DNA of 64,000 bases from Porphyromonas pogonae (GTDB lineage Bacteria > Bacteroidota > Bacteroidia > Bacteroidales > Porphyromonadaceae). The stretch is from contig NZ_CP143258.1 in the NCBI RefSeq assembly GCF_036320655.1, forward strand, positions 992,001-1,056,000, given 5' to 3'. The position numbers were made by a program, and so were the translations under genes. Positions 1-64,000 of this stretch are shown here, piece by piece; the first letter of the stretch is position 1, and each line of letters starts with the position of its first letter. Under the pieces are notes generated by a model, which made no database searches, was not told the origin of the DNA, and worked only from the letters and a program-made list of their open reading frames with translations.

Positions 1-708
1 CTTATCCTTGGTCTTGTTATTTATTTTAACAAACACCACTCCGGAGTCTTTGGCCTATCATTAATAACAGGTTATGTATTCCTCGTGATTATTTGGGGAG
101 AATATATTGTTGAGACAATTAATCTGGTGCTCATTCGTAAGAAATTGAAGACTGAGCAGTGGATCCCTATATTAGATTCCTGCGGTAATGTTGTGGGTAG
201 AGTGTTTCGTTCCCAAGAAGCATTACATGTTGGTATTTTGCCTGTCGTCAGAGTAATAGTCGTGTCCAAGGGAATGATCTATCTTGTAAATCGTTGTGAA
301 GATGATTTGATCGAGGACGATTGCTACGATACTCCTTTCGTTTCGTGGGTAACGGGAAATAACAGTGCCTCCTGCATAGCTTTGGATATGGTGAAAAAGT
401 TTATTCCTGACTTCAAATCTGACGATTTACGCCCTATTGTAAAGTATAGACATACTACAAGCAATGGTGCGGCGGTAGCAGTCCAGCTTTTTTATTTCAA
501 TCTTTCTGATCCATCATTATTGAGTAATGCTGACTGTGAACCATTAGAGGCCAAGTGGTGGCCGGTAGATCAAATCATGCGACAACTTGACGGAACGCTA
601 TTTAGTAGTTATCTTCGCAGTGAAATGCCTTACCTTAAGCAGACCGTTCTGTTGGCTGAAAAGTTGAGGTTTAAGAGAAAAATAAAAAACAGTCAAAATT
701 CAGAATAA
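1..708 (+). CDS. C-terminal part of a membrane protein with a degenerate NUDIX-like domain (5' end outside window)
   Basis: The frame is open from the first base, so the gene begins upstream; a GTG at 85 is probably internal. The first ~40 visible residues are hydrophobic and look like the last transmembrane helix or helices (LILGLVIYF, then ITGYVFLVIIWGEY). About 165 residues follow that resemble a NUDIX fold: a GNVVGRVFRSQEA strand region, alternating beta strands and a closing EAKWWPVDQI segment. The catalytic Nudix box (GX5EX7REUXEEXGU) is not present, so hydrolase activity is doubtful and a sensory or binding role is more likely. It lies 9 bp upstream of the RsmI-like gene and probably shares its operon. 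The membrane family cannot be named from the visible part. Confidence 0.6.
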   Translation, partial: LILGLVIYFNKHHSGVFGLSLITGYVFLVIIWGEYIVETINLVLIRKKLKTEQWIPILDSCGNVVGRVFRSQEALHVGILPVVRVIVVSKGMIYLVNRCEDDLIEDDCYDTPFVSWVTGNNSASCIALDMVKKFIPDFKSDDLRPIVKYRHTTSNGAAVAVQLFYFNLSDPSLLSNADCEPLEAKWWPVDQIMRQLDGTLFSSYLRSEMPYLKQTVLLAEKLRFKRKIKNSQNSE

Positions 709-717
709 TATAATCGC

Positions 718-1428
718 ATGTCGGATAAGCCGCAATTAGTATTGATACCTGTACCCTTGGGAGAAGTTGATGCAGCAACATGTTTGCCTGTAGTCAACTT
801 GGAATATATCAATCATATCAATCATTACATTGTTGAAAACATAAGATCAGCACGAAGATTTTTAAAATCCGTCTGTCCCGATATATCTATTGACTCTCTT
901 ACTTTCTATGAACTCAACAAACATACTCGTTTTGAAGATATATCGGATTTCCTTTCACCCCTTTCCGAAGGGAAATCCGTAGGAGTTATTTCCGAAGCAG
1001 GATGCCCGGCCATAGCTGATCCGGGTGCAGATGTAGTAGCCATTGCCCAGGACAAAGGATATGAAGTATTACCATTAGTAGGACCTTCATCCATTATTTT
1101 ATCATTAATGACATCAGGTTTCAACGGTCAGCGATTTACATTTCTCGGCTATCTGCCCATAGATGAAAAGGCTCGTGCTTTGGCCATCAAAGAGGCCGAA
1201 AGCCGGCTATATGCCAAAAAGGAAACACAGATTTTCATAGAAACACCATATCGTAATGTAAAACTCGTGGAAGAGCTTATCCGCAATTGCAAGCCCTCTA
1301 CCAAGCTTTGTATAGCTTGTAATCTTACTTGTTCCGATGCTTATGCCCGTACCTTACCCCTAGCCAAATGGCGTAATAAGATACCGGATATTCATAAAAA
1401 GCCTGCTATATTTTTGCTTGGACTATGA
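718..1428 (+). CDS. RsmI-like tetrapyrrole-methylase-fold SAM methyltransferase
   Basis: Belongs to the tetrapyrrole methylase fold family that includes RsmI, the 2'-O-ribose methyltransferase of C1402 in 16S rRNA. The diagnostic SEAGCPAIADPG loop is at residues 92-103 (RsmI proper usually has SDAGTPAISDPG), followed by PLVGPSSIILSLMTSG, the usual second SAM-site segment. At 236 aa it is shorter than E. coli RsmI (about 286 aa), mainly at the N terminus where the canonical start motif is altered. It may therefore be the shorter RsmI paralogue common in Bacteroidota rather than true RsmI. Its stop overlaps the start of the next rRNA methyltransferase by 4 bp (ATGA), which indicates translational coupling and supports an RNA-modification role. 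Confidence 0.8.
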   Translation: MSDKPQLVLIPVPLGEVDAATCLPVVNLEYINHINHYIVENIRSARRFLKSVCPDISIDSLTFYELNKHTRFEDISDFLSPLSEGKSVGVISEAGCPAIADPGADVVAIAQDKGYEVLPLVGPSSIILSLMTSGFNGQRFTFLGYLPIDEKARALAIKEAESRLYAKKETQIFIETPYRNVKLVEELIRNCKPSTKLCIACNLTCSDAYARTLPLAKWRNKIPDIHKKPAIFLLGL

Positions 1429-2825
1429 TGCATGATTATAACTTTCCTCCCGAGTTTGTCACTCGCATGAGAGCATTACTAGGGGATGATGCAGAGTCTT
1501 TTTTCAATGCATTAGGTGAGGATGCTCCATCTTCTGTAAGATTCAATCCTGCTAAGGTTGTTACACCTTGTCTGTCCGATCATAAGCTTGTTCCCATACC
1601 TTGGTGTGACGGCGGATTCTATGTATCCCCACGCCCTAATTTTACACTTGATCCCTCATTTCATTCAGGTGCTTATTATGTCCAGGAAGCTTCCTCTATG
1701 CTTCTTGCCCAAGTACAATCTTTTTTACCTCAGCGTTCCCTCCTGGCATTGGACTTTTGTGCTGCTCCGGGAGGTAAGAGTACGTTGTTAAACCAAATAT
1801 TACCCTCCGATAGTATTCTCGTATGTAATGAAATCAATCATCATAGAGCCAATATTTTGTCCGAGAATATGCAGAAGTGGGGTAGTGATCGTATAATAGT
1901 TACAGAGAGTAATCCTATCGAATGGCGCAAGATGCACGACCTCTTCGACCTTATTTTGGTCGACGCTCCTTGTTCCGGCGAGGGCATGTTTCGTAAAGAT
2001 CCTGATGCTATTAGTCATTGGTCTACAGCCAATATTGCGCTTTGTGTGGAGCGCCAAAGAGAAATCTTGGATATGGCATGGAAGATGCTCAAGCCCGGTG
2101 GTCTGCTTGTTTATAGTACTTGCACTTATAATACCCAAGAAAATGAAGAGCAAATACAATATATGAAGGATCATTACGACCTCCAAGCACTCTCACTTGA
2201 GAATGCATATCTAAATGAGCATGCACTCTCTGCTTTCAGCCCTTACCCTTGTTATAGGATGATGCCGCATAAAGTATGTGGAGAGGGCCTGTTCATGTGC
2301 TTCATGCATAAGGATGGTGCGACCAATACTTCCATAAGAGCAGAGAAAAAGAAAACGAAAAATAAACCCTCGGCTTTCGCAAAAGAGTGCGACTTAGTCA
2401 AAGATTGGTTATTGTCGTCATGTAAGGACACTTATAAACTGGAATTATTCCCCAATAGCCTGATATACGCTTTGCCCCCTCAAATGTTACCTTTAGTGGC
2501 TGAGCTCAATCAATCCAAAATACGCATCCATTATGCCGGTATTGTAGTAGCCGAAGTCAAGGGGAGATCTCTCATCCCTACCCATAGTCTAGCTTTGAGT
2601 ACAAGCTTGAGACAAGAAGCATTTGTGCAGTATGCTGTAGACAAAGATAAAGCACTCAAGTTCCTGGCCAAGGAAGCCGTTACATTACCATCCACTGTGC
2701 CTCAGGGGTATATATTACTTTTATATGAAGGTGTGCCTATTGGTTTTGTTAAAAACCTAGGCAATAGATGCAATAGCCTCATGCCAAATGAGTGGCGTAT
2801 TAGAAATTTAGACTCTATGATTTAG
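1425..2825 (+). CDS. rsmF: RsmF-like rRNA m5C methyltransferase (NOL1/NOP2/Sun family)
   Basis: Predicted SAM-dependent cytosine-C5 RNA methyltransferase. The SAM-binding LDFCAAPGGKST motif is at residues 109-120, the DAPCSGEG motif at about 180-187 and STCTYNTQEN at about 231-240; the two cysteines of PCS and STCTY are the expected catalytic pair. The C-terminal ~150 residues (from ECDLVKDWLL onward) fit the extra RNA-binding domains of RsmF/YebU and of Gram-positive homologues. Length (466 aa) is normal for RsmF. The start overlaps the upstream methyltransferase by 4 bp. Family assignment is firm; the exact target base (C1407 for E. coli RsmF) is inferred. Confidence 0.88.
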   Translation: MMHDYNFPPEFVTRMRALLGDDAESFFNALGEDAPSSVRFNPAKVVTPCLSDHKLVPIPWCDGGFYVSPRPNFTLDPSFHSGAYYVQEASSMLLAQVQSFLPQRSLLALDFCAAPGGKSTLLNQILPSDSILVCNEINHHRANILSENMQKWGSDRIIVTESNPIEWRKMHDLFDLILVDAPCSGEGMFRKDPDAISHWSTANIALCVERQREILDMAWKMLKPGGLLVYSTCTYNTQENEEQIQYMKDHYDLQALSLENAYLNEHALSAFSPYPCYRMMPHKVCGEGLFMCFMHKDGATNTSIRAEKKKTKNKPSAFAKECDLVKDWLLSSCKDTYKLELFPNSLIYALPPQMLPLVAELNQSKIRIHYAGIVVAEVKGRSLIPTHSLALSTSLRQEAFVQYAVDKDKALKFLAKEAVTLPSTVPQGYILLLYEGVPIGFVKNLGNRCNSLMPNEWRIRNLDSMI

Positions 2826-2947
2826 ATTATATTATATGGAAGAATGAGCTTTAAAATATTACATTGTGTAAGATTTTACGAGCATGTATTAGTTGTTTTT
2901 ATATCAAATAAATTACCTTTGTTAAGGAAGATAGTCTCTATTTTTTT

Positions 2948-3769
2948 ATGAACGAATCGCTTGAAATCAATATTGCTGATATAATTAAACGGAAGAGTGG
3001 AAGAAATCTTCCGCAATGGCAAACACGCTTAATAGAGCGTTTGATTCACCAGGATGAAATCAATTATATATTACGAACCTATGGGCATTTGGATGGGGTG
3101 CAATTTATGGAAGCCCTTATCGAATACTTTCAGGTTGATATAGGATGGGAGCGTGAAGATCGCTTGCCCACCTCTCACGGGCGTTACATATTTGCATGCA
3201 ATCATCCTTTGGGAGCTTTCGATGGTATCTGCTTGTCTTATTTGCTTGGTCGTAAGTATGGGGATGTACGCTATGTTGTCAACGACTTACTCTTTCATTT
3301 AAAACCCTTGCAGTCTATCTTTGTTCCGGTCAATAAGCTGGGGGCTCAAAAGAGAGAATCCATTCAGCGCATGCATGAAGTTTTGATGGGAGATTTGCCT
3401 GTGGGCACTTTCCCGGCCGGTATTTGTTCTCGTTTTATCAATGGACGCATACAGGATATGGCTTGGCAAAAGAGTTTTGTCAATCACGCTATTACCTACC
3501 GTAGAGATATAGTGCCTCTACATTTTGTGGGGCGCAATAGTATTCACTTCTATCAAATAGAATTAATAAGGAAGTTATTCAGCCTTAAATTCAATGTAGG
3601 GTCAGCATTATTGCCTGATGAGATGTTTAGGAGTAAACGAAAAAATTATAAAGTCATTGTAGGTGAACCCATTCCATGGCAAAGTCTCAAGGAAAGCGGA
3701 GAGAAACCTATCGATATTGCAGCCCGAATAAGAGATATAAGCTACAAGCTAAGGACTCAATCAAAATAA
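2948..3769 (+). CDS. glsA: PlsC-like O-acyltransferase, probable GlsA-type glycine-lipid enzyme
   Basis: A lysophospholipid-acyltransferase (PlsC/LPLAT) fold protein of 273 aa. The catalytic HX4D motif is HPLGAFD at residues 86-92 and the substrate-site FPEG motif appears as FPAG at about 155-158. It lies 6 bp upstream of a GNAT N-acyltransferase of the OlsB/GlsB type. In Bacteroides such a pair makes glycine lipids (N-acylation of an amino acid, then O-acylation), so this gene is assigned the second step. That is inference from pairing and family: an ordinary glycerolipid acyltransferase cannot be excluded, although those normally lack the long N-terminal extension seen here (residues 1-70). 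It probably acts at the inner face of the cytoplasmic membrane. Confidence 0.7.
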   Translation: MNESLEINIADIIKRKSGRNLPQWQTRLIERLIHQDEINYILRTYGHLDGVQFMEALIEYFQVDIGWEREDRLPTSHGRYIFACNHPLGAFDGICLSYLLGRKYGDVRYVVNDLLFHLKPLQSIFVPVNKLGAQKRESIQRMHEVLMGDLPVGTFPAGICSRFINGRIQDMAWQKSFVNHAITYRRDIVPLHFVGRNSIHFYQIELIRKLFSLKFNVGSALLPDEMFRSKRKNYKVIVGEPIPWQSLKESGEKPIDIAARIRDISYKLRTQSK

Positions 3770-3775
3770 TAGATT

Positions 3776-4774
3776 ATGTTACAGCAGGAACCTATCAGAG
3801 AGTGTGTCGATATAGATTTGATCAAAAAGGAGCTTACACCTGATCGTCTATTAAGAAGGACCAACAAAGCCGGCAATGAGATATATGTATTCAGAGCTGA
3901 TGAAGCGCCACATACCATGCAAGAGATAGGTCGCTTGCGCGAAGAAGCTTTCCGCTTTTACGGGGGCGGTACCGGCAAAGCTGTGGATATAGATGAGTTT
4001 GATACGGATCCTCAAGGATATTCTCAGCTTATAGTGTGGGATCCTTCTGAGCAAGCCATTCTTGGAGGTTATCGCTTTATATATGGTTCCGAGGTTGAGA
4101 TCGATTCATCGGGTAGGCCCAAGTTGGCCACTGCAGAGATGTTCGATTTCAGCGAACAATTTATGCAAGACTACCTGCCTTATACGGTGGAGTTGGGGCG
4201 CTCATTTGTTTCGTTGCCTTATCAGTCATCTCGCATGGGAGCAAAATCCATGTTTGCTCTGGACAATCTGTGGGATGGTATCGGGGCTCTTACGGTATTG
4301 GATCCCGGTGTCAAGTATTTCTATGGTAAAGTTACTATGTACCGTGATTACAACCGCTATGCCCGCAATCTTATCCTCCATTTCCTCCAGAAGCATTTTG
4401 ACGATCCTGAGAGGCTTGTTGTACCCAAAGAGCCATTACCTATCGAAGTGGATGAAGAGCAAATGAAGCAACTGTTTCCGTCAGACAACTTCAAACAAAA
4501 CTACAGAGTTCTCAATCATGAGGTGCGAGCTCTTGGTATCAATATACCTCCTTTAGTCAATGCGTATATGTCCCTGTCTCCTGAGATGAGGGCATTCGGC
4601 ACTGCTATAAATACAGAGTTTGGGGGTGTGGAAGAGACAGGTATACTCATAGCTGTAGATAAAATATTAGAAGAGAAGAAGCAACGACACATCCTTTCAT
4701 TCAAGATATCCAAAAGAAAAAGGCTGGAATTATGGCGTCGCATATTGAGAAGGGTCAGGCTGGCGAAGAAGTAG
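3776..4774 (+). CDS. glsB: GNAT-type N-acyltransferase, probable GlsB (amino-acid lipid synthesis)
   Basis: 332-aa protein of the hemolysin/OlsB-like acyltransferase family (Acetyltransf_5), which uses acyl-ACP to N-acylate ornithine or glycine. Visible hallmarks are an N-terminal GNAT-like core (EIGRLREEAFRFYGGGTGK, then ILGGYRFIYG), an ELGRSFV segment and a conserved LWDGIGALTVLDPGVKYFYG block. Paired with the PlsC-like gene 6 bp upstream, it would make the first intermediate of glycine lipids or serine-glycine lipodipeptides, which are membrane lipids of Bacteroidales. The 3' end overlaps yraN by 43 bp in another frame. Confidence 0.75.
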   Translation: MLQQEPIRECVDIDLIKKELTPDRLLRRTNKAGNEIYVFRADEAPHTMQEIGRLREEAFRFYGGGTGKAVDIDEFDTDPQGYSQLIVWDPSEQAILGGYRFIYGSEVEIDSSGRPKLATAEMFDFSEQFMQDYLPYTVELGRSFVSLPYQSSRMGAKSMFALDNLWDGIGALTVLDPGVKYFYGKVTMYRDYNRYARNLILHFLQKHFDDPERLVVPKEPLPIEVDEEQMKQLFPSDNFKQNYRVLNHEVRALGINIPPLVNAYMSLSPEMRAFGTAINTEFGGVEETGILIAVDKILEEKKQRHILSFKISKRKRLELWRRILRRVRLAKK

Positions 4775-5130
4775 CGTGTAGGCTATTGGAGTCCAAGGGA
4801 TATACTATCTTGGAGCGCAACTGGCGATATAGACACAAAGAGGTCGATATCATTGCTTCCAATGAGCGAGAGGTAGTGATTGTAGAAGTCAAAACACGTG
4901 CTATGGACTCTCTGGTTGCTCCTCGTGAGAGCGTCCTGTATGATAAGATACACAATCTTGTACTTGCTGCCGACCATTATATCAAGCAACATAGCTTATT
5001 GCTCCCCGTACGATTTGATATTATTGCTGTAGAGACAGAGCTTGATGGAACCTTCACCACAGAGCACATAGAGCATGCCTTTGTAGCACCTCTCATGAGC
5101 CGTCGTCCTTACCCCAAGAAAAGGCGCTGA
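4732..5130 (+). CDS. yraN: YraN/UPF0102 family nuclease-like protein
   Basis: 132-aa member of the UPF0102 (YraN) family, whose fold is that of PD-(D/E)XK nucleases and archaeal Holliday-junction resolvases. The family core is visible: an N-terminal G-x-x-GE-x-A helix (KGQAGEEVACRLL), NWRYRHKEVDIIA with the metal-binding EVD at about 37-39, and VVIVEVKTR at about 48-56 supplying the E-x-K pair. Biological function is not established; the family often sits near rnhB or DNA-maintenance genes. The start lies inside the upstream GNAT gene in another frame; no later ATG would retain the conserved N-terminal helix. Confidence 0.85.
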   Translation: MASHIEKGQAGEEVACRLLESKGYTILERNWRYRHKEVDIIASNEREVVIVEVKTRAMDSLVAPRESVLYDKIHNLVLAADHYIKQHSLLLPVRFDIIAVETELDGTFTTEHIEHAFVAPLMSRRPYPKKRR

Positions 5131-5177
5131 TCCCTCACATTCTTATCTCTATTTTTACGAAAAAATATTCTGCAAAA

Positions 5178-5265
5178 TCAACCTTTGAAATTGACCTTGT
5201 CAAACTTTGAGATCAAGCATGTCAAAGCTTGAGATTGATCTTGTCAAATTTTGAGATTGATTATC
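5178..5265. repeat. 22-bp pitch palindrome array, TCAAnnnTTGA type (4 units)
   Basis: Four units start at 5178, 5200, 5222 and 5244, exactly 22 bp apart. Each begins with an 11-bp palindromic core: TCAACCTTTGA, TCAAACTTTGA, TCAAAGCTTGA, TCAAATTTTGA. The wider consensus across units 2-4 is TGTCAAAnnTTGAGAT. The pitch matches the TARYTA arrays elsewhere in the window although the sequence differs. The 22-bp spacing would put sites on nearly the same DNA face, as expected for cooperative protein binding; no binding protein is known. Confidence 0.85.
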
Positions 5266-5382
5266 TCGATTTTTATATTCATCAAATTGCCCCCTCAGAG
5301 CTTATTGATCAAAGCCTATTCACTGCTCTAAATATCTCAGTAATATTTACCATATAGCAATCAATTAGGTGTGAACCTTATT

Positions 5383-5414
5383 TTTGTTTTAAGGATAATT
5401 TAGTTGTACTTTTG
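5383..5414 (+). promoter_or_regulatory. Bacteroidota-type promoter upstream of the TonB receptor
   Basis: TTTG (5383-5386) is followed 20 bp later by TACTTTTG (5407-5414), a full match to the -33/-7 consensus TTTG-N19/21-TAnnTTTG. It points at the TonB receptor 460 bp downstream; a MITE now separates the two. A start near 5421 would give a long leader with the AATGTCTC/GAGACATT inverted repeat and a 14-codon ORF at 5454. Confidence 0.65.
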
Positions 5415-5572
5415 TTCCCTTAAATTGATAAATATCGGAGTCAGGAGATATTAATGTCTCGAGAGACATTATTTACAAGTCGATCCTCTGTTTTGAGGTA
5501 AAACGAATTTTTTATGAAGGAATGTCTTTGTGCATCCTTATAATGATGTATACCCCATGCGGCATATATATG

Positions 5573-5759
5573 GAGCCTGTTGCAAAAGTCAACAGTCTCG
5601 TGGATTTTGGAGGCAAAACCGACAAAAGACACTTTGACCGGGCAGAGAGGGTAAAGTGCAAGGCGCTAAGAGTGAGCACACAGGGAGTTTACTTCCGGTA
5701 AATGACCAAGTGCGAATCTCGCAAGCAACGCAGCAATTTGCCTGCTATGCAACAGTCTA
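5573..5759. mobile_element. 187-bp MITE, copy 1
   Basis: Non-autonomous element, near-identical to the copies at 19648-19834 and 60755-60941. Terminal inverted repeats are about 11 bp (GAGMCTGTTGC and GCAACAGTCTA here; GAGACTGTTGC/GCAACGGTCTC in copy 2). The direct repeat ATATG flanks it at 5568-5572 and 5760-5764, a 5-bp target duplication. The left end also folds on itself, since CAACAGTCTC follows GAGCCTGTTG within 20 bp. No transposase is encoded; the parent element is not in this window. Confidence 0.9.
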
Positions 5760-5876
5760 ATATGGTTTATGTGCATGCTTTATTCCCAAACCCTCCAATA
5801 TGCTATTAGTTCAGTTGTAGCTCTTTTGCTATTCAAAAAACCAATGCGCCTTACTTTAATTTATTTATAATAATCT

Positions 5877-8153
5877 ATGAAAGAAAAAATTTTTACATTT
5901 TGTGTCTGTTGTTTTGCCACATCGGGCTTTGCTTTGGCTCAACAATCTTTGCAAGATACTATTCATCTCAAAGAAGTCACTGTTACTTCTGACAAAATCT
6001 CACCTTCTACCGGTACAAGTAAAGTAGCTGCTCCGGTGAAAGAGATACCCATAGCCATAACCTCAGTAAGTAATGTGCAGATACATGATCTTAATTTTAC
6101 CAATTTGGTGCAGGCCACGCGCAATGTCCCGGGAGTAAGACCCATGCGTACTTATGGTGCATTTCAGCGTTTTTATATGAGAGGTTTTTCCAATTTCGTT
6201 GTACTCAATGATGGGATGAGAGATGAGCGTCATACCTTATACTCCTCAGCTCCCTCTAGCACGTTGGCTTCCGTAGAGAGAATTGAAGTCCTCAAGGGTG
6301 CATCTTCACTTACTGTAGGTCACTCTGCTCTTGGAGGTGTAATCAATGTGATACATAAGAAACCTACATCACAAACTCATGCCAATGCCAGTGCTTCTAT
6401 TGGGAGCTGGGGTACATACAGTGTGGCTGCCGGTGCCGGGGGAGCTATTACAGACAAGTTGCTTTTTCGTGCTGATGTGTCAGCCGGTTATGGAGAGGGC
6501 TGGCGTCATACACAAGAGAGGTTTTTCAATGCATATCTCGCATTGGATTATAAAATCAATACTCGTAATCTGCTGAGCTTTTCTGTCAATACCAATGATG
6601 ATATGTATCGAGGTGATTACGGGCAACCTCATTTGTCACACGATGTATATGATATGGCGGGTAAGTTAGCTTTTAGAAAAGGGGATTTGCCCGCAGCTCC
6701 GGGTAGGCGCACAATCTATTCGGATCCCAAAGATCACCTTGGACATAAAAATGTGACAACTATGGCAAAGTGGACACATCACTTTGATAATCCTGACTGG
6801 GTACTTACAGAGTACTGCTCGTTTTTTCATGATGATATTGACTACTATGCTTCTGAGTCGCTCAAATACCTTACTTCCGACAAACCGATATATAAGCATT
6901 ACTACCTCAATAAAGACAAGAAAGTGTACATCTCTCTGGACTCCATAGAGCGTGGTGGTTTTAATTTTGCTTATAAAACCGAGCTTGTTCAGAATCAGTT
7001 GGAACTTGCCGGTAAAGCCAAGTGGGGTGCTACGGTACACAATTTGTTGGGAGGATATGCTTTTTCTTATATTTATATCCCTCGTTACAAAGCTTCGTAT
7101 GCGACAGATGCATCAGGCCCCGGGAAATATGCTCACCTGCCTCTTGTAAATCCCGAGCTTAATCAGGGCTTCATACACATGCCTCATACTTCTGTGAGGC
7201 TCGATCGTGAATATATTCATGGCTTATATTTACAGGATTATATGCGTTGGGGTAAATTGGCTGTTCTTGGAGGCTTGAGGGTCGATTTTTACAATCGTAT
7301 CGCTCGTTTAGCTAAAACGGAGGATAAGAAAATTCTGTCCAAGGGCCCTCAAGATCATACTCACAATACGGCTTTGAGTTATCGTATAGGGCTGCTTTAT
7401 GATATAACGTCTGATTTTAATGTGTATGCTTCCACCTCCAATTTCTTTAAACCCACGCGAGTGGCTGCTGCTCAGGATTACGTTTACATAGATAATAAAG
7501 GTAAAGTGATAGACCCAAGTGGCAAGAATGTATTCAAGCCTGAGTCAGCTGTGCAGTATGAAGTGGGAGCTCACTACGCAAAAGGCACTAAATTTCAGGC
7601 CAACTTTGCAACATATTATATACTCAAAGACAATATGGTAGTCAATCTCGGTAAGACTGCCGATGGCAAGCGTGTCTCCGGACAGGTGGGTAGAGCTGAA
7701 TCCAAGGGTGTAGAGTTTGATTTGACTTATGCTCCTTGTGAGGCATTGGAGTTTAATGCGGGTTATGCCCTTACTGTTGCTAAGTTGAAGTCGTATGTTC
7801 GTAATGACTATGCTGAAAATGTATCGGCCGGAAATTATCTCGACCGTGTCCCCAAAAACACAGCTTTTGGTTGGGCCTTTTACAATCTGCCATTATGCAA
7901 GATTAGTAAGATAAGAATGGGATGCGGAGTAGAATATTCGGATAAAGTATATGCTGATGTATCCAATACACTCCACTTCCCAGCCTACACTCTTATGCAT
8001 GCCATGGTCAATTACAAAAGAGATAATTGGAAATTACAGCTGAATGTCAATAACATTTTTGACAAAACGTATTACGTGACTTCCGTAAACTCTACCGGAT
8101 TTATACCTGAGCCCGGACGTAATTTCACAGTATCTGCATCTTACGAATTCTAA
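5877..8153 (+). CDS. TonB-dependent siderophore-type outer-membrane receptor
   Basis: 758-aa outer-membrane receptor for TonB-driven uptake. A signal peptide spans residues 1-21 (MKEKIFTFCVCCFATSGFALA), and a TonB-box-like stretch LKEVTVTS follows near residue 31. The plug domain covers about 45-155 with ERIEVLKGASSLTVG and ALGGVINVIHKKP, typical of FhuA/FpvA-like siderophore receptors. The rest is a beta barrel ending in NNIFDKTYYV and an aromatic-terminated last strand (ASYEF). The substrate is probably a ferric siderophore, possibly scavenged, but cannot be read from sequence. No synthesis or TonB genes are adjacent. A MITE lies between the gene and its most convincing upstream promoter. 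Confidence 0.88.
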   Translation: MKEKIFTFCVCCFATSGFALAQQSLQDTIHLKEVTVTSDKISPSTGTSKVAAPVKEIPIAITSVSNVQIHDLNFTNLVQATRNVPGVRPMRTYGAFQRFYMRGFSNFVVLNDGMRDERHTLYSSAPSSTLASVERIEVLKGASSLTVGHSALGGVINVIHKKPTSQTHANASASIGSWGTYSVAAGAGGAITDKLLFRADVSAGYGEGWRHTQERFFNAYLALDYKINTRNLLSFSVNTNDDMYRGDYGQPHLSHDVYDMAGKLAFRKGDLPAAPGRRTIYSDPKDHLGHKNVTTMAKWTHHFDNPDWVLTEYCSFFHDDIDYYASESLKYLTSDKPIYKHYYLNKDKKVYISLDSIERGGFNFAYKTELVQNQLELAGKAKWGATVHNLLGGYAFSYIYIPRYKASYATDASGPGKYAHLPLVNPELNQGFIHMPHTSVRLDREYIHGLYLQDYMRWGKLAVLGGLRVDFYNRIARLAKTEDKKILSKGPQDHTHNTALSYRIGLLYDITSDFNVYASTSNFFKPTRVAAAQDYVYIDNKGKVIDPSGKNVFKPESAVQYEVGAHYAKGTKFQANFATYYILKDNMVVNLGKTADGKRVSGQVGRAESKGVEFDLTYAPCEALEFNAGYALTVAKLKSYVRNDYAENVSAGNYLDRVPKNTAFGWAFYNLPLCKISKIRMGCGVEYSDKVYADVSNTLHFPAYTLMHAMVNYKRDNWKLQLNVNNIFDKTYYVTSVNSTGFIPEPGRNFTVSASYEF

Positions 8154-8350
8154 GATGTATTTGTATCTCAGGGATGCGCTACAACACTCCTATTGTGGCG
8201 CATTCCTTTGTTGAGTATGCAGTGGTAAAGCCCCTGTTTGCTCTCAAGAAGTTGATGCCTCAAGCAGCTTTCCGTCCTTTGCTAATCCAAATATTTATGA
8301 CTTATGGAGGAGGCAATTATATCTGTGGTGTAAAAAATAATTCATTCTTA

Positions 8351-8380
8351 TTGTTTTTTACAAAAAAGCTATTACCTTTG
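8351..8380 (+). promoter_or_regulatory. Promoter of tRNA-Pro
   Basis: TTG at 8351 and TACCTTTG at 8373-8380, 19 bp apart, fit the Bacteroidota -33/-7 consensus. Transcription would begin near 8387, about 32 nt before the tRNA. Confidence 0.6.
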
Positions 8381-8418
8381 CATCACCTTAACGAACGGGA
8401 AAGTTCGGAAGAGGTAAT

Positions 8419-8493
8419 CGGGGTGTAGCGCAGTCCGGTTAGCGCACCTGCTTTGGGAGCAGGGGGTCCCAGGTTCGAATCCTGGTACCCCGA
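8419..8493 (+). tRNA. tRNA-Pro(TGG)
   Basis: A complete cloverleaf can be folded. The acceptor stem CGGGGTG pairs with TACCCCG (8486-8492) and the discriminator is A8493. The anticodon arm CCTGC-TTTGGGA-GCAGG places TGG at positions 34-36, and the T arm CCAGG-TTCGAAT-CCTGG is canonical. CCA is not encoded. A perfect terminator follows 7 bp later. Confidence 0.97.
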
Positions 8494-8500
8494 CTTAAAT

Positions 8501-8545
8501 AAGGTATTCGATATGTTGTAAAACATCGAATACCTTTTGTTTTTT
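8501..8545 (+). terminator. Intrinsic terminator after tRNA-Pro
   Basis: A perfect 12-bp stem (AAGGTATTCGAT at 8501-8512, ATCGAATACCTT at 8525-8536) is followed by a T-rich tract (TTGTTTTTT). Confidence 0.93.
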
Positions 8546-8551
8546 CCTATC

Positions 8552-8577
8552 TCCGCCACAGTAGAGTTGTGGGCGGA
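8552..8577 (+). promoter_or_regulatory. Hairpin in the leader of the xanthine permease gene
   Basis: TCCGCC-ACA pairs with TGT-(G)-GGCGGA around a 7-nt loop, 60 bp before the permease start. It has no T tract and does not match the conserved core of the purine riboswitch, so any regulatory role is speculative. Confidence 0.3.
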
Positions 8578-8637
8578 TAGAGCCTGGTGCGAAATGAAGA
8601 TAGCAATAATCCTTCACCCTAATCATATTTAAACGGA

Positions 8638-9987
8638 ATGAGCGACACTAACACCCAGTCTATCGAGACTACTCCTATTGCCAAAGCTGATCTTATTTAT
8701 CGCATAGAAGATAAGCCCTCTTTCAAAGACAGTTTCTTTGCGGCAATACAACACCTTCTTGCTATTTTTGTGGGTATTATTACGCCCCCTCTTATTATTG
8801 CTGATGCTTTGGGCTGTGATGTCACTACCAAAGCATTTTTGGTATCTATGTCTCTCTTTGCATCGGGTATATCTACATTTATCCAGTGTCGACGGGTGGG
8901 CCCTTTGGGTGCCGGGCTTCTTTGTGTCCAGGGTACTAGTTTCTCTTTTATAGGGCCTATTATATCAGCTGGTCTTGTGGGCGGGCTTCCGCTTATCTTC
9001 GGTTGTACTATTGCTGCCGCACCGGTGGAGATGATTGTAAGCCGCACTTTTCGTTACCTCAAAAAAGTAATCACTCCCTTAGTTTCAGGTATTGTGGTAC
9101 TACTTATTGGCCTTAGTCTTGTCAAAGTAGGCATATTCTCATGCGGAGGCGGACAGACAGCTATGCAAACCGGGACCTTCGGTACTGCTGAGAACATACT
9201 CATAGCAGCCGTAGTGCTGGTGAGTGTGCTGTTGTTTAACAAAAGCGGGAATAAATATCTCCGCATGAGTTCCATTGTGCTGGGCCTTATCTTGGGGTAT
9301 CTTCTTGCCTTGGTAATGGGACATGTCAGCTTTGCTTCTTTCGGACAATCAAGCCAAGCTTTGTTCAATATCCCTACACCCTTTAAGTATGGGCTTGATT
9401 TTAATATTTCCTCTTTTATCGCCATGGCTTTGATTTATATGATCACCGCTATTGAGGCTACAGGCGATATTACCGCCAACTCCCTCATCTCGGGTGAAGA
9501 TATTGAAGGGGAAAAGTATCTCAAGAGAGTCTCAGGCGGTGTGATGGCTGATGGTTTCAACTCTTTACTTGCGGGTATTTTCAACTCATTTCCCAATTCC
9601 ATCTTTGCACAAAACAATGGTATCATACAGCTTACAGGCGTAGCCAGTCGCAGGGTGGGATATTATATTGCAGCCATGTTGTTGATCTTGGGCATATTCC
9701 CCGGTATTGGACTCGTTTTCTCTCTCATGCCTGACCCTGTATTGGGAGGAGCTACATTGTTGATGTTTGGCACTGTGGCAGCAGCAGGTATACGTATCAT
9801 AGCATCACAGGATATCGATCGCAAGGCCACTATGGTTTTAGCCATCAGTTTGTCTCTCGGTTTGGGAGTGGAGCTTATGCCCGATATCCTCAAAGCCGCA
9901 CCGGAGAGCATCAGGGCAATCTTTTCTTCGGGTATCACTACCGGTGGTATAGCTGCTATTATATCCAATATAGTTGTTCGTAAATAG
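8638..9987 (+). CDS. NCS2 family xanthine/uracil permease
   Basis: 449-aa polytopic membrane protein of the nucleobase:cation symporter-2 family (UraA/XanQ/PbuX). Family motifs visible are QHLLAIFVGIITPPL near the N terminus, GLLCVQGTSFSFIGP in the early helices, and AIEATGDITANSLISGE followed by ADGFNSLLAGIFNSFPNSIFAQNNG, which holds the substrate-site Glu and the FNSFPN signature of the xanthine/urate branch. The gene is 30 bp upstream of xpt, which phosphoribosylates xanthine, so the pair forms a xanthine salvage operon ending at the terminator near 10650. Xanthine is therefore the likeliest substrate, with urate or uracil less likely. Confidence 0.9.
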   Translation: MSDTNTQSIETTPIAKADLIYRIEDKPSFKDSFFAAIQHLLAIFVGIITPPLIIADALGCDVTTKAFLVSMSLFASGISTFIQCRRVGPLGAGLLCVQGTSFSFIGPIISAGLVGGLPLIFGCTIAAAPVEMIVSRTFRYLKKVITPLVSGIVVLLIGLSLVKVGIFSCGGGQTAMQTGTFGTAENILIAAVVLVSVLLFNKSGNKYLRMSSIVLGLILGYLLALVMGHVSFASFGQSSQALFNIPTPFKYGLDFNISSFIAMALIYMITAIEATGDITANSLISGEDIEGEKYLKRVSGGVMADGFNSLLAGIFNSFPNSIFAQNNGIIQLTGVASRRVGYYIAAMLLILGIFPGIGLVFSLMPDPVLGGATLLMFGTVAAAGIRIIASQDIDRKATMVLAISLSLGLGVELMPDILKAAPESIRAIFSSGITTGGIAAIISNIVVRK

Positions 9988-10017
9988 ATTGCCTATAACC
10001 AATAAACTTTAAGTGAA

Positions 10018-10584
10018 ATGGAACTTTTAAAACAGAGAATTTTGCAAGACGGGAAGTGTTTCCCCGGAGGTATCCTTAAAGTAGATAGCTTTATTAACCA
10101 TCAGATGGATCCTGCTCTGATGTACAATATCGCACAGGAATTTGCCCGTTTGTTTCAAGATAAAGGGATCAACAAGATTGTTACCATAGAAGCCAGTGGT
10201 ATAGCTCCCGCTATATTTGTGGGGTATATCATGCATTTGCCCGTGGTATTTGTAAAAAAGAAAGAGCCCAAGACGATGCATAATATGCTTAGTACTTCGG
10301 TACATTCGTTTACAAAGGACCGAGAGTATAAGGTATGTATCAGTGCAGACTTTCTTAGCTCGGATGATAAAGTGCTTTTTATCGATGACTTCCTTGCCAA
10401 TGGTAATGCTGCTCTGGGTATGTTGGATCTTATCGAACAGGCCGGTGCCGAGATCAAAGGGATGGGATTTATTATAGAAAAAGCTTTTCAGTCCGGAGGC
10501 ACTATCCTCAGAGACAAAGGTATTCATGTCGAATCTTTGGCAATCATCGAAGATCTAAGTAATTGCCGCATTGTGATACGCTGA
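10018..10584 (+). CDS. xpt: Xanthine phosphoribosyltransferase
   Basis: Cytosolic salvage enzyme converting xanthine plus PRPP to XMP. The 188-aa length equals that of Bacillus-type Xpt. The PRPP-binding loop [16 protein letters not shown] lies at about 119-134 and the N-terminal [25 protein letters not shown] segment is characteristic of the family. It is co-transcribed with the xanthine permease 30 bp upstream and is followed by a strong terminator. Confidence 0.95.
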
Positions 10585-10613
10585 TAACAATATACGTATA
10601 GAATCCTTTACGA

Positions 10614-10663
10614 CTATTAGAGGCAAACTGCAATGCTATGCTGTTTGCCTCTAATAGTTTTTT
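10614..10663 (+). terminator. Intrinsic terminator of the xanthine salvage operon
   Basis: A 15-bp perfect stem (10614-10628 with 10643-10657; CTATTAGAGGCAAAC and its complement) around a 14-nt loop is followed by TTTTTTA. Confidence 0.95.
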
Positions 10664-10845
10664 ATTTGGTAATACGATATTTACATTATAATATATCGAT
10701 TGATGATTTCTTTTTGAATCGCTCTTTCGATTGATCCCATTTATCATCTAACGTTTTAGGTGTTTAAGATTAGTCTGAAAATGCTTACCTTAGCGACTCA
10801 GATTAGAATAGATGTAGATTATTAATTAGGTTGGTTAAGGGAGAG

Positions 10846-11211
10846 ATGATGAAAGATAAAGAGTTTTCTTCAGAAACGTTTTATTCCCGCTGTGTAAAGG
10901 CCGGTCAACGATATTACTATATTGATGCCAAACGGGATAGTAAACAAAACGAGTATATCGTATTGACCGAGAGCAAATCCTCTGAGCCGGGAGGCAAGAT
11001 GGAGAGGCACCGTATATTTATCTATAAGGAGGATTTTGAGAAATTCAAAGAAGCTTTTGGCGATGTGATGTTGCATATCGGTAATGAGCAGGAGGAGATT
11101 GATTCTACTTTGGATTTGATAAGCCCTTTGAAAATGAATTTGGGTGAAGCGGATTCGGAATCTCTGATAGACGACGATTCATTACCCATTAAACTCGACT
11201 GGCCCGAATAA
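10846..11211 (+). CDS. PUR-domain nucleic-acid-binding protein (DUF3276)
   Basis: 121-aa protein of the bacterial PUR-alpha-like family (DUF3276), predicted to bind single-stranded DNA or RNA. The core (FYSRCVKAGQRYYYIDAKR, DEYIVLTESK-like strand, ERHRIFIYKEDFEKF) matches the PUR repeat pattern of strands followed by a helix; the C-terminal tail is acidic and ends in KLDWPE. The ATG at 10846 is chosen because a purine-rich AAGGGAGAG lies just before it; an upstream in-frame TTG at 10831 is less likely. Targets and regulation are unknown. Confidence 0.8.
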   Translation: MMKDKEFSSETFYSRCVKAGQRYYYIDAKRDSKQNEYIVLTESKSSEPGGKMERHRIFIYKEDFEKFKEAFGDVMLHIGNEQEEIDSTLDLISPLKMNLGEADSESLIDDDSLPIKLDWPE

Positions 11212-11219
11212 AACAATAA

Positions 11220-11621
11220 ATGAGATTTAGTTATAAAACTCTCTATGCGACGGCTGCTATAGTGTGGCTGATTGCAGGGGGCAATGTTTTGCGCATTGGT
11301 ATTAAGTCATGGAGTGCTACGGACTCTTTAGTTATTCAGTTACTTTGGCTCGTAATATCGATATCTTTTTTCGGGTTCTTTATATTCCCGAAAGTTGTAA
11401 AGAAGAATGTTGCTTTTATTGAAAAGTCTGAGGAGAATAGACTACCTCTCTATAAATGCTTTACCAAGGAAGCTTGGTACATCATGATATTTATGATATC
11501 ATTGGGAGTAATGTTGCGTGTGTTTTCTTTAGTACCGGATGTGTTTATTGCCGGTTTTTACACGGGACTTGGCTCTGCTTTGATGATAACGGCTACCCGA
11601 TATATTCGGTTGATATTCTAA
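11220..11621 (+). CDS. Small four-helix membrane protein, unknown function
   Basis: 133 aa with four predicted transmembrane segments (about 8-24, 37-56, 86-103 and 108-126) and a short basic loop (FPKVVKKNVAF). No catalytic motif is visible and I do not recognise a characterised family. It follows the PUR gene by 8 bp and is probably co-transcribed with it. Its 3' end carries the promoter of mtaB. Confidence 0.6.
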   Translation: MRFSYKTLYATAAIVWLIAGGNVLRIGIKSWSATDSLVIQLLWLVISISFFGFFIFPKVVKKNVAFIEKSEENRLPLYKCFTKEAWYIMIFMISLGVMLRVFSLVPDVFIAGFYTGLGSALMITATRYIRLIF

Positions 11622-11628
11622 TCGTTAT

Positions 11629-11636
11629 TATCTTTG
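11629..11636 (+). promoter_or_regulatory. -7 box (TATCTTTG) of mtaB
   Basis: TATCTTTG matches TAnnTTTG and sits 34 bp before the ATG at 11670. It shows that the in-frame TTG at 11634, which lies inside the box, cannot be the start codon. Confidence 0.6.
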
Positions 11637-11669
11637 TACCCATTGAGGGTTTCTCACAATTACTTTTTC

Positions 11670-12980
11670 ATGACTGACAATTCAATATTCGAGAATAAGA
11701 AAGCTGCGTATTTTACGCTGGGGTGTAAGCTCAACTTTGCCGAGACTTCTACCATTGGTAAAGCCTTGTTTGACCAAGGTGTAAGGAGAGCTCGTGAAGG
11801 TGAGGTGGCTGATATATGTGTTGTAAACACATGCTCTGTCACGGAACTGGCGGACAAAAAGTGTCGCGGTATCATACGCAAGATACAAAAAGACCATCCC
11901 GGTGCATTTGTGGTAGTCACCGGTTGCTATGCACAGCTCAAGCCTGATGAAGTGAGCCATATCAAGGGGGTCAACTTGGTTCTGGGAGCTGAGCAGAAGC
12001 TTGATGTGGTCAAATATCTGCAACAAATAGATTCGCTCAAGAAAGATAAGCATGAAGTTATTTCTTCTGCAACAAAAGATATCCGCACCTTCCAACCCGG
12101 TTGCTCATCAGACGACCGCACACGTCATTTCCTCAAAGTTCAGGATGGCTGTGACTATCACTGTACTTATTGCACCATACCCAAAGCACGCGGACGTAGC
12201 CGCAACGGTACTATAGACTCATTGGTACAGCAGGCTCGTGACGTAGCTGACTCCGGTGGTAAGGAGATTGTTCTCACCGGGGTCAACATTGGTGATTTCG
12301 GTCGCACCACAGGTGAGACGTTTATCGATCTTATCAAAGCATTGGATGATGTGGAGGGGATAGAGCGTTACAGGATTAGTTCTATCGAACCCAATTTACT
12401 TTCAGATAAAATCATTGAGTTTTGTGCCTCTTCCAAGCGTTTTGCTCCCCACTTCCATATTCCGCTCCAAAGCGGGAGTGATGAGGTATTGCGTTTGATG
12501 AAGCGCAGATATGATACAGATTTGTTTCGTCGTCGCATAGAGCATATCAAGAAAGTAATGCCTGGTGCTTTTATCGGTGTAGATGTTATTGTGGGTACAC
12601 GAGGCGAGAGCCCTGAGCTTTTCGATGAGTGTTTTGAATTTCTCCAAAGCATTCCATTTTCCCAATTGCATGTTTTCAGTTATTCGGAAAGACCCGGCAC
12701 CAAAGCTCTCGAAATACCTTATGTGGTAGATACAAGGGAAAAGCATCGACGCAGTCAACGTTTGCTTGAACTTTCTGAGCAGAAACTCGCAGTTTTCTAT
12801 GCTGCGGAAATTAACAAACCTCACAAGGTCCTTTGGGAAAACTCGGAAAAAGAAGGATACATGACCGGTTTTACCGAAAACTATGTGCGTGTAGGTAAGC
12901 CTTTCGATGCAAATTCCATCGGTAGGGTAGAGACTTGTATACCGCGTGAGTTCAGTGAAGATAAAACCTTTTTGATATAA
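11670..12980 (+). CDS. mtaB: tRNA t6A37 methylthiotransferase MtaB
   Basis: Radical-SAM enzyme that converts t6A37 to ms2t6A37 in tRNAs reading ANN codons. The N-terminal UPF0004 domain starts with AAYFTLGCKLNFAETS and carries three cysteines (GCK, NTCSVT, GCYAQ) for the auxiliary cluster. The radical-SAM motif CDYHCTYC follows in QDGCDYHCTYCTIPKARG, and a TRAM-like C terminus closes the protein (436 aa). The LGCKLNxxE form distinguishes MtaB from MiaB and RimO. The start is ATG 11670, downstream of the promoter box. The LpxL-like gene begins 10 bp after the stop, so the two may be co-transcribed. Confidence 0.92.
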   Translation: MTDNSIFENKKAAYFTLGCKLNFAETSTIGKALFDQGVRRAREGEVADICVVNTCSVTELADKKCRGIIRKIQKDHPGAFVVVTGCYAQLKPDEVSHIKGVNLVLGAEQKLDVVKYLQQIDSLKKDKHEVISSATKDIRTFQPGCSSDDRTRHFLKVQDGCDYHCTYCTIPKARGRSRNGTIDSLVQQARDVADSGGKEIVLTGVNIGDFGRTTGETFIDLIKALDDVEGIERYRISSIEPNLLSDKIIEFCASSKRFAPHFHIPLQSGSDEVLRLMKRRYDTDLFRRRIEHIKKVMPGAFIGVDVIVGTRGESPELFDECFEFLQSIPFSQLHVFSYSERPGTKALEIPYVVDTREKHRRSQRLLELSEQKLAVFYAAEINKPHKVLWENSEKEGYMTGFTENYVRVGKPFDANSIGRVETCIPREFSEDKTFLI

Positions 12981-12990
12981 TAAAAAGCTT

Positions 12991-13923
12991 ATGACCTTCA
13001 TTGAAAAACTCCGTTATATTTTTTACAAGCAACAAATAAAGCGTGTGGCTCACAACCGGTCGTGGTGGATTTATTATAAGAGCCTTATCCTCGCTTTTAT
13101 TATAAAAGATATTGTACGCTATAGGCGTTCCACTGTAAGGACCAATTTGCTTCAGAGTTTTCCTGAAAAGGATCTAAGGCAGATAAAAGATATAGAGAAC
13201 GGGTTTTACAAGCATTTTGCTCTACTTATTCTTAGTTCTCCCAAACTCCTCTATTTGCCGGAAGAAAAGATACGTCAGCACTTGATTCTTGAGAATGTGG
13301 AGCTCTTTGCAGAGCTTAAGGCACAGGGATTCCCTGCTGTGATGATGATGATGGGGCATTACGGCAATTGGGAGCTTTTTAGCGGAGCACAATCTTATTT
13401 CGATCCCATAGGCGTACGCCAAAACCAGATCTACCGCCCACTCAAAGATAGAGCACTGGACAAGCTGATGAAAGAATTGAGAGAGAGAAACGGATCTATA
13501 TGTATTGCCAAAGATGATGTAGGTCGGTCTTTACTCAGCTTTGTACGACAGCCACAGTCAGAAATGCAGATTCTTGCTTTTATATCTGATCAGACGCCAA
13601 GTAAGATTAATATTCATTATTGGACAAACTTCTTGAATCAGCCTTCAGCTTTCTTTACCGGGTCCGAACGTTTGGCAAAAAAACTAAATCTGCCTGTTGT
13701 TTACATGGATGTTTCAAGACAAGGCCGTTTTGAATATAAAGGGCGTTTCGAACTCATCACCAAAACGCCTCGTGAATGTGCTCCTAATGAGATCATAGAG
13801 AAATATGCACGCCTTATGGAGCGTACTATACTCCGTGCCCCACAGTACTGGCTCTGGAGTCACAAGCGCTGGAAGCATGATGTGAACAGCTTTCCGCATG
13901 TCGATAAAGTTGCAGGCTTGTAG
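12991..13923 (+). CDS. LpxL/HtrB-family lipid A acyltransferase
   Basis: 310-aa inner-membrane-associated acyltransferase of the LpxL/LpxM family. The catalytic HX4(D/E) motif is visible as GHYGNWE at about 122-128, followed by a RPLKDRALDKLM stretch and the Q-T-P substrate loop (AFISDQTPS) typical of the family; the C-terminal APQYWLWSHKRWK block is also diagnostic. The likely role is transfer of a secondary acyl chain to lipid A. It lies between mtaB and a glycosyltransferase, probably in one transcript. Which acyl position it serves cannot be read. Confidence 0.88.
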   Translation: MTFIEKLRYIFYKQQIKRVAHNRSWWIYYKSLILAFIIKDIVRYRRSTVRTNLLQSFPEKDLRQIKDIENGFYKHFALLILSSPKLLYLPEEKIRQHLILENVELFAELKAQGFPAVMMMMGHYGNWELFSGAQSYFDPIGVRQNQIYRPLKDRALDKLMKELRERNGSICIAKDDVGRSLLSFVRQPQSEMQILAFISDQTPSKINIHYWTNFLNQPSAFFTGSERLAKKLNLPVVYMDVSRQGRFEYKGRFELITKTPRECAPNEIIEKYARLMERTILRAPQYWLWSHKRWKHDVNSFPHVDKVAGL

Positions 13924-13976
13924 CATCTTTGTAACAAGAACGATAATAGTGTTGATTTAATACCCAAGTCATATTC

Positions 13977-15017
13977 ATGGAGAAGGAAGTAGCCGTAATA
14001 GTCCTCAATTGGAACGGACGTAAGTTGTTGGAAGAGTTCATGCCGTCATGGACTCAATATACACCGCAGGATGTAGCAGAGCTTATCCTCGTGGACAATG
14101 GTTCCGATGATGACTCGGTCGCGTTTATGCATGAGCATTACCCTGATGTAAAACTCATCGATTACGATCAGAATTATGGCTTTGCCGAGGGGTACAACCG
14201 CGCTGTACAATCCGTCAAGCATCCTATTGTAGTATTGCTCAACAGTGATGCCGCTTTGTCCCAGGACTGGCTTTCCCAACCTCTACAGCTCCTTCACAGT
14301 GATAAGCGCATAGCAGCCGTACAGCCCAAAATACGTGCTTGCCGTAATCCTGAATATTTTGAGTATGCCGGTGGTGCCGGTGGCTTTATTGATAGGTTGG
14401 GCTACCCTTTTTGTAGAGGACGCATTTTTGATACGGTAGAGAAAGATCAGGGACAATATGATGATGTCACTGATATCTTCTGGGCTTCGGGTGCTTGCCT
14501 CATCATTCGTCGGGATGTATACATCGAGTGCGGGGGATTGGACGCGCGCTTCTTTGCCCATCAGGAAGAGATAGATCTTTGCTGGCGTATCAATGCTCGT
14601 GGCTATCGTATAGTATATGCTCCCTCATCAGTAGTATATCATGTAGGAGGAGCCAGCTTGGATATGAATAGTCCTCGTAAATGTTATCTCAATTTCCGCA
14701 ACAACTTGGTGATGCTTTACAAAAATATTCCTTCGGACAAACTTCGTCGTGTCCTTTCGCGACGATTCTTTTTGGACTACATGTCTGCCGTGATGTTTCT
14801 GCTCAAGGGCAACACTGCCAATTTCAAAGCAGTACTCAAGGCACGTAAGGATTTTATGGCTATGAGATCTACGTTCAGACTTGCCCGAAAGGAGAACTTG
14901 GCTGCAACCAAACAATCTCAACCTCGTGCCATAGCTCCCTTTTGTATTGTGAGCCAGTATTACCTGTTGCGTCGCAATACATTCTCACAGCTTCCACACA
15001 AGCATGTGAGTAAGTAA
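13977..15017 (+). CDS. GT2 family glycosyltransferase (rhamnosyltransferase-like)
   Basis: 346-aa GT-A fold glycosyltransferase. The nucleotide-sugar domain begins with VAVIVLNWNGRKLLEE and LILVDNGSDDDS; the metal-binding motif appears as LLNSDAAL near residue 90, and FFAHQEEIDLCWR holds the ED-x-DL-W catalytic region of the WcaE/RfbN-like branch. The C-terminal part has hydrophobic segments compatible with membrane association. It follows the LpxL-like gene and may act on surface glycans, but donor and acceptor are unknown. Confidence 0.85.
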   Translation: MEKEVAVIVLNWNGRKLLEEFMPSWTQYTPQDVAELILVDNGSDDDSVAFMHEHYPDVKLIDYDQNYGFAEGYNRAVQSVKHPIVVLLNSDAALSQDWLSQPLQLLHSDKRIAAVQPKIRACRNPEYFEYAGGAGGFIDRLGYPFCRGRIFDTVEKDQGQYDDVTDIFWASGACLIIRRDVYIECGGLDARFFAHQEEIDLCWRINARGYRIVYAPSSVVYHVGGASLDMNSPRKCYLNFRNNLVMLYKNIPSDKLRRVLSRRFFLDYMSAVMFLLKGNTANFKAVLKARKDFMAMRSTFRLARKENLAATKQSQPRAIAPFCIVSQYYLLRRNTFSQLPHKHVSK

Positions 15018-15025
15018 TTGCTTTA

Positions 15026-16468
15026 CTATTCTTGCAGCATTCCCTTGGGGGTATTGACCAGATAAAGCTTTTCCGATGCTCGCGTGATAGCTGTATAAAG
15101 CCATCTCAGCAATTGTATATCCGAGGGTAATAAGCTCAGGAACCCCATATCTATAAATACACAAGGCCATTGCCCGCCCTGTGCTTTATGGCATGTAAGG
15201 GCATAAGCATATTTGACCTCTATCGCACCCCAAAAAGGATCTTTTTTTATCGCCTTCCGTCTTTCTGTTACGGAGGTTATATGCTCATAGTCTTTCTCTA
15301 CTTCCCTATAGAATCGTTCGCGTGCATTGTATGACAATTGCGCTTCTTCCTTGGTCAACGAGCTCAAGAGTAATCTGACCTCCATTTCTTCATCCCGCTC
15401 ATCCGCCAGGATAGTAACATCTGCAAAATGAAGTCCGTATAGATCATAATATTTATGGATCCTCCGTACTGTGATAGTCTCACCGTTGGCCAGAAAGTCC
15501 GATTTATCTTTGTTCTTGGCATAGCCGTAATTGTTACGGGCTATCATCAGTCTTTCTCCTCTTACCAGCATCTCCTCATAGTTGAGGACTTGCCCCCTGA
15601 TCCCCATGTTGTATGCCAGCGCTCTTTTGTTGGAGTAGGTGATGATATTGCAATTTTCAGGTTCGTAGTCACGGTAAGCGAGGTCGATAGTCTCGATGAG
15701 CTCAGCTCCCGTAATCGCCTCTACATCTCCAAAGCCTTTTACCTTGAGCGCAAAGCTGATGTTATCTGTACACCCTTTTGACACACATTCATCTTGCAGT
15801 CTTCTCAGCATGGTGGCGTTGTAGAGTATGCCGCTCTCGCTCTCTTGTCGCACCACATCGGTAAGTTCGGCTTCATATATCTTCATTCCATAGGTCTTTT
15901 CCAGCAGAGTAGCGTTGAGAGCGGGGCTTAGTTGAGTGCCTACGGGGGGCAGCTGAGCCGTATCACCTGATAGGATGAGTTTGCAGCCATTACTATTCCA
16001 CACAAAAGCCAAAAGATCTGCCAAAAGATTACCTGATCCGAAGGGAGTAGGCTCATGGCTGCCCTCTCCTATCATCGAAGCTTCGTCTACAATAAATAAT
16101 ATACCACCTTTGTTGCTACTACTATTCAGTTTGAAGCTGCCACCCTCCTCCGGGGTTGCGGCTGAGGCTCTGTATATACGGCGGTGAATGGTATGCGCAG
16201 GTCTCCTTGACGTATAAGAAAGAACCTTGGAAGCCCTGCCTGTAGAGGCCATAAGTCCTACAGATACACCTACTTCTTCCATTACTGCTACTACGGCAGA
16301 TAGCAGGGCTGTTTTTCCTGTGCCTGCATATCCTTTGAGTATAAAAAGTGAATAAGGAGAAGGGTCGTTCAAGTAATTTTGAAGCTGTAAAATGGCTTCT
16401 TTTTGACTTGATGTAGGAATAAATTGCAATTTTTTTATAATTTGACCCTCTAAAGAATTGTCCTTCAT
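15026..16468 (-). CDS. RecD-like ATP-dependent DNA helicase (superfamily 1)
   Basis: 480-aa SF1 helicase of the short RecD2/AAA_30 type. Walker A is GYAGTGKTALL at about 45-55, Walker B is FIVDEASMIG, a motif III-like LILSGDTAQLPPVG follows, and the C-terminal UvrD_C_2 part has YALTCHKAQGGQW (motif V/VI region) ending in RWLYTAITRASEKLYLV. It lacks the long N-terminal extension of full RecD2 and no RecB/RecC partner is nearby, so it probably acts alone in repair or replication-fork processing. It converges with the glycosyltransferase, 8 bp between stops, without a visible terminator. Confidence 0.87.
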   Translation of the reverse strand: MKDNSLEGQIIKKLQFIPTSSQKEAILQLQNYLNDPSPYSLFILKGYAGTGKTALLSAVVAVMEEVGVSVGLMASTGRASKVLSYTSRRPAHTIHRRIYRASAATPEEGGSFKLNSSSNKGGILFIVDEASMIGEGSHEPTPFGSGNLLADLLAFVWNSNGCKLILSGDTAQLPPVGTQLSPALNATLLEKTYGMKIYEAELTDVVRQESESGILYNATMLRRLQDECVSKGCTDNISFALKVKGFGDVEAITGAELIETIDLAYRDYEPENCNIITYSNKRALAYNMGIRGQVLNYEEMLVRGERLMIARNNYGYAKNKDKSDFLANGETITVRRIHKYYDLYGLHFADVTILADERDEEMEVRLLLSSLTKEEAQLSYNARERFYREVEKDYEHITSVTERRKAIKKDPFWGAIEVKYAYALTCHKAQGGQWPCVFIDMGFLSLLPSDIQLLRWLYTAITRASEKLYLVNTPKGMLQE

Positions 16469-16522
16469 ACTACAAATTGTATATTTGTGCTTGCTAAGTT
16501 ACTCTTTTTAGAGATTATCGGC

Positions 16523-16530
16523 TAATTTTG
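16523..16530 (+). promoter_or_regulatory. -7 box of the 16584-18070 gene pair
   Basis: TAATTTTG fits TAnnTTTG, 54 bp before the first ATG, in the divergent region shared with the RecD-like gene. No clear TTTG lies upstream. Confidence 0.5.
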
Positions 16531-16583
16531 TACACTAACTAAATATTTAAGGCGAGAATTAATATCAAATTAAAAATATAAAG

Positions 16584-17219
16584 ATGAAAACAGTTTTCAA
16601 AGTATTAGTAGGGCTTGCTGCCGTTTTGCTGGCATATCTTACCTTTATGAGTGTGTATACTCCTGTACAGTTTGATAAAAAGCAGACAGAACGTGAAAAG
16701 TTAATTGAGAAGAGACTTAAGAAAATTGCCAACTACGAAGCCGCTTTCGAGAACGTGTACGGACGTTACGCTACAGGTCCCGAATTGGTGTCGTTTTTGG
16801 AAAATGGTAAAGTGTTCTATGTCAATGCTGAGGGTGAGTACACCGATGCTATGCGTGAGAAAGGTCTTACTGAAAAACAAGCAGCTGCGCAAGGTTTGAT
16901 CAAGCGTGATACTACTTGGATCAATGCTAAGGATTCGCTGGTCAAGGATAATACAGACATAACCGACCTTCTGAATGTTCCCGGCGTTTCCGGCAAGACT
17001 ATCGCTGTGGATACTGCTTACATCCAGCAAATCGTAGGTGTGGACACTATAGCTGTACCGGTATTTCAAGCAAGTGTGAAGTTTGAAGACTATTTGGGTG
17101 ATTTGGATAAGGTACGTTTGCAACAGAAGGTTACTCAGGCCAAGTCTAAAGCTCATGGTTTCCCCGGTTTGAAGATCGGTTCTTTGACAGAAGTTAAAAA
17201 CACCGGTAACTGGGAGTAA
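16584..17219 (+). CDS. Conserved membrane-anchored protein, unknown function
   Basis: 211 aa with one N-terminal transmembrane segment (about residues 5-24) and a charged, probably periplasmic body containing a short heptad-like stretch (QTEREKLIEKRLKKI). I do not recognise a named domain. It overlaps the DUF3822 gene by 1 bp (TAATG), so the two are translationally coupled. Similar proteins occur next to DUF3822 in Bacteroidales, which is recollection rather than something shown here. Confidence 0.6.
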   Translation: MKTVFKVLVGLAAVLLAYLTFMSVYTPVQFDKKQTEREKLIEKRLKKIANYEAAFENVYGRYATGPELVSFLENGKVFYVNAEGEYTDAMREKGLTEKQAAAQGLIKRDTTWINAKDSLVKDNTDITDLLNVPGVSGKTIAVDTAYIQQIVGVDTIAVPVFQASVKFEDYLGDLDKVRLQQKVTQAKSKAHGFPGLKIGSLTEVKNTGNWE

Positions 17220-18070
17220 TGTCCGAGGATAGAATCAAATTCGATCTCAACGAGTTATCCGTCCAAACGGCGGAGTTATACAATATGTCCATCCGGCTTT
17301 TGCCGGATGGACTTACTTTTACTTTGTCTCTTGCTTCGGACGGTGAGGTATCGTATGCTGCTTTTTTACCTGCCGAGTCCGGACATCAATCCTATGAAGC
17401 TGCCATCAAAGAGCTTTTTTTCAGGCATAGCATGCTGTGTTTGCCATACAAGTCGGTAAGCGTGTACTATCAGCCAGTATGCTCCGTTGCCATCCCCGAA
17501 GAGTTGTATTCCCAAGGCCGAGTAGCGCAGTGGCTCGATGCCGTATTTGATCCTGCTACTTGCAACCTGTCCAAAGGCGATCTCATTGATCTCATCTATC
17601 CGCTGAAGTCTGAAGGAAAGATTTTGGCGTTTTATTACTACCGTGACTTGGTCAATTTCCTCAAACGCACCTTGCTTGTAGTGCATGCTGTTCCCTATTT
17701 CATACCTTCTTTAGAGAATATTCGCATAGAATCGAGGGTGACGCAGGGGAAAAAACTATGTTTGTATCTGCGACCCGAGAGGATCGATTACTTACTGGTC
17801 GATCAGGGAAAAACGGTATATACCAATAGTTTTATACTCACATCAGGGGCGTTGCCCGCCGAGAGCATCGACGAAATTATTTTTTATACTTTTACTCTAT
17901 GGCGTTCATTGTCGCTGGATAGTCAGGTCGACTCCGTCAAGATTCTTTATGCTCTTTTGCCTGAAGGTGCACAAGAAACTCTCGAACTCCAAAGCATGGC
18001 AGAGCAGCTGCAAAGCCTTCTCGAGGCCTATATCTCACAGGTATCCCTCCAGTCTTATCAGGCATTCTAG
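17219..18070 (+). CDS. DUF3822 family protein
   Basis: 283-aa soluble protein resembling the DUF3822 family of Bacteroidota, which usually precedes rsmD, as it does here. No catalytic motif is visible. The actin-like order of beta-rich segments (LSIRLLPDGLTFTLS-type start, later KLCLYLRPERIDYLLVD) is compatible with an ASKHA-like fold, but that is inference. It starts at the stop of the upstream gene. Confidence 0.7.
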   Translation: MSEDRIKFDLNELSVQTAELYNMSIRLLPDGLTFTLSLASDGEVSYAAFLPAESGHQSYEAAIKELFFRHSMLCLPYKSVSVYYQPVCSVAIPEELYSQGRVAQWLDAVFDPATCNLSKGDLIDLIYPLKSEGKILAFYYYRDLVNFLKRTLLVVHAVPYFIPSLENIRIESRVTQGKKLCLYLRPERIDYLLVDQGKTVYTNSFILTSGALPAESIDEIIFYTFTLWRSLSLDSQVDSVKILYALLPEGAQETLELQSMAEQLQSLLEAYISQVSLQSYQAF

Positions 18071-18150
18071 TCAGGTTGTGTTATAGTTTCTCACATACTA
18101 TAGTACGCTTAAGTCTTTGAGTTTATCAATTATAATCAAATATTTTACTT

Positions 18151-18708
18151 ATGAGAATTGTAGGTGGTGTACACAAAAGCAGACGTTTTGATGTCCCTAA
18201 GTCATTCAATGCGCGCCCAACCACTGATTTTGCAAAAGAAAATCTCTTCAATGTACTCAATAACATGATAGAGTTTGACGAGGCTGTAGCCTTGGATCTC
18301 TTTGCGGGTACAGGCAGCATCACATTTGAGCTCATTTCACGGGGTTGTGACAAGGTTGTCTCTGTGGAGCTACGCCGTGAGCATAGTACATTTATTGAGA
18401 GTGTGGCTCAGAAACTCAAAGAAACCCAACGCCTCAAGATGGTCAAGGGCGATGTTTTCAAATTCTTGCAAAGCTCGTCATATCTCGGAGCTTTCGATTT
18501 TGTTTTTGCCGACCCTCCTTACAAGCTCAAAGAGCTGGGCATCTTACCTCGTGCCATACTCGATAGTGGCAAGCTCAAACCGGGCGCCTTACTCATTGTG
18601 GAACATCCCGGTACCTACGACTTCAAGAATGAGCCGGAGTTTACCGAGCATCGGGAGTACGGTTCCGTCAATTTTAGTTTTTTTGTGGCTCCGGTAGCGG
18701 GTGAGTGA
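18151..18708 (+). CDS. rsmD: 16S rRNA G966-N2 methyltransferase RsmD
   Basis: 185-aa SAM methyltransferase modifying G966 of 16S rRNA. Family motifs are MRIVGGVHKSRRF and ARPTTDFAKENLFNVL at the N terminus, the SAM loop LDLFAGTGSITFE near residue 48, and the catalytic FVFADPPYK (DPPY) near 119. Length is standard. It lies 80 bp after the DUF3822 gene. Confidence 0.93.
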   Translation: MRIVGGVHKSRRFDVPKSFNARPTTDFAKENLFNVLNNMIEFDEAVALDLFAGTGSITFELISRGCDKVVSVELRREHSTFIESVAQKLKETQRLKMVKGDVFKFLQSSSYLGAFDFVFADPPYKLKELGILPRAILDSGKLKPGALLIVEHPGTYDFKNEPEFTEHREYGSVNFSFFVAPVAGE

Positions 18709-18761
18709 TGCTCTTGTATTGACTTCTCTTTTGTGATTTTACAATTCTTTACATTTGCCTG

Positions 18762-18793
18762 TTGACAAAGGGGTAGGCTAAGATGTATATTTG
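18762..18793 (+). promoter_or_regulatory. Cassette A promoter
   Basis: TTGACAAAGG begins at 18762 and TATATTTG lies at 18786-18793, 21 bp after the TTG. The first ten bases are shared with the promoters at 33075 and 60116, and nine of ten with that at 42541. Confidence 0.75.
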
Positions 18794-19130
18794 CAATAGG
18801 CGAGCTTTTATTTCCCTTACTTTACTTTTATTCATCCACCCACCTCATTGTTCTATTCAATATGTTTTATACTTCCCTATAATTGCTAATGTGATATCAT
18901 TCCTACCACTCATTGTTCTATTCAATATGTTTTATACAGCCTTTACCTCTCCGTTCACGCACTGCCCAGTTCAGAACATCATTATATCGCCAGATCTGCT
19001 CTTGTGTAGGTATGTCTGTCAGTACCAGTATTATATGGTTGCTGGCTTATAGTGGTTGTCGAGCTCATATAGTTATAGATACGGCATTTCGCTACAAAGC
19101 GTAAATATTTCTCACTTATACATGGATATA

Positions 19131-19175
19131 GCGAATTCGCAAGTCTTACGAGCTTGGGTATTCGCTTTTTTATTT
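19131..19175 (+). terminator. Terminator of cassette A transcript
   Basis: GCGAAT (19131-19136) pairs with ATTCGC (19160-19165); the stem continues to AAG/CTT with two mismatches and is followed by TTTTTTATTTTT. It ends 25 bp before the array. Confidence 0.7.
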
Positions 19176-19200
19176 TTATGCTTTTATAAATGTTATGGTA

Positions 19201-19344
19201 TCACTGTTAAAGCACGGTTGTATTTTAACTAAAACACCACCGTATCTTAACTAAAATACGATTGTGTTTTAACTAAAGTACTGTGACGTTTTAACTAAGA
19301 TAAAATCGTGTTTTAACTAAAGTATGGTAACGTTTTCAATTGTG
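19201..19344. repeat. 22-bp pitch palindrome array A (5 clear, 2 weak units)
   Basis: Clear 12-bp cores start at 19223, 19245, 19267, 19289 and 19311 (TTTTAACTAAAA and variants such as TCTTAACTAAAA), with weak ones at 19201 and 19333. Every step is exactly 22 bp. The core extends to an 18-bp near-palindrome GTRTTTTARYTAAAAYAC, leaving 4 variable bases between units. All clear units are in the AACT orientation. Confidence 0.92.
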
Positions 19345-19647
19345 ATGCAACATGGAGTTATGTCAGAAAGAGGGGCAATCACGCTCATAAATTATTGTAG
19401 CAATGGATACATTTTTCAGAAAGTCAACTCATATATGCAGCTATTTATTCCATAGTTTTTGGCAATGTTAGTGGGGTTACCGCTTTTTTTTTAGAAAAAG
19501 AAATGTAGGGGGTGTGTTAAATAATCCCAAAGAAAGTATTACTTGAGTATCGGGTTGTTAATTAGTGTTTGTTACATCGCTTCACCGCATGGTTGTCTGT
19601 AATGTAGTCGAGAGATAAAATATCAAGGAGCGTAGTAATGCTCTATA

Positions 19648-19834
19648 GAGACTGTTGCAAAAGTCAACAGTCTCATGGATTTTGGAGGCAAAGCCTACAA
19701 AAGACACTTTGACCGGGCAGAGAAGGTAAAGTGCAAGGCGTTAAGAGTGAGTGCACAGGGAGTTTACTTCCGGTAAATGACCAAGCGCGAATCTCGCAAG
19801 CAACGAAGCAATTGGCCTGCTATGCAACGGTCTC
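19648..19834. mobile_element. 187-bp MITE, copy 2
   Basis: Same length and nearly the same sequence as copies 1 and 3. Terminal repeats are GAGACTGTTGC and GCAACGGTCTC (one mismatch). Flanking CTATA at 19643-19647 and 19835-19839 is the 5-bp target duplication. Confidence 0.92.
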
Positions 19835-19859
19835 CTATAACAAACAATCCCTTATAGCA

Positions 19860-19904
19860 GATCGGCAAGTCCTAGGTGGATATATCGTAGTGAACTTGCC
19901 GATC
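19860..19904. terminator. Stem-loop downstream of the GH84 gene
   Basis: GATCGGCAAGT (19860-19870) pairs perfectly with ACTTGCCGATC (19894-19904). It lies 58 bp past the stop of the minus-strand GH84 gene, but has no T tract on either strand, so a terminator role is tentative. Confidence 0.35.
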
Positions 19905-19961
19905 ATGTGTTTAAAATCTCCCGCATTACACGGAGACTATTCTATACAAGGCGCTTTACCT

Positions 19962-22214
19962 CTATTCTTTGCCTACAGGTATGATCTCGAAGACATAATT
20001 GTCGTTTTTAACTATCTTGTTATCTGCCGTGCGTAGCTTGTCTTTTTCGATTTTCCAGAAGTAGCTCAGAGCATCGGGTGAGTTTTGTATAGCATATTTG
20101 TTACCCTGTTTCCATAGTACAAAGGATGCCGCTGTGGGGTTGTAATCACCCTCCTGTAATTCCAGTTTGGTATTCAGGTTGCGCTGATCCTGCGTACTGG
20201 TGATTTTATACCGCCCTGTTTGCTCCTGCACTCTCAGTTCCCAGATCTGTCGTTGAGGGTTGATACTGTCAGGGGCAGAGACAAGCTCAGGTTTATTGGA
20301 CTTGTTACCAGCGATATTGGAGAGGTATTTGCCCTGGTACTTGATGTAGTACTTACCGTTTTCTATCACATTGACAGGCAATTCTCCCAAAGCGTAAGTG
20401 TATTTTTTGCGATAAGACGCCAGGAGTTTGCGTTTGAACCCATCTATAAATGGAGCTACTACTTCGTTGGCGGGCTTGGGGTAAGGTGCGTTGATAGAGC
20501 CTTTGAAGTCACGTGACCTGATGGTGAGTTGCTTTTGTTCCAGTAGCTTTTCGTTCTTGTAAGTCTCTATAAAAGCTTTGGGATTTCCTGCTTCCAAGTA
20601 GCGTTGCATATCGAAGAGTAGCTTGCCTCTGCGACTCATCAGGTCTAAGACTTCTATCCAAGGCTTCATCTCTGCTACAAGTTCAGGGTTGTCGCCACAG
20701 TGCAGAAGGGTGTGGCAGGAATTGATGAAGGAGTCGAACTGCTTTATTACCGCTGCGGCGTCGTGGCGGGTGGCAGTGCCCTTGTCATACGCTGCTGTAA
20801 AAGCTTCCGATACTTTGCGGAAAGTCATAGACTCACCTTCCATGCGGAAGCGGTGTCCATTGGGTCCTAAGTCGACGTTGTTTTCACAGAATATCTTGAA
20901 TGCTTCCGTACATGAGGGCATGAGGAAGGGGAGTGCTGCCTTCCACGACTCCTCCGGCCGGTATGCTCTCATGTTCCAGGTATAGTCCGCTATGGAAAAA
21001 AGTGATACTTTGGAAGCTTCGGCATATTCCATGGGATTGGCAGCGAAGCCTCCCAATAGGGGGGCTATATCTTGGCTGTTGCCATATGTTTTGCCCATGA
21101 GCAAGTGATCTACCACGTAGTCTGTGACAGGATAATTGAGCCAAATATATGCTTTACGCTTGATGCGATTGTTGATCCAGGTCATCGTTTCATGGTCTAT
21201 CATGCTTACTACCGTTTTACCCGTCCACATGATGCGAATTTCGGGCAGCATATCATTGCCCAGTATATCCAGATAGTTACCATTGGCCCATGCTTGATTG
21301 TATTGCGTGGGGCAGAGTATCAGCGGCTCTACATCCTTATGCTTGTGTACAAACTCTGTTTCAAGATAATTGAGCAATTGAGCCTGTTTCTTTGCAGACT
21401 CATCGTCCGCACTGATATCGTCAAAGAATACGGCGAAGGCTCTTACCCCCAGAGTATACATGTCTTGGAATTTGTGTAGGATGGCAAGGCGGTCTTCGTC
21501 GGTCCACTTGATGTCGAGTCCAGGATGTATCGCCCATACAAAACGTACTTTGTTGTGTGTTGCAGAGCGTATCAGCTCCTTCATCCTGTTGCGCTCGGAG
21601 GCGGGGTAAAGTTCTCGCCAGTGGGAGCGATGGTAAGGATCGTCTTTGGGGCCGTATATATAGGTGTTGAGTTTGACTTTGCCGTAGAAGTCAAATTGCG
21701 ACAGTCTGTCTCGGTGACTGTAGGGATTTCCGTAGAAGCCCTCTATTACTCCTCGATCGGCCACATCAGGGTAATCTGTAATGGTTGTCTCCTTGACACG
21801 TGGTGATTTGAGGATGCTGAGCAGTGTTTGCACACCATAGTACGTGCCTCTGTCGTCATACCCCGCTACTACAATGGTACGGGGGCGGACTTCGAGGTAA
21901 TAGCCCTCAGGCTTTTGAGGGATCATACTTTCGTATTTTGCCACATGAGTATCTCCCTTTTTACCCAAGATGATTTTGATAGTGCCTTGTGAAGCTGTTT
22001 TGAGATTGCTTTTGATGAGACTCAATGTAGCGGAGTCGGTATGCGCTGATATCACAGGCTCATAGACGGCATGGGATAGGTTGATTGTATTTTTGCCCAC
22101 AGTCACCTTCTGAGGAGTAGGGTGTATGGATGGTACTGACTGTCCGTAGCAATTGGGTGACAATGCCAGGGGCAAAAGGAAAAGAATAAGCGAAATAATC
22201 TGTTTACTGTTCAT
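19962..22214 (-). CDS. GH84 beta-N-acetylglucosaminidase (secreted)
   Basis: 750-aa exported hexosaminidase. A signal peptide covers about the first 25 residues (MNSKQIISLILFLLPLALS). An N-terminal GH20b-like domain with VVAGYDDRGTYYGVQTLLSIL is followed by the GH84 catalytic barrel starting at DVADRGVIEGFYGNPYSHRDRL; the catalytic Asp pair is in AVFFDDIS. Length and layout match the Bacteroides O-GlcNAcase-like enzymes, which remove terminal GlcNAc from host glycoproteins and mucins. The start at 22214 keeps the signal peptide at the N terminus; an upstream in-frame ATG at 22292 would add 26 residues and bury it. Confidence 0.93.
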   Translation of the reverse strand: MNSKQIISLILFLLPLALSPNCYGQSVPSIHPTPQKVTVGKNTINLSHAVYEPVISAHTDSATLSLIKSNLKTASQGTIKIILGKKGDTHVAKYESMIPQKPEGYYLEVRPRTIVVAGYDDRGTYYGVQTLLSILKSPRVKETTITDYPDVADRGVIEGFYGNPYSHRDRLSQFDFYGKVKLNTYIYGPKDDPYHRSHWRELYPASERNRMKELIRSATHNKVRFVWAIHPGLDIKWTDEDRLAILHKFQDMYTLGVRAFAVFFDDISADDESAKKQAQLLNYLETEFVHKHKDVEPLILCPTQYNQAWANGNYLDILGNDMLPEIRIMWTGKTVVSMIDHETMTWINNRIKRKAYIWLNYPVTDYVVDHLLMGKTYGNSQDIAPLLGGFAANPMEYAEASKVSLFSIADYTWNMRAYRPEESWKAALPFLMPSCTEAFKIFCENNVDLGPNGHRFRMEGESMTFRKVSEAFTAAYDKGTATRHDAAAVIKQFDSFINSCHTLLHCGDNPELVAEMKPWIEVLDLMSRRGKLLFDMQRYLEAGNPKAFIETYKNEKLLEQKQLTIRSRDFKGSINAPYPKPANEVVAPFIDGFKRKLLASYRKKYTYALGELPVNVIENGKYYIKYQGKYLSNIAGNKSNKPELVSAPDSINPQRQIWELRVQEQTGRYKITSTQDQRNLNTKLELQEGDYNPTAASFVLWKQGNKYAIQNSPDALSYFWKIEKDKLRTADNKIVKNDNYVFEIIPVGKE

Positions 22215-22444
22215 AGTGTAACGAATTGAACCGGCAAAGCGGAATTTGATGAAGAACAAAAATAATAATCTTAGTTCAATTAACAACCCCATGATACGAG
22301 AGTATTGTGTCGCAATTACTTCATGCGAGCAAAAGGGCTACGAGTTTTACTCCGGATCAAAAAGCATGAGCTGTAGCAGGCGGTAATTGTTTGCGAATAT
22401 AAATTTGTGTGTATATTTATATACATAAAAATAAAACCGATCGT

Positions 22445-23758
22445 ATGAGTCAGATAGAAGATATCTATGATATTTTTTGTGAACACCCCACTGTGGTAAC
22501 TGATAGCCGGGCTATAGTCCCGGGGTGCATATTCTTTGCACTCAAAGGAGCCAACTTCGATGGTAACCTCTTTGCTTCGCAAGCTCTGGAACAAGGCGCT
22601 GCATTGGCCGTGGTGGATGATCCTTCTCAAGCCCGAGACCATAAATACATTGTGGTGGAAGATGCGCTGAAAACACTGCAACAGCTTGCTGCTTATCACA
22701 GGCAGACGATGGGAATTCCCATTATTGGCATCACAGGCACTAATGGCAAGACTACCACAAAGGAATTGGTAGCTGAGGTACTATCTACTCAATATAATAT
22801 ACTGTATACTCACGGCAACCTCAATAATCACATCGGGGTACCACTCACACTCCTGCGACTCACCCAAGAGCACCAATTGGCTATTGTAGAGATGGGAGCC
22901 AGTAAGCCGGGTGATATCAAAGAGCTTGTAGATATAGCACGCCCCGATTACGGACTCATTACCAACGTGGGCATGGCTCACTTGCAAGGCTTCGGTAGCC
23001 TCGAAGGGGTGAAGAAAACCAAAGGCGAACTCTATGATTTCCTAAGGCAAAATAGTGGGATTGCTTTTCTCAATGAAGATGACTGTACGCTCAAGAGGAT
23101 GCTGGAGGGTATTCCTCATATTGCTTATGGCACCAAAGGAAATGAATTGGTTGTTGGTAGTATGATAGAGGTAAAAGATAATCCGTTCCTCTCCTTTAGC
23201 TGGCATACGGCAATGGAACCTCACAATGAATATGTGGTGAAAACAGGACTTGTAGGCGGATATAACCTGCCCAATGCATTGGCCGCTGTGGTGATAGGTT
23301 GCTATTTCAATGTAAGTGCAGACAACATAAACCGAGCATTGGAGACTTATGCCCCCTCGAACAACAGGTCTCAACTCATACGTACAGAGCATAATATACT
23401 CATCGCTGATGCGTATAATGCTAACCCCACGAGCATGACCGCTGCTGTGGACAACTTCGAATCACTGCAAACAGACAAACCCAAAGTGCTTATCTTGGGT
23501 GATATGAACGAACTGGGAACAGAGAGTAGCCATGCCCACACCGAGATGCTCAAACATATTAAAGAGAAAGGTGTGTGGAAGGAAGTGTGCCTTTGTGGTC
23601 CGTGCTTCTCGAAAATAGGTGAGCATGACGGCATCAAGATTTTTGCAGATGTACAGGAATTGGGCGATTATCTCAAAAGCAATCCTATAGAAGGAAGTGC
23701 AATATTGGTAAAAGGCTCTAACGGCATACATTTAGAAAGGATATTACCTCTATGTTGA
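22445..23758 (+). CDS. murF: UDP-MurNAc-tripeptide--D-alanyl-D-alanine ligase MurF
   Basis: Cytosolic ligase adding D-Ala-D-Ala to the peptidoglycan precursor. The N-terminal domain has VVTDSRAIVPGCIFFALKG, the ATP loop is GITGTNGKTTTKE (residues about 96-108), and IADAYNANPTSM with LILGDMNELG follow as in all MurF proteins. The ATG at 22445 is preferred over 22409 because a TAAATTTG promoter box at 22400-22407 would start transcription near 22414. The 3' end overlaps rpoN by 7 bp; no other cell-wall gene is adjacent. Confidence 0.93.
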   Translation: MSQIEDIYDIFCEHPTVVTDSRAIVPGCIFFALKGANFDGNLFASQALEQGAALAVVDDPSQARDHKYIVVEDALKTLQQLAAYHRQTMGIPIIGITGTNGKTTTKELVAEVLSTQYNILYTHGNLNNHIGVPLTLLRLTQEHQLAIVEMGASKPGDIKELVDIARPDYGLITNVGMAHLQGFGSLEGVKKTKGELYDFLRQNSGIAFLNEDDCTLKRMLEGIPHIAYGTKGNELVVGSMIEVKDNPFLSFSWHTAMEPHNEYVVKTGLVGGYNLPNALAAVVIGCYFNVSADNINRALETYAPSNNRSQLIRTEHNILIADAYNANPTSMTAAVDNFESLQTDKPKVLILGDMNELGTESSHAHTEMLKHIKEKGVWKEVCLCGPCFSKIGEHDGIKIFADVQELGDYLKSNPIEGSAILVKGSNGIHLERILPLC

Positions 23759-25215
23759 AACAGACACTTATACAGAAGCAGCAGCAGGTACTGACAGCTC
23801 AGCAGATACAGCAGATCAAGATGCTGGAGCTGCCTACGATAGAATTGGAAGAGCGGATTATCAAAGAGCTGGAGGAAAACCCGGCTTTGGAAGAAGATTT
23901 TGATAAGCATGACAGTCAGGAAGAAGATGATCGGGACGACGGTAATGATGATATGATCATACATGAGGATTTAAGTGATTACTCTATCGGAGATTATCGG
24001 GACGAAGATGAAATACCTGAATACAAACTGAGGTTGCTACAGGAGAAACTTTCGCCACGTGAAGATATCCCTTTTGCAGCAGGTGCTCCATCCCTCAACG
24101 AACAGCTTATGGAGCAACTCGAGCTTACGTTACTTACCCCTCGTGAGGCTTTGCTGGCTCCTTATGTTATAGGTAATATTGATGCTGACGGATACCTCTC
24201 GCGCAGTGTGGAGGAGATTGAGGACGATTTATTGTTTAGGGCGGGCATAGAGGCCTCGCCTGTGGAGATACAGGGCATTATTGATAAAGTACAAAAGTTG
24301 GATCCCGCAGGTGTGTGTGCACGTAACCTGCAGGAATGTCTGCTTTTGCAACTGGAGCGTAAACCGCGTAACGAATTATCGTTGCTGGCACAGCAGATTT
24401 TGAAAGATAACTATCTTGACTTTGCCAATAAACGCTATGATAAGATTATCACAGGATGTAATATCAACGAAAGTGACCTTGCGGAAGTAATAAAACTGAT
24501 TATGACTCTTACTCCCAAGCCGGGAAACGGATTGGGTGATGAGGGTGAAGCAGCCATGTCTCGTGTGCACCCTGACTTTATTGTAGAAGAGCAGGAGGGA
24601 GAGCTTATCATCAGCCTTGCAGACGAGAAAGATTTGCCACCGCTTCGCATCAGCAATACCTATACTGCTATGCTGAATGATATACACCGGGAGAAGGTAA
24701 AAAGAACCCGTGAGGATCGTAAGGCCATCACTTTTATCAAGAAGAAGGTGGACCAGGCCAAGTGGTTTATAGATGCTATACGGCAGAGGCAAAATACGCT
24801 CCAAAGTACCATGAGAGCCATTGTGCGCAGACAGGAATCTTTTTTTCGTACAGGTGAAATCTCGGATTTGAAGCCTATGATACTGAAAGATGTTGCTGAA
24901 GACACCGGATTTGATATCAGCACTATATCACGTGTGAGTAATAGTAAATATGTACAGACGGACTTCGGTATATATCCCTTGAAGTATTTTTTCAGTGAGG
25001 GGATTGCTTCGGAGAGCGGAGAGGAGGTTTCTACTCGTGAGGTGAAACATGCACTACAGGAGATCGTGGCGTGTGAAGATGGTCATTCTCCTTTTTCCGA
25101 TGCTGTGTTGGTGGAGAAATTGGCAGAGCGTGGTTATCCCCTTGCCAGACGTACAGTGGCTAAGTATCGTGATGAGCTGGGTATTCCCATAGCACGGTTG
25201 AGAAAGACTTTATAA
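23752..25215 (+). CDS. rpoN: RNA polymerase sigma-54 factor
   Basis: 487 aa. Region I is glutamine- and leucine-rich (QKQQQVLTAQQIQQIKMLELPTIELEERI-type start) and binds activators; region II is acidic (about 57-90). The core-binding and DNA-binding domains follow, ending in the RpoN box ARRTVAKYRDELGIP. It overlaps murF by 7 bp. A sigma-54 activator gene lies 2.1 kb downstream, beyond oxyR. A strong terminator follows. Confidence 0.96.
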   Translation: MLKQTLIQKQQQVLTAQQIQQIKMLELPTIELEERIIKELEENPALEEDFDKHDSQEEDDRDDGNDDMIIHEDLSDYSIGDYRDEDEIPEYKLRLLQEKLSPREDIPFAAGAPSLNEQLMEQLELTLLTPREALLAPYVIGNIDADGYLSRSVEEIEDDLLFRAGIEASPVEIQGIIDKVQKLDPAGVCARNLQECLLLQLERKPRNELSLLAQQILKDNYLDFANKRYDKIITGCNINESDLAEVIKLIMTLTPKPGNGLGDEGEAAMSRVHPDFIVEEQEGELIISLADEKDLPPLRISNTYTAMLNDIHREKVKRTREDRKAITFIKKKVDQAKWFIDAIRQRQNTLQSTMRAIVRRQESFFRTGEISDLKPMILKDVAEDTGFDISTISRVSNSKYVQTDFGIYPLKYFFSEGIASESGEEVSTREVKHALQEIVACEDGHSPFSDAVLVEKLAERGYPLARRTVAKYRDELGIPIARLRKTL

Positions 25216-25233
25216 TATTGATGTTATAAATGT

Positions 25234-25270
25234 AAAAGGATTGCTGATATTTTATCAGTAATCCTTTTAT
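25234..25270 (+). terminator. Intrinsic terminator of murF-rpoN
   Basis: A 16-bp stem (25234-25249 with 25253-25268, one G-T pair) with a 3-nt loop has a 3' arm ending in CCTTTTATTAT. Confidence 0.9.
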
Positions 25271-26200
25271 TATAGATGGATAAAATTAGATTGTGCACTG
25301 TCAGGAATTATACTTCAAAATAAAAAAGATCATTTCCTGAAGTGCACAATCTTACTGCCGTGTACAATAATTCAATAAACACAATATAATTTCGGCAGTT
25401 TTGGGGCAATTTCCTCCTCTTCCTTTCGTTAGCGATACAACACATTGTTGCTCGTAATCCCATACTTCGCTGCACATCTCAAGGTATACGTTGCTCATTG
25501 CAAACGTTGGAAGAAAACTGTATGAAATAGAAATGAGGTGTAAAATAAAGTTGCGTCTTGGTTGAGTAATCCCTTGGTAGAGGTTGTTTTACACTCACGT
25601 ATGAAAGGCCGGACAAATAAGATGCATAATGTCAAGTAATAGTCATAAGTTAATACTTTGGCGATAGGAAAAAACTAAACTCAGATCTTTTCGTGCTCTG
25701 AGCAAGAGGTCGATTAATCTCTAAATGTTTTAGAAAATTAACAGAACTAATCAATATTAGCTCCCAAACAAATAAAGCAAACATCAGCATAATAAAATTA
25801 GAGATCAAATACACCACAGTAAAAAGTTAAATAAAACAAACTTGTTGCGTTTTGTAAAATCTATTTTGGAGATAATATATAATTAGTCCTGTTAATTACC
25901 AGCAGAATTTAAACAGAACCCATCCTGCTTTTCTTTTACTTCTTAATTTAAGCTAATAAATTCTATTTTTGCAGGATTTTTAGCAAAAATATAACAAATA
26001 GCTACATTAAACAAGAGCTTGGTTTCATTATATAAGCTGATTACCGTTATGATTATTCAAAATAATAGTCTAAAACAAGCAGTAAATAAAATACTTAATG
26101 CCGATAAATAAGCTCTGAAAAATAAATGCTTCGGCCTGTTTAAAATCTAAATTTTAACATTTCAGGGCTGATAAAATAAAACATTAACCACTTTTTCAAG
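25271..26200. other. AT-rich gene-free stretch between rpoN and oxyR
   Basis: About 930 bp with no credible gene on either strand. It holds a 19-bp stem (25288-25352), an ACTGCCG/CGGCAGT inverted repeat just after it, and a possible promoter box TATTTTTG at about 25965 reading right, followed by a 20-codon ORF at 26050-26112. It contains no 22-bp array and no known RNA motif that I can see. Confidence 0.5.
25288..25352. repeat. Long imperfect inverted repeat
   Basis: AGATTGTGCACT (25288-25299) pairs with AGTGCACAATCT (25341-25352), and inside it TCAGGAA (25301-25307) pairs with TTCCTGA (25334-25340); one G is bulged and the loop is 26 nt. It could be a decayed MITE, a bidirectional terminator or a structured RNA. 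Confidence 0.6.
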
Positions 26201-26243
26201 GCGTAAAAAAGAAAATAGCTTCAGGAAAATATCCTGAAGCTAT
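26201..26243 (-). terminator. Terminator of oxyR
   Basis: ATAGCTTCAGGA (26215-26226) pairs with TCCTGAAGCTAT (26232-26243). Read on the minus strand the stem is followed by TTTTCTTTTTT. Confidence 0.88.
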
Positions 26244-26272
26244 CGTTTCACGGAGATGGTGGTGTGGTGATA

Positions 26273-27199
26273 TTACACGATCATTTGTCCCGTTTTAAGC
26301 TTGAGCATATGGGGTGGTATACTCATTCTGATGATCTCACAAAGCTTGTCCAGTAACTGATCTTTCACAAAATCGTTTCTCAAAGCCACTCGTATTTCTC
26401 TTGTAGGCTTGGGAATTGTAAACGGTCGCACAAGCTTCTTTTGTTCATCAGAAAGCATCTCTATACTCAGTTCCGGAATGAAAGTTACACCATTACCTTT
26501 TTCAACAAGTCGCATGAAGGTCTCCATACTACCTTTATGATAAGTCATTTTCCTATTATGAAAGTCCTTGAGATGACAGAATTTTACCAACTGGTCTCTA
26601 AAGCAGTGACCTTCATCCAGCAACCACAACCGCTTGCCGTTTACCTCGGAGCTCCTGATGGCTTCATGCGTAAAGAGATCTTCATTGCGAGACACATAGC
26701 CGAAAAACTCTTCATAAAAGAGTAAGCGATCATTGAGTCCCTCCGTATCTGCCTGTGAGGCTATGATAGCCAGTTCTATCTCTCCCTTTTTCAGCTCGCT
26801 GAGACACTCCGACGTCATCAATTCTTTGATGTTTACGTTGAGATTGGGCAAGTGTTTCTCCAGATTAGGTAAGATCAGAGGCACTAATGAGGGGGCTATG
26901 GTAGGAAGCACAGCCAAAGTGACGGTTCCTTCCAGTGCATGCTCCTCGTAATTGATGATCTCCTGCATCTGACTTGATTGGAAGAGAATCAAGGCCGCCT
27001 GTTTGAGTATCTTCTCACCTATAGCTGTAGGTTTGATGGGTTGCTGGTGACGGTCGAAGATCTTTACCCCTAATTCATCTTCCAGCTTTTGTATCATAGT
27101 GCTCAAGGTAGGTTGTGTGACGTTGCAGAGCTCAGCAGCCTTCCCGAAATGACGGAGTTCGTTTACGGCGCAAATATATTCAAGTTGTTGTAGGTTCAT
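26273..27199 (-). CDS. oxyR: Hydrogen-peroxide sensor OxyR
   Basis: 308-aa LysR-type regulator. The N-terminal helix-turn-helix spans about 4-60 (ELRHFGKAAELCNVTQPTLS). The redox cysteines of OxyR are present in DEGHCFRDQLVKFC and fall at residues 199 and 208 by my count, the same numbering as in E. coli OxyR. It is therefore a peroxide-sensing activator of catalase, Dps or AhpC genes, none of which lies in this window. It is divergent from the sigma-54 activator gene with a 111-bp shared region. Confidence 0.95.
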   Translation of the reverse strand: MNLQQLEYICAVNELRHFGKAAELCNVTQPTLSTMIQKLEDELGVKIFDRHQQPIKPTAIGEKILKQAALILFQSSQMQEIINYEEHALEGTVTLAVLPTIAPSLVPLILPNLEKHLPNLNVNIKELMTSECLSELKKGEIELAIIASQADTEGLNDRLLFYEEFFGYVSRNEDLFTHEAIRSSEVNGKRLWLLDEGHCFRDQLVKFCHLKDFHNRKMTYHKGSMETFMRLVEKGNGVTFIPELSIEMLSDEQKKLVRPFTIPKPTREIRVALRNDFVKDQLLDKLCEIIRMSIPPHMLKLKTGQMIV

Positions 27200-27310
27200 A
27201 ACACGTAAGATTATTGTATTTATTACAAAGATAACGGAAAATCGCTACCTTTGTCACAGACAGAATGTCACATCTCAAGGATATTAAAGAATTAATAAAA
27301 TAGTGCCACA

Positions 27311-28603
27311 ATGAACATAGATATTCAACAGATCAAGCAACGCTTTGGTATTATCGGTAATAGCCCTCTGCTCGACAGAGCTATTCAGGTAGCCGTGCAG
27401 GTTGCTCCTACTGATATGTCTGTACTCGTTATCGGGGAAAGTGGCGTAGGGAAAGAGAATTTCCCTAAGATTATTCATCAATATAGTGCTCGTAAGCATC
27501 AGTCTTACATAGCTGTCAACTGTGGAGCCATACCTGAAGGTACTATAGACTCAGAGCTCTTTGGGCATCGCAAAGGTTCTTTCACCGGTGCTGTTTCTGA
27601 CCGTAAAGGTTATTTCGAAGAAGCATCAGGGGGTACTATATTCCTTGATGAAGTGGGCGAGTTGCCTCTTCCTACCCAAGCCCGTTTGCTCAGAGTGCTC
27701 GAGAGCGGAGAGTTTATCCCCGTAGGAGCAAGTCATCCGCAGAAAACTGATGTACGCATCGTAGCCGCTACAAATGTAAACCTAAAGGATGCTGTGAACA
27801 AAGGTAAATTCCGTGAAGACCTCTTGTTCAGGCTCAATACAGTTCCTATTGAAGTGCCGCCTTTGAGAGAACGCTCTTTCGATGTGCCGCTACTATTCCG
27901 TAAGTTCTCTGCCGATAGTGCGGAAAGATACCGCATGCCACCGCTCAGACTTACCGAAGATGCCAAAGAAATCCTCATGCATTACCGCTGGCCGGGCAAT
28001 GTAAGAGAGCTCAAAAATATTACCGACAGGATAAGCATTCTGGAAGAAGATCGTACCCTTACTGCGGAAGTACTCAAAAAGTACCTGCCGGATCAGTCAG
28101 AAATGTCATTACACCCGGTACTGCTTTCCCGTCAGAAAGATCAGGAGCGTTCTTTTGCCAACGAGCGTGAGATACTCTATCAGGTACTCTTCGATATGAA
28201 GCATGATATGGCTGAGCTCAAGAGTCTTGTCAATGATATCATGCAAGGCAACGTGCACCTGCCCGTTAATACTAAGGAGCATCATGTGCGTCATACCGAC
28301 TTGCATGTAACAGGTATGGCAGAGAGTGGTAGCGGTGCAGCTCATACCACAGAAGCGCCTTTTCTTGTTATCAATCCTGATGCGGGAAGTGACTTGCCCA
28401 ATAAAATCCCCCTCAAATCTTCATCGGAGCATGACGATCCCGAGTTTGAAGAGCAGCCACTCTCTCTGGAGGAAGTGGAGCGCAATATGATCAAAAGCGC
28501 CTTGCAAAGGCACAATGGCAAACGCAAGCCGGCTGCCGATGACTTGAAAATTTCAGAACGAACCCTTTACAGAAAAATTAAAGAATATGGGATGGACATC
28601 TAA
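27311..28603 (+). CDS. Sigma-54-dependent transcriptional activator
   Basis: 430 aa: an AAA+ domain preceded by only ~20 residues, so there is no receiver or sensory domain. Walker A is GESGVGKE; the sigma-54-contacting loop reads GSFTGA instead of GAFTGA; Walker B is GGTIFLDEVGELP; RWPGNVRELKN follows. A long linker (about 275-385) leads to a Fis-type helix-turn-helix (KRKPAADDLKISERTLYRKI). The 3' end overlaps lptE by 17 bp, so a regulator and an envelope-assembly protein are coupled. With rpoN 2.1 kb away, this may be a main or sole activator, but that is inference. Its signal is unknown. Confidence 0.92.
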   Translation: MNIDIQQIKQRFGIIGNSPLLDRAIQVAVQVAPTDMSVLVIGESGVGKENFPKIIHQYSARKHQSYIAVNCGAIPEGTIDSELFGHRKGSFTGAVSDRKGYFEEASGGTIFLDEVGELPLPTQARLLRVLESGEFIPVGASHPQKTDVRIVAATNVNLKDAVNKGKFREDLLFRLNTVPIEVPPLRERSFDVPLLFRKFSADSAERYRMPPLRLTEDAKEILMHYRWPGNVRELKNITDRISILEEDRTLTAEVLKKYLPDQSEMSLHPVLLSRQKDQERSFANEREILYQVLFDMKHDMAELKSLVNDIMQGNVHLPVNTKEHHVRHTDLHVTGMAESGSGAAHTTEAPFLVINPDAGSDLPNKIPLKSSSEHDDPEFEEQPLSLEEVERNMIKSALQRHNGKRKPAADDLKISERTLYRKIKEYGMDI

Positions 28604-29123
28604 GTACGGAGTCTTTGCTCTTCGTCTTGTCACAGTGGTACTGCTCTCTACAGTCCTTGCAGGGTGTAAAGTATCCTACAAATTCAATGGTGGTACCATC
28701 GATTATACACAGATCAAGACTATTACCATCACAGATGTAAAGAATCAGGCACCTATGGTGTACCCCTCTTTTGCGCCTAAGTTTACAGAAGGCCTAAAGG
28801 ATATATACACTAAGCGAACCAAACTCGAACAAGTACCCAACAACGGTGATTTGCTCCTGGATGTTACTATCGTGGGCTATGATACCAAACCGGTAGCTAT
28901 TCAAGAGAATGCATACGCAGCCAAGACGGCGTTTACAGTCACGGTAAGTGTTACTTTTGAGAATGCTGCCGATGAGAAGCAAAATTTTACGGATCGCACA
29001 TTTACGGCTTTCCGTGAGTTTGACAGTTCTGTCATATTTACCAGTGTACAAGATGCGCTTCTGGAAGAGATTACTGAAGATCTGATCAAGCAGATATACA
29101 ATGTTACCGTAGAGAATTGGTAG
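28587..29123 (+). CDS. lptE: LptE-family lipoprotein
   Basis: 178-aa lipoprotein with lipobox LAGC (cysteine near residue 27). The body matches the Bacteroidota LptE family (secretin/TonB short domain-like fold), the partner of LptD in inserting lipopolysaccharide into the outer membrane. The start lies 17 bp inside the sigma-54 activator gene; the hydrophobic signal segment VVLLSTVLAGC supports it. secG follows two genes later. Confidence 0.82.
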   Translation: MGWTSKYGVFALRLVTVVLLSTVLAGCKVSYKFNGGTIDYTQIKTITITDVKNQAPMVYPSFAPKFTEGLKDIYTKRTKLEQVPNNGDLLLDVTIVGYDTKPVAIQENAYAAKTAFTVTVSVTFENAADEKQNFTDRTFTAFREFDSSVIFTSVQDALLEEITEDLIKQIYNVTVENW

Positions 29124-29129
29124 GAGATC

Positions 29130-29912
29130 ATGAATAAAGAGCAGCTATATAAATACATTGCCGATCCTATGTCGCTTTCGGCAGAGACTCTGCCCGAGAT
29201 AAAAGCTTTGGTCGAGGCTTATCCCTATTGCTCCACTTTCGTTTTTCTATACCTTACCAATCTGGCAATCACAGAAGATGTGCGCTATACATCAGAGTTG
29301 CGTAAGTGGGCTATATTTCTGCCCGATAGGCGCAAACTCTACCGCATGGTAGAGGCCAAGCGCGGTGCTGATGACTTCAATATCGACAAGCCCGAAGAGC
29401 AGGACAAGTTTGATCTCATCGAAGAGTTCTTGGGAGAGATGCGTGCCGCAGGAGCCGACTTGCCTAATGAGATCAACTACATGACTGCTCTGGAGCAAGG
29501 CGATTACTTCCGCACCACTGCCGTGCTTTCTGATGAAGAGGCCAAAGACTCTACAGAGAACGAGCTCAATGTGCTCAAGGACATACATCCCCTTAGTCTC
29601 ATAGGCTCATTGTCCCAGCGTAAAATGTCCGGTAATACTGATATAGAGGAGCTCGAGGCTAACACCTCTGCCATGTCCCAAGAGGATAGTCTCCGTCAGG
29701 AAACTACTCCATCGACAGAAACACCTACGGAAGAAAACGAACTCAAAGAAGAACTATTTACGGAAACTCTTGCCAAAATCTACATCAAACAGCAGCGATA
29801 TGACAAGGCTCTAAGAATAATTCGCTCTATTAGTTTGAATTATCCGGAAAAAAATATTTACTTTGCAGACCAAATAAGATTTTTGGAAAAGCTGATTAAT
29901 AACAATAAATAA
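29130..29912 (+). CDS. TPR-like protein of unknown function
   Basis: 260 aa. The N-terminal half is helical (EQLYKYIADPMSLSAETLPE); the middle (about 165-210) is low-complexity and acidic; the last ~45 residues (ETLAKIYIKQQRYDKALRII) look like one tetratricopeptide repeat. No catalytic motif is seen. It lies 6 bp after lptE and 15 bp before secG, in what looks like one transcript, so a role in envelope biogenesis is possible but unproven. Confidence 0.65.
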   Translation: MNKEQLYKYIADPMSLSAETLPEIKALVEAYPYCSTFVFLYLTNLAITEDVRYTSELRKWAIFLPDRRKLYRMVEAKRGADDFNIDKPEEQDKFDLIEEFLGEMRAAGADLPNEINYMTALEQGDYFRTTAVLSDEEAKDSTENELNVLKDIHPLSLIGSLSQRKMSGNTDIEELEANTSAMSQEDSLRQETTPSTETPTEENELKEELFTETLAKIYIKQQRYDKALRIIRSISLNYPEKNIYFADQIRFLEKLINNNK

Positions 29913-29927
29913 AACATATAAAGAATT

Positions 29928-30326
29928 ATGTACATTTTTCTTACTATCCTTATTCTATTAGCTTCAGTACTGTTGATTCTGGTAGTTATGGTTCAAAACT
30001 CAAAAGGTGGCGGTCTTGCTGCCGGATTCGCTTCAAGCAATCAGATCATGGGTGTGCGCAAGACTACCGATTTCCTCGAAAAAGCTACTTGGTGGTTAGT
30101 AGGCTTGGTGGTTGTGCTTAGCATTTTGTCTGCACGTTATCTCCACGCTTCCAAAGAAACACAAGAGTCAAAATATCAGCAAGCTATCGAAAAGAAAGCT
30201 GTACTTCCCACTCAAGCTCCCGCAGCAACTCCTAATTTTGGTAACGAAGCTGCTCCTGCAACTACAGCTCCCGCTACTCCTCAGACAGCAACCGAGACTA
30301 AAGCTCCTGCTGATTCTGCACGATAA
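29928..30326 (+). CDS. secG: Protein translocase subunit SecG
   Basis: 132-aa inner-membrane component of the SecYEG channel. Two transmembrane helices (about 2-21 and 54-71) flank the conserved VVMVQNSKGGGLAAGFASSNQ loop. The C terminus is a long alanine-proline-threonine tail, common in Bacteroidota SecG. Last gene of the sigma-54 activator-lptE cluster, followed by a terminator. Confidence 0.93.
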   Translation: MYIFLTILILLASVLLILVVMVQNSKGGGLAAGFASSNQIMGVRKTTDFLEKATWWLVGLVVVLSILSARYLHASKETQESKYQQAIEKKAVLPTQAPAATPNFGNEAAPATTAPATPQTATETKAPADSAR

Positions 30327-30411
30327 GCAATTTACAAGCTCGAGTAAGAGATTGTATCTATCTCACATAATTCTCTCAGCCGAGCTTTCACATATACCAT
30401 ACAACAAATAA

Positions 30412-30455
30412 GAGAAAAGGCTACTCCCATTGGGTTGTAGCCTTTTCTCATATCT
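30412..30455. terminator. Terminator between secG and the GH16 gene
   Basis: GAGAAAAGGCTAC (30412-30424) pairs with GTAGCCTTTTCTC (30437-30449). The convergent arrangement suggests it serves both genes. Confidence 0.85.
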
Positions 30456-30550
30456 TTTTCGGGGCTTGTTTGTCTTGCAATAGTTCTCTGTGTAATCTGC
30501 CAGATGAGTGATTAGAAGCCCTTGTTCTATGCCGGCATTACTTGCCTTCC

Positions 30551-31357
30551 TTATTTCTTTTCGTAGAACTTCACCCAGTCTATATACATATTCACCGGTA
30601 ATTCTTTGTCTTTGACTGCTCCTACCCAGCTACCTCCCAGTTGCATGTCCACAAGTAAATAGAATGGGGTACCGAAGGGATATTGCCCTTTTAGCTTGGT
30701 ATCTATTCTTGGATATTCAAACGTCAATGAGCCATTGACATAAAACTTCAGTTCGGTAGGGCTTATTTCCACTCCATAGACATTGTATTCATTTACTTTG
30801 AAAGGTGCAGTAGTATGGTATTTGGGATAAAGTCTCATAAAGAGCTTGTCTATGTAGTATGAATGCACCGTTTGGTATACTTTTTTATCATGGTTGAGAT
30901 GTTCCATGATATCTATCTCACCCCCCAAAGGCCATTCTCCTGTTTCAGGCAACATCCATATGGCAGGCCATGCTCCGCGAGCATGTTCGAAGCGGGCACA
31001 TACTTCTACTTTTCCGTATTTGATGTTCTTTTTGGTTTTGGTATAGACGCCCCCTGTAAGATATTTTGACTTATCAGTCGGATCCACGGTGTTTTTTATG
31101 CCTTTGAGAATAAGTTTGCCATCTTTGAGTTCATAGCAGTGGTCATTGTCACTCATATGTTTGTTCCAGTCCGAAGTCCCTCGTGGTATCTTGCTCCAGC
31201 ATGCCGTATTGAGTTCCGATCCTGAAAAATCATCTTGCCATGTAATCTCCCAATGGGGAGTTGCTGTGGATAATTCGTTTGACAGTTGTGCATTACATGA
31301 GCTGAGCGTGGTACATGCAATAATACCTACGGTAACAATTATTGTTTTCATATTCAT
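30551..31357 (-). CDS. GH16 family glycoside hydrolase lipoprotein
   Basis: 268-aa beta-glucanase-like lipoprotein. The lipobox is LSSC (cysteine near residue 20). The GH16 catalytic motif EIDIMEH (nucleophile and acid/base Glu) lies near residue 147, preceded by the GAWPAIWMLPE strand typical of the clan. The likely substrate is a beta-1,3- or mixed-linked glucan (laminarinase type), but specificity in GH16 cannot be read reliably. It has no SusCD partners nearby. Minus strand, between secG and an IS4 element. Confidence 0.9.
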   Translation of the reverse strand: MNMKTIIVTVGIIACTTLSSCNAQLSNELSTATPHWEITWQDDFSGSELNTACWSKIPRGTSDWNKHMSDNDHCYELKDGKLILKGIKNTVDPTDKSKYLTGGVYTKTKKNIKYGKVEVCARFEHARGAWPAIWMLPETGEWPLGGEIDIMEHLNHDKKVYQTVHSYYIDKLFMRLYPKYHTTAPFKVNEYNVYGVEISPTELKFYVNGSLTFEYPRIDTKLKGQYPFGTPFYLLVDMQLGGSWVGAVKDKELPVNMYIDWVKFYEKK

Positions 31358-31544
31358 AGTTCTTTATAGTTAATAAATATTGAGTATAATCTCCACATAA
31401 AAGTAATGAAATATCCTTATCAGAAATAAGATTATTTGCCCCATTGAATCATTAAAAATGAAAAAAATCTTTATGATTGTAAGGTATATGTGGTTTTAGA
31501 TTAATCTGATAGGTTAAATTAATCTAAATTCCCTCTTGACAAAG

Positions 31545-33074
31545 CTAATCTTTATACACATCTTTTAATATTTTTGTTTCATGAAAGATAGTACAGTGAG
31601 GTGCTCATGGAAAACCTTTAGACCTTTGCACATGGTATTATATCCTGGAGGTCCGCCAGATTTTACATAAGCTTTCCATGATCCCAGTCGGGCTATTATC
31701 CACGAAGCCCAAGCTAACGAATCTTCCCGAAAAGGATTATTCCCATCTTTTGATCGAGGAGACTCTTTATGTAGCATTTCCATCTCTAGATGCAGCATCT
31801 CGCACTCTTCCTCTGTAAAGAGTCGATTACATGAAACGCTCTCATTGGCAGTGTCATATTTTTTCTTTAGAGTCATACACTTTAGCACAACATAGAACCC
31901 CATTGCCATAAGCTTTTTCATCGCCATACCGTTTTCTAATTGGGCAGAGGTAATACCCAAGCCTTTGGTTTTCATTAATCTAAAGACTTCTTCGATATGC
32001 CATCGATACTTGTACCACTGTATAATCCGGAGTGCATCTTCCTTACTCTTTACTTCGTGCGAGGTGAGCAAACGCCATTCGATAGGCTTTTCACCCTCGG
32101 GAACGCTACCGGCATCTTCTCTGACATGAACGTAGTGGCAGCTAATACTCTTTGAAACATCGTCTTTACCATTACCTGTGTTGCCGAAAGTGACTGGTGC
32201 ATATTTGACGTCGAACAACGCCTTGCGAGGTTTACGCCCATTTTGCCTAGTGATCTGGGATGTGCAACTGAAACTAACCGGTTGTTTATCCAACCATTCG
32301 ATGATACGTTCTTTTTTAGATTTTGAATCTCCCTCGAGAAGCCGATTGTGAATGGAGCGAATCAGAAAATCACATCCTTCTTCCAACGTCTTACTCATGA
32401 CGGTGTAGATATCATTCTCACGATCACCCACCATGGTTTTACGTAAATTTTCTGGCAAATTCGCGTTTGCCATTTTAGCCGATGCAGCCCAACGAGACGA
32501 TTCTTTCTCATTAAATCCAAGTTTTTTACGCAGCTGTTTCTTCTGGCGTGCGTCTTTGCGATCTCTGTTATACAACTCAATCGAACTATAACCCATAGGG
32601 GTTTCCGTCTCAGGGTCAAAGAGCAAGCAAGGATGAGCAAAGATGCTGTACTCCGAACTCTTGTTGGTTCCATACCCATAATCTTCGTCATTAGGGTTTA
32701 ATCTGCCACTGATATTATCAAAAGTAAACTCTGTAGTATCCTGAATGCAAAGCACATGCTTAAGATCTTTGCAACATTGTGCGCTATTTGCGGTAACGCA
32801 GTCCAAAAACTGATCCATTTTCCATCTTTTATTATTTAGGAGTCGATAAGCCCCCTGCCTTTCTGCATGATTCTTAAAACAACTGTTCATGACCCCGTCC
32901 ACACGACGTGTCATTGCTGCCAAGACGAAATATAATCGCTTAGCGATACGTGCATCTTTTATGACGCCTGAAAATGTTAAGTTACATATATAAAGATACG
33001 AAAAAACAACGAGAATACAATGCAAGAAATTGAATAAAAGTATGTTAAATCGTTGAGATATGTGTATAGATTAG
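31545..33074 (-). mobile_element. Complete IS4-type insertion sequence (Tn5/IS50-like)
   Basis: 1530-bp element. Ends carry imperfect inverted repeats: left CTAATCTTTATACACATCT, right (inward) CTAATCTATACACATATCT. The direct repeat TTGACAAAG flanks it at 31536-31544 and 33075-33083, a 9-bp target duplication, matching IS4/Tn5-like transposition. One transposase gene fills it and is intact. The target is the TTGACAAAG of the cassette B promoter, so the insertion leaves the promoter with a duplicated copy. Confidence 0.9.
31565..33025 (-). CDS. IS4 family transposase (Tn5-like DDE)
   Basis: Uninterrupted 486-codon transposase. DDE residues are placed at LCIQDTTEF (first Asp), MVGDRENDIY (second Asp) and YKYRWHIEEVFRLMK, which fits the IS4 signature Y-(2)-R-(3)-E-(6)-K. 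The QGAYRLLNN segment matches the N-terminal region of Tn5 transposase. The open frame starts with TTG at 33025; no ATG precedes the conserved DARIAKR block, so the true start is uncertain (first ATGs, near 32911, would remove it). Confidence 0.9.
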   Translation of the reverse strand: MHCILVVFSYLYICNLTFSGVIKDARIAKRLYFVLAAMTRRVDGVMNSCFKNHAERQGAYRLLNNKRWKMDQFLDCVTANSAQCCKDLKHVLCIQDTTEFTFDNISGRLNPNDEDYGYGTNKSSEYSIFAHPCLLFDPETETPMGYSSIELYNRDRKDARQKKQLRKKLGFNEKESSRWAASAKMANANLPENLRKTMVGDRENDIYTVMSKTLEEGCDFLIRSIHNRLLEGDSKSKKERIIEWLDKQPVSFSCTSQITRQNGRKPRKALFDVKYAPVTFGNTGNGKDDVSKSISCHYVHVREDAGSVPEGEKPIEWRLLTSHEVKSKEDALRIIQWYKYRWHIEEVFRLMKTKGLGITSAQLENGMAMKKLMAMGFYVVLKCMTLKKKYDTANESVSCNRLFTEEECEMLHLEMEMLHKESPRSKDGNNPFREDSLAWASWIIARLGSWKAYVKSGGPPGYNTMCKGLKVFHEHLTVLSFMKQKY

Positions 33075-33106
33075 TTGACAAAGGGGGGCTGAATGTTGTA
33101 TCTTTG
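33075..33106 (+). promoter_or_regulatory. Cassette B promoter, -33 region at the IS edge
   Basis: TTGACAAAGG begins at 33075, the first base after the IS, and TATCTTTG lies at 33099-33106, 21 bp after the TTG. The target duplication restored the -33 element, but everything upstream of it is now IS sequence. Confidence 0.75.
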
Positions 33107-33169
33107 CACAGTCACATCCCTTTTAGGGGGATGCCTAAATAATATACTCATCTCTTTATTCCATTGATT

Positions 33170-33412
33170 ATGATACTTGCTATTCTAAGGATTCTTAGTT
33201 TGATTATTATATCGCTTTTGATTATTGCCGTGCAACCTATCGCTCTTATAGGCTGTACTCTGTGCCATTTTTGTCGAATGAATAGGGAAAAGATGCAAAG
33301 TATCCGTTGTTATGTCTCAACGATTTCAGCAACTACACTCTTAGTGTCGATGAAGAGCCGGGTAAATAGAGTAGCAGGCTATTTGAAATACGGTACTACG
33401 AAAGATGCTTGA
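33170..33412 (+). CDS. Possible small hydrophobic protein of cassette B
   Basis: 80 codons from ATG 33170. The first ~30 residues are almost entirely hydrophobic (MILAILRILSLIIISLLIIA), followed by a CTLCHFC cluster and a basic tail. It starts about 55 bp after the expected transcription start, so it could be translated. Not similar to any family I know; the loci at 42599 and 60177 carry unrelated short ORFs, so coding status is uncertain. Confidence 0.35.
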   Translation: MILAILRILSLIIISLLIIAVQPIALIGCTLCHFCRMNREKMQSIRCYVSTISATTLLVSMKSRVNRVAGYLKYGTTKDA

Positions 33413-33464
33413 TAGCTGCGAAGCGATATAAGATTACATACAAAAGTAATACCTTGGGTATATG

Positions 33465-33509
33465 ACGGGGGTGAAAGTGTAAAAGCGCTTTTGCTCCCGT
33501 TTATTTTTT
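33465..33509 (+). terminator. Terminator of cassette B transcript
   Basis: A 13-bp stem with G-T pairs (ACGGGGGTGAAAG with CTTTTGCTCCCGT) is followed by TTATTTTTTG. The array starts 51 bp later. Confidence 0.8.
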
Positions 33510-33559
33510 GTGTCAGAGTTGAAGCTTTACCGTAATATCGTTCATTCATGGCGGTGATG

Positions 33560-33703
33560 TTACAGTTAAGGTAGAGTTGTATCTTAGTTAAAACACTTTT
33601 GTATTTTAGTTAAAACACCAAAACATTTTAGTTAAAACGTTTTCGTATCTTAGTTAAAACACGGAATCATTTTAACTAAAGTACGGAGATACTTTCGCTG
33701 ATG
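33560..33703. repeat. 22-bp pitch palindrome array B (5 clear, 2 weak units)
   Basis: Clear units start at 33582, 33604, 33626, 33648 and 33670; weak ones at 33560 and 33692. Four clear units read TYTTAGTTAAAA (the reverse complement of the array A core), the last TTTTAACTAAAG. Spacing is exactly 22 bp. The full form GTATTTTAGTTAAAACAC is seen at 33601-33618. The gap from the array to the next gene holds TGATTCCTAAA at 33726-33736, also found after array C. Confidence 0.92.
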
Positions 33704-33942
33704 TGTAAGTTAGCTCTCGAATTTCTGATTCCTAAAAGTTTTTGGAGACTAACCGCACCTTTTCTTACCTTACAAAATCCGCTTTGTATGAATTTTTCTG
33801 ATTTTCAGCTTTCATATTGATAGAGTATAGTGTCTAATACACCTTTTTTGTGTATTTGTAATGCTATTTTCGGGCGTATTTAGGTGTTTTTGTTTACTAT
33901 TTAATAGCTCAATGATGGCGATAAATTGGATTTTTTATCACT

Positions 33943-34602
33943 TTACTGCACTACGAGTGATATGACATAGTAGTGTTTGATCTTGAACTTTTTGTACCAA
34001 TCAGCTGTATTTTCTGAGCCCAAAATACAATAAGAATTCATACCATGACCTGTGTCAAATGGGGGGCAGTAGGCGAGTACGGGCGTGAGTTTTCCTACGA
34101 GGATCTGTTGTTTTTCGTTATGGTCGCAGGATATGGTGCGCAGTGAGTAGTCGGCATCACCTTTCAACTCTTTTTGCTCCTGTATTTGCGGATATCTTAT
34201 GAGGAGTTTAAATGTTTTGTCCGTTAACTTACCTGCAATATCAATCTGAAAGATGCTGTCGCCGGGGGTAAACATCTTTTTGTCGCAGAGCGAGAGTTTG
34301 TAATTGACCATCCTGCCGTTTACTTCAATGGGTATCAGCTCTTCCTCGCATTTGAGAGCTGTGGTGTCGGAGAGTATGAGTTTGCCCTCACGGTATTCAT
34401 CTATGACAAACCGAAACTTTTTGTCATGAGCGTGGACATCCTTGCATACGATACTTATGTATTGGATGTTGTTGAGGTCATTGATGATGGCATTGTACCT
34501 GTCGGGTGAGTTGTAGTGGATCAGGATACTGTCTTGAGCATAAGACATGGATGCGATACCCAGTAGCAGGGTTACTATTGTAAATAGCCGAGTCTTTATC
34601 AT
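33943..34602 (-). CDS. Exported protein of unknown function
   Basis: 219 aa with a clear signal peptide (MIKTRLFTIVTLLLGIASMSYA, cut near 22). The mature part is beta-rich with three scattered cysteines and no motif I recognise; secretion to the periplasm or surface is inferred. It stands alone on the minus strand, between cassette B and ybaK. Confidence 0.65.
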   Translation of the reverse strand: MIKTRLFTIVTLLLGIASMSYAQDSILIHYNSPDRYNAIINDLNNIQYISIVCKDVHAHDKKFRFVIDEYREGKLILSDTTALKCEEELIPIEVNGRMVNYKLSLCDKKMFTPGDSIFQIDIAGKLTDKTFKLLIRYPQIQEQKELKGDADYSLRTISCDHNEKQQILVGKLTPVLAYCPPFDTGHGMNSYCILGSENTADWYKKFKIKHYYVISLVVQ

Positions 34603-34920
34603 GGGATGAAGTTATATTGGGTGGTTATAGACGGCATATGGATTTCTTTGTAAATATCATAAGAGAGAGTATCAATTTTTTCGATGATTGAGCAACTATG
34701 TAGCGGAGCCTCATTTCCAATAGTCTCATAGTCCCTCTTTCGAAGACTTAAATTTAAGTATAAAAAATGATTTAGGACAAAGGGAACAATGTGGCACGTA
34801 GGAGAATAGAGAAGTGTGATGTTGCACCTCTCTACCATAGCGGGAGCATTGCACTGACGGGGGATAATGATTAATTTTGAGGTTACTGTAAATAATAATG
34901 AAAATACCGAGAATAAAGAT
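34603..34920. promoter_or_regulatory. Divergent region between the exported-protein gene and ybaK
   Basis: 318 bp without a gene. TAATTTTG at 34872-34879 is a good -7 box for ybaK, with TTG about 20 bp upstream. It shows that the ATG at 34867 upstream of it is not the start. Nothing else structured is seen. Confidence 0.5.
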
Positions 34921-35406
34921 ATGGCAAAGAAAATAGCTAAAACCAATGTGGCTCGCCTGTTGGATGCTGCTGACATCAAATATGAACTGGTACCGTATGA
35001 AGTGGATGAGAAAGATCTCTCTGCCTCACATGTGGCAGAGCAGCTGGGCGAGGATGTGGAGCAGGTATTTAAGACTTTGGTGTTGCATGGCGATAAGTCA
35101 GGGTACTTCGTATGCGTAGTTCCGGGCGATAGCGAAGTGGACTTGAAGAAGGCTGCCAAAGCATCGGGTAACAAAAAGGCTGAGATGATAGCCCAGAAAG
35201 ATCTGCTTGCCGTAACGGGATATATACGTGGAGGATGCTGCCCTATAGGGATGAAAAAGGTCTTTCCTACTTACATACATCCTACTTGTATGGATTTCGA
35301 CGAAATCTATGTGAGCGCAGGTGTGAGGGGATTGCAGTTGAGAATCGATCCTGACAGGCTTGTCTCTTACACTCAAGCAACCATGACCGAGTTGATCGCA
35401 GATTGA
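34921..35406 (+). CDS. ybaK: Cys-tRNA(Pro)/Cys-tRNA(Cys) deacylase YbaK/EbsC
   Basis: 161-aa trans-editing enzyme that hydrolyses mischarged Cys-tRNA(Pro). The YbaK fold is shown by a KTNVARLLDAADIKYELVPY start, VFKTLVLHGD, and the GYIRGGCCPIGMKKVFPTYI block that lines the active site. Length equals E. coli YbaK (159 aa) when started at ATG 34921; the 18-residue extension from 34867 is rejected because a promoter box lies inside it. Confidence 0.9.
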   Translation: MAKKIAKTNVARLLDAADIKYELVPYEVDEKDLSASHVAEQLGEDVEQVFKTLVLHGDKSGYFVCVVPGDSEVDLKKAAKASGNKKAEMIAQKDLLAVTGYIRGGCCPIGMKKVFPTYIHPTCMDFDEIYVSAGVRGLQLRIDPDRLVSYTQATMTELIAD

Positions 35407-35499
35407 TGCATCTTACAGCTCTCCGCAGTGGCGTATAAAAAGTAAAGGGGAGATTGCCTATTTGTGTAGCAATCTCCCCCTATTCTTATAATCAGGTCG

Positions 35500-37557
35500 T
35501 TAGTATCTGAACTTCACTAATAGGCTTGCGAAATAAGTACGTCCCGGATTGATGGTAGCATAGTTGGTACCGTAAGGGCGGTCGTCCTTGTAATTGAGTA
35601 TATTATTGACACCTACCGAAGGCTCTAAGATAAAACCCTTGAACCCTGAGAATGTATGGCGGGTAACGAAGTTCCACAACCCGAATCCCGGAGCAGAGCG
35701 GTCTTCATCTCTCAATACATAGTATCTTTTGCTTTGTACACGCCCCAACAGATTAACATTGAGCTTGTAGTGATCCCATGAGTGTGTATAGTTGGCATTG
35801 AAAGTACCGGTGTGGCGGATGCTTCTCTCGAGAGGTGTCCACAAGTACTCTTTAGCCTTAGTATCATAGGACTTGCCTTTGGCACTTACATAGGAGTAGT
35901 TGGCGGATAAAGTGAGCCCGAAGTTGAAGAAATAAGAGGCGTTTGTTTCAAAACCCTTGATCAACGCTTGGTCGAGGTTGCCATATTGCTTCACATTCTT
36001 TACTGCTTTGAGTGCAGCATCGCCAAATTCCTTCGCCACTCTCTCTTTGATCGCTTTTTGTTCGTCTGCAGTCATGTTTTTCAACATTTGGGTAGTTCCT
36101 GCTATCATGTCTTTGACGTGATTGATGTATCCCGTGACACTGAAGTTGAAGCTATTGCCGGCATACTCTGCGTTGAGTGAACCATAGTTGCTTTTCTCCG
36201 GCTTGAGGTTCTCATTGCCTATTACCAAAGTAGAGCCTTTGATCAGGAAATAATTCAGTTCTTCGAGTCCCGGAGCTCTGAACCCTATAGAGTACTGGGC
36301 GCGGAAATTAAATTTCCCGGGAGAGTACATGAGTAAGGCCTTGGGTGTGAATGATGATCCGGCTGTCTCGTGCTTCACAGCTCGTGCTCCCAATACAGCT
36401 TTGAATTTGTCGGCAAAGGATACTTCTTCTTGCCCGTACAGCGCTATGGTGTACACTCCTTTGTCGAGGTTGGCATCCGGTCTTTCGAGATTCTCACGGA
36501 TATACTCTGCACCCAAGATAGCTTGTCCCCAATCCCAAGTTTTGAATGTTCCTTTGAGATTCCCCGAGAAATAGCGTTGTTTCTTGGTCAGAGATACGTC
36601 CCCGGGATTGATTTTTGCTTTCTTATTCTCTTCGCGATAAGTTTTCTCGCTTTTGTAATTGTCCGAGTGTATATCAAGCGAGATGTACTGCTCGTGTCCC
36701 CAGTAATATTTGCTGCCGAAGTCGATGTTGTGCCCTGCATAATCCATAGAGTAGGGGTAGCCCTCGTGTACATCGGTGCGATCGAAGAGTCCACCGCTCA
36801 AATAGAATGATAAGGGTTTGATAGGCGTGAAGGTAAACTTCTGGTTGAAGATATTGTTTCTGCTGCCACCCGATGCCATGAACGGTGTAGGCTTACCGTC
36901 GATATCAACATCGCTAAGTTGCCAACCTTCGGATTGTTCGTGGGTAAATGAGGTGTACGATCCTATCTTTTCAGTGGTGATGTCGGCATTGAGCTGTTGG
37001 GTAAACTGCTTGTGAGTCTCTATTTTACTGTTGGATGTAACTGAAATGAGGTTGGAGGGCTCGTTGGTGATGATATTGATCACACCACCTATGGCATCAG
37101 ATCCGTACAGAGCTGATCCCGCACCCTTGAGTATCTCTATCTTACGTATGTTGCTTACGTTGATGCGTGAGAGGTCTATGTTGCCGGCAGTATCGCCTGT
37201 GAGCTTCTTGCCGTCAATAAGGATGAGCACATACTTATTGCTGAGACCATTGAGCGTGAGGTATGATCCCATGCTGTTGTTGGAAAAAGACAGGGAGGGA
37301 TCGAGCATAGTGAGGGCTTCCTGAAAGCTGGTGATGCCTGCCCTTTTGATGTCCAAAGCTCCCAATACTTTCACGGGTGAGGGTGTGTTTTTCAGAAAAT
37401 GCTTGGTGCCTGTACCCGTGACTACCACCGTGTTTAGGTTGATAACCTCATCAGTGTCGCCTTTCTTGGCATGATGTTTCACTTCTGCATTCTGAGCAAA
37501 AACTGCAGAAGCAAGACTTGCACTCACACAGAGTGTACAGAGTAATTTTTGTACCAT
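35500..37557 (-). CDS. btuB: TonB-dependent receptor, probable cobalamin receptor BtuB
   Basis: 685-aa outer-membrane receptor. It has a signal peptide of about 21 residues (cut before QNAEVKHH), a NLNTVVVTGTG TonB-box region, a plug with YVLILIDGKKLTGD and GSALYGSDAIGGVINIIT, and a barrel ending in ASLLVKFRY. The plug is of the BtuB/FepA/HmuR class. The assignment to vitamin B12 rests mainly on the cobalamin riboswitch in its leader, which would shut the gene off when cobalamin is plentiful. Cobamide specificity cannot be read. No BtuFCD genes are adjacent. Confidence 0.88.
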   Translation of the reverse strand: MVQKLLCTLCVSASLASAVFAQNAEVKHHAKKGDTDEVINLNTVVVTGTGTKHFLKNTPSPVKVLGALDIKRAGITSFQEALTMLDPSLSFSNNSMGSYLTLNGLSNKYVLILIDGKKLTGDTAGNIDLSRINVSNIRKIEILKGAGSALYGSDAIGGVINIITNEPSNLISVTSNSKIETHKQFTQQLNADITTEKIGSYTSFTHEQSEGWQLSDVDIDGKPTPFMASGGSRNNIFNQKFTFTPIKPLSFYLSGGLFDRTDVHEGYPYSMDYAGHNIDFGSKYYWGHEQYISLDIHSDNYKSEKTYREENKKAKINPGDVSLTKKQRYFSGNLKGTFKTWDWGQAILGAEYIRENLERPDANLDKGVYTIALYGQEEVSFADKFKAVLGARAVKHETAGSSFTPKALLMYSPGKFNFRAQYSIGFRAPGLEELNYFLIKGSTLVIGNENLKPEKSNYGSLNAEYAGNSFNFSVTGYINHVKDMIAGTTQMLKNMTADEQKAIKERVAKEFGDAALKAVKNVKQYGNLDQALIKGFETNASYFFNFGLTLSANYSYVSAKGKSYDTKAKEYLWTPLERSIRHTGTFNANYTHSWDHYKLNVNLLGRVQSKRYYVLRDEDRSAPGFGLWNFVTRHTFSGFKGFILEPSVGVNNILNYKDDRPYGTNYATINPGRTYFASLLVKFRY

Positions 37558-37627
37558 GTAAAAATGATAGAGTTAAACTTGTTTTTATTGATCGTCTTGT
37601 CCCGAGACGACTCTATATATCTCATAA

Positions 37628-37817
37628 TGGTTTGGCAGGTCTCCTGACTCAGCGTTTTGCGGAAGAGCCTTCCCATCCGTGGTTTTGCGGACAGTGGCTT
37701 GTAGAGATTCTCCCCTTGATTGCGTGATGATGCAAGCAAGCGCATTACAGTAGCGGGCACTGCTCCGGTATCTAACCGGATTCCCTTGAACAACGAATCC
37801 CGAATGGACTCATCATT
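37628..37817 (-). promoter_or_regulatory. Cobalamin riboswitch
   Basis: On the minus strand the conserved elements occur in order: AAGGGAATCCGG, GCCCGCTACTGTAA, a peripheral region with GATGGGAAGGC, and the B12 box AGTCAGGAGACC with CTGCC. This is the AdoCbl-class layout, ending 71 bp before the TonB receptor start. The expression platform is probably in those last bases and may occlude the start; no T-rich terminator is visible. Confidence 0.95.
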
Positions 37818-37828
37818 ACCAAACAGTG

Positions 37829-37836
37829 CAAAAGTA
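37829..37836 (-). promoter_or_regulatory. -7 box of the riboswitch-btuB transcript
   Basis: On the minus strand TACTTTTG fits TAnnTTTG; transcription would start near 37822, just before the riboswitch. No TTTG is seen at the expected distance. Confidence 0.55.
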
Positions 37837-37933
37837 CAATAAATAATTATATGATAGGTTTTTATTGTGCTCCAATTTTCAAGTCCAGTTTGTTTGAAAA
37901 TAGCATTTGCACGGAGATATTACCATAAAACGA

Positions 37934-37992
37934 GCCATCCCCGACATCGATATTAAGGCTGCTTTGTAGCGCTTAACGATGTCGGGGATGGC
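37934..37992. terminator. Strong stem-loop after the MBOAT gene
   Basis: A perfect 16-bp stem (GCCATCCCCGACATCG at 37934-37949, its complement at 37977-37992) encloses a loop that can itself pair (TTAAG with CTTAA). It lies 42 bp past the stop of the minus-strand MBOAT gene. Neither side has a strong T tract, so it may block transcription or protect an mRNA end. Confidence 0.55.
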
Positions 37993-38034
37993 GATATGTG
38001 AGGTGAGGTTATACTAAGCCGATACCCTACGGCA

Positions 38035-39570
38035 TTAGAATTGGAAATAGATAAAGGGTTGCACGCCGCTACTCTTCATTTGGTAAACAATGAATATCGC
38101 CACCATGAGGTAGAGGCATTGCAATACAAAGGGAGAGTTGGATATGATACCACGTGCTCCGTTGTGAAATCTTTTGGGAAGGAAATGCAGCACGTAGCCT
38201 ATCAGCATGAGGATAAATACGCCCTGATAACCTGATATAAACTGAGGCAATATCTCTCCATGGAAATTGTAGAATATTTGATGCAGTATGTTTGCTGCAA
38301 CATCCATGGAGGACGCTCTGAAGTATATCCAGCCGAAAGCTACGAGGTGGAAGGTAATCATAACACCGATAAAACGCCTCAGCGGAGACATCTCAGCCCC
38401 CGTCTTCTTGAATGCTTTGAAGTGTGAGAGGAAGAACTTGTGTACGGCAAGCCCCACTCCGTGAAGACCACCCCAGATGATAAACCGTGTGGCTGCACCG
38501 TGCCAAAGCCCGCCGAGTAGCATGGTGATGATGAGGTTGATGTAAGTGCGGATACGCCCTTTGCGATTACCGCCGAGTGAGATGTAGAGATAATCTTTGA
38601 GCCATGATGATAGCGAGATGTGCCACCTGCGCCAAAATTCCGTTATCGTTGCTGATTGGTAAGGAAGGTCGAAGTTGATATTGAACCTGAATCCCATAAG
38701 TAAAGCGATACCGATAGCCATATCAGAATATCCCGAAAAATCGCAGTATATCTGTAGTGAGTAACCATAAACCCCCAGCAGGTTTTCAAGTCCGGTGTAG
38801 AGATTAGGAGCATCGAAGATGCGGTCTACAAAGTTAAGGCTGATGTAATCAGAGATAACAGCTTTTTTCAGAAGTCCTATGATAATGAGGTATAGAGCCT
38901 CGCCGAACTCATTGCGTGTGAGGCGTGGTTTCTGGTATATCTGAGGGATAAAATCATGAGCCCGCACTATAGGACCTGCCACTAATTGCGGAAAGAATGA
39001 TACGTAGAAGAGATAATCGATCCAACGATTGAGCGGTTTGATACGACCTCTGTATATATCGATGATATAACTCATGGTCTGGAAAGTGTAGAATGAGATG
39101 CCCACCGGCAGGAAAATATCGGCATGAACGGGGGGGATACTCTCAAGCTGGGGAATGAGGAACCATACACCCATATGATGCAGAAGGTCGATACCTACGT
39201 CAGCAAGGTAATTGAAATATTTGAAATAAGATAATATCCCCAAATTGATAAAGACACTCAAGGTGGCAAGCGCTTTCATCCGACGCTTGCTTTCAGTGCG
39301 GCTCATAGTTTTTCCTATAATGAAGTCACTTGTAGCAGCGAGGATAAGTAGTAATACAAAAACACCGCTACTCTTGAAATAGAAGTAGAGGGAAAATAGG
39401 GTAACATAAATGATGCGCAGTGATTTACACCGGCGCATGAGGATGTAAATGGGGAAAAACAGGATAAAAAGTGCGAAAAATAATCCGCTTGAAAAAAGCA
39501 TAGGCGATTGGCTGTCGTAATTCAATATTTGTACAAGCTTTGACCAATCGAGGTTCTCTAAAAATGTCAT
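38035..39570 (-). CDS. MBOAT family O-acyltransferase (AlgI/DltB-like)
   Basis: 511-aa polytopic membrane acyltransferase. The family signature is WRRWHISLSSWLKDYLYISLGGNRKG near the middle and GGLWHGAATRFIIWGGLHG with the invariant His; roughly 10-12 helices. AlgI-like proteins move acetyl groups across the membrane to a surface polymer and normally work with an AlgJ/AlgX-like partner, which is absent here. The target polymer is unknown. It is alone on the minus strand, between btuB and the next receptor. Confidence 0.92.
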   Translation of the reverse strand: MTFLENLDWSKLVQILNYDSQSPMLFSSGLFFALFILFFPIYILMRRCKSLRIIYVTLFSLYFYFKSSGVFVLLLILAATSDFIIGKTMSRTESKRRMKALATLSVFINLGILSYFKYFNYLADVGIDLLHHMGVWFLIPQLESIPPVHADIFLPVGISFYTFQTMSYIIDIYRGRIKPLNRWIDYLFYVSFFPQLVAGPIVRAHDFIPQIYQKPRLTRNEFGEALYLIIIGLLKKAVISDYISLNFVDRIFDAPNLYTGLENLLGVYGYSLQIYCDFSGYSDMAIGIALLMGFRFNINFDLPYQSATITEFWRRWHISLSSWLKDYLYISLGGNRKGRIRTYINLIITMLLGGLWHGAATRFIIWGGLHGVGLAVHKFFLSHFKAFKKTGAEMSPLRRFIGVMITFHLVAFGWIYFRASSMDVAANILHQIFYNFHGEILPQFISGYQGVFILMLIGYVLHFLPKRFHNGARGIISNSPFVLQCLYLMVAIFIVYQMKSSGVQPFIYFQF

Positions 39571-39848
39571 ATATATACTTTAAGTTGCCGCCGTCTGAAT
39601 TGACTGACAAAGATAGTCAAACGGATTAATTCGTACAGTGGTGATGGCCTGTTTATTTGTCAAAAATACATTTTGCGCTCCTATACGGTGCAAGGGTATT
39701 ATAATGATCAGATTAATTAGTATTATTGATTATTTATTGTATATTTGACGCGGCAATAATAATAAGCATATATAGTTAGCGGTGCCGGGAATTGTAGCGG
39801 TGCAATTCTTTAAATGTTGAGGTACAATATCACAAAGTTATATAGTCC

Positions 39849-42335
39849 ATGAGAAAAATCTTATTATTCGCTATGGCTTTACCATGCTTGTATAGTATGA
39901 CGAGTGCGCAGAAAGTAGAGCTAAGCAGACAAGTTTACGGCGATATCACGGAGAAGATTACACATGCTCCGGCTTCATTTGCTACCGTGCGTATCAGCCC
40001 TTTGGGTACGAAAGATTCTCTAACATATAATCAGGTTGCTGATAGTAAAGGGCGGTTCCATATAGCCTTGCCTGAAGCTCCCAAGTATAGGATACTCGTT
40101 ACTTCCGTAGGCTTCAAAAACTATATGCATGAGTTTACATTTCCTGCACAAAGTAATAAATACAAACTGAAGGATATCTTACTCGATGAAGATGCTCATG
40201 AACTTAACGAAGTCTCCGTGTCAGCGATGAAGCGCTTGGTAAGCTCTGATGTAGACAGGCTTACTTATAGCATCAAAGAAGATCCTCGAAGTCGCACCTC
40301 AAGCTTACTCGAAATGCTACGCCGTGTACCTCTCGTCACAGTAGACGGCAAAGAGAATGTACAGATCAAGGGATCTTCCAACTTCAAGATCTATATGAAT
40401 GGTAAGCCATCACCTATGATGAACGGTAGCCCTAAGGATGTACTCAGAGGCATCCCCGCCTCGAGTATCAAGAAGGTGGAGGTGATTACGGATCCCGGAG
40501 TTAAGTTCGATGCTGACAACCAAGGTGCAATACTCAACATTGTTACCGACGATATGAAGCTCGGGGGCTATACTGCCACACTCAATGCTCATCTTGGGAC
40601 TAATAAGAGCTGGAGCTTAGGTGGATTTTACACTGCTAAATATGGCAGACTGGGGGTGACGCTTAGGTATAACCATGTGCTGAGTAGAAATATCGACGGA
40701 TTATTTTTTACAGAAACGGAGACGAACACTACTAAGTCAAGGATCGATGGTAGTCAAGAAGATAAATTTAACGGTAACTTCGGTACCGGAACCATCACTT
40801 ATGAGATAGACTCACTAAACTTAATCTCGGTATCCGGAAAACTGGCACGTTACAACATGAATACAAGTAAGGATTCACGCGACAAACTATGGGTAGGGGA
40901 CGTGCTCTCGCGCATTTATAACCAGCATACTGATCTGTACAGCAAGCGCGGAGGCTATAATATCAATGTCGATTATCAGAGAAATACCCGCAAGCCTGAT
41001 GAATTATTCACATTCTCGTACCTCTATGACCACTCGCCCCTTGATACGCGTACGGAGCTGAGCCGCTATCTGCTCAGTCCGGACCATGAGGTAGAGATTG
41101 CCGGAACTTATCAGGGACAGCTGTCGAAATCCAGCGGTAAGATGGACGAGCATACCTTCCAGGTCGATTATACTACACCATTTGGTAAGGGGCACTCCAT
41201 CGAGACAGGACTCAAATACATCTATCGTATCTCTACCAGTGATCCGCTCTATTTCATACGCAATGAAGCTATGGCGGAGTGGAAGCCGGGATCCATCTTT
41301 GACAAAGGTCTCAGAGGAACGGAATTCAAGCATACCCAAAACATCTTTGCAGGTTATCTGGGGTATGGATTCAAAACAAAAGCTTATAGCCTCAAGACCG
41401 GAGTACGCATAGAAACAGGTAATTTGAAAGCTCAATATATGAAGCAGAATGATGCCGACTTCAAATATAACTTTACCGACTGGGTGCCACAGTTCTCTCT
41501 CGGATATAATATCAATCAGTCACAGCAGCTCACTCTGTCATATAATTTCAGGATAGCACGGCCGGCTCTTGTCAACCTTAATCCCTATAGAGATCAGAAT
41601 AATGAGTACGCCGTGAGTTATGGCAATCCTGACCTGAAGTCTGTAAAGCTACACGATGTAGGGCTACGCTACAGCATATTTTCTCCCAAATTCAACATCC
41701 AGTTTAGCACAAACTACAATTTTACCAATAACTCCATCGAGATGTATTCTTTCAAGGACTCTGTGAACCCCCAACTCATCCACCGTACTTACGGTAACGT
41801 GGGCAGAGTCAAGAAATTGAACTTCAATTTATATGGTGGTTTTAATCCCCTGGATTGGTTGCAATTAGGTATCAATGCCAATGGCGGTCACACATGGGCA
41901 AGAAATACAAAACTCGACATCAGTGATCACTTCTGGACAGGTATAGTGTACTCCAATATCAACGTGACCCTGCCACATGACTATTACCTCTCTCTCTACT
42001 ATGGTTTTTTCAGTTTTGACCGTGGTTTACAAAGCCCTGTAGCATATTACAATGACTTTAACAGCATATCAATATCAAAGTCACTACTTCAGAAAAAGCT
42101 CTCTATAGGCCTTGAGCTCAATAGTCCTTTCCGTAAAAGAGTGACTTATAAGAGAGGTTTGGTAGGAGAGGGCTTCAAGAGCTATTCGGAATCTACTAAT
42201 CTTGACAGAGTGTTGACAATGACGCTATCCTATCGCTTCGGTGAGATGAAATCACAGATCAAACGCGTCACGCGCGGTATAGTCAATGATGACTTGATGA
42301 AGTCTGGTAGTGACAACCAGGGCAAGGGTAAGTGA
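39849..42335 (+). CDS. Outer-membrane beta-barrel receptor with carboxypeptidase-like N domain
   Basis: 828 aa. Signal peptide 1-20 (cut after SAQ), then a carboxypeptidase-regulatory-like beta sandwich (about 28-115), a plug-like domain (LLEMLRRVPLVTVDGKENVQIKG, VEVITDPGVKFDADNQGAILNI) and a barrel of the Outer_membrane_beta-barrel_3 type. These are TonB-receptor relatives in Bacteroidota; no SusD partner lies downstream, so the substrate may be a peptide or metal complex rather than a glycan. A TATATTTG box lies at 39740-39747. The last residues (SGSDNQGKGK) are not typical of a barrel end strand. Confidence 0.85.
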   Translation: MRKILLFAMALPCLYSMTSAQKVELSRQVYGDITEKITHAPASFATVRISPLGTKDSLTYNQVADSKGRFHIALPEAPKYRILVTSVGFKNYMHEFTFPAQSNKYKLKDILLDEDAHELNEVSVSAMKRLVSSDVDRLTYSIKEDPRSRTSSLLEMLRRVPLVTVDGKENVQIKGSSNFKIYMNGKPSPMMNGSPKDVLRGIPASSIKKVEVITDPGVKFDADNQGAILNIVTDDMKLGGYTATLNAHLGTNKSWSLGGFYTAKYGRLGVTLRYNHVLSRNIDGLFFTETETNTTKSRIDGSQEDKFNGNFGTGTITYEIDSLNLISVSGKLARYNMNTSKDSRDKLWVGDVLSRIYNQHTDLYSKRGGYNINVDYQRNTRKPDELFTFSYLYDHSPLDTRTELSRYLLSPDHEVEIAGTYQGQLSKSSGKMDEHTFQVDYTTPFGKGHSIETGLKYIYRISTSDPLYFIRNEAMAEWKPGSIFDKGLRGTEFKHTQNIFAGYLGYGFKTKAYSLKTGVRIETGNLKAQYMKQNDADFKYNFTDWVPQFSLGYNINQSQQLTLSYNFRIARPALVNLNPYRDQNNEYAVSYGNPDLKSVKLHDVGLRYSIFSPKFNIQFSTNYNFTNNSIEMYSFKDSVNPQLIHRTYGNVGRVKKLNFNLYGGFNPLDWLQLGINANGGHTWARNTKLDISDHFWTGIVYSNINVTLPHDYYLSLYYGFFSFDRGLQSPVAYYNDFNSISISKSLLQKKLSIGLELNSPFRKRVTYKRGLVGEGFKSYSESTNLDRVLTMTLSYRFGEMKSQIKRVTRGIVNDDLMKSGSDNQGKGK

Positions 42336-42540
42336 TTCGGAACCATACTCGCTGTGTACGCACTCTCGCTCATGGATATTCAATTTAGTCTTGCGCATAC
42401 GCCCTGTGTGTGCGAGACTTTATACATGGGATATTCTATGCTGAAGAATGCTGAGAGGGTAAGCTGTATTCTTTGATATTATGATGGAATATAAGTCACT
42501 TTCCTTACAATTTGATATCTCCCTTCTTCTGATGCGGGGC
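42336..42540. other. Start of the gene-free stretch before cassette C
   Basis: Together with 42541-43517 this gap spans about 1.2 kb. This first part has only the receptor terminator at 42387-42422; no other gene or element is seen. Confidence 0.5.
42387..42422 (+). terminator. Terminator after the beta-barrel receptor gene
   Basis: A 14-bp stem (AGTCTTGCGCATAC with GTGTGTGCGAGACT, G-T pairs included) with a 5-nt loop is followed by TTTA. Confidence 0.65.
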
Positions 42541-42572
42541 TTGACAAAGGGTAGGGTGATGTTGTATATTTG
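42541..42572 (+). promoter_or_regulatory. Cassette C promoter
   Basis: TTGACAAAGG at 42541 and TATATTTG at 42565-42572, 21 bp after the TTG. The GTGATGTTGTAT stretch between the boxes is also found in the cassette D promoter. Confidence 0.75.
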
Positions 42573-42598
42573 TAGAGCATCCCCTTAAAAGTAGCGCC

Positions 42599-42865
42599 AT
42601 GTCATTATACTTATTCATATGTAATACCATTATTTCCCTTTTCTTGACGATTAGGGTCATTGAATCTATTGGGAGCTCCCCTCTAATTACCTACTATCAT
42701 GTAGTATGTGCGGGTAATGCATTGTGCTCTATATTTTACCTCTATGTAGTATGCTACTTGCCTGAGATAAAGTGGCGACCTAGGCCGCTTTACAAACGAT
42801 GCCCGCCGGGTATAATGACATATCGGCCTGTGACAGGGTACTCTCATCCATATCTTTTCTCCTAA
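42599..42865 (+). CDS. Possible small protein of cassette C
   Basis: 88 codons from ATG 42599, starting about 20 bp after the expected transcription start. The first ~55 residues are hydrophobic and aromatic (MSLYLFICNTIISLFLTIRV), then a proline- and arginine-rich tail. It resembles the cassette B ORF only in having a hydrophobic N-terminal segment, so it is a weak coding call. Confidence 0.35.
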   Translation: MSLYLFICNTIISLFLTIRVIESIGSSPLITYYHVVCAGNALCSIFYLYVVCYLPEIKWRPRPLYKRCPPGIMTYRPVTGYSHPYLFS

Positions 42866-42984
42866 GCACCGTCTTTGCTCGTAGCCGGAGTATTAATCAG
42901 CCTTAAATTTTGCTCCCCGGTTCTATACGTATTCCTTGTGACGGAGCGTGCTAAAGCAACATTCTTTCCCAAAAAGCACATGTT

Positions 42985-43128
42985 TCTTAGCTAAAATGCG
43001 ACTGTATTTTAGTTAAAACTCGGCGGTGGTTTAACTAAAATGTTTTCATGCTTTAACTAAAATAATTTGGTGTTATAACTAAAATGTTTTGGTGTTACAA
43101 CTAAAGTATCGAAACGTTTTAGTTAAGC
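42985..43128. repeat. 22-bp pitch palindrome array C (7 units)
   Basis: Units start at 42985, 43007, 43029, 43051, 43073, 43095 and 43117, exactly 22 bp apart. Both orientations occur (TTTTAGTTAAAA at 43007; GTTTAACTAAAA at 43029). All seven share TARYTA or a close variant (AGCTAA at 42988, CAACTA at 43098). No terminator is seen before this array, unlike A, B and D. Confidence 0.92.
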
Positions 43129-43475
43129 CACTCTAGCTTTTCAGCTGTGATACATATGCCCCTATATTGGGTGCGGAATGCTGTGCAAATTGTTTTTTGA
43201 TTCCTAAATATTTATAAATAAATCAAGAGTACATTCGCTCTCAATATATCCTTTAAGAAAAATAAGATTTGAATATAATTTAATTGGCTTGTGGTTAATG
43301 CATTATAAAAAAGTTTTTCATTCTGTCATGTGGGGTTATGCTGTCATAATGATTGGGATATTGCCGATATGGTGACTTTTTGTTATATCTTGCAGTAGAG
43401 GGTAAATCAAAATCGGATATCCTTTCCTGTAAAGATTATTGCCTGTCAGAATAAGCTTTACCGCCCAACAATAGT
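43129..43475. other. Gene-free remainder after array C
   Basis: About 350 bp of AT-rich DNA. A TTTTCAGCTGTGATACA stretch just after the array resembles TTTTCAATTGTGATGCA after array A, and TGATTCCTAAA at 43198-43208 is shared with the DNA after array B. No gene is seen. Confidence 0.5.
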
Positions 43476-43483
43476 TATCTTTG
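43476..43483 (+). promoter_or_regulatory. -7 box (TATCTTTG) of the HAD gene
   Basis: TATCTTTG lies 34 bp before ATG 43518, a typical distance. It supports that ATG over the in-frame TTG at 43503. Confidence 0.55.
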
Positions 43484-43517
43484 TATCACTCTTAAGCAAA
43501 ACTTGAGAATAGACCCA

Positions 43518-44279
43518 ATGGATACAAAATTGATTGACACCGCTGTGGGAGAATATCTTTCTGCCGGTAATTATGCCCCACGCCCTCTCAAAGCAGCCTT
43601 TTTCGATATGGATGGAGTGCTGTTTGATTCTATGCCGGCACACTGCTGCTCATGGATGGAAGCCGCGACAGAAGCAGGACTCCAAGCTAGCCCCGAAGAT
43701 TTTTATATGTACGAGGGGCAAACCGCTCCTTTTACCATAGCTGTACTTTTTCGCAGAAACGGGCGTGGCATACCCACTCCGGAAGATGTGCGCAAGATTT
43801 ACATTCGCAAAACAGAGCTTTTTACCAAGTACAATACGGGCAATGTAATCGCAGGATCAGACAAGGTGATCAATTACATGGCTCCATATAAACGTGTGTT
43901 GGTTACGGGGTCTTCGCAACCATCTTTACTGGAACGTATCAATGTAGCTTATCCTGGAGTGTTCGATACGGGCAATATGGTTACGGGACACGACGTGAAG
44001 ATTGGGAAACCCAATCCTGAACCATATCTCATAGCCATGAAAAAAGCAAATTGTAATTGTGAGGAGTGCATCGTTTTTGAGAATGCTCCCATGGGTGTAC
44101 GCTCAGCCGTATCTGCGGGTATATTTACTATTGCCATAAATACGGGACCTCTCAAGGACGAAATACTTATCAATGAGGGAGCTAATTTGCTCTATCATAA
44201 TATGGCAGAGGTTTTGGCAGATTTACCTGAGATTGTAAATGCTTTTTCTCAGTCAACTTTATATGTACAAAAGTTTTAG
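43518..44279 (+). CDS. HAD-superfamily phosphatase (beta-phosphoglucomutase-like)
   Basis: 253-aa HAD hydrolase. Motif I is FFDMDGVLFDSMP near residue 28 (nucleophile D and acid D), motif II VLVTGSSQ, motif III the lysine in GKPNPEPY, and motif IV ECIVFENAPMGVRSA, in which the usual D(S)-D pair is replaced by EN. The cap is inserted after motif I as in the PGM/phosphatase subclass. Substrate unknown. Starts at ATG 43518 downstream of the promoter box; followed by a terminator. Confidence 0.85.
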   Translation: MDTKLIDTAVGEYLSAGNYAPRPLKAAFFDMDGVLFDSMPAHCCSWMEAATEAGLQASPEDFYMYEGQTAPFTIAVLFRRNGRGIPTPEDVRKIYIRKTELFTKYNTGNVIAGSDKVINYMAPYKRVLVTGSSQPSLLERINVAYPGVFDTGNMVTGHDVKIGKPNPEPYLIAMKKANCNCEECIVFENAPMGVRSAVSAGIFTIAINTGPLKDEILINEGANLLYHNMAEVLADLPEIVNAFSQSTLYVQKF

Positions 44280-44289
44280 CAGAAATGAA

Positions 44290-44318
44290 ATTGAAAACTG
44301 CACAGTGTGCAATTTTTT
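44290..44318 (+). terminator. Terminator after the HAD gene
   Basis: TGCAC-AGT-GTGCA extended by flanking A/T pairs, then TTTTTT. Confidence 0.7.
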
Positions 44319-44350
44319 GAGAAAATTAACGTTTTAAGTTTGTATTTGGC

Positions 44351-44358
44351 TATCTTTG
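44351..44358 (+). promoter_or_regulatory. -7 box of the 44417-50884 export operon
   Basis: TATCTTTG, 59 bp before the first gene. No clear -33 TTTG at 19-21 bp. Confidence 0.5.
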
Positions 44359-44416
44359 TAGCCGAAAAAGAAATCTAAAGAAATTCATAGAAAAAATATT
44401 TACGAATAGATAACAT

Positions 44417-45067
44417 ATGTATAATAGATATTTTAGACTAATTGCGTGTTTGGCTTTGGCATGTATAGGTTCATGGGCCGGGGCGCAAAATCACATGAGC
44501 GAGTGCATCAAGCAGATGCCTCAGGTCATGATGCCTCAAGTGTCGGATCAGGACAAGGCTAAACTTGTAGATACTTATTCCGTAGGTAAGCCCTCTGAGG
44601 TAGATTCAAAATTGACAGGTAAGATCGTGTTGGAGAAATTGACCGATAACTACGCCAAAGTCAAGACAAGTGAGGTCGGATATACCGAGATGAAACTATT
44701 GCCTTTGGTCAACAATACCTCCGTTATAGCCTTGGTGAAAACAGTGACCAGACCCGTGAAAGACGGTAATATTGCTTTTTATTCTCCTGACTGGAAAAAG
44801 ATAGAAACACCCATCATTGAGGGCGAGCCGGTTGCAAATGATTTTTACCCTGCTGATCTTGACAAAAATTCTGTAAAAGGGAAAAAGATGTCGGAACTGC
44901 TCAGTGTCCTTTACCTGAATTATCAGGTGAAGCCCGATAATAATGAGCTGGTAATTACTGCTAATCTTGATACTGATGAAGAGGATGCACGATTACTGAA
45001 GGATGAGATAGATCATATGCCTGCTATTACCTATAAATGGGATAGCGGTAGATGGATGAGAAAATAA
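44417..45067 (+). CDS. Exported protein, DUF3256-like
   Basis: 216 aa with a signal peptide (cut after AGA near residue 23). The mature part begins QNHMSECIKQMPQVMMPQ and is followed by beta-rich sequence; I think it belongs to DUF3256, a Bacteroidales family with no known function, but the assignment is from memory of the pattern. It is the first gene of a run leading to the TolC-HlyD-ABC export genes. Confidence 0.6.
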   Translation: MYNRYFRLIACLALACIGSWAGAQNHMSECIKQMPQVMMPQVSDQDKAKLVDTYSVGKPSEVDSKLTGKIVLEKLTDNYAKVKTSEVGYTEMKLLPLVNNTSVIALVKTVTRPVKDGNIAFYSPDWKKIETPIIEGEPVANDFYPADLDKNSVKGKKMSELLSVLYLNYQVKPDNNELVITANLDTDEEDARLLKDEIDHMPAITYKWDSGRWMRK

Positions 45068-45111
45068 TTAGGTATAAAAAACAAGAGAAATATAAGTATT
45101 AGATAAACCGT

Positions 45112-46026
45112 ATGGAAAGAAAACAAATCAAACTCATCGGAGCTGTTTCTGTAGGTGTAGTGGCATTATTGGCAGCTTTCTTTTTGCTTTTGCACAGAGA
45201 AAAAGCCAAGCTCGAGCAAGACCGTGTCAACTTTGCCAATCTGGAGAAAGAGGCCATGCAGGATGAGTTGGATAAACTTTCGGAAGAGTATGACATTCAA
45301 TACAACAAGTTGGCAAGTGTATCCAATGGGGAGCAAAAGCTACAGTTTTCCAATGATTCATTGGCAAGCCAGCTTATCAGCGAGCGTGCCAAGGTGGGTA
45401 AGCTGTTGGAGGAACTGAGTGTCGTAAAATCTACTAACTCTAAGCGCATCAATGAGCTTCGAGGCGAGGTGAATACGTTGCGCAAGGTACTCAAAACCTA
45501 TGTAGTGCAGATCGATTCCCTGAATGCTGCCAACCAAAGGCTCAGAGCAGAGAATACGCAGGTGAAGCAAAACTACGAGCGAGTAAGCAATGAAGCTTCC
45601 AAACTAATGGCTGAGAAGAGAGAACTCACAGGTAAGGTGAACCTTGCTGCCAAGTTGCAGGCGACATCGATACAAGTGAGACCTCTGGACAAAAGAGGTA
45701 AATCGACTAAGAATATCGGTAGAGTGAGATCTCTGGAGATCAGCTTCACTGTGGCCAAAAACATTACTGCAGCGGTGGGAGAGAAAACTTTTTATGCTCG
45801 CATCTTGCAGCCCAATGATGAGACTCTCACCAAAAGCCCCGGCGATGTATTTGCTTTTGAAGGCGGGAAGATCAACTTCTCTTGTCGCAAAGTCGTAGAG
45901 TATGGAGGTGAAGAGGTCTCGATAGTGATGTATTGGCCTATTGAGGAGACTTTGTTGCAGGGGCAATACCGTGTGGATTTGTTTGCAGATGGAAATCTTA
46001 TCGGACAAAAAGTATTTAGTTTATAA
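45112..46026 (+). CDS. Membrane-anchored coiled-coil protein
   Basis: 304 aa. One transmembrane helix (about 8-27), then a long heptad-rich coiled coil (about 30-185; for example LRGEVNTLRKVLKTYVVQID) and a beta-rich C-terminal domain (AVGEKTFYARILQPNDETL). The topology suggests the coiled coil is periplasmic. No named family is recognised. It lies directly upstream of tolC-like and hlyD-like genes, so it could be an accessory of the exporter. Confidence 0.65.
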   Translation: MERKQIKLIGAVSVGVVALLAAFFLLLHREKAKLEQDRVNFANLEKEAMQDELDKLSEEYDIQYNKLASVSNGEQKLQFSNDSLASQLISERAKVGKLLEELSVVKSTNSKRINELRGEVNTLRKVLKTYVVQIDSLNAANQRLRAENTQVKQNYERVSNEASKLMAEKRELTGKVNLAAKLQATSIQVRPLDKRGKSTKNIGRVRSLEISFTVAKNITAAVGEKTFYARILQPNDETLTKSPGDVFAFEGGKINFSCRKVVEYGGEEVSIVMYWPIEETLLQGQYRVDLFADGNLIGQKVFSL

Positions 46027-46031
46027 TAGAG

Positions 46032-47411
46032 ATGAATTTTATTAAAAGAAAGGTCTTCGTTAGGCTTATCAGTACTGCTATTTTGGCTTTTGCCATGCTT
46101 GCAAATGCCAATGCACAGAGGGTGCTTTCGCTTGATTCGTGCCGAGCATTGTCGGTAGCCAATAATAAGGAATTGGAGCAGCAAAATTACAAAATTGAAG
46201 CAGCAAAATTCAAAAAGGCGGAAGTAGATATGAACTTTTTCCCCAAGATATCAGCACAAGGGGCTTATCTGCATTCGCAGAAAGCACTCAATCTGGTAGA
46301 CTGGGATGACATGCTGGGCCCCTTTAGTATCTTGGTACCGTACAAGGTGCAAGATATGACACACATCGACATGAGCAATGCGTGGGTGGGCAATGTATCT
46401 TTAGTTCAGCCTATATTTATGGGGGGGAAGATTGCTGCCGGGCATCGTATGGCTTCCTATGCAGAGAAGCTCACATATCAGATGAAAGATACTAAGTATG
46501 ATGAGGTGGAGAAAAAACTAGACGAAACATACTGGCAGGTTGTATCTCTCAAAAGTAAAGAGCGGCTTGTAAATCAGCTTATTGCCTTGCTACAAAGCAC
46601 GGTGAAAGATGTGGATGCTTCCATTGCTGCAGGTGTAGCTACTAAGTCGGATGGGCTCACAGTGAGAGTGAAACTCAGTGAGGCGGAAGTGAAGCTGTCC
46701 AAAGTCCAAAACGGTCTCAAGCTTTCGAGGATGTTGCTCTGTGAATTGTGCGGGCTGGATCTCGAAGAAGATTTTGTATTGCAAGACGAATTGAACCTCG
46801 ACAGTATAGCCCCCACTCCATGGAAGCCACGCGCATACAACTCCCAACAAGTGAACTCCAGTGTAGAGAGACGATCTGAGATTAAGAGCCTCAAGCTTGT
46901 CGACAGTATTTACGGAGCAAAAGAAAAATACGAGGCTGCTACCATGCTGCCCAAGTTGGCTATGTTTGGGGCTTATACTACGACTAAGCCCAACTCATTC
47001 CACGGATTCAAGAATGAATTTGGGGGGCAGTTCCAAGTCGGGCTTATGATGCAGATACCTATTACCGATATACTCACGGGGCGATTCAAGGTAAAACAGG
47101 CACAGGCCGAGCGTGTGATTAAGAGACTGGAACTTGCTGATGCAAGGGAGAAAATAGAACTTCAGATAAGGCAAGCTTTGTTCAGCAATACTGAAGCTCA
47201 CAAGCAACTCCAGGTTGCTCAGAAAGGCTTGGAAACGGCAGAAGAGAACCTCAGATATGCCAAAGTGGGGTATGATGAGGGGGTGATACCTCTGCTCAAC
47301 TATACTATGGCTCAGACTGCTTGGCTCTCAGCCAAAGACTCTTTTATCGAAGCACAAGTAGGTGTGAAATTATCGGAAAGTAATCTCAAACGTATATTAG
47401 CAGAAAAATAG
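46032..47411 (+). CDS. TolC-family outer-membrane efflux protein
   Basis: 459 aa with a signal peptide (cut after ANA near residue 28). Two repeated TolC halves of long alpha helices and short strands are visible: LDSCRALSVANNKELEQQ opens the first, and KEKYEAATMLPKLAMFGAYT the second. It would form the outer-membrane channel of a tripartite exporter with the adjacent HlyD-like adaptor and ABC-2 permeases. Confidence 0.88.
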   Translation: MNFIKRKVFVRLISTAILAFAMLANANAQRVLSLDSCRALSVANNKELEQQNYKIEAAKFKKAEVDMNFFPKISAQGAYLHSQKALNLVDWDDMLGPFSILVPYKVQDMTHIDMSNAWVGNVSLVQPIFMGGKIAAGHRMASYAEKLTYQMKDTKYDEVEKKLDETYWQVVSLKSKERLVNQLIALLQSTVKDVDASIAAGVATKSDGLTVRVKLSEAEVKLSKVQNGLKLSRMLLCELCGLDLEEDFVLQDELNLDSIAPTPWKPRAYNSQQVNSSVERRSEIKSLKLVDSIYGAKEKYEAATMLPKLAMFGAYTTTKPNSFHGFKNEFGGQFQVGLMMQIPITDILTGRFKVKQAQAERVIKRLELADAREKIELQIRQALFSNTEAHKQLQVAQKGLETAEENLRYAKVGYDEGVIPLLNYTMAQTAWLSAKDSFIEAQVGVKLSESNLKRILAEK

Positions 47412-47419
47412 ATTGTGAC

Positions 47420-48457
47420 ATGGATACCAAGAACAATAGAAATATGGAAGAAACACAGGGACGCGACAAAGCTTTGAAAAACAATATGCTCCTTACCTTT
47501 ATCGCTGTTTTGGTAGTGATCGTATTAGTAGCTCTCGCCGGTTTTATTTTCTTCAGACCTAAAGAAGATATTATTATAGGACAGGCAGAGGTGGATGAGG
47601 TAAGAATATCGGGTAAGGTGCCCGGACGTATTACGGAGTATTTGGTAGAAGAGGGGCAGTCCGTGCGCCAAGGCGATACGTTGGTTCGTATTTATTCTCC
47701 TGAGGTATATGCTAAGCTGGAACAGGCCGAAGCTGCAAGGAGTGCTGCTATTGCACAAAGCCAGAAGGCACAGGCCGGAGCCCGTAAGGAGATGAAGGAG
47801 GGTGCTTTCGAGATGTGGCAAAAGGCTAAGGCCGGAGTGGAGATAGCGCAAAAGAGTTTCGACCGCATAGCCAAGCTATATAAAGAAGGAGTGGTTCCTG
47901 CTCAGAAATATGATGAAGTCGAGGCACAGCTCAATGCCATGAAAGCAACTGAAAGAGCGGCACGCAGCCAATACGATATGGCTATGAATGGTACCCAATG
48001 GGAAGATAAAGCTGCTGCTAAAGCATTGGTGGATAAAGCCGCCGGTGCAATATCAGAGGTGGATGCTTATCTCAAAGAAGGTGCTTTGATATCGCCCATA
48101 GATGGGGTAGTGTCGGACATATTTCCTCACAAAGGTGAGTTGGTGGGAAGTGGAGCTCCTATAATGAACATCTCTGATACCACTACCCTGCATGTGATAT
48201 TCACGATACGAGAGGACAAACTCAATAAGGTGCGTCACAATACTGTACTCAAGGCTTATATCCCCGCTCTTAATGACAGGGAAGTTGATGTGCGTGTCAC
48301 AAAAATGAAAGATATGGGTGAGTATGCAGCCTGGAAGGCTACCAAGCCCACAGGACAGATCGATGTGAGAACCTTCGAGGTGACAGCCAAACCTGTTAAC
48401 TCAGTGGAAGGCTTAGTCTCAGGAATGTCGGTAGTGCTTAAGAAAGGGCAGTTGTAA
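47420..48457 (+). CDS. HlyD/EmrA-family membrane fusion protein
   Basis: 345 aa with one N-terminal transmembrane helix (about 25-46) and a periplasmic body. The biotinyl-lipoyl half-motifs frame a coiled coil: VRISGKVPGRITEYLVEEGQ near 55-75 and ALISPIDGVVSDIFPHKGE near 216-235. Periplasmic adaptor between the ABC-2 permeases and the TolC-like channel. It starts 8 bp after the TolC-like gene and overlaps the next by 1 bp. Confidence 0.9.
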   Translation: MDTKNNRNMEETQGRDKALKNNMLLTFIAVLVVIVLVALAGFIFFRPKEDIIIGQAEVDEVRISGKVPGRITEYLVEEGQSVRQGDTLVRIYSPEVYAKLEQAEAARSAAIAQSQKAQAGARKEMKEGAFEMWQKAKAGVEIAQKSFDRIAKLYKEGVVPAQKYDEVEAQLNAMKATERAARSQYDMAMNGTQWEDKAAAKALVDKAAGAISEVDAYLKEGALISPIDGVVSDIFPHKGELVGSGAPIMNISDTTTLHVIFTIREDKLNKVRHNTVLKAYIPALNDREVDVRVTKMKDMGEYAAWKATKPTGQIDVRTFEVTAKPVNSVEGLVSGMSVVLKKGQL

Positions 48458-49629
48458 TGCGTAGGAGGTTATATATAATCGGGGAGGTGATGAAGCGGGA
48501 GTTCCGGCGTATCACTTCAAAGCCCATTTATTTCTTCGGAATGATTGTAGCTCCGGTTATATCCTTGTTTTTTCTGATGTCTATTATGGGTAATGGATTG
48601 CCCACGAGTCTTCCTTTGGCTGTAGTGGATATGGATAATACATCTACATCAAGAGCTCTGATCCGTAATCTGGATGCATTCCCCCAAACCGATGTAGTGA
48701 TGCATGCGGGTTCGTACGATGAAGCTCTTACTGCTATGCGCAAAGGTGAGATTTACGGTATATTCTATATCCCTAAGAACTTTATGTCTGATGCTGTTGC
48801 AGGTAAGCAACCCAAAATTACTTACTACACCAACAACTCGTATCTTATGGCGGGAAGTTTGCTGTTTAGAGATATGAAAGTGATATCAGAGATGGCTTCG
48901 GGAAAAGTGGGATTACAGATCGGTGAAGCAAAAGGTGAACGCAAGGCTGTGACTATGGCCAAAGTGCAGCCTATAAAAGTAAAAAGCGATATCATGGGCA
49001 ATCCGTGGCTCAGCTATTCTATTTACTTGAATTCTCTGCTTATACCGGGGATATTACAATTGCTCATATTTCAGATGACCGCTTATTCCATAGGGGTTGA
49101 AATCAAGGAGCGCACATCGAGGGAGTGGCTACGCCTTTCCAGAAATTCTCTTACCCTGGGGCTTTTTGGTAAACTCACAGTGCATACCATCATTTATTTT
49201 ATAGTAGGTCTTTTCTGCCTGAGTTATATATACGGATTCTCTCAATTCCCGCTCAATTCAGGCTGGTTGCCTATGATTATAGCTCTGTTTATGCTTATTC
49301 TGGCTGCCGAGGCTATGGGCATATTTTTTATATCCGTATTGCCTATCTTGAGGTTGGGTGTGAGTTTCGGAAGTTTGGTAGGGATGTTGGCATTCTCCAT
49401 TACAGGTTTTTCTTTTCCCGCTACGGATATGGATCCGCCTTTAAGAGCTATCTCCAATCTCTTTCCGCTCCGGCATTATTATCTGATTTATGTGGATCAG
49501 GCTCTCAATGGGCGAGCTTTCTTTTATTCCATAATACCCTATAGCGCACTCATGCTGTTTATGATACTGCCTATGCTTACTTTGAAGCAGTTGAAGCAAG
49601 CGTTGCTAAAGATTAAATATATACCTTGA
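48457..49629 (+). CDS. ABC-2 type permease (YhhJ/YbhS-like), first of two
   Basis: 390 aa. An N-terminal helix (about 24-43), a periplasmic domain (PLAVVDMDNTSTSRALIR) and five more helices in the C-terminal half are the ABC2_membrane_3 layout. It carries no nucleotide-binding domain. It follows the adaptor with a 1-bp overlap and precedes a second permease by 4 bp; the two probably form a heterodimer. Confidence 0.88.
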   Translation: MRRRLYIIGEVMKREFRRITSKPIYFFGMIVAPVISLFFLMSIMGNGLPTSLPLAVVDMDNTSTSRALIRNLDAFPQTDVVMHAGSYDEALTAMRKGEIYGIFYIPKNFMSDAVAGKQPKITYYTNNSYLMAGSLLFRDMKVISEMASGKVGLQIGEAKGERKAVTMAKVQPIKVKSDIMGNPWLSYSIYLNSLLIPGILQLLIFQMTAYSIGVEIKERTSREWLRLSRNSLTLGLFGKLTVHTIIYFIVGLFCLSYIYGFSQFPLNSGWLPMIIALFMLILAAEAMGIFFISVLPILRLGVSFGSLVGMLAFSITGFSFPATDMDPPLRAISNLFPLRHYYLIYVDQALNGRAFFYSIIPYSALMLFMILPMLTLKQLKQALLKIKYIP

Positions 49630-49633
49630 TGCG

Positions 49634-50884
49634 ATGAAAAAGTTGAGAGATTTTCTTTACCATAGATTTTCTGATATATTCTATATCTGGAATCGTGAAC
49701 TCAAATATATATTTGCCGATCAGGGAGTGATTATATTCTTCATAATCGTGCCACTGATCTATCCCATACTTTATGCTTGGATATACAATCATGAGACGGT
49801 GAGGGAAGTGCCAATGGTGGTGGTGGATGAAGACCGTTCTTCCTATTCAAGGGAATTTATTCGCCGTGTGGATGCCACGCCTGATGTCTTTGTAGCTTAC
49901 AATGCCCTTGACTTGCAGGAAGCCAATCACTTTGTAGACTCCCGTGATGCTTTCGGGATCTTGATTATCCCTAAAGGATTTGCTAAAGATCTTATGACCG
50001 GCGTGCAGACGCATGTAGAGCTTCATTCAGATCTCTCAGGTATATTATACTATAAAGCCTATATGATGGCTCTCAATGAAATATCATTGAGGATGGGGCG
50101 TGAAGTCTCTGCCGCTTTGAACTACGGCCCTTCAGGAGAAGCTACAAAAATACAGGTAAGACCTATCGAAAGCCATTCCATAGCAGTTTTTAATCCTCAA
50201 AGTGGATTTGAGTCATTTTTGCTTCCTCCTGTATTGGTTCTTATTATTCAGCAAACAATGCTTTTGGGTGTGTGTATGCTTGCGGGTACTGCTCGCGAAC
50301 GTAATAAATTTCACTATCTCGTGCCGGTAGCTACACGTCACTACGGAGGCCCTATGCGTATTGTGTTGGGCAAAAGTCTTTCCTATATTTTCATATATAT
50401 GATCAATACTTTATGGACATTAGTGGCTGTGCCTTGGTTGTTCAACCTACCCATGCTGGGCTCGGCGGGGACTTATACACTCTTCCTGATTCCGTTTTTA
50501 TTGGCTTGTACATTCTTCTCTCTTTTTATTTCTTTGTTCTTCAAGAATAGGGAGACTACGCTTATTGTGTTGGTATTTACCTCTGTGATCTTTCTTTTCC
50601 TTGTGGGTGTATCTTGGCCGAGGTCTGCCATTCCTCCTTTCTGGCGAGCTTTTGGTTTCCTCATCCCATCTACTCCAGGAGCCCAGGGAATGATAGCTAT
50701 CAATACTATGGGTGCAAAGCTATCCGATATAGAAGTGCATTATAAGACACTTTGGCTTCAAACTGGTTTTTACATGATCCTTGCTACCATAGGGTACTCC
50801 AACCAATTGACACTGGGTAAAAAGAGTCTGCGCAAAGCACTTATAGAGCATCTGAGAAATAGATACAGAAAATCAATGGAGTGA
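49634..50884 (+). CDS. ABC-2 type permease (YbhR-like), second of two
   Basis: 416 aa with the same topology: an N-terminal helix, a periplasmic domain (PMVVVDEDRSSYSREFIR) and a multi-helix C-terminal half (TTLIVLVFTSVIFLFLVGVSW). Its periplasmic half resembles the first permease. No ATPase subunit is found in the operon or the window, so an ATP-binding protein must come from elsewhere, or the complex works otherwise. Confidence 0.88.
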   Translation: MKKLRDFLYHRFSDIFYIWNRELKYIFADQGVIIFFIIVPLIYPILYAWIYNHETVREVPMVVVDEDRSSYSREFIRRVDATPDVFVAYNALDLQEANHFVDSRDAFGILIIPKGFAKDLMTGVQTHVELHSDLSGILYYKAYMMALNEISLRMGREVSAALNYGPSGEATKIQVRPIESHSIAVFNPQSGFESFLLPPVLVLIIQQTMLLGVCMLAGTARERNKFHYLVPVATRHYGGPMRIVLGKSLSYIFIYMINTLWTLVAVPWLFNLPMLGSAGTYTLFLIPFLLACTFFSLFISLFFKNRETTLIVLVFTSVIFLFLVGVSWPRSAIPPFWRAFGFLIPSTPGAQGMIAINTMGAKLSDIEVHYKTLWLQTGFYMILATIGYSNQLTLGKKSLRKALIEHLRNRYRKSME

Positions 50885-50901
50885 AATTCATTTGGATGTT
50901 G

Positions 50902-50909
50902 TATCTTTG
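50902..50909 (+). promoter_or_regulatory. -7 box of the arginine decarboxylase gene
   Basis: TATCTTTG, preceded by GATGTTG as in cassettes C and D, but without TTGACAAAG upstream. It lies 43 bp before ATG 50952 and rules out the in-frame TTG at 50892. Confidence 0.55.
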
Positions 50910-50951
50910 TGCCGAGTATTACCTATTATTTACAAATTATTATTATTGTCA

Positions 50952-51506
50952 ATGAGTAAAGCAAAAGTTGTTGGAAATCTCATTCCACACACATTCTTCA
51001 TTACTAAAGGCAGTGGAGAATCCGATTTGGAAATGCATGCCGGTTCTTACCATATGGCTTTGTATGACGCCGGGATTTCAGATTTCAATATCATGACTTA
51101 TTCATCGGTTATTCCGGCTACGGCTCATCTTGCTACGATGGATGAGATCGATCTGCCACCTTTTGGTTCGGAACTCAAAACCATCATGGCAGTATCACAC
51201 GGACAACAAGACGAGTTTGTTTCTGCCGGAGTAGTATATGCATGGATGTATGCTGATGAGAATTTCGATGAAAAAGTCGGCGGTTTGGTTTGCGAAGTAA
51301 GCGGTCGTTATCGTATCGAAGAGTTGGAAGCTCGACTTATTCGTGTAATCAACGATTTGCACATCAAAACATATTCACAATATTATTTGGGTGAGTTGAA
51401 TTTTATTACTGAGGGTATTACAATAGAAAAACGCTACGGTAGTGCACTTGCCGGCTTGTGTTTTGTCGATTTTGTGCAACCGGAGGTAGATAAGAAAGCT
51501 GAATAA
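50952..51506 (+). CDS. Pyruvoyl-dependent arginine decarboxylase
   Basis: 184 aa from ATG 50952 (MSKAKVVGNLIPHTFFITKG). The family is marked by the TYSSVIPATA segment (residues about 49-58); in this family the peptide bond before a serine is cut to make the pyruvoyl group, and the SS here would be the site. It makes agmatine from arginine, feeding polyamine synthesis or acid response. Typical for Bacteroidales and archaea; PLP-type decarboxylases are unrelated. It is a single gene with its own promoter and terminator. Confidence 0.88.
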   Translation: MSKAKVVGNLIPHTFFITKGSGESDLEMHAGSYHMALYDAGISDFNIMTYSSVIPATAHLATMDEIDLPPFGSELKTIMAVSHGQQDEFVSAGVVYAWMYADENFDEKVGGLVCEVSGRYRIEELEARLIRVINDLHIKTYSQYYLGELNFITEGITIEKRYGSALAGLCFVDFVQPEVDKKAE

Positions 51507-51530
51507 ACAGAGGTTTTCTTAAATATATAT

Positions 51531-51577
51531 AAAACGGCTTTGGCAACCTGTATAGTTGCTTGAGCCGTTTTTTACTT
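51531..51577 (+). terminator. Terminator after the arginine decarboxylase gene
   Basis: AAACGGCT and GGCAAC pair with GTTGCT and AGCCGTTT with a TT/TG interior mismatch, followed by TTTTT. Confidence 0.85.
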
Positions 51578-51608
51578 TTATCCACACATTGATCATACTT
51601 TCTTTTTC

Positions 51609-53828
51609 ATGAAAATATCTATAAATAATCTTTTCGTATTTGGGTTGTTGGTTGCATTTTTATCCGGGTGCGGAGAGTCACACAAAGCATCAGTCGGTAA
51701 TTATTCCACAAAGGTAAACCCTTTCATAGGCACTGACTGGGTGGGCAACGTATATCCCGGCGCCACAGTACCCTTTGGTATGGTTCAGCTAAGCCCTGAC
51801 AACGGCTTGCCGGGATGGGATCGTATTTCAGGTTATTATTATCCTGATAGTACTATTGCTTCTTTTAGTCATACTCACCTTTCGGGCACGGGGGCAGGAG
51901 ACTTGTATGATATCGCATTTCTTCCTGTAGTAGAACCCGCTTTGATTGGAGACGCTCCATTGGGTATTCATGCCAAATTCAGTCATAAAACAGAAGAAGC
52001 TTCGGCAGGGTATTATTCTGTAATTTTGGAGCCCTATGATATCAAAGTCAGGCTCACTGCCACCCCTCATTGCGGTATACAAGCCTATACCTTTAATAAA
52101 GCTGCCGATAAGGCTTTTATCAATCTTGATCTCAACCGTTCTCTCAATTGGGACAAAACTGTCCAAACATCTATCAGCCTCCTCGATAGTACTACAATAT
52201 CGGGATACAGGTATTCTGACGGCTGGGCCAGAAATCAACGCGTTTATTTCAAAACGAAGTTGTCTGAGGCTCCTGATTCTGTCAAGATCGATTCCATACC
52301 TTTTTACAATAATCAAAAAGAAATTGTTGGCTATGGGTATACGGCCAGGTTATACTATCATCCTTCTGCCAATGACTCTATTGTGCTTGTTACAGCTCTT
52401 TCCGGCGTAAGTGAAGATGGTGCTGCCAAAAATCTTGAAGATGAGTTTTCTGGATTTAAATTCGACGATTATCGCCAAAAGGCCGCCCAGCTATGGAATA
52501 AGAAACTCTCTGTCATAGAAGTTCGGGAGCCTATAGGGCATAGTGATACCGTATTCTATTCCTCTTTGTATCGTAGCATGGTTTGTCCTACATTGTACAG
52601 TGATGTCGATGGTAAATATTTAGGCCCTGATGGAGAAATCCATGAGATGCAGAAGGGGCATTCCAAATACAGTACTTTCTCCTTGTGGGATACCTATAGG
52701 GCGGCTCATCCCTTATATAATATAATTTGTCCTTCGATCAATGCGGATATGGTGCAGTCTATGATTGATTTCGGTAAACAGAACGGAGGTCACTTGCCTG
52801 TATGGAATATGTTCGGTTCCGAAACGGATATGATGATAGGACATCATTCCATCCCTGTTATTGTGGAGTCTATACTCAAAGGTGTGTACAAAGAAAATGC
52901 AGCTGAAGTGATGCCATTACTGCTCTCTACTGTAAATAGAAAGGATTACAGAGGTATGGACGAATACCGTGATCAAGGCTATATATCGACCAAAGAATCT
53001 GAGAGCGTATCCAAAACGCTGGAATATGCATATGATGATGATGCCGTGGCGCAATATGCTCACTATGTGGGTAATGATTCTCTATACGCCGTATTCAGTA
53101 AGCGTGCGCGATATTATACCAACCTTTGGGATGCACAAACAGGGTTTTTCCGCCCCAAAGACTCAAGTGGCCAGTGGCTGTCGCCTTTCAATCCTTATGA
53201 ATACTCCAAGCATTTTACAGAAAGTAATGCCTGGCAGTACCTATTCAGTGTACAACAGGATATCCCGGGACTGTCACAACTTATGGGAGGTAGATCTGCC
53301 CTAAAAGCCAAATTAGACGAGTTCTTTACTCAGCCTACCCCAAAGAATATCGAACTGCCTATCTTCTCTACAGGGATGATTGCACAGTATCCTCAAGGCA
53401 ATGAACCTTCGCATCATGCCATTTTTATTTATAATTATGTGCGAGAGCCCTGGCGTACTACAGACCTTGTCTATAAGGTATTGAACGATTTTTATAGTAA
53501 TACACCCAAAGGATTATGTGGAAATGAGGATTGTGGACAGATGTCTGCTTGGTATGTTTTTGCTTCTATCGGGTTGTATCCTATCAATCCTCTTGATGGA
53601 AAATACGAAATTTTTAGCCCGTCATTCAAGGAAACCGTAATTCATCTTGAAAATGGTAAGACCTTTACTATAAAAGCTCCTGGTTTATCTGCCGATAACA
53701 AATATATTCAGTCTGTAAAAGTCAATGGGAAAGCTTACAATCAATCCTTCCTGACATATGATCAGATCATGTCGGGAGCCACAGTAGAACTCATCATGGG
53801 TGACAAATCCGGGGTTGTTTGGTATTAA
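51609..53828 (+). CDS. GH92 family alpha-mannosidase (lipoprotein)
   Basis: 739-aa enzyme with lipobox LSGC (cysteine near residue 21), so probably attached to the outer membrane or exported. The GH92 fold begins at VNPFIGTDWVGNVYPGATVPFGMVQLSPD, and SHTHLSGTGAGD is the family motif. The catalytic region NEDCGQMSAWY lies near residue 645. GH92 enzymes are exo-alpha-mannosidases, mostly 1,2- or 1,3-linkage, acting on host N-glycans with calcium. It is not in a PUL; it lies between arginine decarboxylase and mdh. Confidence 0.94.
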   Translation: MKISINNLFVFGLLVAFLSGCGESHKASVGNYSTKVNPFIGTDWVGNVYPGATVPFGMVQLSPDNGLPGWDRISGYYYPDSTIASFSHTHLSGTGAGDLYDIAFLPVVEPALIGDAPLGIHAKFSHKTEEASAGYYSVILEPYDIKVRLTATPHCGIQAYTFNKAADKAFINLDLNRSLNWDKTVQTSISLLDSTTISGYRYSDGWARNQRVYFKTKLSEAPDSVKIDSIPFYNNQKEIVGYGYTARLYYHPSANDSIVLVTALSGVSEDGAAKNLEDEFSGFKFDDYRQKAAQLWNKKLSVIEVREPIGHSDTVFYSSLYRSMVCPTLYSDVDGKYLGPDGEIHEMQKGHSKYSTFSLWDTYRAAHPLYNIICPSINADMVQSMIDFGKQNGGHLPVWNMFGSETDMMIGHHSIPVIVESILKGVYKENAAEVMPLLLSTVNRKDYRGMDEYRDQGYISTKESESVSKTLEYAYDDDAVAQYAHYVGNDSLYAVFSKRARYYTNLWDAQTGFFRPKDSSGQWLSPFNPYEYSKHFTESNAWQYLFSVQQDIPGLSQLMGGRSALKAKLDEFFTQPTPKNIELPIFSTGMIAQYPQGNEPSHHAIFIYNYVREPWRTTDLVYKVLNDFYSNTPKGLCGNEDCGQMSAWYVFASIGLYPINPLDGKYEIFSPSFKETVIHLENGKTFTIKAPGLSADNKYIQSVKVNGKAYNQSFLTYDQIMSGATVELIMGDKSGVVWY

Positions 53829-53972
53829 TATTTTAAAGAGATCAGGGTACTTCCATCTATCTCCATTTATTGTACACAGTAATAGATGTTTTTATGGGAG
53901 CTAAGCCATAGAGCCTAAATTTACACTTCTACGTTAAGCTGATCACTTTTTCGCAATTATAGATAGAAATGG

Positions 53973-54005
53973 GTGGAGCTCATGATTCATAATCATGAGC
54001 TCCAC
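53973..54005. terminator. Stem-loop between GH92 and mdh
   Basis: A 15-bp stem (GTGGAGCTCATGATT with AATCATGAGCTCCAC) around a 3-nt loop lies between the convergent stops. The T tract is weak on both strands, so it may act as a shared terminator or a stability hairpin. Confidence 0.7.
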
Positions 54006-54052
54006 ATTGCTTTTATAGAAGTATTCCGGTTTATAGGAATGAGAAGTTCGGA

Positions 54053-55054
54053 TTACAAGTTCGGATTTACTGTTTTCCAGTCTTCTACTGCAGGTATTAC
54101 ACCCATTCCAATTACTTCATCACGCATTTTTACAAGGTGATTGTAGCTTGTCTGTAATGCAGCTTTTTCTTCTGCTGTTCCGTTGATTTCTTTGCTGTAT
54201 GAAACACCGTCTTTATTGATTGTAGTCTCCATACCCATCATGATATTTTCCATGCTGGGGATATTTACGAAGCAACCTGCAGGCCAACGGAAAGCTTCAC
54301 CACCCATAGCCGCTCTGATCATTTCTATAGATACATATGCAGGGCTTTGGAATGAAGAACGTCCACGAAGTTTGATGATATTTGCACCACCTTTTGTTAC
54401 ACGTTGTTTGAGATCTTCCCATTGTTCATTAGTAAGCTTATCTGTTCCGATAAGTTCGCTCAGTGGAGTACCATCGACTTTAGCAGTGCTTGCAAATACA
54501 GCCATAGCTTCTCCATGTCCACCATATGTACGGGCGCCTGTTACTTGGCTTTGTTTTACGCCGAAGTGTTTTGCAAGCTCGCTTTGCAAACGCGTACTGT
54601 CAAGAGCTGCAAGAGTAGTAACCTGAGAAGGTTTGAGACCTGAGTGGATCAAAGTAACCAGGCCTGTAATATCAGCGGGGTTGAAGATGATCACAACATG
54701 TTTTACATCCGGGCAATAAGCTTTGATGTCTTTGCCCAGTTGAGCAGCGATTTCAGCGTTACCTTTAAGAAGGTCTTCGCGTGTCATACCGTCTTTACGG
54801 GGTGCACCACCTGAGGAAACGATGTATTTAGCTCCTGTAAGGGCCTCTTTCATATCAGAAGTAAATGTTAGGTTCAGGCCTTCAAATCCGCAATGACGGA
54901 TTTCTTCTGCCACACCTTCAAGACCTACTGCAAAGGGATCATAAAGACAAATATTCGGGGTAAGGTTCATCATAGCAGCTGTCTGTGCCATGTTTGAGCC
55001 GATCATACCTGCTGCACCTACTATAGTGAGCTTTTCTTCTGTCAGGAAACTCAT
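54053..55054 (-). CDS. mdh: Malate dehydrogenase
   Basis: 333-aa NAD-dependent malate dehydrogenase. The dinucleotide loop is IVGAAGMIGSN (residues 11-21); the substrate site shows GGAPRKDGMTR (about 82-92) and the catalytic His lies in ARTYGGHGEAM near 180. Acts in the TCA/fumarate-branch metabolism. Encoded alone on the minus strand. Confidence 0.94.
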   Translation of the reverse strand: MSFLTEEKLTIVGAAGMIGSNMAQTAAMMNLTPNICLYDPFAVGLEGVAEEIRHCGFEGLNLTFTSDMKEALTGAKYIVSSGGAPRKDGMTREDLLKGNAEIAAQLGKDIKAYCPDVKHVVIIFNPADITGLVTLIHSGLKPSQVTTLAALDSTRLQSELAKHFGVKQSQVTGARTYGGHGEAMAVFASTAKVDGTPLSELIGTDKLTNEQWEDLKQRVTKGGANIIKLRGRSSFQSPAYVSIEMIRAAMGGEAFRWPAGCFVNIPSMENIMMGMETTINKDGVSYSKEINGTAEEKAALQTSYNHLVKMRDEVIGMGVIPAVEDWKTVNPNL

Positions 55055-55490
55055 AATACTATTTATTAAATGTGTTACAAAATATCTTATTAACTAAGAT
55101 GGATATAAAGTCTGTATTGTGAATGATTTTTCGTTCAAACAAATATACACTTTTTTCTTCAATTAATGTATTTAGCTAAGTTGAAAAAGATATTCCTTCC
55201 TATCTCTTTTCTTTTCATTATTATCGGTTTATGAATTTTAAACTTTTTTGACTCTATTTTATCCTCTTTTTTTATTTAAAATTCATTAAATCTTCTCTAA
55301 AGGGCTTCAGCACTTAAAATAAAATGCTTTTCAATTTGGATAGATAGAAAAAATTATTACTTTTGAACAGAAGTTTTACAAACTAATTGATTTGTTATTA
55401 CATAGGAAATAATTGCCTTTTAGGCATTTTGGTAGAATAGATTTGGATTATTTAACAATTTTAAATGTTTAATATTAATAGAGTTTAATT
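55055..55490. other. AT-rich divergent region upstream of mdh and hup
   Basis: 436 bp without a gene. It contains the hup promoter (55335-55365) and two isolated TARYTA palindromes (55091-55096 and 55173-55178), not spaced by 22 bp. No other element is seen. Confidence 0.5.
55335..55365 (+). promoter_or_regulatory. Promoter of hup
   Basis: TTTG (55335-55338) and TACTTTTG (55358-55365) with a 19-bp spacer: an exact match to the Bacteroidota consensus. The leader would be ~120 nt. Confidence 0.75.
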
Positions 55491-55757
55491 ATGAACAAAG
55501 CAGAATTTATCTCAGAAGTGGCTATGAAAGCCGGTATGACTAAAGCCGATGCTCAAAGAGCAATCAACGCATTTACTGAAGTAGTCGGTGAGCAAATGAA
55601 AGCAGGTGAAAAAGTAACTTTGCTAGGTTTCGGTACTTTCTCAGTAACCGAAAAATCAGCTCGCAAAGGTATAAACCCCAAAACTAAAGCTGTAATCACT
55701 ATTCCTGCACGTAAAGCTGTGAAATTTAAAGCAGGTTCTGCTCTTGATATGAAATAA
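55491..55757 (+). CDS. hup: HU-type DNA-binding protein
   Basis: 88 aa. The HU/IHF fold begins [22 protein letters not shown]; the beta arm carries [20 protein letters not shown] and ends [10 protein letters not shown]. The R-x-G-x-NP arm-tip motif is present. A nucleoid protein, expressed from its own strong promoter with a shared downstream terminator. Confidence 0.95.
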
Positions 55758-55910
55758 TCATTTGTTATAATTATTTCAATGCTAAAAATAGGGATTGGCC
55801 GTTCTAGGTCAACTCTTATATGAACCTTCTAAATACATCTTTTCTTTCATATTCGATGAGCTTAAGTGTATGAAGGATTAAAATTGTAGTTGTTAGGTTC
55901 ATGATAGACA

Positions 55911-55948
55911 AAAAAAATCCTCAGAGTTGTTTACTCCGAGGATTTTTT
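55911..55948. terminator. Bidirectional terminator between hup and the peptidase gene
   Basis: AATCCTC-(A)-GAG pairs with CTC-(C)-GAGGATT, flanked by A7 on the left and T6 on the right, so it can end transcripts from both sides. Confidence 0.85.
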
Positions 55949-55979
55949 CCTTTCAGACGAAAATGTTTTATCAATCCGT

Positions 55980-57380
55980 TTAGTTTTCAGGCATAAACAT
56001 GGGATCCCATGCCGGCAGTCGTATAGGTTTAGTTCCCATCACCTCTTTTACTTTATCCGTAATGTATTTCTTGTCTACTACAAGTCTGAAGGTATAAGCA
56101 TCAAACCAACGATCGGTCATAATGAGATGCCCCTTAAAACCGTTTGCGGCTCCCCAGCTATTTTCTACTTTCCACTTGATGGCTTTGCCATTGGCATCAA
56201 GATCTACTGCCATAAGGGTCATGGCGTGGCTGGAACCGCTATCATAAGTTTGTATGCGTTCCTTTTTGTTCATGTCCAGTTTGATGCCGAGCAAGGACTG
56301 ATAGTCAAAGTTGTCCAAATCAAGATATCCTTTCTTCCGATCCAACTCTTTACCCACATCGCAAGAATAATACATCATTGTGCTGTCTTTTATTGATGCT
56401 ATTGCCATTCCTTTGATATCTTCCATAGGCAGGTTTACGTATGTCCAGTTTTTCCCGTCATAGCTATGCCTGTCATAGTCTATTTCATATAGCTTGTAGT
56501 AGTCTCTGGATGGGTCATTCATGAGCATTACATAATTGTTGCGAAGATCTCTACCCACAAACTTTTGGTAAAAACTCTGTGGCGTGTATGTCTCAGTCGA
56601 TATTGCTTTGCCGTTAGCATCTTTGAGTGTCCAGCTAAACTCTCTCGGTGGCACTCCCAGATTCATTACCAGTATGCGGTATACATCCTTTAGTACAGAT
56701 ACTTTTTCAGCTTCCAGTTTTTGCATCGAAGTTCCCTTCGCTGCATGCTCACGTATACGTATACCGCCTTGACGCAATACTTTGGCAAGAATCGATGACA
56801 TAACAGCCGTACTGTTGCTAGAAGTGGTTTCGGGCATTATTTCCGCCGGTACTACACCGTACTTCATTAAATTTTCTGATACTCCGGTAAACTGGCCACC
56901 ATCACCTATAGGATTCTTGAATAACCATTCCACCATTTTGTCATTTATTGCCTTGTCTCGTGTATCTATTATGCCCTGTAAAAAGAGATTTGCTTTTTCG
57001 AGCTGATCCCAAAAGAAAGAATAGTTATGGGAAAAGAAAAATTGTCCCATATTGTTTTGGGTGATCATGTGTGATCTTAGCACATTCAAGCCGGTAAAAA
57101 GCCAGCACCTTCCGCTGTTGTGCTGATCCGTAATCCCTTTACCTTTGACCTCGTTACTGAAATGATCTTCGATGTCATAGCTTTTGTCCGTGTTTTTTAC
57201 CAAGTCTTTCATGCCGGTATTGATTACCGCATTTCTCAAAGCCTTGTCTGTTGGTGAGTTTTTGTACGAGCCTCGGATTTCTTTGAGCATCTCGGGAGTC
57301 AGCGCTCCCTTTTGTGCCCAAGAGTTTATGGACGCAAGGCTGCAAATAGCCAAGGATGCAATCAGGAGTTTCTTTTTCAT
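55980..57380 (-). CDS. Exported bleomycin-hydrolase-like cysteine peptidase (C1B)
   Basis: 466-aa papain-clan aminopeptidase. The signal peptide (MKKKLLIASLAICSLASINS) means it is secreted, unlike the cytosolic PepC enzymes. Catalytic residues are visible: the oxyanion Gln and Cys in DQHNSGRCWLF (about residues 84-94), His in SSHAMTLMAVD and Asn in VENSWGAANG. It lies 33 bp upstream on the same strand of rdgB's end (rdgB is transcribed first). Probably a periplasmic or surface peptidase used in peptide nutrition. Confidence 0.92.
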   Translation of the reverse strand: MKKKLLIASLAICSLASINSWAQKGALTPEMLKEIRGSYKNSPTDKALRNAVINTGMKDLVKNTDKSYDIEDHFSNEVKGKGITDQHNSGRCWLFTGLNVLRSHMITQNNMGQFFFSHNYSFFWDQLEKANLFLQGIIDTRDKAINDKMVEWLFKNPIGDGGQFTGVSENLMKYGVVPAEIMPETTSSNSTAVMSSILAKVLRQGGIRIREHAAKGTSMQKLEAEKVSVLKDVYRILVMNLGVPPREFSWTLKDANGKAISTETYTPQSFYQKFVGRDLRNNYVMLMNDPSRDYYKLYEIDYDRHSYDGKNWTYVNLPMEDIKGMAIASIKDSTMMYYSCDVGKELDRKKGYLDLDNFDYQSLLGIKLDMNKKERIQTYDSGSSHAMTLMAVDLDANGKAIKWKVENSWGAANGFKGHLIMTDRWFDAYTFRLVVDKKYITDKVKEVMGTKPIRLPAWDPMFMPEN

Positions 57381-57413
57381 TCTTTCTCTGTTTTTATTAT
57401 TAATAGTATAGAT

Positions 57414-58004
57414 TTAAAGTTTATTCCTTTTATGTAGATAGTCTATAAGTTTTGCCACAGCCTTGCCACGGTGACTCATTGAATTCTTTTCGTCCTCGTC
57501 CATTTCAGCAAAGGTAATATTGTATCCTTCCGGTATAAATACGGGGTCATACCCAAATCCGTCCGAGCCGCTTTTCTTTTCGGCAATCGAGCCTTGCACA
57601 TCCCCTCGAAACAGATGTTTACCATCTTCGTCTATCAAAGCTATTACAGTGCTAAAAATAGCTTTTCTGGGTGTTGGAATTCCTTCCAATTCTTTCAAGA
57701 GTTTTCTGATATTGTCTTCGGGTTTGCAATCTTCGCCAGCATATCGGGCTGTATAAACTCCCGGTGCACCCCCCAAGGCTTCTACTGCAAGCCCCGTATC
57801 ATCTGCAAAGCAATAATGCCCGTATTTGTCATAAACAAAATCAATCTTTTGTAAAGCATTGCCTTCGAGAGTTTCTTCCGTCTCGGGAATCTCTTCATTA
57901 CAATTAATATCTTCCAGACTGAGTATTTCAATTTTATCCCCCAGCATTGCTTTTATCTCATGTAGTTTATGCCGGTTATTAGTCGCAAAAACGAGTTTTT
58001 CCAT
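57414..58004 (-). CDS. rdgB: Non-canonical purine NTP pyrophosphatase (RdgB/HAM1)
   Basis: 196-aa house-cleaning enzyme that hydrolyses dITP, XTP and related nucleotides. The family start is [17 protein letters not shown]; the catalytic region has [25 protein letters not shown]; and the C terminus has [16 protein letters not shown] and SHRGKAV. Cytosolic. Upstream on the minus strand of the peptidase gene (33 bp apart). Confidence 0.95.
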
Positions 58005-58095
58005 TAACTTTGTTTATATCATTAAATTCATTATAAGAGCTTTTATGGTAAAAAATATTACCATGCTTGCATAAAACAAAATTAGCTAATATTTT

Positions 58096-58464
58096 ATGGA
58101 TATTGAGCAATTGAGAGAGGCTTGTATCTCTTTGCCCCATGTAGAGGAGACTTTTCCTTTTGATGAGGTTACTTTGGTGTTTAAGGTGGGTGGGAAAATG
58201 TTTGCTCTCACACCGCTCGATACCCCCGAACACTCTGTTTCTCTCAAGTGTGATCCGGACTATGCCCTTGAGCTTAGAGACCGTTATGAAAGTGTGCGAT
58301 CTGCTTTCCATATGAACAAGAAGCACTGGAATAATATTATATTGAATGGAGATGTCCCTGATAAACTACTCTTAGAGCTTATCCGACACTCATATGATAG
58401 AGTAGTGGAGGGACTTACACGCAAAGAAAAAGAAAAAATCAAATCTAAATCACCTGAGGTATGA
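58096..58464 (+). CDS. MmcQ/YjbR family protein
   Basis: 122 aa of the MmcQ/YjbR (DUF419) family, proposed to bind DNA. The fold shows CISLPHVEETFPFDEVTLVFKVGGKMFAL and NKKHWNNIILNGDVPDKLLLELIRHSY. No catalytic motif is known. It overlaps birA by 4 bp and may be translated with it. Confidence 0.85.
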   Translation: MDIEQLREACISLPHVEETFPFDEVTLVFKVGGKMFALTPLDTPEHSVSLKCDPDYALELRDRYESVRSAFHMNKKHWNNIILNGDVPDKLLLELIRHSYDRVVEGLTRKEKEKIKSKSPEV

Positions 58465-59225
58465 AGACATTCACAAACTTTACGCTTCTTGACGAAGTAA
58501 ACAGTACCAATAATTATCTGGCAGACATGTTGCAAAAACAGCCGGATCTACCCGAACTACACGGTGTTTTTACGCGTTGCCAAACATCCGGTAGAGGCCA
58601 AAGAGGTAACTCATGGTATTCTACTCCCGGACAGAATGTAACTTTCTCAATACTTTTACGTCCTCAGTTCCTTGAAGTAGATGAGCAGTTTGCAGTATCT
58701 GAGTTGGCAGCAATCTGTGTAGCTCGTGCCATAGCTTACTTCCTTTCCGAAGAACAGCGGGAGATCCTTACCATAAAATGGCCTAATGATATTTTCTATG
58801 GTGAAAAGAAGATAGCGGGCATACTCATAGAGCATAGCATTACGGGCAATATTATAGACTACTCCATAGTGGGTATGGGTATCAATATTAATGAAAATAA
58901 TTTCCCGTCTGATTTGCCCAATCCTATTGCTCTTAAAGACATTATAGGCCGAGAAGTTGTATTGAAAGAGTTTATGGAGGTGCTTTTACAAGAGTTTCAG
59001 GATCAGTACCGTTATATCAAAAAAGGGAGGAAGGTGGAGCTTCATGAGCGTTTTCTGAAACACATGTATCGCAATGACGGACAGTTCCATCTTTTTCATG
59101 ATGCTTATCAATCATTTGAAGCTCGGATCAAAGGAGTAGAACCCAATGGTTGCCTTGTCCTTGAAAAAAGAGACGGAACCGAGCAGACTTTTGCTTTCAA
59201 AGAAATCGTTTTTGATGGTTACTAA
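58461..59225 (+). CDS. birA: Biotin--[biotin carboxyl-carrier protein] ligase
   Basis: 254-aa ligase that attaches biotin to the carrier proteins of acetyl-CoA carboxylase and related enzymes. The ATP/biotin motif is SGRGQRGNSWYS near residue 44, KWPNDIFYGEKKIAGILIE near 108-126, and GMGININ near 143. There is no N-terminal helix-turn-helix, so it is a group I enzyme without repressor function. It overlaps the next methyltransferase by 11 bp. Confidence 0.93.
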   Translation: MKTFTNFTLLDEVNSTNNYLADMLQKQPDLPELHGVFTRCQTSGRGQRGNSWYSTPGQNVTFSILLRPQFLEVDEQFAVSELAAICVARAIAYFLSEEQREILTIKWPNDIFYGEKKIAGILIEHSITGNIIDYSIVGMGININENNFPSDLPNPIALKDIIGREVVLKEFMEVLLQEFQDQYRYIKKGRKVELHERFLKHMYRNDGQFHLFHDAYQSFEARIKGVEPNGCLVLEKRDGTEQTFAFKEIVFDGY

Positions 59226-60003
59226 ATCGGACATTAAATGGATCAAAGGTCTTCAGACCAAAAAGCATGATCGTTTAGAACAAAGGCTCTTTGTAGCCGA
59301 AGGGCCTAAGCTTATAACTGAAATGATATGTGCTTATCACTGCGCATTGCTCATAGGTACCTCCTCGACCCTGCAAGGATTTAATAAAAAGGCTGTTGAA
59401 CGGGTCGAGGAAGTTCCCGATGCATTTGATTTTACCCGCATTAGTAGTCAGAAGTCTCCACAGCCTCTATTGGCAGTGTTCCGTTTGCCCGATCAAGGCG
59501 AGACTTCGGAGCTTTTTCCTTGGAGAGGTGTAGCCTTATTTCTTGATGGCGTACAAGATCCCGGCAATATGGGGACTATCATTCGTACAGCTGATTGGTT
59601 TGGTATACGATCTATATATGTTACCCCCGAGACAGCCGATGCTTATTCGCCTAAAGTAATGCAATCTGCCATGGGTGCTTTAGCAAGAGTGGGGGTTTTT
59701 ACTATACGTGAGGCAGATGTGTTTTGGCAATCGATTAGGGATAGAAACATCCCTGTTTTAGGAACTTTTCTGGATGGGAAAAATATTTATTGTGATAATT
59801 TCTTGAATACCCCAGATCACCCTATACTTATCGTAATGGGAAATGAGGGTAACGGTATAACCGCTTGTGTAGAGCAGTATGTTACTCGCAAGATCACGAT
59901 ACCTCCCTTCGAAAACAAAGCACATACCGAGTCACTCAACGTGAGCATAGCTTGTGCCATCGTTCTTTCGGAGGTAAGGCGTCATACATTGAGTCAAAAG
60001 TAG
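59215..60003 (+). CDS. TrmH-family (SpoU/SPOUT) RNA methyltransferase
   Basis: 262-aa RNA ribose 2'-O-methyltransferase. A substrate-binding N domain (KWIKGLQTKKHDRLEQRLFVAEGPKLI) precedes the knotted SPOUT domain: FLDGVQDPGNMGTIIRTADWFG (motif 1), MGNEGNGI (motif 2) and IPPFENKAHTESLNVSIACAIVLSE (motif 3). The ATG at 59215 overlaps birA by 11 bp; an upstream ATG at 59146 would add 23 residues inside birA and is less likely. The target (23S rRNA or tRNA) is not fixed by sequence. Confidence 0.88.
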   Translation: MVTKSDIKWIKGLQTKKHDRLEQRLFVAEGPKLITEMICAYHCALLIGTSSTLQGFNKKAVERVEEVPDAFDFTRISSQKSPQPLLAVFRLPDQGETSELFPWRGVALFLDGVQDPGNMGTIIRTADWFGIRSIYVTPETADAYSPKVMQSAMGALARVGVFTIREADVFWQSIRDRNIPVLGTFLDGKNIYCDNFLNTPDHPILIVMGNEGNGITACVEQYVTRKITIPPFENKAHTESLNVSIACAIVLSEVRRHTLSQK

Positions 60004-60115
60004 AATGTAAGCACCTTTCTTTGATTTTCGTCTGATTGCTTACTCATGGCTTAATACTGCTAAACAGCGTAGCAGAGATTTTTTCCCGAAGAGTAGTACA
60101 ATTATGCACCGGCTC

Positions 60116-60147
60116 TTGACAAAGGGGGGTGTGATGTTGTATCTTTG
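60116..60147 (+). promoter_or_regulatory. Cassette D promoter
   Basis: TTGACAAAGG at 60116 and TATCTTTG at 60140-60147, 21 bp after the TTG. Transcription would start near 60154. Confidence 0.75.
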
Positions 60148-60176
60148 TGAGAAAAGATAATACAAATCGAAAGACT

Positions 60177-60305
60177 ATGAATGCTCTGAAAAATGAAATA
60201 TTCCACACTATACTCTGTGGTGAGAAGCACCTTTCTGTGTCTGTTACAACGAGGCAGTATAAGTCCCGGAACTTACATTTTGTCAAAATCAGACTCGCAC
60301 CGTAA
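60177..60305 (+). CDS. Possible 42-aa protein of cassette D
   Basis: ATG 60177 opens 42 codons (MNALKNEIFHTILCGEKHLS start), about 23 bp after the expected transcription start and within the terminated transcript. Not hydrophobic, unlike the ORFs of cassettes B and C. Short and unsupported by any family, so it may be noncoding. Confidence 0.3.
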   Translation: MNALKNEIFHTILCGEKHLSVSVTTRQYKSRNLHFVKIRLAP

Positions 60306-60352
60306 AATATCAAATTGTCAGAATGTAGGAAATATCTATTAAAATCATGAAC

Positions 60353-60396
60353 AAAAGCCGTATAGAGGATATTTGATCCTCTATACGGCTTTTTTA
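60353..60396 (+). terminator. Terminator of cassette D transcript
   Basis: A perfect 18-bp stem (60353-60370 with 60376-60393) with a 5-nt loop, ending in TTTTTTATT. It is 23 bp before array D. Confidence 0.95.
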
Positions 60397-60418
60397 TTGA
60401 TGCGCTGTAATGTGAGTT

Positions 60419-60540
60419 TTTCTTAGTTACGTTTCATTATTTTTCTAACTATATGATGATATTTTTCTAACTACGTCATTCCGGTTTCTCAGTTACAAAA
60501 ATAATGAAACGTAACTAAGAAAATAATGCCGCTTAGTTAC
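60419..60540. repeat. 22-bp pitch palindrome array D (6 units), internally mirrored
   Basis: Units start at 60419, 60441, 60463, 60485, 60507 and 60529, exactly 22 bp apart. Cores are CTTAGTTAC or TCTAACTA variants, sharing TARYTA or CAGTTA with arrays A-C but without the TTTT/AAAA flanks. The first unit and its right flank (60418-60444) are repeated in inverted form at 60497-60523, 27 bp without mismatch. Confidence 0.9.
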
Positions 60541-60754
60541 AAAAATATCAAGAGGGTTTTTAGTCCACTTCTCATTGTCTTAAAGATTTTATTTGGTGGT
60601 AATATGTGTCATTTGGATTTGTTTTGGCGGTGTTATGTATCTATTTGGTATTTTGTAAATATGGACTAAGGGGGGGGATAAAGCAAAATGAAACCAACCT
60701 ATTGGTTTGGTTTATCTGCTACAAGCTCGGTTTAGGTAGTATTTATTGCTTATT

Positions 60755-60941
60755 GAGACTGTTGCAAAAGTCAACAGTCTTGTGGATTTTGGAGGCAAAG
60801 CCGACAAAAGACACTTTGACCGGGCAGAGAGAGTAAAGTGCAAGGCGCTAAGAGAGAGTGCACAGGGAGTTTACTTCCGGTAAATGACCAAGCGCGAATC
60901 TCGCAAGCAACGAAGCAATTTGCCTGCTATGCAACGGTTTC
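60755..60941. mobile_element. 187-bp MITE, copy 3
   Basis: Same 187-bp length and near-identical sequence as copies 1 and 2; ends GAGACTGTTGC and GCAACGGTTTC. Flanking TTATT at 60750-60754 and 60942-60946 is the 5-bp target duplication. Confidence 0.92.
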
Positions 60942-60944
60942 TTA

Positions 60945-61113
60945 TTATGTTGCTTTTATTGCCTTTGCAATGACGTATTTTCGTACTACTTCATCTCCCA
61001 GTTTGCTGATAGTCTTTTCTGACTTCTTTATCATTACAATATCGTTTAGTCTCGCATCTTTCAGCATTTTTTCTACTTCTTTTGTGCAACTATTAGAAGA
61101 AAGGGTATTAGTG
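60945..61113 (-). pseudogene. Possible C-terminal remnant of a disrupted gene
   Basis: On the minus strand an open frame ending at the TAA at 60945 encodes a protein-like, lysine-rich helix-forming tail (KMLKDARLNDIVMIKK, then SEKTISKLGDEVVRKYVIAK) with no start in a sensible place. The MITE abuts its stop, and the recombinase region lies upstream of it, so it could be the end of a gene cut by integration. No family is recognised. Confidence 0.3.
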
Positions 61114-61219
61114 TGAGGATTGAAGGTAAGTAAATGGAAATGAGAGAGATTTGCATCATATCTCGGTGGTTTGCACAGAGGGGTAAAGTGCAGAAGATGT
61201 GGATTTGTGCAGAAGTTCC

Positions 61220-61377
61220 GTTACCAAATCGTTAGCCCATTCCTCGAATGGTAACGAAGAGGTAGGAGAAGGTAACCGACAGAAGAGTGTTCGGTAACTC
61301 TACTTTCTACTATTACGGTGCTTATGCTTTGTATCACAATGTTTTGCGTAGCTGAAAACGCTTCGGTAACGGGTAAC
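61220..61377. repeat. Cluster of GGTAAC motifs upstream of the recombinases
   Basis: Six GGTAAC/GTTACC hexamers at 61220 (inverted), 61250, 61271, 61293, 61365 and 61372, within 158 bp. Steps of 21 and 22 bp occur in the middle. Such clusters before tyrosine recombinase genes are often arm-type binding sites for the recombinase or its excision factor; here that is inference. Confidence 0.5.
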
Positions 61378-61399
61378 TTTGCCCATAAAAAAGAAGCGT

Positions 61400-62629
61400 A
61401 TGCAAACAGACAAATTCAAGGTGTTGCTCTACCTGAAAAAGAGCGGATTGGACAAGTCGGGACAAGCTCCGATAATGGGGCGTATAACCTACGGGCGAAC
61501 CATCGCCCAATTCAGTTGTAAACTCTCGTGCGACCCGAAGTTGTGGAATGCTCGTGAGAGCAGGTTGAACGGCAAGAGCCGTGAAGCGGTGACAACAAAT
61601 GGCAAGTTGGAACGCTTGCTTCTCTCTGTGCAATCGGCTTATCGAGTTCTTTGTGAGCGAGGGAGTGTCTTTACGGCAACAGACATCAAGGAGCAGTTCC
61701 AAGGAAGTATGCAAAGCCAAACAACCTTTTTGGAACGATACGACCGAATGGTCGAAGAGTTGGAACAAAAGGTGGGCATCGAAATAAAGGCTACGACTAT
61801 GTATAGTTACTATACTATCCGTAAGCATCTGCAAGTCTTTATCGGAGAGAAGTACCATATGGCAGACATTCCTTTTGGACAGATAGAAGAAGATTTCTTG
61901 GAATGCTTGCAACACTACTCGGTCGGAAAACTACGCCATTCGCAAGCCCATTATCGTAAGATGGCATTGGTGGTAAAGAAAGTCTGTCGTTTGGCGTATC
62001 GTGAAGGATTAACAGAACGACAACTGTTTGCGCACGTGGAGATAGAACGAGGAGAGAACAAACAACCTCGGGCTTTGGATAAGGTTTCGTTGGATAAGTT
62101 GCAGGGCTTGACTTTTGATCCGTATGAGGTGGAGTTAGAAACCGCTCGCAATCTCTTCCTCTTCTCCTGTTATACGGGCGTTGCCTATTGCGATATGGTT
62201 GCCCTTAATCGGGAACACCTCTTTACGGACGATGAGGGGGCTTTATGGCTGAAGTTTCGTAGACAGAAGACCAATACCCTTTGCCGTGTGAAACTCCTAT
62301 CCGAAGCGGTGCGTTTGATAGAGCGGTATCAGTCTGATGAACGCAGCACGCTCTTTGCTCCCACTGCCTATTCGGCTTATCTCATTCAACTCAAAGCCCT
62401 GCAACTTCGAGCCGGTATCTCCATTCCCCTTTCGGCACACATTGGTCGCCACACTTTTGCCACCTTGATTACTTTGGAACGAGGCGTTCCCATCGAAACG
62501 GTAAGCCGAATGTTGGGACATAGTAATATCCAAACGACTGAGCGATATGCCCACGTAACCCCGAAGAAGCTCTTCGATGAGTTTGAACGATTTCTCTCTT
62601 TCACTGAAAACCTAACCTTAACCCTGTAA
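61400..62629 (+). CDS. Tyrosine recombinase (integrase), first of a tandem pair
   Basis: 409 aa from ATG 61400. An arm-binding N terminus (KFKVLLYLKKSG) and SAM-like core-binding domain precede the catalytic part: FSCYTGVAYCD takes the place of the block with the first catalytic Arg and has no Arg there; HIGRHTF holds His and the second Arg; LGHSNIQTTERYAHV holds the His/Trp position and nucleophile Tyr. Loss of the first Arg is known in IntDOT-like integrases of Bacteroidales. It is 5 bp upstream of a second recombinase. Confidence 0.9.
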   Translation: MQTDKFKVLLYLKKSGLDKSGQAPIMGRITYGRTIAQFSCKLSCDPKLWNARESRLNGKSREAVTTNGKLERLLLSVQSAYRVLCERGSVFTATDIKEQFQGSMQSQTTFLERYDRMVEELEQKVGIEIKATTMYSYYTIRKHLQVFIGEKYHMADIPFGQIEEDFLECLQHYSVGKLRHSQAHYRKMALVVKKVCRLAYREGLTERQLFAHVEIERGENKQPRALDKVSLDKLQGLTFDPYEVELETARNLFLFSCYTGVAYCDMVALNREHLFTDDEGALWLKFRRQKTNTLCRVKLLSEAVRLIERYQSDERSTLFAPTAYSAYLIQLKALQLRAGISIPLSAHIGRHTFATLITLERGVPIETVSRMLGHSNIQTTERYAHVTPKKLFDEFERFLSFTENLTLTL

Positions 62630-62634
62630 GACCT

Positions 62635-63813
62635 ATGCGCAGTACATTCAAAATCCTATTCTACATCAATAAGAACAAGACCAAAGCGGACGGCACAACG
62701 GCAATCCTTTGCCGTATCACCATAGACGGAACGAACGTAGTGATAAGCACTGGGGAAAGTGTCGTTCCTTACGAGTGGAAGGTGAAGCGAGGAGAAACAA
62801 CAGACAAGAAGACCAACCAACGCCTGCAAACCTTTCGGGAGGGAATAGAACAAGGGTACAATACCTTGCTCTACAAATATGGAGCAGTGAGTGCCGAGCT
62901 TCTGAAGAATTACCTACAAGGCATCGGGAGGACTCCAACAACACTCCTTGCCCTTAGCGCAGAAGAACTCAAAGCCCAACGAGAAAGCAAGAGTGAGGGA
63001 ACGTATAGCAACAATCGAAGTTCGGACAAACAGCTCAACTCCTTTGTACGAAGTCGTGGAGAGAAGGATATTCCCCTAACGGCTATTACGATAGATTTCT
63101 TTGATGATTACCGTTTCTATTTGAAGAAAGAGGGCTATGCTCCTGCAACAATAAACAGGCATTTGTGCTGGTTGAGTAGTTTGATGTACCGAGCCGTCAG
63201 TCAGGGAACAATACGCTTTAATCCATTTGAAGAGGTGAAGTACGAAGCCGTAGAGCGTAAACCTCGATTTCTAAGTAAAGGAGATGTGACAAAGCTCTTG
63301 GCGTTCCCTTTACAGGACGAAGGGGCGGAACTAAGTCGAAGAATGTTTCTTTTCTCCGTCTTCACGGGTTTGGCATTTGCTGACTTGCAGAGCTTGCGAG
63401 CTTCGCAAATCGAAACGAATAGCGAGGGGAAGCGATATATCCGCAAGGCAAGACAGAAGACAGAAGTGGAGAGTTTGATCCCCCTACACCCGATAGCGGA
63501 GCAGATACTTTCGCTTTACACAAAGGAGGAAAGCAAGGAAGATTACAAAATATTTCCCGATACGATGAGCAAGGGCAAGCTACTTACTCACCTCAAAGCT
63601 GTGGGCTTGGCTTGTGGTATTCGTACTCCACTGGGCTACCACGTTGCAAGACATAGTTTCGGCACGTTGACTTTGGAGGCTGGTATTCCGATAGAGAGCA
63701 TTGCCAAGATGATGGGACATTCCTCCATTGCCAGCACACAAATCTACGCCCAAATCACAGACCAAAAGATTGCAAGGGATATGGACAAGTTGATGGACAT
63801 TAATATTTTGTAA
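62635..63813 (+). CDS. Tyrosine recombinase (integrase), second of a tandem pair
   Basis: 392 aa of the same family with its own arm-binding (FKILFYINKNKTKADG) and core domains. FSVFTGLAFADL also lacks the first catalytic Arg; HVARHSFGTL and MGHSSIASTQIYAQI supply His, Arg, His and Tyr. Paired recombinases are seen at the ends of Bacteroidales integrative elements. The gene ends 187 bp before the window edge, so the rest of the element is not visible. Confidence 0.9.
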   Translation: MRSTFKILFYINKNKTKADGTTAILCRITIDGTNVVISTGESVVPYEWKVKRGETTDKKTNQRLQTFREGIEQGYNTLLYKYGAVSAELLKNYLQGIGRTPTTLLALSAEELKAQRESKSEGTYSNNRSSDKQLNSFVRSRGEKDIPLTAITIDFFDDYRFYLKKEGYAPATINRHLCWLSSLMYRAVSQGTIRFNPFEEVKYEAVERKPRFLSKGDVTKLLAFPLQDEGAELSRRMFLFSVFTGLAFADLQSLRASQIETNSEGKRYIRKARQKTEVESLIPLHPIAEQILSLYTKEESKEDYKIFPDTMSKGKLLTHLKAVGLACGIRTPLGYHVARHSFGTLTLEAGIPIESIAKMMGHSSIASTQIYAQITDQKIARDMDKLMDINIL

Positions 63814-64000
63814 TTTGAAGCATGTGAAATACTTGTATTCTTAATTATAGCCATATGTATGTAGGGCTTTTTCTGATTTTGCACTGAATCTCTTTGTTAG
63901 TTCTGTTTTTATTATTACATTCTTGACATGTTACATTGTTTATTTGAACGATGAAATCTGGCTGAATATTCTCTTAGGTGTAGATTAAAACGCTATCTTA

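What the first reader, a model, noticed from the sequence alone, without database searches (positions are those of the whole stretch)
18762..19344. Cassette A: a promoter, a terminated short transcript and a 22-bp palindrome array, one of four such cassettes
Seen directly: TTGACAAAGG...TATATTTG at 18762, a stem-loop with T tract at 19131 and an array from 19201. The same order (promoter beginning TTGACAAAGG, 250-450 bp, array with TARYTA cores) recurs at 33075, 42541 and 60116; a terminator just before the array is visible in three of four. The promoter prefix is shared but the transcripts are not obviously related, and only arrays A-C share the extended palindrome. I know of no element with this combination. 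It could be a dispersed regulatory RNA, an anchor site for a nucleoid protein, or an unrecognised mobile or selfish unit.
Basis: partly seen in the sequence, partly recalled or inferred. Interest (0 to 1): 0.82.

Follow-up and report, generated by a model that had tools for sequence, protein, structure and literature searches.

The report
Dispersed 22-bp arrays paired with HU-like genes
The four 'cassettes' belong to a set of about a hundred scattered units in this bacterial chromosome, each built around a row of DNA sites spaced two helix turns apart, and such rows also sit beside genes for HU-like chromosome proteins here and in related species, which suggests paired protein-and-address systems for organising the chromosome.

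Summary
TTGACAAAGG occurs 91 times in this genome (reversed-pattern control 4). 75 of the 91 have a Bacteroidetes-type -7 box; a 22-bp-period array follows 63 of those 75 and precedes 0 of 75. None of the other 16 has an array of its own. A, B and C carry array type 1, D type 3; a type 2 and two smaller families also exist. The promoter string occurs in other Bacteroidota without such arrays, and types 4 and 5 are dispersed without it, so the array is the element.

The arrays point to HU-HIG proteins (PF18291). Here 5 of 6 long HU-HIG genes have a 22-bp array beside them, each with a different core, one of the five seen only by eye. In 69 HU-HIG loci of relatives, 18 such arrays lie within 800 bp of the gene, against 1 in 442 kb around. 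An array fitting the P. gingivalis 'BrickBuilt' consensus lies upstream of a HU-HIG gene and at 19 loci, the published number. I propose that HU-HIG paralogs bind paralog-specific phased arrays. Binding is inferred, not shown.

The parts
18762..18793 (+). Cassette A promoter (TTGACA ... TATATTTG)
18794..19130 (+). Cassette A transcribed region; no clear ORF; holds a roughly 30-bp direct duplication
19131..19175 (+). Cassette A intrinsic-terminator-like stem-loop
19200..19345 (.). Cassette A type-1 22-bp array
33075..33106 (+). Cassette B promoter; an IS4-like element (ORF 31565-33025, -) abuts it upstream
33170..33412 (+). Cassette B small hydrophobic ORF (80 aa), no family match
33577..33690 (.). 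Cassette B type-1 array
42541..42572 (+). Cassette C promoter
42599..42865 (+). Cassette C small hydrophobic ORF (88 aa), no Pfam match
42960..43130 (.). Cassette C type-1 array
60116..60147 (+). Cassette D promoter
60177..60305 (+). Cassette D small ORF (42 aa)
60273..60320 (.). M1 motif pair, 35 bp apart
60353..60394 (+). Cassette D terminator
60420..60560 (.). Cassette D type-3 array (arms in opposite orientation)
5165..5274 (.). Type-4 22-bp array without promoter; by eye the same family as the array upstream of the HU-HIG gene at genome 217701

Best explanation
Each array is a row of sites (commonly six in types 1 and 3) set 22 bp, two helical turns, apart; the sites are clearly palindromic in type 1, weakly in type 3, not shown so in type 2. 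I propose that an array is the cognate binding address of one HU-HIG protein (HU domain plus a proline/glycine-rich tail). SHOWN: HU-HIG genes in this genome and in relatives often carry 22-bp (sometimes 21- or 23-bp) arrays directly beside them, with different cores for different paralogs; arrays of these families are dispersed over the chromosome. Types 1, 2 and 3 are mostly packaged with a consensus-like promoter, a short poorly conserved transcript and, in most type-3 and half of type-1 cases, a terminator. INFERRED: HU-HIG dimers bind adjacent sites on one face of the helix and form a cooperative bent or wrapped filament. The array at the HU-HIG gene autoregulates it. Dispersed arrays of one type act as anchors that compact or bridge loci, and the short transcript beside the array helps set a topological boundary.
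For: Own genome: HU-HIG gene 527326 sits in a cassette with the same promoter, terminator and type-1 array; 2365287 has a type-3 array; 217701 type 4; 1481015 type 5; 2047351 a GTAC-core array seen by eye. Types 4 and 5 are also found at other loci. Relatives: in 69 HU-HIG loci, 18 period-22 arrays near the gene (135 kb) against 1 far (442 kb); of the other periods only 21 (11 near, 0 far) and 23 (6 near, 8 far) exceed 2. In 74 genes the best neighbouring period, where its score is at least 0.55, is 22 in 25, 21 in 9, 23 in 5 and another in 5; 24 of the 25 are upstream. BrickBuilt: the 23-bp array upstream of HU-HIG gene L209 fits the published consensus and lies at 19 loci, the published number. 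Across units the core is conserved and the spacer is not. Leader plus ORF is less conserved (0.58-0.72) than promoter and array in 5 of 6 diverged pairs; in the sixth one array is cut by an IS. The HU-HIGs of types 1 and 3, whose cores share TARYTA, are the most similar pair among the six (41%; other pairs at most 33%).
Against: No binding data. Classical HU binds DNA with little sequence preference (recalled). Type 2 has no matched HU-HIG gene, and HU-HIG 2847321 has no visible array. 52 of 69 HU-HIG loci in relatives had no period-22 array at the 0.60 threshold within 800 bp. Of the 39 period 21-23 cases, by eye four are 7-bp repeats, one looks coding and one is a leader duplication. Protein similarity and array similarity correlate only weakly (rho 0.23, 0 of 500 permutations; driven by near-orthologs), and two HU-HIGs 91-92% identical have unlike arrays. 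The arrays also fit a mobile-element history.
Confidence: 0.62

Rival explanations
1. The units are non-autonomous mobile elements (MITE-like) that multiplied in this genome; arrays and promoter are passengers or sites for a transposition protein, with no host function.
For: Copies are homologous over discrete units with unrelated flanks: one type-3 pair from 1 base before TTGACA to the array end, two type-2 pairs starting at or about 5 bases before the left M1 motif. Arrays in 0 of 40 relatives by blastn at E 0.001. Type-2 ends look by eye like imperfect inverted repeats.
Against: No terminal inverted repeats or target duplications seen for type 3. A pure mobile-element view does not predict arrays beside HU-HIG genes across species, nor cores kept at 22 bp while the spacers diverge.
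Confidence: 0.22
2. Arrays are operators of an unrelated dimeric regulator that controls a regulon of small peptides or small RNAs driven by the strong promoters.
For: Consensus-like promoter, frequent terminator, A-rich conserved start region of a short ORF, weak codon-position signal.
Against: Where a terminator is found the array lies downstream of it; peptides are not conserved in sequence (frame-0 score -0.67 against -0.76 and -0.84); arrays exist without such transcripts.
Confidence: 0.09
3. Ordinary minisatellites made by replication slippage, without function.
For: Tandem, intergenic, mostly AT-rich; one long type-1 array does contain near-identical 44-bp duplications.
Against: 62 arrays of period 22 against 0 or 1 at periods 19-21, 23-25, 31 and 33 in the same DNA; most units of an array differ outside the core; same period beside HU-HIG genes in other species.
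Confidence: 0.04

Closest known systems
BrickBuilt minisatellite/MITE of Porphyromonas gingivalis (PMC4596501)
   Same: Dispersed intergenic array of short phased repeats, several loci, promoter activity; one copy beside a HU-HIG gene
   Different: 23-bp unit of other sequence, leader and tail with IS5-like terminal repeats; here 22 bp, several families, promoter cassettes. The parts read name a flanking 'DNA-binding protein (PF00216)' but propose no protein for the repeat
MatP/matS or ParB/parS-type dispersed address systems (recalled)
   Same: One protein, many dispersed palindromic sites, regional bias on the chromosome
   Different: Those use single sites; here arrays of several phased sites and several paralogous protein/array pairs
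REP/BIME intergenic elements and ISs that target them (recalled)
   Same: Dispersed palindromic intergenic units that serve as IS targets
   Different: Much longer, with promoter and phased array; no REP-type structure was tested
Plasmid iterons (recalled)
   Same: About 22-bp phased tandem sites
   Different: Chromosomal and at about a hundred loci; no replication initiator was looked for

Membership tests
BrickBuilt (P. gingivalis) | 23-nt repeat of consensus AGAYCATARTATCCTCTCRTRTG | tested here: not met
   Arrays here have 22-bp period and other cores
BrickBuilt (P. gingivalis) | Dispersed intergenic array with a copy beside a HU-HIG gene | tested here: met
   Here; in G025, taken to be P. 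gingivalis
MITE | Terminal inverted repeats | tested here: inconclusive
   Type 2 ends carry imperfect inverted M1 motifs by eye; type 3 ends show none
MITE | Target-site duplication | tested here: inconclusive
   None seen at the boundaries of five copy pairs; two pairs have an IS at one edge of one partner
CRISPR array | Repeats separated by unique spacers | tested here: not met
   Contiguous 22-bp units with a few variable bases between cores; cas genes not searched
HU-HIG protein partner | PF18291 domain above cut-off | tested here: met
   Three own proteins scanned: 89, 65.7 and 63 bits, cut-off 26.2; all eight own matches over cut-off, two of them plain HU
HU-HIG address array | Protein binds the array | not testable with these tools
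   Needs EMSA, DAP-seq or ChIP
Known structured RNA | Rfam match in the cassettes | tested here: not met
   Only a cobalamin riboswitch and a tRNA in the window at gathering threshold; cassettes outside the window not scanned

The most novel reading that the evidence does not exclude
HU-HIG paralogs and their arrays form a multi-colour chromosome address code. Each paralog gathers its own set of portable array elements, different colours favour the origin and terminus halves, and the short transcribed unit beside each array is a built-in boundary (insulator) whose RNA sequence does not matter.
Probability: 0.25. Interest if true: 0.92.

Novelty: new variant of a known kind. Interest (0 to 1): 0.78.

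Why it matters
HU-superfamily proteins are known as largely non-specific DNA benders (recalled). A paralogous branch, expanded in this genus (3-17 PF18291 matches per genome in 26 genomes, a count that includes plain HU), appears to come with locus-specific, helically phased target arrays. If true, it gives a function and a readable target code to HU-HIG, would explain the BrickBuilt repeats of P. gingivalis, and offers a natural set of array-binding proteins that can be tested with simple binding assays.

Tried and rejected
Promoter as defining element: rejected, since the same string stands without arrays in other Bacteroidota (one of the six genomes is titled Flavobacteriales) and is absent from types 4 and 5. 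Mobile replicon or phage origin: promoter pattern 0 in viral contigs; cassette A 0 in plasmids and cassette D 0 in phages by blastn. Neighbour-gene regulation: orientation of neighbours is mixed, and neighbours are not paralogous apart from one group of 9, IS genes and three groups of 2-3. Conserved peptide: weak signal only. Empty-site test at cassette A: the genes upstream of rsmD are conserved, but the gene downstream of the cassette was not found in 11 relatives' flanks of at most 1.5 kb, so inconclusive. Literature: searches gave no paper; some gave papers that look unrelated from the listing; one gave three papers with 'BrickBuilt'. Holdings are limited to open licences.

Dropped rows: L173 had no HU-HIG protein recovered (74 of 75 used). 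In one search the Mantel test used 28 proteins with strong arrays, after removing L208, L215 and L183 by hand and adding L120 (its array typed in) and L122 by hand. One search left out 7 cassettes, and 63 of 68 gave an ORF. One search dropped 2 of 25 type-3 cassettes and printed 12 of the 23. One search scanned one locus twice and one array in two pieces. Type assignment is by a simple script; some cassettes (e.g. 257366) look mixed.

Full report
OBSERVATION. The window lies at 992001-1056000 of a 2.916-Mb single-contig genome. The four cassettes are present as described. Across the genome TTGACAAAGG occurs 91 times against 4 for the reversed pattern. 75 of the 91 carry TAnnTTT[AG], with a consensus near CTTGACAAAGGGGGGTnnGATGTTGTATCTTTGT. 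In 63 of these 75 the best period from 15 to 35 in the downstream kilobase is 22; of the 16 sites without a -7 box, 2 scored but both are a neighbour's array; shuffles gave 2 of 750. Upstream of the same 75 promoters the count is 0. Period 22 stands alone in this DNA: 62 arrays, against 0 at 19, 20, 21, 24, 25, 31 and 33, 1 at 23, and 38 at the double period 44.

FAMILIES. Type 1 has consensus gTaTTTTAGTTAAAAcAc (19 promoter-linked cassettes, one of them the HU-HIG gene; A, B and C belong here), type 2 gACtTATC.TAtacgGtC (14), type 3 tttCtTAGTTAgaAAA (25; D belongs here); 17 of the 75 were not typed by the script. Six units is the commonest length in types 1 and 3; in type 2 three and six tie. 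Palindromy about the core axis is clear for type 1 (0.57 of positions, other axes at most 0.41), slight for type 3 (0.40 against at most 0.35) and not evident for type 2. Blast lists, each from few queries and with capped candidates, give 32, 36 and 40 loci for types 1, 2 and 3 (as collected), so roughly a hundred arrays. Of 70 arrays scanned, 50 have the exact promoter, 11 a relaxed one and 9 none.

ANATOMY. Type 3: first array core 305-385 bp after the start of the promoter in 24 of 25; a terminator in 23 of 25, ending 27-32 bp before the first core in 17 of those 23. A motif M1 (TATCATTTTGTCA and relatives) occurs in pairs 35 or 36 bp apart in type 1 and 3 cassettes (12 pairs), and at -70 to -76 of the promoter in 15 others, 8 typed as type 2 and 7 untyped. 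Type 2 also has a downstream block with nearly fixed spacing, including CTTATTTAGACTTTGTACAAATAAG, and ends near a second M1. In six diverged copy pairs, leader plus ORF was the least conserved of five parts in 4; in one pair the terminator was lower (0.61 against 0.64), and in one M1 (0.69) and an IS-cut array (0.37) were lower than leader plus ORF (0.72). Boundaries of five copy pairs: one type-3 pair matches from -1 to the array end, another from -15 to just past it; a type-1 pair from -1 to +677, beyond the array, with an IS at one left edge; two type-2 pairs from -78 and -73/-74, at the left M1, to just past the right M1 in one and to an IS edge in the other.

THE PROTEIN LINK. PF18291 finds eight loci here: six long HU-HIG genes and two plain HU genes, one of them in the window near 55491. 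Four of the six show a period-22 array by scan, a fifth by eye with steps 22, 22, 23, 22, 22, and 2847321 shows none. Their cores differ, and four of them match dispersed families 1, 3, 4 and 5. The 527326 gene sits in a cassette of the same layout as the small-ORF cassettes. In relatives, 69 HU-HIG loci were examined: 18 period-22 arrays lie within 800 bp of the gene (17 loci), 1 elsewhere in 442 kb; period 21 gave 11 near and 0 far, period 23 gave 6 near and 8 far. At a looser threshold 44 of 74 genes have a neighbouring repeat; its period is 21-23 in 39, but by eye four of these are 7-bp repeats, one looks coding and one is a leader duplication. One genus member (G025) has a 23-bp array directly upstream of HU-HIG gene L209. 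It fits the published BrickBuilt consensus and, grouping 89 matches by hand, occurs at 19 loci, two of them with one short match each. The paper reports 19 BrickBuilt copies and lists a DNA-binding protein (PF00216), PGN_0872, beside BrickBuilt_14; I did not match the loci one by one, and that G025 is P. gingivalis is inferred. Of that paper I read the abstract, sections 5 and 10, part 1 of section 7, and search passages; none proposes a HU protein for the repeat, and 'nucleoid' does not occur in its text. Of PMC5771137 I saw passages only; of PMC10969869 the search listing only.

CHROMOSOMAL PATTERN. GC skew of the fetched stretches flips roughly near 0.38 Mb and 2.0 Mb, and dnaA is at 0.13 Mb. 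In the blast lists type 1 is 22 of 32 and type 2 is 25 of 36 in the origin half, type 3 is 28 of 40 in the terminus half; label permutation gives 14 and 6 of 20000 for type 1 and type 2 against type 3. Alone, the Rayleigh values are 0.094, 0.03 and 0.008 for types 1, 2 and 3. In the overlapping promoter-centred set type 1 against type 3 gives 32 of 20000 and type 2 against type 3 gives 877 of 20000; there type 3 itself is 14 terminus and 11 origin. The bias is modest, and local spread from a founder would explain it too.

MECHANISM. Shown: phased arrays, their families, their link to HU-HIG genes, and the repeated layout. Inferred: cooperative HU-HIG binding, autoregulation, and anchoring or boundary function. 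A period of two helical turns, diverged spacers and conserved cores fit a protein filament on one face of DNA. Because the transcript sequence is poorly conserved while promoter and array are kept, I read the transcript as mattering by being made, not by what it encodes; this is the weakest step.

LIMITS. No binding was tested, the type-2 partner is unknown, and near-identical HU-HIGs with different arrays warn that specificity may be loose or quick to change.

Noticed in passing
window 31565-33025 and genome 498285, 1855013, 1976985: A 1.47-kb IS4-like element abuts the cassette promoter at the same point in four cassettes, in both orientations. The same end also stands before CTTGGAG near HU-HIG L119, so its target may be wider than the cassette.
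   Followed up: partly
genome 1741466, 2570500, 2695185 (also near 1154594 and 2841040): Another IS (end TCGCCCCTTAAAATCG or close to it) sits inside or beside the arrays, apparently at the TARYTA core.
   Followed up: partly
window 5574-5755, 19645-19840, 60755-60940: A roughly 190-bp MITE (GAGACTGTTGCAAAAGTC...), also inserted in several cassettes.
   Followed up: no
type-3 arrays, e.g. genome 1855013, 1084069, 1214853: Left and right arms form long inverted repeats that include the variable spacers, so spacers stay complementary although they differ between copies (seen by eye).
   Followed up: no
L119 (genome 2047351): A HU-HIG gene next to a reverse-transcriptase-like ORF, by eye.
   Followed up: no
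L123 (genome 2847321): A HU-HIG gene with the cassette promoter but no array, followed by an amidase-like ORF (by eye), an arrangement I recall from Bacteroides.
   Followed up: no
L175, L177, L179, L183: 7-bp tandem repeats (TCTAACC-like) beside HU-HIG genes in several relatives.
   Followed up: no
window 37617-37838: Cobalamin riboswitch on the minus strand.
   Followed up: no
genome 763387-763745: Longest type-1 array seen (about 15 units), partly made of near-identical 44-bp duplications.
   Followed up: partly
L285 (genome 2199000-2203500): Two type-1 array pieces about 1.1 kb apart with a transposase-like ORF of 302 aa between them (by eye), as if one array had been split.
   Followed up: no
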